Made by a program: the position numbers and the translations under genes. DNA of 21,846 nucleotides, from positions 1 to 21,846 of the IMG/VR virus record IMGVR_UViG_3300027963_003106. One strand, given 5' to 3'. The stretch is from a virus. Within the stretch, counting starts at the first letter, position 1. Every line of letters starts with the position of its first letter. Shown here piece after piece: positions 1 to 21,846 of the stretch. The notes under the pieces are model-generated. The model was given only the letters and a program-made list of their open reading frames with translations, made no database searches and was not told the DNA's origin.

Positions 1-1
1 T

Positions 2-30
2 ATTTTACACTAACTCCTATATCTTGTCAA
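2..30 (-). promoter_or_regulatory. Putative sigma70-type promoter downstream of tRNA-Trp
   Basis: On the minus strand a TTGACA (30-25) is followed after 17 nt by TAAAAT (7-2). It sits just past the tRNA-Trp 3' end and would drive a gene beyond the left edge. The spacer contains AGGAG, but no start codon fits it inside the window. The match is good, but the downstream gene cannot be seen. Confidence 0.5.
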
Positions 31-38
31 ACTATTTT

Positions 39-112
39 TGGCATACCCCCAGAGACTCGAACTCCGACGAACGGTTTTGGAGACCGCTATGCTGCCATTA
101 CATCAGGGATAC
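39..112 (-). tRNA. tRNA-Trp (anticodon CCA)
   Basis: A full cloverleaf folds by eye. The acceptor stem is GTATCCC/GGGGTAT, with two G-U pairs. The D arm is ATGT/GCAT, the anticodon stem GCGGT/ACCGT encloses loop CTCCAAA (anticodon CCA at 34-36), and the T arm is CGGAG/CTCTG with loop TTCGAGT. The discriminator base is G and the 3' CCA is encoded (41-39). It starts 5 nt after the stop codon of the phosphoesterase gene and is probably co-transcribed with it from the promoter at 752-780. Phage tRNAs usually offset codon-use differences from the host. Confidence 0.93.
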
Positions 113-117
113 AAAAA

Positions 118-720
118 TTACATTGTAGGACCATTTCCGTTCCTAAAACCTACTTCACCACCTTCTTCTTCAATGCGTTTGATAACGTCTTCAAACAAGA
201 TGGGTGCAAAATCAGTTTGCTCTACACAGACGCAATGATAACGAACGTCGTTCTCATCACTATATAAAACTTCACCGGTTCTAGCATCAACACCACGTGC
301 CTTCTTAACACGGTTGGCATGCAAGTGTCCGTGAATGTTGACACCAAAACGACCAAGACTTTCTGCGTGAACAGGAATATGACTCAAGATCATTCCGTTC
401 ATCACATGGTATGCACGAAGTTCACGAAAATGTTCACGATAGTCGGCATCTTTGAATATGTCATGATTACCACGGATCAACACCTTATCACCGTTCAATC
501 TATGCATAATACCCAAGGCCTTACGATTGATAACAACATCTCCCAAATGGTAGACCTTGTCAGTGGGCTTTACCCGTTCGTTCCAGGCCTTGACCATGGC
601 TTCGTCCATTTCATCAGGACTGTCCCACGGACGCAATTTTGTAACTCCGTCATTACGGGTGAAGCGGCAGACGCCAGTATGTCCAAAATGCGTGTCGCTT
701 ACTAAAAATACACTAGGCAT
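118..720 (-). CDS. Calcineurin-like metallophosphoesterase
   Basis: A 200-aa protein of the metallophosphoesterase (calcineurin-like) superfamily, predicted to hydrolyse a phosphoester with two metal ions. The motifs are in order: SDTHFGH with D9 and H11, GD at 60-61, GNHD at 84-87, SH at 113-114 and GHLH at 131-134. This is the complete metal-binding set, so the enzyme should be active; the substrate cannot be inferred. An upstream in-frame ATG at 780 exists, but the start at 720 has AAGGAGG five bases before it, and the domain begins at once. The gene has its own near-consensus promoter (752-780), and its stop is 5 nt before tRNA-Trp. Small stand-alone enzymes of this kind are common in large phages. 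Confidence 0.88.
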   Translation of the reverse strand: MPSVFLVSDTHFGHTGVCRFTRNDGVTKLRPWDSPDEMDEAMVKAWNERVKPTDKVYHLGDVVINRKALGIMHRLNGDKVLIRGNHDIFKDADYREHFRELRAYHVMNGMILSHIPVHAESLGRFGVNIHGHLHANRVKKARGVDARTGEVLYSDENDVRYHCVCVEQTDFAPILFEDVIKRIEEEGGEVGFRNGNGPTM

Positions 721-751
721 CTTGCCCTCCTTTCTTCTAACTATTACACCT

Positions 752-780
752 ATTATAGCCGAATGGCTATTCTGGGTCAA
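752..780 (-). promoter_or_regulatory. Sigma70-type promoter for phosphoesterase and tRNA-Trp
   Basis: Minus strand: TTGACC (780-775), 17-nt spacer, TATAAT (757-752). The expected start is near 745, giving a leader of about 25 nt that carries the AAGGAGG ribosome site. A 6-bp inverted repeat (755-770) overlaps the -10 box. Confidence 0.85.
755..770. repeat. Inverted repeat overlapping a -10 box (possible operator)
   Basis: ATAGCC-GAAT-GGCTAT on the plus strand: two 6-bp arms with a 4-nt gap, covering part of the -10 box of the phosphoesterase promoter. The arm length, gap and position match the repeat at the cold-shock gene promoter (4214-4229), but the arm sequences differ. An operator role is inference. 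Confidence 0.4.
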
Positions 781-791
781 CCAAATTGTTT

Positions 792-809
792 GTAATACTT
801 TGGTATTAC
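792..809 (-). other. Short perfect hairpin after the 101-aa gene
   Basis: GTAATAC, a 4-nt loop, GTATTAC: a 7-bp perfect stem beginning 2 nt after the stop codon at 812-814. No U-tract follows on the minus strand, so it is not a classic terminator. It may protect or pause the 3' end of the transcript. Confidence 0.4.
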
Positions 810-811
810 GA

Positions 812-1117
812 TCAGGCAGTTAACCAACATTCTTGTGATTCTAACACTAGGTTCTCTGCACCATCGTATTCACTAATGCGAAACTTGTCTCCGATTGGCA
901 CCCAGTGTACCTCCAAGTCGCTTAAACCTAAACTGGTATCATTGGGGTATTTTAATTCTAGATAAGTGTTTATTTTATCTAAATCACCTTGTTCTATCCA
1001 CTCCACGATACTGGGATCATACAACAATTCCTCGTTGCGGTGCCATGTATACCATCCAGCACCATAACCTGGTGATACCAACACTGCCACCTTACCATCA
1101 CGAATTAGTTTGTTCAT
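812..1117 (-). CDS. Small conserved phage protein, unknown function
   Basis: A 101-aa acidic soluble protein. Its N-terminal part contains the motif VSPGYGAGWYTWHRN (about residues 14-28), and its C-terminal half has a strand-rich pattern ending in CWLTA. It resembles a family of uncharacterised proteins that I recall from several large phages, with a conserved SPGYGAGW segment. No catalytic motif is evident. Its start overlaps the end of the 52-aa gene upstream by 20 nt, so the two are probably translationally coupled; the ribosome site (AAAGAA) is weak, which fits that idea. A 7-bp hairpin follows the stop. The function is unknown. Confidence 0.8.
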   Translation of the reverse strand: MNKLIRDGKVAVLVSPGYGAGWYTWHRNEELLYDPSIVEWIEQGDLDKINTYLELKYPNDTSLGLSDLEVHWVPIGDKFRISEYDGAENLVLESQECWLTA

Positions 1118-1256
1118 TGTTCTTTACTTTTTTTACTGCTTCCATTTGAGCTATCATTGCATCAACTTGCACCCGGGCACGTTCGAGCTTGCGTTCAATT
1201 AAGGCCACACGCTCTTCGGGTGCTAAGAAAATTTTATCTTGCGTTTTGTTTTCCAT
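1098..1256 (-). CDS. Short charged helical protein, unknown function
   Basis: An ORF of 52 codons beginning ATG at 1256, preceded by GAGAAG five bases upstream, and ending TGA at 1100-1098 inside the start of the 101-aa gene. From residue 13 on it is one long charged segment (EERVALIERKLERARVQ) with heptad-like hydrophobic spacing, so a single amphipathic helix or coiled coil is likely. The good ribosome site and tight overlap with the next gene support it as a real small gene. It begins only 14 nt after the U-tract of a terminator hairpin, so its transcription must come from terminator read-through or an unseen signal. No family was recognised. Confidence 0.65.
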   Translation of the reverse strand: MENKTQDKIFLAPEERVALIERKLERARVQVDAMIAQMEAVKKVKNNEQTNS

Positions 1257-1269
1257 ATTCTTCTCTCAA

Positions 1270-1302
1270 TAAAAAAACCCCGGACTGTTTAGTTTCGGGG
1301 TT
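1270..1302 (-). terminator. Rho-independent terminator
   Basis: On the minus strand AACCCCG pairs with CGGGGTT (1302-1296 with 1282-1276), with a possible inner ACT/AGT pairing in the loop, followed by seven T residues (1277-1271). It closes the transcript started at the promoter 1440-1468 and lies immediately before the ribosome site of the 52-aa gene. Confidence 0.8.
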
Positions 1303-1327
1303 GTTGAATAAAAGTTAAAACTTACTG

Positions 1328-1432
1328 CTATTCAAAACCCACTCTACGATCTTCACAGCCATAGACCCATAAATCGGCTTGTCCAATTATTGGGTTATTT
1401 GCTAAAGAGAGATGTAAGTTATCGATCATCAT
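1328..1432 (-). CDS. Candidate 34-aa leaderless microprotein (or part of a small RNA)
   Basis: An ATG at 1432, repeated at 1429, lies eight bases after the -10 box of a perfect consensus promoter. It opens a 34-codon frame ending TAG at 1330-1328. The product would contain the stretch IIGQADLWVYGCEDRRVGF. There is no Shine-Dalgarno site, so translation would have to be leaderless. The whole transcript, about 0.16 kb to the terminator at 1270-1302, could instead be a non-coding RNA. No family was recognised. I favour a real transcript but am undecided between protein and RNA. Confidence 0.35.
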   Translation of the reverse strand: MMIDNLHLSLANNPIIGQADLWVYGCEDRRVGFE

Positions 1433-1439
1433 AGTAAGT

Positions 1440-1468
1440 ATTATACGGGTTTATTTATGATCTGTCAA
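1440..1468 (-). promoter_or_regulatory. Perfect-consensus sigma70 promoter
   Basis: TTGACA (1468-1463), 17-nt spacer, TATAAT (1445-1440) on the minus strand, an exact match to the vegetative consensus. The spacer also contains CATAAATA, which resembles a T4-type late promoter. The expected start is at 1434-1432, on or beside an ATG. The interval between the SGNH gene (ends 1489) and the terminator (1302) holds only this promoter and the short frame at 1328-1432. Confidence 0.88.
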
Positions 1469-1488
1469 CTGGTATATTGCCAAAATAT

Positions 1489-2202
1489 TCATGACATGCA
1501 CTTGCGTATCTTTTTGGCGTAGATTTCTGCTAGATATTCCTGACTGGCCGGGCTACCGTGATATCCCGGATCTACTCCTTCAAACGGCCATTCGTGTATT
1601 GCATAAGTCGGGGTCTCTTTATAGTCAAGAGTCAAACTATTGTTGTTTACTACTTTTGGTATTTTGTTACGTATATTCCCAACATGCCAAAGGGGTCCAG
1701 CAATGACTAAAAACGGTATTTTAAAATAAAACAATTGCATGATACCATCGCGTATTATCCATTCGTCTTGTTGCTGTTTCCATTTGTGGTCATATATATG
1801 ATTGATATATTGTTGCAGAGCTGATTCTGTATAGTCATCCAGCTTGTTATAGCGAGTTGGATGGTCAGTATTTTCAATCAAAGTTACAATTGGTTCACAA
1901 ATCATCCTGTATGGATTATTGCCATAATTGATATTGTTAAGACCGTGGTGTTTACTGTAATTAAATGGCTTGGCAGGAATTTCCATTCGGTCCGAAAAAG
2001 TCGGTGCCACAATAACAAAATCAGGCTGTTGCCGCAATGCTTCATCAATTTGTATACGGATACCACCATTGCTACATCCTGGCCGTGCTAGTATTTCTAC
2101 GTCCCATCCTAGAAGCCGTGCTGTTTGATGTCCGTAACCTGTTCCCGGAAGGTCAACGCTGTCGGAACTTAAACTACACCCGCATACTATTAATTTTGCC
2201 AT
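1489..2202 (-). CDS. SGNH/GDSL hydrolase-like protein (paralogue 1)
   Basis: A 237-aa protein with the layout of an SGNH (GDSL-type) esterase/acyltransferase. Block I is VCGCSLSSDS with candidate nucleophile S10. A glycine-rich SNGG block with N45 comes next, then a strand FVIVAPTFSDR where the third block would be, and a C-terminal DPGYHG that could supply the Asp-His pair. It is the most divergent of five such proteins here. I chose ATG 2202: a longer frame from 2226 would start inside the terminator hairpin of the upstream gene, and all family members begin directly at the block I strand. ATG 2214 is also possible. No strong ribosome site or promoter is visible. The substrate is unknown; SGNH enzymes near sugar genes often add or remove acetyl groups on glycans. 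Confidence 0.65.
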   Translation of the reverse strand: MAKLIVCGCSLSSDSVDLPGTGYGHQTARLLGWDVEILARPGCSNGGIRIQIDEALRQQPDFVIVAPTFSDRMEIPAKPFNYSKHHGLNNINYGNNPYRMICEPIVTLIENTDHPTRYNKLDDYTESALQQYINHIYDHKWKQQQDEWIIRDGIMQLFYFKIPFLVIAGPLWHVGNIRNKIPKVVNNNSLTLDYKETPTYAIHEWPFEGVDPGYHGSPASQEYLAEIYAKKIRKCMS

Positions 2203-2216
2203 TCTGCTAATCATTA

Positions 2217-2240
2217 AAAAAGGCACCTGAGTGCCTTTTA
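2217..2240 (-). terminator. Rho-independent terminator after the outer-membrane protein gene
   Basis: AAAAGGCAC-TCAG-GTGCCTTTT hairpin on the minus strand, followed by further T residues, about 20 nt after the stop at 2261. The symmetric A and T tracts mean it could work in both directions. Confidence 0.85.
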
Positions 2241-2260
2241 CTTTACATAGAAGTTTCTGA

Positions 2261-2803
2261 TTAAAAACCGCGTGTGTATGCTACTGCAACAACCTTTTGG
2301 TTGCTGTCACCTTGAACACGGTCATACTTAACAGCAACAGTGTCGTTCTTGCTCAAAGCATAAGCCAATGAGTAACGGGCTGTGTGTGTTTGGTCGTTGT
2401 TTGCGCTATCATACGCACTTCTCCAACGGTAACCAACTTTGGCAGTTAAACCTGCAACACCTGGCACTGCGGCTGCAATACCTGGCTCAACAGAGTAGTA
2501 TGAGAAGTCAGCAGTATTACTATACTTTTGACCTGTTGCGGCACGAACATACAATCCAACTGGACCAGCCACTGTGGCGCCTGCTTCGAGACGAGTGCTC
2601 AAGGCATTGGTGCCTTCTGTTTGTGCGTTAGAGAATGCCAAGTCACCAGCGAAACCGCTGAATTCCTTCTTTACTCCCAACACATATTGCTGTTGAGCTG
2701 CAGCGCCTGCATTGTTGATACGCTGACTTTCGACAGTGACACTGTCGGCTGCAAATGCAGTACCAGAGATGGCCACGGCCAAGATTGCTAAAATTTTCTT
2801 CAT
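2261..2803 (-). CDS. Phage-encoded outer-membrane beta-barrel protein
   Basis: A 180-aa secreted protein. Residues 1-19 are a textbook Sec signal peptide: MKK, a hydrophobic core, then AFA-A as the signal peptidase I site. The mature part of about 161 residues is made of alternating polar/hydrophobic strands (GPVGLYVRAATG, ARYSLAYALS, KVVAVAYTRGF) and ends in Phe. That is the C-terminal signature recognised by the BAM complex, and the size suits an eight-stranded barrel. A start 39 nt upstream exists, but ATG 2803 has AAGGA at proper spacing and gives the signal peptide directly. A possible promoter (2860-2888) and a terminator (2217-2240) make it a single-gene unit. A role in altering the host surface, for example superinfection exclusion or permeability, is inference. 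The low-Cys, Ala/Gly-rich composition is typical of porin-like proteins. Confidence 0.8.
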   Translation of the reverse strand: MKKILAILAVAISGTAFAADSVTVESQRINNAGAAAQQQYVLGVKKEFSGFAGDLAFSNAQTEGTNALSTRLEAGATVAGPVGLYVRAATGQKYSNTADFSYYSVEPGIAAAVPGVAGLTAKVGYRWRSAYDSANNDQTHTARYSLAYALSKNDTVAVKYDRVQGDSNQKVVAVAYTRGF

Positions 2804-2859
2804 TAGTTTTTCCTTATAAGAATGTGGACGATTGTCCAACATATTATTTAGTAGTTTTA

Positions 2860-2888
2860 CTAATAGATAGTAATTTTTACGTGGTCAA
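2860..2888 (-). promoter_or_regulatory. Possible promoter for the outer-membrane protein gene
   Basis: TTGACC (2888-2883), 17-nt spacer, TATTAG (2865-2860) on the minus strand. The -10 box is weak, and the -35 overlaps the T-tract of the preceding terminator. A late-like CTAAATAATA lies nearer to the gene and could be used instead. Confidence 0.4.
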
Positions 2889-2912
2889 AAAGAAACCCGC
2901 CGAAGCGGGTTT
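2886..2912 (-). terminator. Rho-independent terminator of the 107-aa gene
   Basis: AAACCCGC-TTCG-GCGGGTTT hairpin on the minus strand (2912-2893) with a TTCG tetraloop, running into TTTCTTTTT. Confidence 0.92.
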
Positions 2913-2928
2913 TTGGTGTTTGTGAAAA

Positions 2929-3252
2929 TTAGTTGTCGTACTTTGGGGCAGGAGGCATTTGGGCCAAGACTGCGTTAGTGACTGCTTGACGAAATTTCCG
3001 GTCCCATATGTCCAAGCCGGCCTTCTCAAATTCGATTACATCATAGTTAAGAGGTTGTTTCCAACGTACCTTTCTGGCAGTGGAATCTACATTAAAGACT
3101 CGGCCCTTGCCCTTAAACTTGTCATGCATGTTGTATTTTATAACCCAGTTAATTTGCTTTTTGCTATAAGGACTATCTTCATCAAGTTGAACTTGCGGTT
3201 GTTCTGCTTCCTTGATGATATTAATGTATTTTTTAAAAAAATCGGTGCTCAT
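2929..3252 (-). CDS. Small conserved phage protein behind a late promoter
   Basis: A 107-aa protein. Its N-terminus FFKKYINIIKEAE (residues 5-17) is an amphipathic helix similar to openings I recall from several proteins of T4-like aquatic phages. The rest is basic in the middle (KFKGKGRVFN, KVRWKQP) and ends in a Pro-rich tail. The start is set by AGGAG eight bases before ATG 3252. An exact TATAAATA lies 20-27 bases upstream of the ATG, and a strong terminator follows, so this is a monocistronic gene, probably expressed late. A virion or assembly role is therefore plausible, but no function can be read from the sequence. Confidence 0.78.
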   Translation of the reverse strand: MSTDFFKKYINIIKEAEQPQVQLDEDSPYSKKQINWVIKYNMHDKFKGKGRVFNVDSTARKVRWKQPLNYDVIEFEKAGLDIWDRKFRQAVTNAVLAQMPPAPKYDN

Positions 3253-3272
3253 GCTATACTCCTGATATCATT

Positions 3273-3280
3273 TATTTATA
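3273..3280 (-). promoter_or_regulatory. T4-type late promoter motif TATAAATA
   Basis: An exact TATAAATA on the minus strand, 20 bases before the 107-aa gene and just after the tmRNA terminator. In T4-like phages this octamer is the whole late promoter, read by the phage sigma factor gp55 with gp33 and the sliding clamp. None of those proteins is in this window. Confidence 0.7.
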
Positions 3281-3282
3281 CA

Positions 3283-3310
3283 AATTAAAAAAGCCCGCCG
3301 AAGCGGGCTG
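3283..3310 (-). terminator. Rho-independent terminator of the csp-tmRNA unit
   Basis: AGCCCGC-TTCG-GCGGGCT hairpin (3309-3292) on the minus strand followed by six T residues. It ends the transcript containing the tmRNA coding piece. Confidence 0.93.
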
Positions 3311-3668
3311 GTTGTTTCTGTTACGAGGTATTTCCTACCCTATCGCGGTGATTAAACTGCGAAAGATTCGGCTTTCACTGTGCGAGCAGAGAACTTGATG
3401 TTCTTACCACTTACAGTTACTTCGCCTGTAGATGCGTTTGCATTTACTAGATTTGCTTGATTTACGGTCATCGCCTACCGTGTTGCCGTCGCCAATATCT
3501 CACCCCGTCGAAACCGGTCGGGCCCATTATAAAACACATTGGGTTGCCTGTACTCGAATGCTTGAGTCGGTTTTATGCAATATGCTTTATGGTGGACCCG
3601 GGGGGAATCGAACCCCCGTCCGAGCTGCCTTCTCTTTGAAGGAATTACAACAATTCTTTACCGACTAC
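3311..3668 (-). ncRNA. ssrA: Circularly permuted (two-piece) tmRNA
   Basis: The tRNA-like 3' half lies upstream of the 5' half. The acceptor piece (about 3668-3590) ends with a T arm GGGGG-TTCGATT-CCCCC, then CGGGTCC, discriminator A and encoded CCA (3592-3590). After a 64-nt intervening segment (3589-3526), the coding piece begins GGGCCCGACCGGTTTCGACG (from 3525), the standard tmRNA 5' signature. GGGCCCG pairs with CGGGTCC over 7 bp to rebuild one acceptor stem. A 7-bp ATAAAAC/GTTTTAT helix (3576-3570 with 3535-3529) closes the intervening loop. The segment before the tag, CCGTAAATCAAGCAAATCTAGTA, matches the usual resume-site layout in two parts (CGTAAA...GCAAA and TAGTA). The tag frame then runs from about 3444 to TAA at 3354-3352. 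The outer ends are not defined by sequence alone. Known two-piece tmRNAs occur in alphaproteobacteria, cyanobacteria and some betaproteobacteria. Confidence 0.9.
3352..3444 (-). other. tmRNA proteolysis-tag reading frame, about 29-30 codons
   Basis: Directly after TAGTA the frame reads N-A-N-A-S-T-G-E and ends ...K-A-E-S-F-A-V-stop. If the resume codon is the GCA at 3441-3439, as the GCAAAC match to other tmRNAs suggests, the tag has 29 residues; if it is AAT, 30. Most tags have 8-16 residues and end in LAA or VAA. The final FAV here departs from the ClpXP/SspB-type degron. An in-frame ATG lies nine codons before the AAT (3471-3469). I treat it as chance, because that stretch is the conserved pre-tag region. 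Confidence 0.7.
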
Positions 3669-3944
3669 TTATACTGCTTCTGCAACAGCACTGATTGGTG
3701 CTGGAACAAATGCCAAATAGGCTGCTACAACAGCATTTGCTGTGGCGATATTACTATAATATGATACGCTAGTATAAGTTCCTGCATCAATAGTCTGTGT
3801 ATATGCTGAAGCTTGTTCCCCTGCAGCAATCGCATTTTGTTTAATAATCGATACTGAAGTCAATTCATCTTCAGTGAACGGGCGATCCATAACTACTGTG
3901 GATTTTGCATTTGCAACGAATGATTGTGTGGCCAATAGTGACAT
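3669..3944 (-). CDS. Small Ala/Ser/Thr-rich protein between csp and tmRNA
   Basis: A 91-aa protein with no recognised family. It opens MSLLATQSFVANAKS, has one acidic central stretch (DRPFTEDELTS), and then a long Ala/Tyr/Thr-rich C-terminal half ending SAVAEAV. There is no clear signal peptide, and the hydrophobic stretch ANAVVAAYLAFVPAPI (about 69-84) is short for a membrane span. The start has AAGGAG eight bases upstream. It lies 27 bases after the cold-shock gene and its stop codon abuts the tmRNA acceptor piece, so all three are probably one transcript from the promoter at 4213-4241. The position suggests a gene expressed with the tmRNA, but the function is unknown. Confidence 0.72.
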   Translation of the reverse strand: MSLLATQSFVANAKSTVVMDRPFTEDELTSVSIIKQNAIAAGEQASAYTQTIDAGTYTSVSYYSNIATANAVVAAYLAFVPAPISAVAEAV

Positions 3945-3971
3945 AAAAACTCCTTTTTATAATAATATTAC

Positions 3972-4175
3972 TTATGCAGGTACAATGTTTGATGCCTGCT
4001 TGCCTTTTGGTCCTTGAACCAAATCAAATTTTACCACTTGATTTTCTTTTAATGTTTTAAATCCATTAATATTAATTGCTGAAAAATGTGCAAATACATC
4101 TTCTCCACCATCATCTGGAGTAATGAATCCAAAACCTTTTGCATCATTAAACCATTTTACTTTACCTACTACCAT
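3972..4175 (-). CDS. csp: Cold-shock-domain protein (CspA family)
   Basis: A 67-aa protein that is a single cold-shock domain, the usual length of CspA-type nucleic-acid chaperones. The N-terminal strand [15 protein letters not shown] contains RNP1 (K13-I18), and DVFAHF (26-31) is RNP2. The closing [13 protein letters not shown] is also typical. These proteins bind single-stranded RNA or DNA and melt weak secondary structure. The start is ATG 4175, with AAAGGAAG about nine bases upstream, preceded by a near-perfect promoter (4213-4241) carrying an inverted repeat over the -10 box. It is first in a unit with the 91-aa protein and the tmRNA. In a phage it probably aids transcription or translation during infection; that role is inference. 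Confidence 0.95.
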
Positions 4176-4212
4176 AATATACTACTTCCTTTTAAATTAA
4201 ACATGAGTGCTA

Positions 4213-4241
4213 ATTGTAACCTTTTACAACCTTGCTGTCAA
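4213..4241 (-). promoter_or_regulatory. Sigma70-type promoter for csp and the tmRNA unit
   Basis: TTGACA (4241-4236), 17-nt spacer, TACAAT (4218-4213) on the minus strand, with the start expected near 4206 and a leader of about 30 nt. This is a near-consensus promoter, which suits early expression by host polymerase. Confidence 0.87.
4214..4229. repeat. Inverted repeat over the csp -10 box (possible operator)
   Basis: TTGTAA-CCTT-TTACAA: 6-bp arms with a 4-nt gap, one arm covering the -10 box. The same geometry occurs at the promoter of the phosphoesterase gene (755-770) with other arm sequences. Confidence 0.4.
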
Positions 4242-4281
4242 CCTCGAGATTGCCTCGTACGGTCATACTATTTAGCATGTT

Positions 4282-4358
4282 TGGTGGGCCCACCTGGATT
4301 TGAACCAGGGACCAAGGGTTTATGAGACCCCTGCTCTAACCAACTGAGCTATAGGCCC
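4282..4358 (-). tRNA. tRNA-Ile2 (anticodon CAU, expected lysidine-modified)
   Basis: A complete cloverleaf: acceptor GGGCCTA/TGGGCCC, D arm GCTC/GAGC, anticodon stem GGGGT/ACCCT with loop CTCATAA, T arm CCTGG/CCAGG, discriminator A and encoded CCA (4284-4282). A CAU anticodon can mean Met or Ile2. The body resembles E. coli tRNA-Ile2 (TTAGAGCAGG, CTTGGTC, CTGGTTCAA). Positions C4-G69 and C5-G68 are the pairs known to let TilS choose tRNA-Ile2 over tRNA-Met. I therefore favour Ile2, reading AUA codons. It has its own promoter at 4367-4395. Confidence 0.92.
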
Positions 4359-4366
4359 AGACATAT

Positions 4367-4395
4367 AGTGTAACATCAAGTACGATAGTTGTCAA
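4367..4395 (-). promoter_or_regulatory. Promoter for tRNA-Ile2
   Basis: TTGACA (4395-4390), 17-nt spacer, TACACT (4372-4367) on the minus strand. The -35 lies inside the last codons of the 123-aa gene. The predicted start falls within a base or two of the tRNA 5' end (4358). Confidence 0.72.
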
Positions 4396-4747
4396 GGAAT
4401 TGCGACAGATTTCCGTATAGGTTCACCATGACTGCTTCCTGACTACCAAAGAACATAATCTTTTTGGGTATGCCTTTGACAGTATGAATATAGTAAGGCA
4501 TTTGCATTTTACGGTCTAATTTTAGAATCAATTGTTTGTCAAAGATGTGTGGATCATTAATGCTGTATGCGTAGTGTTCCAGATCAAGCATATCGGCCAA
4601 AGACGAATAACCGGTACTGGTCAATCTCATACCACCATTGCGTCGTAAATTAAACCACCAAGCACCCATAGCACTTTCTACGCTGACACGTTGTTCATCA
4701 GATAACAGTGCAACTAAATCTTCTGTAAGTTTTCTTTTGTCACGCAT
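4376..4747 (-). CDS. Conserved phage protein, unknown function
   Basis: A 123-aa protein. It contains AWWFNLRRNGGMRLTSTGYS (about residues 29-48), a conserved-looking block that I associate with uncharacterised proteins of T4-like marine and freshwater phages, and a C-terminal half with alternating strands (KKIMFFGSQEAVMVNLYG). No catalytic residues can be assigned. Its start overlaps the end of the SGNH gene upstream by 34 nt in another frame, with only a weak ribosome site, so coupling to that gene is likely. Its last codons hold the -35 box of the tRNA-Ile2 promoter. Confidence 0.75.
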   Translation of the reverse strand: MRDKRKLTEDLVALLSDEQRVSVESAMGAWWFNLRRNGGMRLTSTGYSSLADMLDLEHYAYSINDPHIFDKQLILKLDRKMQMPYYIHTVKGIPKKIMFFGSQEAVMVNLYGNLSQFLDNYRT

Positions 4748-5397
4748 TCTAGTAATTTTTCTACTAAGTCGGCATGGGCAATTGCCCCAGGGTGACTTTT
4801 ATCTGGGAAAAGTATACTGTTACTTTTTAAATCTTGCAATCGTAATTCGTTATCGATAAATTTAAATTCTAACTCAGGATCGTTGATATCAAATTCCATT
4901 GGTTCTTGATTGAGTATCATTGAGCTCCAACTTTTAATAACAAACTCTGGATTGATATATTCTTTATAACATGGGTGCAAGTCTGAATTAGCGCCAATAA
5001 TGGCCATTTTTGATTTAAATTTTTTAAAGAACCTTTGATAACGACTATAAGTTAATTGTGCAATATCTTTTATTAAAGTTTTACTTGGTAAAACAGATCT
5101 GTCATCTCTAATAAATTCAGTCTGAAACCAGATAACCCAATCAATTTTTATGTCAAGGTCCTCAAGTTGTATTCTAGTATCGATTGCTGGAAATGCCGGA
5201 TGTCTAATTTTTTTTCCAGCAAGATATAATATTGCCCTGTCAAGAGACTGTAAATTACTAGCCCCGTTTGCGGCACAATTAATAACGTTATGTCCTTTGG
5301 CTTTTAATAGATACTCGGTATGAGTTTCTGGCGGATCTCCTAGCAATTCATCATAGTTAGGAACCCCCCAACTACAACCAAGTATTAAAAAATTCAT
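4714..5397 (-). CDS. SGNH/GDSL hydrolase-like protein (paralogue 2)
   Basis: A 227-aa protein with a fairly complete SGNH signature. Block I is MNFLILGCSWG with nucleophile S9. NGASN (44-48) supplies the second-block Asn/Gly region, GANSD (135-139) is a possible third block, and FPDKSHPG (198-204) gives the catalytic D199 and H202. Predicted to be an esterase or O-acyltransferase acting on an acyl group, perhaps acetyl on a polysaccharide. The ATG overlaps the TGA of the 95-aa gene upstream (ATGA), and its own end overlaps the 123-aa gene. It belongs with the paralogues at 1489-2202 and 7407-9543. The central region is AT-rich compared with the others. The substrate is unknown. Confidence 0.78.
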   Translation of the reverse strand: MNFLILGCSWGVPNYDELLGDPPETHTEYLLKAKGHNVINCAANGASNLQSLDRAILYLAGKKIRHPAFPAIDTRIQLEDLDIKIDWVIWFQTEFIRDDRSVLPSKTLIKDIAQLTYSRYQRFFKKFKSKMAIIGANSDLHPCYKEYINPEFVIKSWSSMILNQEPMEFDINDPELEFKFIDNELRLQDLKSNSILFPDKSHPGAIAHADLVEKLLECVTKENLQKI

Positions 5398-5681
5398 GGA
5401 TAAATCTGATTGCCTGCGGTTAATAAGACCACTGTGAACTTTTCAGTTTTAAATTGTGTGTTAAGTTTTCGAGCCAAGTTTTTGGCATGACCGGGATTGC
5501 TGAATGAAACCTTTTTGTATTTTGGACCTGGATACTGAACCAACATGTTTGACGTTTTTAAATTGATAGGTTTAGCATCATAAAATACTGCCCACACGCC
5601 TTCTGACGCCAAAACCTGTTCACTCTTATAGGTAGCCTTGTTTGTGTGCTCGATTAATACATTGGGCTTTGGGCGACTCAT
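5394..5681 (-). CDS. Conserved phage protein, unknown function
   Basis: A 95-aa basic protein beginning MSRPKPNVLIEHTNK. It has a WAVFYDAKPINL strand, a PGPKYKKVSFSNPGHAKNLA block and a C-terminal strand FTVVLLTAG. It strongly resembles a small family that I recall in T4-like aquatic phages; no function is known to me. The ribosome site is AGGAG, 11 bases before ATG 5681. A GATAAATA, one base from the late consensus, lies upstream (5702-5709), so late expression is possible. Its stop overlaps the ATG of SGNH paralogue 2. Confidence 0.8.
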   Translation of the reverse strand: MSRPKPNVLIEHTNKATYKSEQVLASEGVWAVFYDAKPINLKTSNMLVQYPGPKYKKVSFSNPGHAKNLARKLNTQFKTEKFTVVLLTAGNQIYP

Positions 5682-5701
5682 ATCATTAAACTCCTATATT
5701 T

Positions 5702-5709
5702 TATTTATC
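5702..5709 (-). promoter_or_regulatory. Late-promoter-like motif GATAAATA
   Basis: GATAAATA on the minus strand, 21 bases before ATG 5681 and 12 bases before the AGGAG site. It differs from TATAAATA at one base, and its placement matches that of the exact motif at 3273-3280. Confidence 0.45.
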
Positions 5710-5726
5710 TAGAAATATAAGTAGTT

Positions 5727-5942
5727 TTAGAATGTTCCGCCGTCCATTTTTACCGTAATTGTTTCTGTATCTTTTTGTAGGGTTGCGACTGTATGTTCAC
5801 GTAAAGCCTGAAGTTCTAGTAGTAGTCGAGAGATATCAGCGTGTAGATCCTGTGCATCTTTAAGGCTCATAATAAAATCTCGAGCGCCACGAGCTTGCTG
5901 ACCTTGAACTCGCTCAATGAACTTACTTAGATGAATTGTCAT
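5727..5942 (-). CDS. Small helical conserved phage protein
   Basis: A 71-aa protein that is largely helical: KFIERVQGQQARGARDFIM, then SLKDAQDLHADISRLLLELQ with heptad spacing, suggesting a coiled coil, and a short C-terminal tail ITVKMDGGTF. The start is ATG 5942. A longer frame to 5996 exists but would lie inside the upstream gene, whose end this start overlaps by 20 nt. The FIERVQ...DFIMSLKDAQDLHADI pattern recalls a small protein widespread in T4-like cyanophages and pelagiphages. No function is assigned. Confidence 0.78.
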   Translation of the reverse strand: MTIHLSKFIERVQGQQARGARDFIMSLKDAQDLHADISRLLLELQALREHTVATLQKDTETITVKMDGGTF

Positions 5943-6381
5943 GAGCGTCTTGTTCTGAATAATATGGGCCCTGGTATGGATATCTTTGCAACACAATTAA
6001 TTTTGGTGCCAATACTGTGCGCCAATGGCGACCTTTACGAACATTATACCAACCAGCACTAAACCAACTTTTACTTTTGTTTGTCTTAGTGTATACAGGT
6101 AATTGTTGAGAGACGTCCCACATAGGATTGTATACTCGGCCCGCCACCGGATATCCATGCACATGATCCACTGTTGTTTTTGGTTTAGTAATGGTCACTG
6201 CCGGTTCAAATTTAATGTTGGCAGTTCGGGCCGCTATCTTTATGGTTTTGTATTGAGCAATTTGATTATTGATCTTTACTTGGTAACCACCAGCGCAGGC
6301 TTCGATGTTTCCGACCTTTTGATTATTTTCTTGTAAGATCCAAAATTGTTTATCTACTACAGGTTTAGCTATCAATGTCAT
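5923..6381 (-). CDS. Conserved phage protein, unknown function
   Basis: A 152-aa protein. The first 50 residues form beta strands (DKQFWILQENNQKVGNIEA, GGYQVKINN). A conserved-looking centre follows (DHVHGYPVAGRVYNPMWDV, about residues 73-91), then an aromatic basic stretch (SKSWFSAGWYNVRKGRHWR). The His/Trp-rich centre suggests binding, but no known catalytic motif is present. It resembles a family I recall in large aquatic phages. AAGGAG lies eight bases before ATG 6381. The start overlaps the end of the exonuclease gene by 17 nt and its end overlaps the 71-aa gene, so it belongs to the exonuclease operon. Confidence 0.8.
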   Translation of the reverse strand: MTLIAKPVVDKQFWILQENNQKVGNIEACAGGYQVKINNQIAQYKTIKIAARTANIKFEPAVTITKPKTTVDHVHGYPVAGRVYNPMWDVSQQLPVYTKTNKSKSWFSAGWYNVRKGRHWRTVLAPKLIVLQRYPYQGPYYSEQDAHDNSSK

Positions 6382-7375
6382 TTAAAACTCCTTTATATGT
6401 TTCGTTCATCCACCGGCCGAAACTGTCCGCACTTTCACTGCACTTGTTCAATTCGTATTTGCCACAAAACTGCATGAATCGCACACCTACTTGACCAATG
6501 TCTTTGTGACTGATCTGCTCACGTATGGCAGCATCTACAGTATCCTTGATTGCTTGAGGTTGTGCTGTTAGATCGATCAGTTCTCGATTGCGTTCATAAT
6601 CATCTAACACTCGATGTTCTACGCCATCCGGATCTGACCAGCGTTGCAGCATCATGTTGTTCCAATTATATCCTCGAGTCTTGCGATCTTCAAACGCCTC
6701 TTGGAGACCAACTTTATTTTTTGTTCCTTTAGTTCGAACACCTGGATAAGCCGAAAACACATTGTCTGAGCTGTCTCCTCGCATACACTTTTCAAAAAGT
6801 AACCACTCCGGATCGGGTATTGTTTTGGCTTCTTTGGTTTTTTTATCAATAACCAGTTTACCTTTAGCATCAAAAATTCCTTCTATGGTAATTAGTTCGT
6901 CTGTGATACCGTTGTATTGCGTGACATTGGGTGCTATTAATTGAACAAAGTCGGTATCGCTACTGATAACAATGTGTTCATCTTGTGGGTGTAGTGCAAT
7001 CCAGCGAGCTATGATATCGTCGCCTTCAGCGGTTGGACAACGTAATACACTACAGTTGGTCCTTTCACTCAAGTATTTAGTCAGATTATCATATGTTTCC
7101 CAAAACATCTTGTCTTCATCTGCTTGGGCTTCTGTAAGCGCCGCACGGGCTACAGCACGGTTGTTTTTATAGGGTTTGTAGTAGTCCTTGCGCCAACTGC
7201 GCCCCTCCAGTGCAAACACCACATGATCGGCTTCAAAGCGTCGAGCCACTTTGTTAGCACTCATTAGGGTCACATGGAGGGCAAATCCAATTTTTTCCCA
7301 CGTGTCAGCGGCACGAAAAGCACCGTGTCTAGCACGAAAGAACATATTAGCCGTGTCAATAAGAACATATTTCAT
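6365..7375 (-). CDS. 5'-3' exonuclease / flap endonuclease (T4 RNase H-like)
   Basis: A 336-aa enzyme of the FEN-1/T4 RNase H/PolA 5'-nuclease family, expected to remove RNA primers and 5' flaps in phage replication. Visible metal-binding acidic motifs are D7 in LIDTANMFF, an LEGRSWRKDYYKPYK arch region (about 56-70), EGDD at 117-120, SSDTD at 138-142 and GDSSDN at 200-205 followed by PGV, the start of the helix-hairpin-helix. All catalytic acids appear intact. The start is ATG 7375, which lies exactly seven bases after the -10 box of a near-consensus promoter and has no Shine-Dalgarno site, so the mRNA is probably leaderless. It heads the operon continuing to 4376. Confidence 0.92.
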   Translation of the reverse strand: MKYVLIDTANMFFRARHGAFRAADTWEKIGFALHVTLMSANKVARRFEADHVVFALEGRSWRKDYYKPYKNNRAVARAALTEAQADEDKMFWETYDNLTKYLSERTNCSVLRCPTAEGDDIIARWIALHPQDEHIVISSDTDFVQLIAPNVTQYNGITDELITIEGIFDAKGKLVIDKKTKEAKTIPDPEWLLFEKCMRGDSSDNVFSAYPGVRTKGTKNKVGLQEAFEDRKTRGYNWNNMMLQRWSDPDGVEHRVLDDYERNRELIDLTAQPQAIKDTVDAAIREQISHKDIGQVGVRFMQFCGKYELNKCSESADSFGRWMNETYKGVLNDIDS

Positions 7376-7381
7376 ACTACT

Positions 7382-7410
7382 AGTATAGCAGAAAATTAAC
7401 TAATGGTCAA
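7382..7410 (-). promoter_or_regulatory. Sigma70-type promoter giving a leaderless exonuclease mRNA
   Basis: TTGACC (7410-7405), 17-nt spacer, TATACT (7387-7382) on the minus strand. The predicted start coincides with the A of ATG 7375. The -35 overlaps the TGA of the SGNH gene upstream. Confidence 0.8.
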
Positions 7411-8195
7411 CCAAATACGGTTTGTAAATGTGGTATCAATATCTTTTTGGTCCATCTTATATGTCCGTAATGGCCAGGATGGAAATTGTCAGAATCTAAC
7501 AGATTATATCTGACAGAAAAATGATACGGGTCATCAATTTTGGTTATCATCAAATTTAATTTTTCTTGTGCTGATTTTGGTAAATGTTTTCTTATATCGA
7601 AAGAATAAGTTCCGCCTACTTCTCCACAAACAGGCTCTTTGAGATTTATGAAATTTAAAAATATAAACTTATAATTTAAAGATTTTAGATATTCATATGT
7701 TTTTGTAATATAAAGATAATTTTCAATGGCTCTTGATTCATTGCTTTTTGCCATTGATAACTTTTTCAATTCATCCGCGATGCCATTTCTATTGGATTCT
7801 GGTAGAAGATCGCCTGCATTACGAATTGACGACATTACATTTTTGCTATAGTAAAATGGAGTTGAATAGTTGTTTATATTTTCTTTAGGAAATATGTAAT
7901 CATCTCTATCATGTCCACTCCACATCACTATTACCAAACTGTCTGATGGATCCGGTTGATCCATTTCTAACGCCCAAATTAAGGAATTTGATATGTGGCT
8001 GTTACCTGCACCGGGCAGAGAACAATCCAATACTTGCTCAAACCCTCCAAGGTCTCTAAGGAAGTAAGGCCAAGCAAGTGCTGTATTATCATGGCCGTTA
8101 TAAGTGAAGCTACATCCACTAACAATCAAATTCTTAATACCAAAATCATGAATAATACTAAGATGTCTTTTAATATCTCGAGTTTTAAATATCAT
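7407..8195 (-). CDS. SGNH/GDSL hydrolase-like protein (paralogue 3)
   Basis: A 262-aa protein. After a 20-residue lead-in, block I reads LIVSGCSFTY with nucleophile S29, then PGAGN with N65, the strand VIVMWSGHDRDDY (88-100) and a C-terminal DNFHPGHYGH that supplies the Asp-His pair. The strand followed by W, then R and D, aligns with the WSTWEREEW of the next two paralogues. Predicted esterase or acyltransferase; substrate unknown. It is last in the 14785-7407 operon, its ATG overlaps the TGA of paralogue 4, and its own stop overlaps the exonuclease promoter. Base composition is more AT-rich than its tandem neighbours, suggesting a separate history. Confidence 0.75.
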   Translation of the reverse strand: MIFKTRDIKRHLSIIHDFGIKNLIVSGCSFTYNGHDNTALAWPYFLRDLGGFEQVLDCSLPGAGNSHISNSLIWALEMDQPDPSDSLVIVMWSGHDRDDYIFPKENINNYSTPFYYSKNVMSSIRNAGDLLPESNRNGIADELKKLSMAKSNESRAIENYLYITKTYEYLKSLNYKFIFLNFINLKEPVCGEVGGTYSFDIRKHLPKSAQEKLNLMITKIDDPYHFSVRYNLLDSDNFHPGHYGHIRWTKKILIPHLQTVFG

Positions 8196-8896
8196 ATAAA
8201 CTTATTTGACATTAGATATTTAAGTAAGTATTTAAACCACCAAGCGTGTCCATCTCGCCCATAATGGTATGAATCTGGCATAACTGTGTCGATTCCTGCC
8301 GCTTGCAATTGAGCATGATATGTGCTGGCTGGATCGTACGGTCCGATGTAATTTAATCCCCAATCTCGTTGATCCCCAATTGAATCAAAATCATTATTAC
8401 CATTAAAGAACACATGAGGAATATTTTGAGCTAGAAGTTCTTGATGAAATGTCCAAATAGTGTCATGTGCTTCTTGTGCTTTTTGGCGCCAATCAAGCTC
8501 GATAACATAATTGCGATATCGCTCAGCGGCTTCGGGCGGAACTTGGTCAATGCCACTGCCGTTGACTTGATAGGTGACGCCGTTGTATTCCCATTCTTCA
8601 CGTTCCCAGGTGCTCCATTGAATAATGACTAAAATATTTTGTAAGTTATTTTTTTGTTCTGCAAGCCAAGCACGGGTAGTTCTCAGTATTCTAGCATTTG
8701 AACTAGCACTTTCAGCTTCGCATTGAAACCCAGCGTTAAGAGCAAGACTTAACAGTTTACCCCAGGTAACTTGAAGATTTTCTGGATGCGGCAGCCGTCC
8801 TAGGTAATATAATTTAGGGTCGTCTTCGGCAAATGCATGAGCATTTACTGCTTCGGCGCCAGCAGTGTGGCTGTCACCATTGACATACAAAATCAT
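8192..8896 (-). CDS. SGNH/GDSL hydrolase-like protein (paralogue 4)
   Basis: A 234-aa protein. Block I is YVNGDSHTAG with nucleophile S9, a true GDS motif. It continues with ASSN for the second block, the strand VIIQWSTWEREEW, then NIPHVFFNGNNDFDSI, PYDP and a C-terminal DSYHYGRDGHAWW with the Asp-x-x-His pair. It is clearly homologous to paralogue 5 along its length: shared W-S/T-x-x-EREEW, PH-x-F, N-x-FD-x-I, PYDP and HYG. Predicted esterase or O-acyltransferase of the SGNH superfamily; cytoplasmic, with no signal peptide. ATGA overlaps link it to genes on both sides. Confidence 0.8.
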   Translation of the reverse strand: MILYVNGDSHTAGAEAVNAHAFAEDDPKLYYLGRLPHPENLQVTWGKLLSLALNAGFQCEAESASSNARILRTTRAWLAEQKNNLQNILVIIQWSTWEREEWEYNGVTYQVNGSGIDQVPPEAAERYRNYVIELDWRQKAQEAHDTIWTFHQELLAQNIPHVFFNGNNDFDSIGDQRDWGLNYIGPYDPASTYHAQLQAAGIDTVMPDSYHYGRDGHAWWFKYLLKYLMSNKFI

Positions 8897-9543
8897 AGAA
8901 CAAATTTTCGGGCATGGAGACTTAATTCAGTGCCCCAGGCTGCTTGAGCGGCAGCACCATAGTGAAATGGGTCACCTTCGTTTGCTAATATATTGTTTGA
9001 TTCAAAATATTTGGCCATGCATCCGTTGGGATCGTAAGGTTTATAAAAACTTCCGTGCCAGTCTTGATGATCAGTAATGGTGTCAAAGTTGTTATAGGTA
9101 GTCCAGAACAGGTGTGGTACGCCACGCTCGCGCAACTTTAAATGCATGGCATGTATTCTGTCGTGCCAGAACTGTGTCATTCGACGATAGTAGTCGCCGG
9201 TCAGCGTAGTTTTCCATTCGTTAAATCTAGCCTTCATTGGCTCTGGCATGCCAAAGTCTGGACCACCACACACACTGATGTTGTTGTATAACCAAGGCCA
9301 TTCTTCCCGTTCAAAACTGGTCCAACCAATGAATAACAGTGTGTTGGGTTCCCATCGTTCATCAGCTAAAAAATAATCTATATGATTTTCAATCCAGTAG
9401 TTGCTGGCACCATTTTTAGCCCAACAACTGAATGATTCAGCAAACTGCCGACTGAATACTACAATCATGTTGTCAATGTCCACTGGTTGCTCTGACTCAG
9501 TGCATGCCGGATATAAGTTACTGTCGCCGATGGCTAGGATCAT
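8893..9543 (-). CDS. SGNH/GDSL hydrolase-like protein (paralogue 5)
   Basis: A 216-aa protein starting directly with block I, MILAIGDSNL (nucleophile S8). The second block is NGASN, followed by LLFIGWTSFEREEW, GVPHLFWTTYNNFDTI, a KPYDP segment and DPFHYG near the C-terminus. It is the closest relative of paralogue 4 and the pair probably arose by duplication. The EREEW motif after the central strand is not part of the standard SGNH blocks and looks specific to this subgroup. The stop overlaps the next ATG, and the start overlaps the 130-aa gene. The substrate is unknown; nearby sugar genes make a glycan acyl group a reasonable guess. Confidence 0.8.
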   Translation of the reverse strand: MILAIGDSNLYPACTESEQPVDIDNMIVVFSRQFAESFSCWAKNGASNYWIENHIDYFLADERWEPNTLLFIGWTSFEREEWPWLYNNISVCGGPDFGMPEPMKARFNEWKTTLTGDYYRRMTQFWHDRIHAMHLKLRERGVPHLFWTTYNNFDTITDHQDWHGSFYKPYDPNGCMAKYFESNNILANEGDPFHYGAAAQAAWGTELSLHARKFVL

Positions 9544-9932
9544 GATACTTCCGATCTTCCGTCACCGATATTACGCGACTTAACTACCCGATCACGTTCT
9601 GGGTCCATGGCTCGGTATTGTTCGTATGTTTCTAACACAATATTGCGACATACCGCAGTGAACCAACGATCTACAATGTCACTGTCAGAGTCCTTGGGAT
9701 TCATTTGATAGCCAGCACGAACAAGATTGGCCACAAACTTATCGTTCCAGTCCAGTTCAAAAGCACCATTTTGCATATTCTCAGGATCAACCTCCATGCT
9801 GAGAATAGTCACATAAGGTTCGCCCTTTTCTGTGGCCAACTCCTTGGCAGTTTTTTCCGCCTTCTTGGGCCTGGCCTCAGGTTTAGGCGTAACTGCATCT
9901 GGCTTCTTTTTAAAGCGATCGAATAATCCCAT
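9540..9932 (-). CDS. Conserved phage protein with charged N-terminus
   Basis: A 130-aa protein. The N-terminal 38 residues are Lys/Pro/Ala-rich and probably disordered (MGLFDRFKKKPD, PKPEARPKKAEKTAKE). A compact domain follows: GEPYVTILSMEVDPENMQNG, then FELDWNDKFVANLVRAGY and IVDRWFTAVCRNIVLETYEQ. The domain resembles an uncharacterised protein I recall in many T4-like phages. No enzyme motif is seen. AAGGA lies six bases before ATG 9932. It sits 8 nt after the dehydrogenase gene and its stop overlaps SGNH paralogue 5. Confidence 0.82.
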   Translation of the reverse strand: MGLFDRFKKKPDAVTPKPEARPKKAEKTAKELATEKGEPYVTILSMEVDPENMQNGAFELDWNDKFVANLVRAGYQMNPKDSDSDIVDRWFTAVCRNIVLETYEQYRAMDPERDRVVKSRNIGDGRSEVS

Positions 9933-9940
9933 TGGATTCC

Positions 9941-11179
9941 TTAGGTTCTAGTATTTCCGTAGTGTAACACAGCAATGCCTGGCATGTCAAATGGCAACTT
10001 GCGCCATGGATCGACTATGACACTGCCTGGCTGTATTTCACAATAGGGTTGTGTATCGGGTGTGTTACCGGTGTATTCGTATGTGATTTTTCTATTGTGT
10101 GCCCATAAAAATACCGCAGGTCCATCAATGGTATCTAAACAATGAGTGCGATCATCGGCCAATGGATCGACGTAGACCACAGGCAAGCCAGCTTCGCGAA
10201 TATAGAATCCTACCAAGGTGCTGTAACTACCAATACAGTATTCAACGTCAGGCTTGTAAGCCTTGCCGTGAATTACAATTGGTAAACTAAGTCGTTGCGC
10301 TTGATCAACTAGGAACAGGGCCAAGTTCTTGGCCTGTATTTCTCTGGCATGCATCACTGTGTCAAACAGGTCGTAGCCAATATTGTATTCTTCTGCTAAC
10401 CAACGGAGTGCAATGTTATCACGGGGATGGCAGGCACCAGCATCACCCATGCCTGCCGTCATATATTTAGGACCCATGATTCGCATGGTCGACCTTGCTA
10501 AAGCATTTGTAACCACATCGACGTTAATGTGACCAATCTTCATAGCAAAGTCTTGAATCATGTTTACAAGCCCTACCTTGGCTGAAATAAATGTGTTGTA
10601 GAAAATCTTAATAGCTTCGCACTCGTCCCAGGTGCCAATTTCATAACGTGGATTATTCTGCATGATTGTTTCATACAAGTCTCTTAGTTCACCAGCAACT
10701 CCAGTCAGATTGCCATCTTCGGTACCTAACATAATCATTTCGGGATTGACCATGTCCCACTTGACTGAACCCATGGCAATCAAATAAGGGTTATAAACAA
10801 ACTGATGTTTTTTGTCTAACAAGGGAACAAACTTATTGCGGGTTGTTCCGGGTAATACTGTAGAAATCAGCACTACTTTTTTAGGTGTAGTGGCATATTG
10901 GTTTACCTTGTTGATAGCATCAATAACTGCATCATGCCCAAAGTCCTTGGGAGTCATATGACTTGACGGAACTGATCCATCGTACCCTTCAGCGTGTGGA
11001 GTAGGAACCGCGATAAAAATCCACTCGCTTTCATTTACTACTTCGCTAATGTCGCATACTTTTACACTGTCGCTAACACGTGGATGAATGTCATAGCCAC
11101 GAACTTCGTGCTTTTCAGCAAATACTTCTGCACAGTCCAAGCCCAGCTTGCCGATGCCAATAAATCCTATTTTTTTCAT
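9941..11179 (-). CDS. UDP-glucose 6-dehydrogenase-like nucleotide-sugar dehydrogenase
   Basis: A 412-aa protein of the UDP-glucose/GDP-mannose dehydrogenase family, which oxidises the sugar C6 to a carboxylate using two NAD+. It has an N-terminal Rossmann motif GFIGIGKLG (5-13) and AVPTP (57-61). The central helix is EAIKIFYNTF with K191 and N195, the catalytic cysteine C250 is in GDAGACHPRD, and the second NAD domain opens GKAYKPDVE (305-313). Key residues look intact, and the length is normal. The sequence is divergent from cellular enzymes, so the exact sugar is uncertain. The start is ATG 11179, with AAGGA seven bases upstream; the longer frame to 11206 lacks support. It lies 53 nt after NAD synthetase in the same operon, which may supply its cofactor. 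Confidence 0.85.
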   Translation of the reverse strand: MKKIGFIGIGKLGLDCAEVFAEKHEVRGYDIHPRVSDSVKVCDISEVVNESEWIFIAVPTPHAEGYDGSVPSSHMTPKDFGHDAVIDAINKVNQYATTPKKVVLISTVLPGTTRNKFVPLLDKKHQFVYNPYLIAMGSVKWDMVNPEMIMLGTEDGNLTGVAGELRDLYETIMQNNPRYEIGTWDECEAIKIFYNTFISAKVGLVNMIQDFAMKIGHINVDVVTNALARSTMRIMGPKYMTAGMGDAGACHPRDNIALRWLAEEYNIGYDLFDTVMHAREIQAKNLALFLVDQAQRLSLPIVIHGKAYKPDVEYCIGSYSTLVGFYIREAGLPVVYVDPLADDRTHCLDTIDGPAVFLWAHNRKITYEYTGNTPDTQPYCEIQPGSVIVDPWRKLPFDMPGIAVLHYGNTRT

Positions 11180-11232
11180 GTGAGTCCTTAAAGATAAATG
11201 ATACAATAATTTATCCGTGTTTTCGGCGGTGA

Positions 11233-12003
11233 TTAAGATTTCTTGAACACAGGAATTGGGTTCATTTTGTGTAGGCTACGGGCACGTATCGCTTGATATT
11301 TTTGTAAGCGTTCTAATTCCAGGCTATTTCTCACTAAAATTCCGCCTTCGTCTTGTTGCATAGCCAGCTCTAAATCAGCATAGCTTAGTCCTAATTGATC
11401 TTGATCTGTGCGTCCATCATCCCATAGGCCATCTGTAGGGGCCGCATCGATAATGTCTTGTAGCACTCCTAATTCACGACCCATTTGCCACACTTCTGTT
11501 TTGTAGCAGTCAGCAATAGGACTAATGTCTACACCACCATCGCCGTACTTGGTATAAAATCCTACACCAAAGTCTTCAACTTTATTGCCTGTGCCTACTA
11601 CGATACCGCCGACGCTTTGAGCAATTTGATACAAGGTGACCATACGCAGGCGACTACGACTGTTGGCAAATCCTAATAAATTATTGTAAGTGCTCAGACG
11701 ACGTTCAAACTCATCAAAGGTACTAGTTAAATCAATAATATCATGACGCACATTGTCAAAATTTTGTGCTAACCAAATACCTTGGCGCATACTGAGATCA
11801 TGTAATTCAGGAAGTTGACGTATGGGCATGGTCACAGCAAACGTATTGAGACCAGTCCGAGCACATAGCGCACTGACTACAGCACTGTCAATACCACCAC
11901 TGATACCCACCACTAGAGATTTTATGCCAGCTTGTTGGGCATAGTCTCGAATCCAATCGGTAATACGATCCTGTAAAGGTACTGATGTAGCAGAGTTTGT
12001 CAT
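11233..12003 (-). CDS. nadE: NH3-dependent NAD+ synthetase
   Basis: A 256-aa enzyme that joins ammonia to nicotinate adenine dinucleotide using ATP, the last step of NAD+ synthesis. The ATP-pyrophosphatase P-loop SGGIDS is at 35-40. The hallmark block GTGNKVEDFGVGFYTKYGDG is followed by PIADCYKTEV, then PTDGLWDDGRTDQDQLG. There is no N-terminal glutaminase domain, so it is the ammonia-dependent type, close in length to E. coli NadE. The start is ATG 12003, with AAGGA seven bases upstream; an in-frame ATG at 12057 lies inside the membrane protein gene. It is in one operon with a nucleotide-sugar dehydrogenase. It is likely to support NAD+ levels during infection. Confidence 0.93.
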   Translation of the reverse strand: MTNSATSVPLQDRITDWIRDYAQQAGIKSLVVGISGGIDSAVVSALCARTGLNTFAVTMPIRQLPELHDLSMRQGIWLAQNFDNVRHDIIDLTSTFDEFERRLSTYNNLLGFANSRSRLRMVTLYQIAQSVGGIVVGTGNKVEDFGVGFYTKYGDGGVDISPIADCYKTEVWQMGRELGVLQDIIDAAPTDGLWDDGRTDQDQLGLSYADLELAMQQDEGGILVRNSLELERLQKYQAIRARSLHKMNPIPVFKKS

Positions 12004-12011
12004 AGCATTCC

Positions 12012-12362
12012 TTAAATCCAGTGTTGTGCTAACACCATTAGGCTCAACCAAGCCCACATAGTATTAAATCCTACTAATGTAGGTAATGCTTTTTTACGGC
12101 TAGCCCAAATAAGTGTTACGCTGGTTAATAAGGTTAGATAATACAATTCCCAGATCTGAATACCAAAGATCAAACCCGGAATAATAATAATTGCTTTGGC
12201 CAACCAACTAACAAATTCAACTGTATTGTAACCAGTCCAGTATTCTTTCTTAAACCACATCATGTAGCAGTCACGCATATTACGCCAACCGCTGTGGCTA
12301 TAACTAATAACCATTAATACTAACCATACACCTACTGCTAATAAAATTTGATTTTGTGTCAT
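12012..12362 (-). CDS. Small membrane protein, unknown function
   Basis: A 116-aa protein with about four hydrophobic segments: residues 5-22 (ILLAVGVWLVLMVISYS), 52-70 (AKAIIIIPGLIFGIQIW), 72-88 and 96-114. Trp is abundant. A short basic loop MMWFKKEYW separates the first two. No signal peptidase site is seen, so it should stay in the inner membrane. AAGGAA precedes ATG 12362 by seven bases. It fits 1 nt after the 80-aa gene and 8 nt before nadE. No family was recognised; holin-like function is not supported by size or context. Confidence 0.72.
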   Translation of the reverse strand: MTQNQILLAVGVWLVLMVISYSHSGWRNMRDCYMMWFKKEYWTGYNTVEFVSWLAKAIIIIPGLIFGIQIWELYYLTLLTSVTLIWASRKKALPTLVGFNTMWAWLSLMVLAQHWI

Positions 12363-12363
12363 T

Positions 12364-12606
12364 TTAATTTCCTTTTAAATTCCATATTAAATGTTCAATT
12401 CTTTCGTGGTATCTAAACTCGAGCACTGTATCTCCGGGTCCAGTCCACATTGCTATTCCTTCGTACACATAGCATAACCATAACCGGCGACCAGTTATGG
12501 CGCTACGCTTTGGTCGCCACACGAATTTTAAACGCCACACAGCACGATCTCGAAACGGCTCATCCGTCCAATCCATTCCGGGTATTGGCACAATCAAGTG
12601 CCCCAC
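12364..12606 (-). CDS. Small conserved phage protein, unknown function
   Basis: An 80-aa Trp/Arg-rich protein. GTG 12606 overlaps the end of queE, but ATG 12576 (MDWTDEPFRDRAVWRLKF) is an equally likely start; neither has a strong ribosome site. The pattern RLWLCYVYEGIAMWTGPGD followed by EHLIWNLKGN is characteristic of a small family I recall in large aquatic phages. No function is known to me. It sits between queE and the membrane protein with almost no spacing. Confidence 0.7.
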   Translation of the reverse strand: MGHLIVPIPGMDWTDEPFRDRAVWRLKFVWRPKRSAITGRRLWLCYVYEGIAMWTGPGDTVLEFRYHERIEHLIWNLKGN

Positions 12607-13451
12607 TCGTTTTTAAACAGTGGAACCTGTAATCGATCACTATATCTTAGTCCGTGTTTCATTGCCAACAATGCTACATTACGATTGTTCATAGCGTATA
12701 CCGTTTCTACACCACCTACTGGCATTAGATACACATGTCCAGTAAATCCTGCTGTACGATATGCAGCAATTGCACATTCAGCATCAGCAAAGTCTTGTTC
12801 AGTGGCAATAACAAATTTCAAATATGCTGTGCCATATTCTTCATAGTCACAAACTACCGTAGGTAGGATAGCTTCCTCCCACCGTTCACCACTGCATGGC
12901 AGTTTGGCACTGACACTGAATGTAATCTCTCGCCAAAAGTCTTTGTCATGATGGTGTGCCCAGGTATGCAAATACGAAGCAAACTCTTTGGATATCTCTT
13001 GAGTACCATTTGTTTCGAACGTAATTTCTTTAAGTCCCTGCATCTTGGGATGATCCAGCAGATCTGGATAAGCACGTTGCCAGCCCAGCAATGGCTCACC
13101 ACCAGTGATAACCAAATGTTCATCACGCCATTCACCGTGTGGAAGTATTTCCATAATACGTTCTACGATAGCATCAGTTGTAAGCATTGGACTTAGGTCT
13201 TTAAAACTAGGATGCCAACTGGCATAACTGTCGCAACCCGTGCTTACTAATGGTAGTTCTTCATATCGGTTATATAGGTGTGCGACCTCACCAAGTTCTT
13301 CGGCTTCTGTGCTCAACTTGCCACGTGGCATGCCAAAGCCAGCACATTTAAAGTTGCATCCAAACACACGTAGGAACACCGATGGTACCCCCATGTAGCG
13401 TCCTTCACCTTGTACCGAATAGAATAATTCTGCTATTTTTAATTTACTCAT
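12594..13451 (-). CDS. queE: 7-carboxy-7-deazaguanine synthase QueE (divergent cluster motif)
   Basis: A 285-aa radical-SAM enzyme that converts 6-carboxytetrahydropterin to 7-carboxy-7-deazaguanine, on the way to preQ0. Evidence: an ELFYSVQGEG substrate-binding start (8-17), GVPSVFLRVFGCNFKC with C32 and C36, and ITGGEPLLGWQ for SAM binding with ETNGT further on. In the usual family the cluster motif is C-x3-C-x2-C-D-T. Here C36 is followed by AGFG and the third Cys appears to be C73 in STGCDS, so about 34 residues are inserted. Phages use preQ0-type bases to modify DNA against restriction, or to influence host tRNA. No queC, queD or DNA-inserting dpdA is in this window. Its ATG overlaps the 66-aa gene by 8 nt. 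Confidence 0.88.
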   Translation of the reverse strand: MSKLKIAELFYSVQGEGRYMGVPSVFLRVFGCNFKCAGFGMPRGKLSTEAEELGEVAHLYNRYEELPLVSTGCDSYASWHPSFKDLSPMLTTDAIVERIMEILPHGEWRDEHLVITGGEPLLGWQRAYPDLLDHPKMQGLKEITFETNGTQEISKEFASYLHTWAHHHDKDFWREITFSVSAKLPCSGERWEEAILPTVVCDYEEYGTAYLKFVIATEQDFADAECAIAAYRTAGFTGHVYLMPVGGVETVYAMNNRNVALLAMKHGLRYSDRLQVPLFKNEWGT

Positions 13452-13644
13452 TGTTGACCTTTAATGGAATGCTTCTGAACATGTATTGCACACTGTTGTC
13501 TTTAAGAAATGATTTATCAAAAAAAGTGAAGTATTGATTGAATTCTTCTGAAGTTAGTTCAAAATGATCAATGGGTTCTTTACTCTCAGCAATAGCCCGT
13601 TTCATTTCATCTAACAAATTGGGTTTTTTATAATGTATTTTCAT
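13444..13644 (-). CDS. Small protein between PRTase and queE, unknown function
   Basis: A 66-aa charged protein: MKIHYKKPNLLDEMKRAIAE, then a DHFELTSEEFNQYFTFFDKS segment and a C-terminal strand VQYMFRSIPLKV. The start at 13644 gives a perfect ATGA overlap with the PRTase stop, with GGAGG 11 bases upstream; a longer frame to 13677 lies inside the PRTase. The stop overlaps queE. No family is recognised. The reading frame is supported mainly by its coupling at both ends. Confidence 0.65.
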   Translation of the reverse strand: MKIHYKKPNLLDEMKRAIAESKEPIDHFELTSEEFNQYFTFFDKSFLKDNSVQYMFRSIPLKVNNE

Positions 13645-14174
13645 CGCCACCAATCCTCCCAAGGAAAAACAATCCACACATCTTCTTCAGCTTTATTTAG
13701 ATCAACTGCTGAATAACTAATTTTTAATTCACTCTTACTTGCTTCGTTGTCTACCAGGGTAGCAACACGAACGTTATTGCCCCACACGTCATCCCAGCGT
13801 TTGTCGTTGGGCAAACACCCACTTGGCCAATCATTTTTGATCCAGTTTAGTGTAGCACCTGAATCATTAATATCGTCTACAATAAGAATGTTTTTACAAC
13901 CATTGCTGGAGCACATAGCATCATAAACAGGGTATCCAAATGCATCCTCGGCCATCCATAGATTACTTTCTGGTTGGCTATTGTTGTCACGTAAACTTAC
14001 TTTAAGACATTCCATTGGAACCTCTAAGTATTGACTAATAAGTGATGCAGGCACTAGCCCGCCACGAGTAAGACCTACTACGTAATCGGGCCTCCATGCA
14101 TCACGTTGTAGTTGACGTAGAATTTCTTGCGTTTGACGCTCAACATCCTGCCACGTGTAAAATATTTTTTTCAT
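13641..14174 (-). CDS. Phosphoribosyltransferase (PRTase type I fold)
   Basis: A 177-aa enzyme of the type I phosphoribosyltransferase family. The PRPP-binding motif is LIVDDINDSGATL, with its two consecutive Asp residues, and YVVGLTRGGLVPA is the usual N-terminal PRPP loop. The C-terminal WIVFPWEDWW resembles the hood of xanthine/guanine PRTases (XGPRT-like). It probably transfers ribose-5-phosphate between PRPP and a purine-like base. Being two genes upstream of queE, it could act on a deazapurine, but ordinary purine salvage is just as possible. ATGA overlaps join it to the methyltransferase and the 66-aa gene. Confidence 0.85.
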   Translation of the reverse strand: MKKIFYTWQDVERQTQEILRQLQRDAWRPDYVVGLTRGGLVPASLISQYLEVPMECLKVSLRDNNSQPESNLWMAEDAFGYPVYDAMCSSNGCKNILIVDDINDSGATLNWIKNDWPSGCLPNDKRWDDVWGNNVRVATLVDNEASKSELKISYSAVDLNKAEEDVWIVFPWEDWWR

Positions 14175-14785
14175 TTAAATGCATTTCTCACATCATCTTT
14201 GTTCCATAAACACATCCTGCGGGTTACTTCACCAACAGGGCCATCATCCAAACTGTCGATTGGTTTGGGTAAATTAAAAGGTTTTGCTTCTAAATTAACT
14301 GGTCGGAACCCGCCTGTATTGATATCTTGATTATCAAAATGGCCTGGTAAAAAGCTAGTAGTCATTATGTATTTTACATTACTTGATAGCACATTGTCAA
14401 ATACTTTGGCCATGTCGGAGTCTGACAAATGAAATAAACAATCACGACAAAATAATAAATCAACATCCGGAAGTGCGTTTTGTGTTAGATCAAACACTCT
14501 AAAATCTTTGTCCGGCCACTTTCTTTGATTCTTTCTAATCAAAAAATTCACAATATCACCGCCGATGTAACAAAAGTTTTCAGGGAATTCAACCTGACTC
14601 ATCCAGGAAAAATCCCCGCACGGAATATCTGCCATGCTTTGTATTCCGTGTTTGACTAAAAAAGTCGGTAAGGTTTCTCTAAGTTGTTTGGTGTAGGCTA
14701 TCGAACTTCCAGACCCGCACGGAACGTTATGATCCCATTTACGATATCTTATAATATTAGCAAAAATATCTTTCATTATGTTCAT
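14171..14785 (-). CDS. Class I SAM-dependent methyltransferase-like protein
   Basis: A 204-aa protein with a Rossmann-type methyltransferase core. ADIPCGDFSWM (52-62) is the SAM-binding glycine loop, CYIGGDIV follows as the second strand, and DVDLLFCRDCLFHLS is motif IV/post-IV. The C-terminal part (INTGGFRPVNLEAKPFNLP) resembles uncharacterised phage and bacterial methyltransferases of this group. The acceptor is unknown. The longest frame reaches 14821, but that part holds the promoter. ATG 14785 lies exactly seven bases after the -10 box with no ribosome site, so a leaderless start is likely; ATG 14776 is the alternative. It is first in the 14785-7407 operon and its stop overlaps the PRTase ATG. 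Confidence 0.8.
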   Translation of the reverse strand: MNIMKDIFANIIRYRKWDHNVPCGSGSSIAYTKQLRETLPTFLVKHGIQSMADIPCGDFSWMSQVEFPENFCYIGGDIVNFLIRKNQRKWPDKDFRVFDLTQNALPDVDLLFCRDCLFHLSDSDMAKVFDNVLSSNVKYIMTTSFLPGHFDNQDINTGGFRPVNLEAKPFNLPKPIDSLDDGPVGEVTRRMCLWNKDDVRNAFK

Positions 14786-14791
14786 AATATT

Positions 14792-14821
14792 ATTATACAG
14801 TAGTTTACCGCTGTTTGTCAA
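14792..14821 (-). promoter_or_regulatory. Consensus sigma70 promoter, probably leaderless
   Basis: TTGACA (14821-14816), 18-nt spacer, TATAAT (14797-14792) on the minus strand. It starts right after the stop codon of the SDR gene (14822). The predicted start coincides with ATG 14785. It would drive the whole queE/nadE/SGNH operon. Confidence 0.82.
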
Positions 14822-15760
14822 TTATCGTGTGAGCCATTTGGGGTTGTTGATATACCAATTGACCGTTTTGGTCAAGCGGTCTTGGTAGGAGTCGGGTGCT
14901 TGCCAACCTAGCGTGTATAGTCGGCTAGGATCAACACTAAAGCATAAGTCGTGCCCAGGGCGATCAACTGGAACCAATCGATAGGACAATTTACGACCCA
15001 TTATCTGTGCAATCTGTTGGGCAAATTCAAGATTATTGATAAATTTATCTCCAGCACTGTTCCATTTTTCACAACGGGCAGATTGTATTTCTAATATAAA
15101 TCGAGTGTGGCTGGCTACATCTCCAGCATAGAACCAACGGCGCCCACCAATCAATTCACTGGGCCCCACGTGTATGTCTAAAGTTTCGTTGTTGAGTAAT
15201 TTGCGTATAATGATCACAGGTAACCGATTGCTTTGGCAACGTGGACCAAAGGTGTTGTTGATGTGTATAATGCTCACAGGAACATCAAATGAATTGGCAT
15301 AGGCCAGGCACAGTTCTTCACCGGCCGCTTTGCTGGCCGCATAGGGACTGTTGCTGTTGTAGGCGTCGCTCACTAGGCTGTCTTGACCAATGGGCACAGG
15401 ACCATATACTTCTCCCGAACTGTAGTAGACAAATCGTTCAACACCGGTATGGCGGGCATGTTCTAACAAGTTTAGTGTGCCCAACACATTGTCCATGACA
15501 GATGCAGTGGGATTACTCAAGCTGTCAGCGGCGCTGGGATTGGCTCCTGCATGTAATACGATATCAGCTTTTGGAAGATTGGCGCAAGAATTTTTAATAT
15601 CGTGTTCAATGATTTCAATGTCATTGACAAATTCTTCTAGTCTAATCATGTTGGTAGATCCAGGACGGACCACACAGATCACACGATGATCCTTAAGAAA
15701 TTCTTCCACTAAGTAGTGTCCAATAAAGCCATTGGCACCAGTGATTAATACTGTTTTCAT
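14822..15760 (-). CDS. NAD-dependent nucleotide-sugar epimerase/reductase (extended SDR)
   Basis: A 312-aa extended short-chain dehydrogenase acting on an NDP-sugar. It has ITGANGFIG (6-14) for NAD(P) binding, the catalytic Tyr-Lys pair Y140/K144 in SPYAASK with S114/S115 upstream, NNTFGPR, and the C-terminal RPGHD block of the RmlB-like group. The strand before the active site reads YYSSGEVYG, where 4,6-dehydratases have TDE. The loss of that Asp argues against dehydratase activity and for an epimerase or 4-ketoreductase. It is the last of the nine ATGA-linked glycan genes, and the next promoter begins immediately after its stop. Confidence 0.85.
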   Translation of the reverse strand: MKTVLITGANGFIGHYLVEEFLKDHRVICVVRPGSTNMIRLEEFVNDIEIIEHDIKNSCANLPKADIVLHAGANPSAADSLSNPTASVMDNVLGTLNLLEHARHTGVERFVYYSSGEVYGPVPIGQDSLVSDAYNSNSPYAASKAAGEELCLAYANSFDVPVSIIHINNTFGPRCQSNRLPVIIIRKLLNNETLDIHVGPSELIGGRRWFYAGDVASHTRFILEIQSARCEKWNSAGDKFINNLEFAQQIAQIMGRKLSYRLVPVDRPGHDLCFSVDPSRLYTLGWQAPDSYQDRLTKTVNWYINNPKWLTR

Positions 15761-16437
15761 GGTTGGTATTTGTAAACAGTATCTGAATGTTCGTGCATAA
15801 TTTCTTGATAGCCTCGATCACTGAGAAACTTGTCAAACGTAGTTTTATCGACGCCGTATCTAGCAGACCATGTATCAAACCACTCTACTATGATCACAGG
15901 GTGATATCGTTCAATGGTATCAACAGCACCTTGTAACGCAAAATACTCATAGCCTTCTATGTCCAACTGAATAAGATCGCATCCGGGCAGATTCAGGTCA
16001 TCGACTCGCACAGTGGGTATATTGCCTTTTTGTCCCACATGCATACCACCTGCTTCTAAGCCATCATCACTAACGTGTCCATCTAATTCTATAAAGATTT
16101 TTTCTTTACCCAGGCATGCTTGAGTCTTTATTACATTTCTGGGGCTGTTCAATGTAAGGCACAAAAAGTTTAGTGGATCTGGTTCAAATGTATACACTGT
16201 GTTAAACCACTTTGCATATTCTCGAACATATTGTCCACAATTTCCGCCGGCCTGAATCATGATATTACGATTAGGAATATGATCCATTAATGTTTTTAAA
16301 AACTCCAGAGTCACTGGCGAGTCATGCATGGCCCACCACGTACCTCGATCATATATGGGCCAAAATATAGGCTCAAAGTCTGGCAACTGATCAGATGTTC
16401 TAATCTCAATAATTTTATTCAATTCTTCATTGGTCAT
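15757..16437 (-). CDS. FkbM-family methyltransferase
   Basis: A 226-aa SAM-dependent O-methyltransferase of the FkbM type, which usually methylates sugar hydroxyls. It shows IMIQAGGNCGQYVREYA (SAM loop), VYTFEPDP at the end of the second strand, a VDDL segment and the family signature LIQLDIEGYEYFALQGA. The start is ATG 16437: it overlaps the preceding TGA as ATGA and has GAGAAG five bases upstream. The alternative at 16491 lies inside the transketolase gene. Its place between the transketolase pair and an SDR suggests it caps or decorates the sugar made by this operon. Confidence 0.88.
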   Translation of the reverse strand: MTNEELNKIIEIRTSDQLPDFEPIFWPIYDRGTWWAMHDSPVTLEFLKTLMDHIPNRNIMIQAGGNCGQYVREYAKWFNTVYTFEPDPLNFLCLTLNSPRNVIKTQACLGKEKIFIELDGHVSDDGLEAGGMHVGQKGNIPTVRVDDLNLPGCDLIQLDIEGYEYFALQGAVDTIERYHPVIIVEWFDTWSARYGVDKTTFDKFLSDRGYQEIMHEHSDTVYKYQP

Positions 16438-16913
16438 GTTCTTCTCACATTTAAATACGCCGGCTGATCGCTGTATAAAAACTCTGGCCACATGGATTCT
16501 AGTTCAGCTATACTATTGGGCTGATAGATCTTGATATTAGGAAATACCGCAACAGCACGAGCAGCATCTTCGGCCCAGTGACTAAATCCCAAATGTCCAT
16601 AGTCCTGATCACGGCCTACACCCACTAACTTGACCGGTGCCAGCTCATGATCTAGGTAGTTGCGTAGCCATTCATATGGACGGAAGATTACAAAAGGAGT
16701 AATGCTGTAGCACACAGGTATCTTGCCACAATGGGTAAGCCCTACTGCTGTGCCCAACATAAGTTGTTCTGCGGCTCCTACATTAAGAGCACGGTCAGGT
16801 GCTATTTCTCTTGATCGGTTAAGCACACCAAATCCAAGATCACCCGATAGCAACCATACATTAGTATCTTTGGCCAATGAGTCGGCCATGAGTTCACCAA
16901 ATCTATTTCTCAT
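16434..16913 (-). CDS. Transketolase-like subunit, pyrimidine-binding domain only
   Basis: A 159-aa protein matching the central (Pyr) domain of transketolase/DXP synthase. SGDLGFGV, then NVGAAEQLMLGTAVGL with E49, the glutamate that activates thiamine diphosphate, and SHWAEDAARAVAVFPNIKIY, equivalent to the family's H-x-x-ED-x-x...P block. Normal C-terminal subunits of split transketolases run to about 300 residues because they add a C-terminal domain; here the chain stops after the Pyr domain. It should pair with the PP subunit encoded directly upstream (ATGA overlap) to form a ThDP enzyme moving a two-carbon unit. An inactive remnant is unlikely, as the key residues remain. Confidence 0.85.
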   Translation of the reverse strand: MRNRFGELMADSLAKDTNVWLLSGDLGFGVLNRSREIAPDRALNVGAAEQLMLGTAVGLTHCGKIPVCYSITPFVIFRPYEWLRNYLDHELAPVKLVGVGRDQDYGHLGFSHWAEDAARAVAVFPNIKIYQPNSIAELESMWPEFLYSDQPAYLNVRRT

Positions 16914-17518
16914 AGTTGATCCAAATCTTCTGGTTTTAACACATAGTAATGCGTGAGTATGCCCTTGGCAAACGGCCAGTTGGGTGGTGCGGTTTCACGT
17001 ATATTGATACGTGGTAAGAAAGCACGTAAACGGTTGATAATATATTCTTTGTCAATAAAGTCATAGGCAATCATGCCGTTGACGTTTACATATACTTCTA
17101 GGTTGTCTAATTTAGCTTCGTAGATAAAACGCAGTGCTTCCCATATGCTTCCTTCACCACACTCGCCGTCACTGATTAAACAATGAACTCTACGACTTCG
17201 ATCAGCTAGGGCATATCCACAGGCCACTGTAAGTCCCATGCCTAGACTACCAGAGCTACAAGGCAAGCCGTCTTCAACATTTCTATGTGGATGAACTCCG
17301 TGTTTGTGAAACAGGTGTTCGGCATCCTTGCCTAGATATTTTTCCAATACCACATACCAAGCCAAGGCCGCATGACCTGAACTTAAAATAAACGGCTCGT
17401 TGGGTTGTCGATTTTTGTAAATTTCTTCAATGATGTTGACCGCATTAAGATTGGAACTTAGATGTCCAATCTTTTCTTTATAGCTAATATCAATGATTCT
17501 TTGTTCAACATCGTTCAT
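16910..17518 (-). CDS. Transketolase-like subunit, ThDP pyrophosphate-binding domain
   Basis: A 202-aa N-terminal-type transketolase subunit. SSGHAALAWY (47-56) and SSGSLGMGLTVACGYAL (88-104) are family blocks. The metal/ThDP motif is SDGECGEGSIWEALRF (116-131) followed by NVN at 145-147, with S replacing the first Gly of GDG and N for the common Asp before the last Asn. Split N-subunits are usually near 270 residues, so this one is short. It works with the 159-aa subunit downstream. In O-antigen clusters such pairs lie next to sugar dehydratases and are thought to attach two-carbon branches to keto-sugars; that role here is inferred from context. Confidence 0.87.
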   Translation of the reverse strand: MNDVEQRIIDISYKEKIGHLSSNLNAVNIIEEIYKNRQPNEPFILSSGHAALAWYVVLEKYLGKDAEHLFHKHGVHPHRNVEDGLPCSSGSLGMGLTVACGYALADRSRRVHCLISDGECGEGSIWEALRFIYEAKLDNLEVYVNVNGMIAYDFIDKEYIINRLRAFLPRINIRETAPPNWPFAKGILTHYYVLKPEDLDQL

Positions 17519-18834
17519 AGATATAAACTCATAAATCCGTCAACTTTCTCTCCAATGTAGGCAATCTGTTCGGGAGTAATAACTGGGCTACATCCATGGA
17601 AGTAAGTGTTCTTCATAGTGAATGTGGCCACAGGATAGTTGTCACGAGCGTCTGCAGGATTCATCAAATGACTGTATGCAGGTTGCAACATGATGTTGCC
17701 TGCAAAGTATGGGCGTGTCTGTATCAAGTTTTCTTCAAGATAGTCAACAATGTCCATACGAGAGAACGGAGCATCCGCGCGGATGGTCAATGGGAATGCA
17801 AACCAGCTAACGTCGGCCTTGTCTCTAGCACGTGGCAAGTGAAAAAACTGTTCGTACTTTTCATAGATGGCAAACAATAGATTGTAGTTGCGTTGACGCA
17901 ACGCATGTATCTCAGGCAGTTTCTTAATCTGTTCAAGCCCCATGGCAGCTTGTAATTCAATGGGTTTTAGGTTGTAACCAATTTCATCATACACATATTT
18001 GTGATCAAAAATCTGATCGGGCATTTCAGGAATCCACTCATTGAATCTTTTACCGCAGGTGCCACATTTCAATTTGTTGGCTTCGGGCCCTACGCAATAG
18101 CAACCACGTCCCCATTCACGTAGACTACGCACAATAATTTCTTGCTGTGGATCATTCATGGCCACAAAGCCGCCTTCGCCCATGGTCATATGATGTGCTG
18201 GATAAAAACTGCACGACGCCATTAGACCAAAGCTACCCAATGGCTTTCCATCATAATTGGTACCTAATCCGTCACAACAATCTTCTAACAAGATTAGATC
18301 GTGTTTAGCAACCAGTTCCATTACACGATCCATGTTTGGTGGATTACCTAGCACATGTGCAAACGTGATAATTTTAATGTCTGGATCGTTGGCAAGTATC
18401 TGTTCTGCTTGATCTAGATCAATGTTTAAGGTATCAATTTCGATATCACAGAACACTGGCGTAAATCCATTTTGTATAGTTGGATTAAGTGTGGTCGGAA
18501 AGCCGGCAATGGGCATCAATACTTTGGTACCTGGTGGAAAGTTATAGCCACGTTTGCTTTTCATGGCTGTCATCATCAAGAGATTTGCACTGCTACCCGA
18601 GTTGGTCAACACTCCGCGAGTCTTGCCAAATTCTTGAGGGAATTTTTGTTCAAAACGTAGGCTCTTGTTGCCCATAACAAGCCAACCATTTAGTAGTGCT
18701 TCTGCAGCCGCTACATACTCATTGGAGTCAAAATGCGGACCCGCATAGTTAACAAAATCTTTGCCGGCTACCCAGGTCTTGTTTGCGTGTTTGGCATCAA
18801 TGTATTTTTTAATGTCTTCTAATATTTGTTTCAT
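17515..18834 (-). CDS. rfbH: RfbH/E1-type NDP-4-keto-6-deoxysugar 3-dehydrase
   Basis: A 439-aa enzyme of the DegT/DnrJ/EryC1 fold. It is identified as a 3-dehydrase rather than an aminotransferase because the PLP lysine is replaced by His: SFYPAHHMTMGEGG, with H214 at the Lys position. The [2Fe-2S] ligands also appear present: C186 in EDCCDGLG, plus C245, C247, C257 and C260 (GCYC, CGTC). Family members (YerD/AscC E1, RfbH) remove O3 from CDP-4-keto-6-deoxyglucose with PMP and an iron-sulfur reductase partner. That partner is not in this window and may come from the host or from outside it. The length is that of the family. ATGA overlaps link it to a glycosyltransferase-like gene upstream and the transketolase pair downstream. 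Confidence 0.92.
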   Translation of the reverse strand: MKQILEDIKKYIDAKHANKTWVAGKDFVNYAGPHFDSNEYVAAAEALLNGWLVMGNKSLRFEQKFPQEFGKTRGVLTNSGSSANLLMMTAMKSKRGYNFPPGTKVLMPIAGFPTTLNPTIQNGFTPVFCDIEIDTLNIDLDQAEQILANDPDIKIITFAHVLGNPPNMDRVMELVAKHDLILLEDCCDGLGTNYDGKPLGSFGLMASCSFYPAHHMTMGEGGFVAMNDPQQEIIVRSLREWGRGCYCVGPEANKLKCGTCGKRFNEWIPEMPDQIFDHKYVYDEIGYNLKPIELQAAMGLEQIKKLPEIHALRQRNYNLLFAIYEKYEQFFHLPRARDKADVSWFAFPLTIRADAPFSRMDIVDYLEENLIQTRPYFAGNIMLQPAYSHLMNPADARDNYPVATFTMKNTYFHGCSPVITPEQIAYIGEKVDGFMSLYL

Positions 18835-19565
18835 ATGTTAATTCCAAGTTGATTGCAAATTTCTCTCATAATGTTTATTACTGCTTGACTACCACGACTG
18901 CCATGAAAATGTAGTATATGAGCCCGCTCTATAGGCCAAGAATTCCACACATTGTGCTGACCTATTATATTTGGATCCATGGTTCTTACCTTCATTGCTT
19001 GATAGGCCATTTCTGGATGCCATCGGTCTGTGTCTGGAATATCTTGACTCCAGAACATGGCATTGTGTCTTAACTGGTCAAAACCCCAATTACGGTCTGG
19101 GTGAGTTTCTCGTTGAGTCAACCATTCTTCTCCAAGTTTCCATACATTGTCTGACATGGTGTGCGGATAATATTGTATATCATCATTGAAATAGTGTGCA
19201 AAATCTTTATAATTTTTTGGATCGGTATAATTAAACAATCGGTATTGAGAGAACCTGTTAGAAAACAAGTCTGTAGGCTGAATCATAAGTGTATCAGCCC
19301 CTGCCCAAAATATGTTGCAAGGTTCTTTGTGCCATAATTCTTTGATATCTAACCAATTTTGATAGGTGCAAGTATCGCTATTGGTAGCAGGATCAGTCCA
19401 TACCACAGATTCAAATGGTTCTTTTACAAAGTGTTCAAAACTGGCCAATCTTAAACGATACATTTCTTGATAGTCCAAATGCAGTTGTGAGCTGTCTTGA
19501 TTCATCCAATTTTCTGATATAGGACGAACCGAACACACCAAGTAATTTTTTACCATACTTGTCAT
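18831..19565 (-). CDS. Putative glycosyltransferase (GT-A/GT8-like), tandem copy 2
   Basis: A 244-aa protein related to its upstream neighbour. Shared blocks are KNYLV at the start, then EPCNIFWAGADTLMIQP (about 82-98) where GAD could be a metal/nucleotide-binding DxD-like site, LFNYTDPKN, DIQYYP and a C-terminal HILHFHGSRGS. The late HFHG resembles the HFxG of GT8 glycosyltransferases. A sugar-transfer role fits the operon, but the classical DxD is incomplete, so this is a motif-based guess. The ATG at 19565 overlaps the preceding TGA; ATG 19556 aligns better with the paralogue and could be used. Confidence 0.6.
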   Translation of the reverse strand: MTSMVKNYLVCSVRPISENWMNQDSSQLHLDYQEMYRLRLASFEHFVKEPFESVVWTDPATNSDTCTYQNWLDIKELWHKEPCNIFWAGADTLMIQPTDLFSNRFSQYRLFNYTDPKNYKDFAHYFNDDIQYYPHTMSDNVWKLGEEWLTQRETHPDRNWGFDQLRHNAMFWSQDIPDTDRWHPEMAYQAMKVRTMDPNIIGQHNVWNSWPIERAHILHFHGSRGSQAVINIMREICNQLGINI

Positions 19566-20341
19566 TTCAAATGAGAGATATCTATAGTTTTTGACGGTCT
19601 AGGATTTACCGGAACATCGGGTATTTTTAGTGCATTATTCATGTTTTCCATCAAATGCAATTTCAATGGAGCATGCCGGCTTCCATGCCAGTGAGCAATG
19701 TTGGCATCTTCTATACGGCAACCGTTCCACGTATCTGTTAATTGTTGAGCTTCTTCGTTACCGGGTAACCAATGACCTTGATATGCCATAGTAGGGTCAA
19801 TTACCTGCTCTGGAGTTAGTCCTTGATCCCATACCATATAATTATATAATTTTTGATCGTCATTCCATTTAGTGCAGTTGCTCAATTTACCAAGAGCAGT
19901 TTCAAACATGGCACGATCCATTTCAGCTGGAAAATAACGTATGTCGGCATTTAAAAAATGCGGCAGTTCGTCTAGTGTTTTAGGATCAGTATAATTAAAC
20001 ATCATGAAGTGTCGGTATCGACCAAATACTTCAACTGGTTTTAATACCTGCACATCACTGCCACAATAATAAATGTTACAAGGTTCTGTGGACCAAATAT
20101 CCCATATGGCACGAAACTGTTGACGAAATACATGCTTGACATCTGTGGCAGTTGATTCTAGTCGGATTAATTCCCAATCACCTTGCAGGAAATGAAAGAA
20201 ACTGGCTTCGCTGAGCCGAGACATTTTTTCATAGTAGTAGTATAAATCACCATCAATGGTCTCTTCAGTTGACCGGTCGCTGCCTGGCCACCATTCGGTA
20301 CTAACAATACGGTGTAAACCTTTAACTAGATAATTTTTCAT
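19562..20341 (-). CDS. Putative glycosyltransferase (GT-A/GT8-like), tandem copy 1
   Basis: A 259-aa protein. After MKNYLVKGLHR comes an acidic Tyr-rich loop, then EPCNIYYCGSDVQVLKPVEVF (about 84-104) with a GSD-x-x-x-L-K-P pattern like the DxD strand of GT-A enzymes, FNYTDPKTLDELPHFLN, DIRYFPAEM and IAHWHGSRH near the end. It has a C-terminal extension of about 25 residues, absent in copy 2. The two copies are clearly paralogous and probably differ in donor or acceptor. No membrane span is present, so it acts in the cytoplasm. ATGA overlaps link it to the C-methyltransferase and copy 2. Confidence 0.6.
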   Translation of the reverse strand: MKNYLVKGLHRIVSTEWWPGSDRSTEETIDGDLYYYYEKMSRLSEASFFHFLQGDWELIRLESTATDVKHVFRQQFRAIWDIWSTEPCNIYYCGSDVQVLKPVEVFGRYRHFMMFNYTDPKTLDELPHFLNADIRYFPAEMDRAMFETALGKLSNCTKWNDDQKLYNYMVWDQGLTPEQVIDPTMAYQGHWLPGNEEAQQLTDTWNGCRIEDANIAHWHGSRHAPLKLHLMENMNNALKIPDVPVNPRPSKTIDISHLK

Positions 20342-21570
20342 TGTGTGACCTCTACTGTTGGGGAATATCTAAGGAATCTATCATTATCATTATTTCTAGC
20401 CTTTTGAATTTTAGATTTTATTTCTTTAAAAAAGTTCCATGCTAATGATATAAATAGTATTTTATTCTCGGAGTTACAATTATTCAAGTGATCAACACTG
20501 AAAATAGCGCAACCGGTACCGGGTGTAAATTTTCCTTGTTTGAGTGGATTGTCGTCTATAATAAAATCCAATTGGATATTGCCAAAGTTTAATAGTGTAT
20601 TACCTTTAGCCGAAGCACCATAGCCCACTAAGGTATATCCATCTGCTCGATATTGATCAATAACTTGAATCAATTGATCCATGTTAGACTTAACTATGGA
20701 TCCCCAGCGAGTATACGTATCCTTGTTCAACAAGCCGTATGCGGCTTCGAGGTCAATGATATTCTTTACACGATTTTTATTAACAGAGGCCTTGCTTAAA
20801 ATAAAAATATAACTGTTGCCGTGTATGGGGGTTTTAATTGTATCAACTAAATTTAACCCTGCACGTTGAGCCAATCGGCTCATTGAGTTAACATTAAAGA
20901 AGTTAACGTGCTCGTGATAAATTGTATCAAACTCATTGTGTAACACCATGTCAGCCTGACTAGTTTGAATAAACAACACAGTGTTGTCAGTCATTAGTTC
21001 AGCACAACAAGTTATAAATTCGTACGGATCTGGATTATGGGCACAGACATTTTGTGCTATGATAATGTCGTAGTTGACTTGTTTTAATTTTTCAATAGCA
21101 GCAGGTCCAAAGAAATCACAAATCACTGAATGACTGGCACTGCTACGGAGAAAAAGATTTTCAGCAGGGTCAATACCATATGTGTTTATTGGTTGTAACT
21201 GTTGATTTCTTGCTTTTTTAAAATAGTTAAGTTGTGTTCCATCATTACAGCCGATGTCTAACACATTGCTAACGCCGATACAAGACTCTAAACAAAAATC
21301 AGCAAACCATTTGCAATAGTCCTGTATGGTTTGATTGGTGCCGGTAGCATACAAATAGTTTTTATAAATAATTGCCGGATCAACTGTGTGATTTAATTGT
21401 AAGTGAAAACAATCATGGCAAAGGCTTACCGCCAACGGATAACGGTCTTCGGTTGCATCGGCCGAATCTCTGTAACTGTTAGCCAATGGCTGTTGGCCAA
21501 GATCTAATGCTGTGTGAATATCATCTGACCCACAGGCCAAACAGTGTGTATTTTCTGTTACGTGATTCAT
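20338..21570 (-). CDS. NDP-sugar C-methyltransferase (TylC3-like, three-domain)
   Basis: A 410-aa enzyme with the full layout of sugar C-methyltransferases. The N-terminal zinc module has C10, C13, C51 and C54 (HCLACG, LCHDC). The SAM-binding core is VLDIGCNDGTQL (103-114), the active-site region contains YHEHVNFF (218-225), and the C-terminal Rossmann-like domain has VGYGASAKGNTLLNFG. Members such as TylC3/EryBIII/NovU methylate C3 or C5 of NDP-4-keto-sugars. Residues expected for zinc and SAM binding are all visible. It lies between an SDR and the glycosyltransferase pair, joined by ATGA overlaps, so it probably acts on the same keto-sugar pool as RfbH. Confidence 0.9.
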   Translation of the reverse strand: MNHVTENTHCLACGSDDIHTALDLGQQPLANSYRDSADATEDRYPLAVSLCHDCFHLQLNHTVDPAIIYKNYLYATGTNQTIQDYCKWFADFCLESCIGVSNVLDIGCNDGTQLNYFKKARNQQLQPINTYGIDPAENLFLRSSASHSVICDFFGPAAIEKLKQVNYDIIIAQNVCAHNPDPYEFITCCAELMTDNTVLFIQTSQADMVLHNEFDTIYHEHVNFFNVNSMSRLAQRAGLNLVDTIKTPIHGNSYIFILSKASVNKNRVKNIIDLEAAYGLLNKDTYTRWGSIVKSNMDQLIQVIDQYRADGYTLVGYGASAKGNTLLNFGNIQLDFIIDDNPLKQGKFTPGTGCAIFSVDHLNNCNSENKILFISLAWNFFKEIKSKIQKARNNDNDRFLRYSPTVEVTQ

Positions 21571-21846
21571 AATTTTAACCAGCGATCATTCTTTAACGTC
21601 CAAGAGACCATTTGATCAATTCTAGTGTCAAAGCTATACTTAGGTTCCCAACCCAGCCGTTTCATATATTCACCGCTGAGTGCGTAGCGGAAATCATGTC
21701 CGGGACGTTGTGTGTCGTAACCAACCATAGTATATTTTAATTCCTTACCGAGAATCTTTGCAATCTTTTGTGCTACATCAAAGTTAGAGACTTCTTGCTG
21801 TCCTACAATGTTAAACTTAGGACACGTAGCACCACCATGGTCATCG
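21567..21846 (-). CDS. NDP-sugar dehydratase/epimerase (extended SDR), C-terminal part only
   Basis: The last 92 residues of an extended SDR; the rest lies beyond the right edge. It reads NIVGQQEVSNFDVAQKIAKI, then the RPGHDFRYALSGEYMKRLGW block that is diagnostic of the RmlB/dTDP-glucose 4,6-dehydratase group. The catalytic region is not visible, so dehydratase versus epimerase cannot be decided. A 4,6-dehydratase would be the expected first step for the RfbH and C-methyltransferase substrates. Its TGA overlaps the C-methyltransferase ATG. It shares the closing block with the SDR at 14822-15760. Confidence 0.85.
   Translation of the reverse strand, partial: DDHGGATCPKFNIVGQQEVSNFDVAQKIAKILGKELKYTMVGYDTQRPGHDFRYALSGEYMKRLGWEPKYSFDTRIDQMVSWTLKNDRWLKL

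Follow-up and report, generated by a model that had tools for sequence, protein, structure and literature searches.

Is a tmRNA gene cut in two and carried by a phage a spare host part, as phage tmRNAs are usually taken to be, or has the phage put it to a use of its own? The question arises from a 21,846-base IMG/VR fragment (the window), in which an earlier note had described a circularly permuted tmRNA gene. Database models bear this description out. On the minus strand, positions 3652-3352 match the Rfam family RF04321 (tmRNA_permuted; 113.8 bits, E 6.6e-22, gathering threshold 47), which identifies a circularly permuted, two-piece tmRNA gene, and positions 3705-3383 match RF01850 (beta_tmRNA; 109.1 bits, E 9.7e-33, gathering threshold 84). 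ARAGORN called a permuted tmRNA on the same strand, in agreement with Rfam. All three lines of evidence (ARAGORN, Rfam and the coordinates) place the acceptor piece first on the transcribed strand, followed by the spacer and the coding piece (Table 1). The base pairs of the RF04321 model cover the tRNA domain only. The high scores predicted for permuted models were obtained; RF00023 (one-piece tmRNA) has no row among the Rfam matches listed, from which lower-scoring overlapping hits within one clan are left out, and a weaker match to it may exist. The phage carries a genuine split tmRNA gene.

Table 1. Features of the tmRNA locus and of the DNA upstream of it, in window coordinates.
Feature	Position	Strand	Basis
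Acceptor (3') piece	3590 to ~3668 (5' end approximate)	-	RF04321 and RF01850 alignments, coordinates, pair counts
Joining helix, 5' strand, in acceptor piece	3652-3648	-	Rfam alignments
T-arm, loop TTCGATT	3617-3601	-	Rfam alignments, pair counts
3' acceptor strand	3600-3594	-	Pair counts
Discriminator A	3593	-	Coordinates
Encoded CCA	3592-3590	-	Coordinates
Spacer to be cut out, 64 nt	3589-3526	-	Fold, relatives
5' acceptor strand GGGCCCG	3525-3519	-	29/29 paired
Coding (5') piece	3525 to ~3311 (3' end approximate)	-	Rfam alignments, pair counts
Joining helix, 3' strand CAACA, pairs with UGUUG	3485-3481	-	Alignments, pair counts
Tag reading frame	3441-3352	-	ARAGORN, 28 relatives, pN/pS
Resume codon GCA	3441-3439	-	ARAGORN
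Tag stop TAA	3354-3352	-	ARAGORN
Intrinsic terminator: 7-bp GC stem (3309-3292), loop of 4, T run	3309-3287	-	Sequence
91-aa ORF directly upstream of tmRNA	3669-3944	-	No family match
Cold shock protein gene, upstream of tmRNA	3972-4175	-	Gene annotation
Promoter-like site before cold shock gene, 11/12	4241-4213	-	Consensus match only
tRNA-Met (CAT)	4282-4358	-	ARAGORN; often upstream of tmRNA in relatives

The locus contains a 7-bp acceptor stem with T-arm, a G3-U70 pair, a discriminator A, a resume codon and an open tag frame with a stop, all of which are typical of tmRNA. The usual Ala-Ala end of the tag is absent, as the window tag ends in FAV. The coding piece holds a tRNA-like 5' part, the 3' strand of the joining helix, a pre-tag region, the tag and a conserved 3' tail. 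The CCA end at 3590, the start of the coding piece at 3525 and the 64-nt spacer between them lie where the earlier note had placed them. The 7-bp acceptor stem it proposed (3525-3519 with 3600-3594) is covarying: in the window and 28 relatives, all 7 pairs form in 29/29 sequences, and pairs 4-7 have undergone compensatory changes. Pair 3 (G3 at 3523, U70 at 3596), the alanine identity pair, is a G-U in all 29, and each pair of the T-stem is kept in 28 or 29 of them. CCA is replaced by CCT or CCG in some relatives.

The proposed closure of the spacer by a helix also stood, but not its length of 7 bp. The 7-bp pairing (3576-3570/3535-3529) is possible on paper; at minimum free energy, the spacer instead forms 12 bp (3589-3578/3541-3530; -14.4 kcal/mol, z -3.7 against shuffles), in a helix that starts immediately after CCA and leaves 4 unpaired nucleotides before G1. 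This helix supersedes the shorter one. A similar plan is found in most of the 29 members, despite spacer lengths from 23 to 124 nt. The covariation of the acceptor stem and T-stem, the invariant G3-U70 and the spacer z-score together indicate a tmRNA structure beyond chance.

Permuted tmRNAs in phages are already known, so that the form itself is not new, contrary to what the earlier note had supposed. A survey of 18,146 phages found tmRNA in 402 and counted 133 unique structures, of which 53 are two-piece (PMC9004378); in IMG/VR, at least 120 matches to one permuted-tmRNA DNA pattern were found. The same pattern was found 16 times in 84,980 species genomes, a rough comparison as only some permuted types fit it. 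The tmRNA database paper counts 79 phage sequences (PMC11915505), and PMC7162821 places tmRNA and SmpB of huge phages on record. With the RF04321 and RF01850 tmRNAs, the window gene shares its gene order, tRNA-like domain, spacer, G3-U70 and resume region. It differs from both in its 29-residue FAV-ended tag, and its tag region departs from the beta consensus, where the encoded tag is short. The isolated methylophage Melnitz, like the other two-piece phage forms, has a phage-encoded permuted gene that probably relies on host SmpB; unlike the window gene, that of Melnitz is reported to be alpha-type and riboswitch-linked, in a host of another lineage, and AV tags are not mentioned in the main-text passages of that paper (PMC9004378). 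Xanthomonas phage XacN1, Pseudomonas phage UF_RH6 and Sinorhizobium phage Phosso are large or mid-size tailed phages that likewise encode permuted tmRNAs, whereas their tags end in LAA (ANANTFDYALAA, ANDTSFDVRLAA and ANDNVSTKVALAA, respectively). In addition, one of the window proteins has a relative in Phosso (64.5% identity).

These phages also bear on the host, which the earlier note had hoped the permuted form would help to name. The Xanthomonas and Pseudomonas hosts of the first two carry a one-piece tmRNA. Since permuted genes nevertheless occur in XacN1 and UF_RH6, and since the tag module adjoins beta-like or alpha-like tRNA-like domains depending on the member, a permuted tmRNA does not reveal which host a phage has.

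Annotation overlooks such genes. XacN1 carries an unannotated permuted tmRNA, in two copies, along with an unannotated GOLLD RNA within a stretch without annotated genes (L216:4006-4305 and L216:5345-5758). The tmRNA of UF_RH6 (Samunavirus; L219:1980-2400) is not annotated as such, and DNA similar to its locus is present in five further Pseudomonas phage records.

The tag of the window is ANASTGEVTVSGKNIKFSARTVKAESFAV, with 29 residues about three times as long as the common length of 10 (PMC11915505). A query with five such tags yielded 28 IMG/VR loci, which were aligned with the window. These loci are not independent, as some lie on identical or nearly identical phage, and they comprise 22 distinct 87-nt tag sequences. 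In all 29 aligned loci the tag is 28-30 residues long and ends in [FL]AV, while Ala-Ala is found in 0/29. The AV end is kept even as tag identity falls as low as 62%, and a 31-residue version (L019) likewise ends in FAV. In a wider survey, 67 of 77 distinct tags of permuted phage tmRNAs ended in Ala-Ala. This end is usual without being strictly defining, as Carsonella tags can end in lysine. The in-frame pN/pS of the tag was 0.64 for the 22 distinct sequences and 0.49 for the 14 of a core group, compared to 0.91-2.07 in the other frames. As these sequences are few and closely related, and since hairpins in the tag RNA constrain bases too, this lends modest support to a coding constraint.

No tag of this kind was confirmed in 84,980 species genomes by a pattern-based scan of limited sensitivity, and tblastn gave no match in 50,697 phage records. 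In the order that includes Herbaspirillum, a search of 399 genomes gave only partial, weak matches (at most 23 bits, none spanning the tag), which we take as chance. A bacterial-host origin of the tag was set aside, as the genome scans gave no confirmed match. Nearly all PDB matches of the peptide fall in short cell-wall-binding repeats, a similarity that seems fortuitous. AV-ended long tags are not described in the main-text passages of PMC9004378, PMC11915505 and PMC7162821. The unusual point of the locus is its phage family, with a long, conserved, AV-ended tag of which we found no earlier account in these passages. Long phage tags of another family, ANADTFDFSAMSFTGNTV..., end in ALAA (L010, L024, L030, L033, L036, L044, L065, L071 and others). 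Permuted tmRNA tags called by ARAGORN in Herbaspirillum and Duganella (L151, L154, L155, L157, L164) end in -GT, as in ANEPQFVAYGT.

Within the family, tag and tRNA-like domain appear to behave as separate modules. The tRNA-like parts of the window and L134 are 100% identical and their tags 91%, while L124 shares 99% of the tag and only 58 and 67% of the tRNA-like parts. Some members have a GGCGGAG T-loop beside the same kind of tag; rather than being aberrant, these loops match the alphaproteobacterial consensus. The opposite patterns of L134 and L124, together with these alpha-type loops, suggest that tag and tRNA-like domain have probably been exchanged. A possible agent is found on L002, a related contig of 178 kb, whose locus (L002:2926-3970) begins with a permuted tmRNA of another type, tagged ANDDTYLLAANA and missed by ARAGORN. 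This gene is followed by a reverse-oriented ORF for a homing endonuclease (phrog_655, E 2e-45), past which lie a leftover window-type tmRNA 3' tail and terminator, beside a neighbour gene of 88% identity. Pieces resembling this endonuclease adjoin the tmRNA in L017 and lie close to it in L128 and L129, making the enzyme a candidate for mediating the exchange.

From these features, we consider it probable that the phage encodes a functional two-piece tmRNA that rescues ribosomes with the SmpB of the host and marks the released products for degradation less strongly than usual, or in another way. A transcript would run from upstream, perhaps including the cold shock gene, down to the terminator at 3287; the promoter-like site may serve this whole cold shock-tmRNA unit. 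The spacer helix and acceptor stem would form a tRNA-like precursor, which host tRNA-processing enzymes would cut at G1 (3525) and after CCA (3590), leaving two pieces that stay paired through the UGUUG/CAACA helix and the acceptor stem. The alanyl-tRNA synthetase of the host would recognise G3-U70, and host SmpB would bind the tmRNA and carry it into ribosomes stalled on broken mRNA. These would switch to the phage frame and release proteins bearing the 29-residue FAV-ended tag. The phage would in this way retain ribosome rescue and alter what becomes of the tagged protein. ClpXP recognises its substrates mainly by Ala-Ala-COOH (PMC7652416), and a variant ending in AAV is broken down more slowly than one ending in LAA (PMC9382460). 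By analogy with this work, done in E. coli with other tags, proteins with the phage tag are probably poorer ClpXP substrates than those with the host tag, or meet another fate.

A bolder version, which we put forward only tentatively, is that this lineage has rewired trans-translation, combining rescue with a phage-specific tag that avoids the Ala-Ala route, on a module that is mobile, possibly via homing endonucleases. The tag would then stabilise products or send them to another protease or partner. A tag that never ends in Ala-Ala and stays constant while the tRNA-like domain varies makes it testable whether rescue is wanted and destruction of the product is not.

AV-ended tags are still degradable, and the tag may therefore act as an ordinary, slower degron. 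On that ground the gene could be an ordinary captured tmRNA with a slightly divergent degron, read by ClpXP as usual, whose only gain is extra ribosome rescue. That most of the surveyed permuted phage tags end in Ala-Ala agrees with such a capture, as does the finding that a slowed tag still functions as a tag (PMC9382460). We regard it as rather unlikely, however, given an AV end shared by every aligned member across so wide a range of tag identity, and the unusual length of the tag.

No SmpB gene was found in the window, nor in any of 20 related contigs, some of which exceed 100 kb, and SmpB is expected to come from the host. Since the window is a fragment of 21.8 kb, this phage may nevertheless have an SmpB gene in its remaining DNA. 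The lack of SmpB in these contigs would also fit a decoy that reduces trans-translation in the host by occupying its SmpB or its alanyl-tRNA synthetase. A precedent may be seen in mycobacteriophage DS6A, whose tRNA-like-only RNA is likewise phage-encoded and tmRNA-derived (PMC11915505 and PMC4131195). DS6A has no tag frame, whereas here that frame is conserved along with the resume region and stop, all unnecessary for a decoy, and we consider this role very improbable.

Neighbours common to the window and most relatives are an exonuclease, small ORFs, tRNA-Met, the cold shock gene, the tmRNA and a phosphoesterase, and ORFs weakly similar to the 91-aa ORF precede the tmRNA in some. A 1.2-kb DNA query from the locus mostly matched the cold shock gene. 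The least likely explanation, that the gene is a functionless passenger or integration relic, can draw on the frequent use of tmRNA genes as integration sites (PMC11915505) and on the homing endonuclease of L002, but hardly accounts for a full-length, covarying tmRNA with its own terminator in a conserved gene order, with no integrase among the window ORFs searched.

The exonuclease of the window is closest (50%) to those of PA5oct, Paride and other jumbo phages, and the window also encodes a virion-type protein. A Gp23-type capsid gene was found in three large permuted-tmRNA contigs (178, 197 and 344 kb), of which L128 and L143 have the AV tag and L002 a different one. The capsid model worked better than the terminase models PF03237 and phrog_2, which matched only in the 344-kb contig. 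Judged by these genes, the carrier is a large tailed phage. Among the related phage contigs searched, ClpP was encoded only by that of 344 kb. Finally, host-like genes concerned with sugars and cofactors form a long series at window positions 9941-21570, including genes for a nucleotide sugar dehydrogenase, NAD synthetase, QueE, an RfbH-like aminotransferase, a dTDP-glucose dehydratase-like protein and a transketolase in two ORFs.
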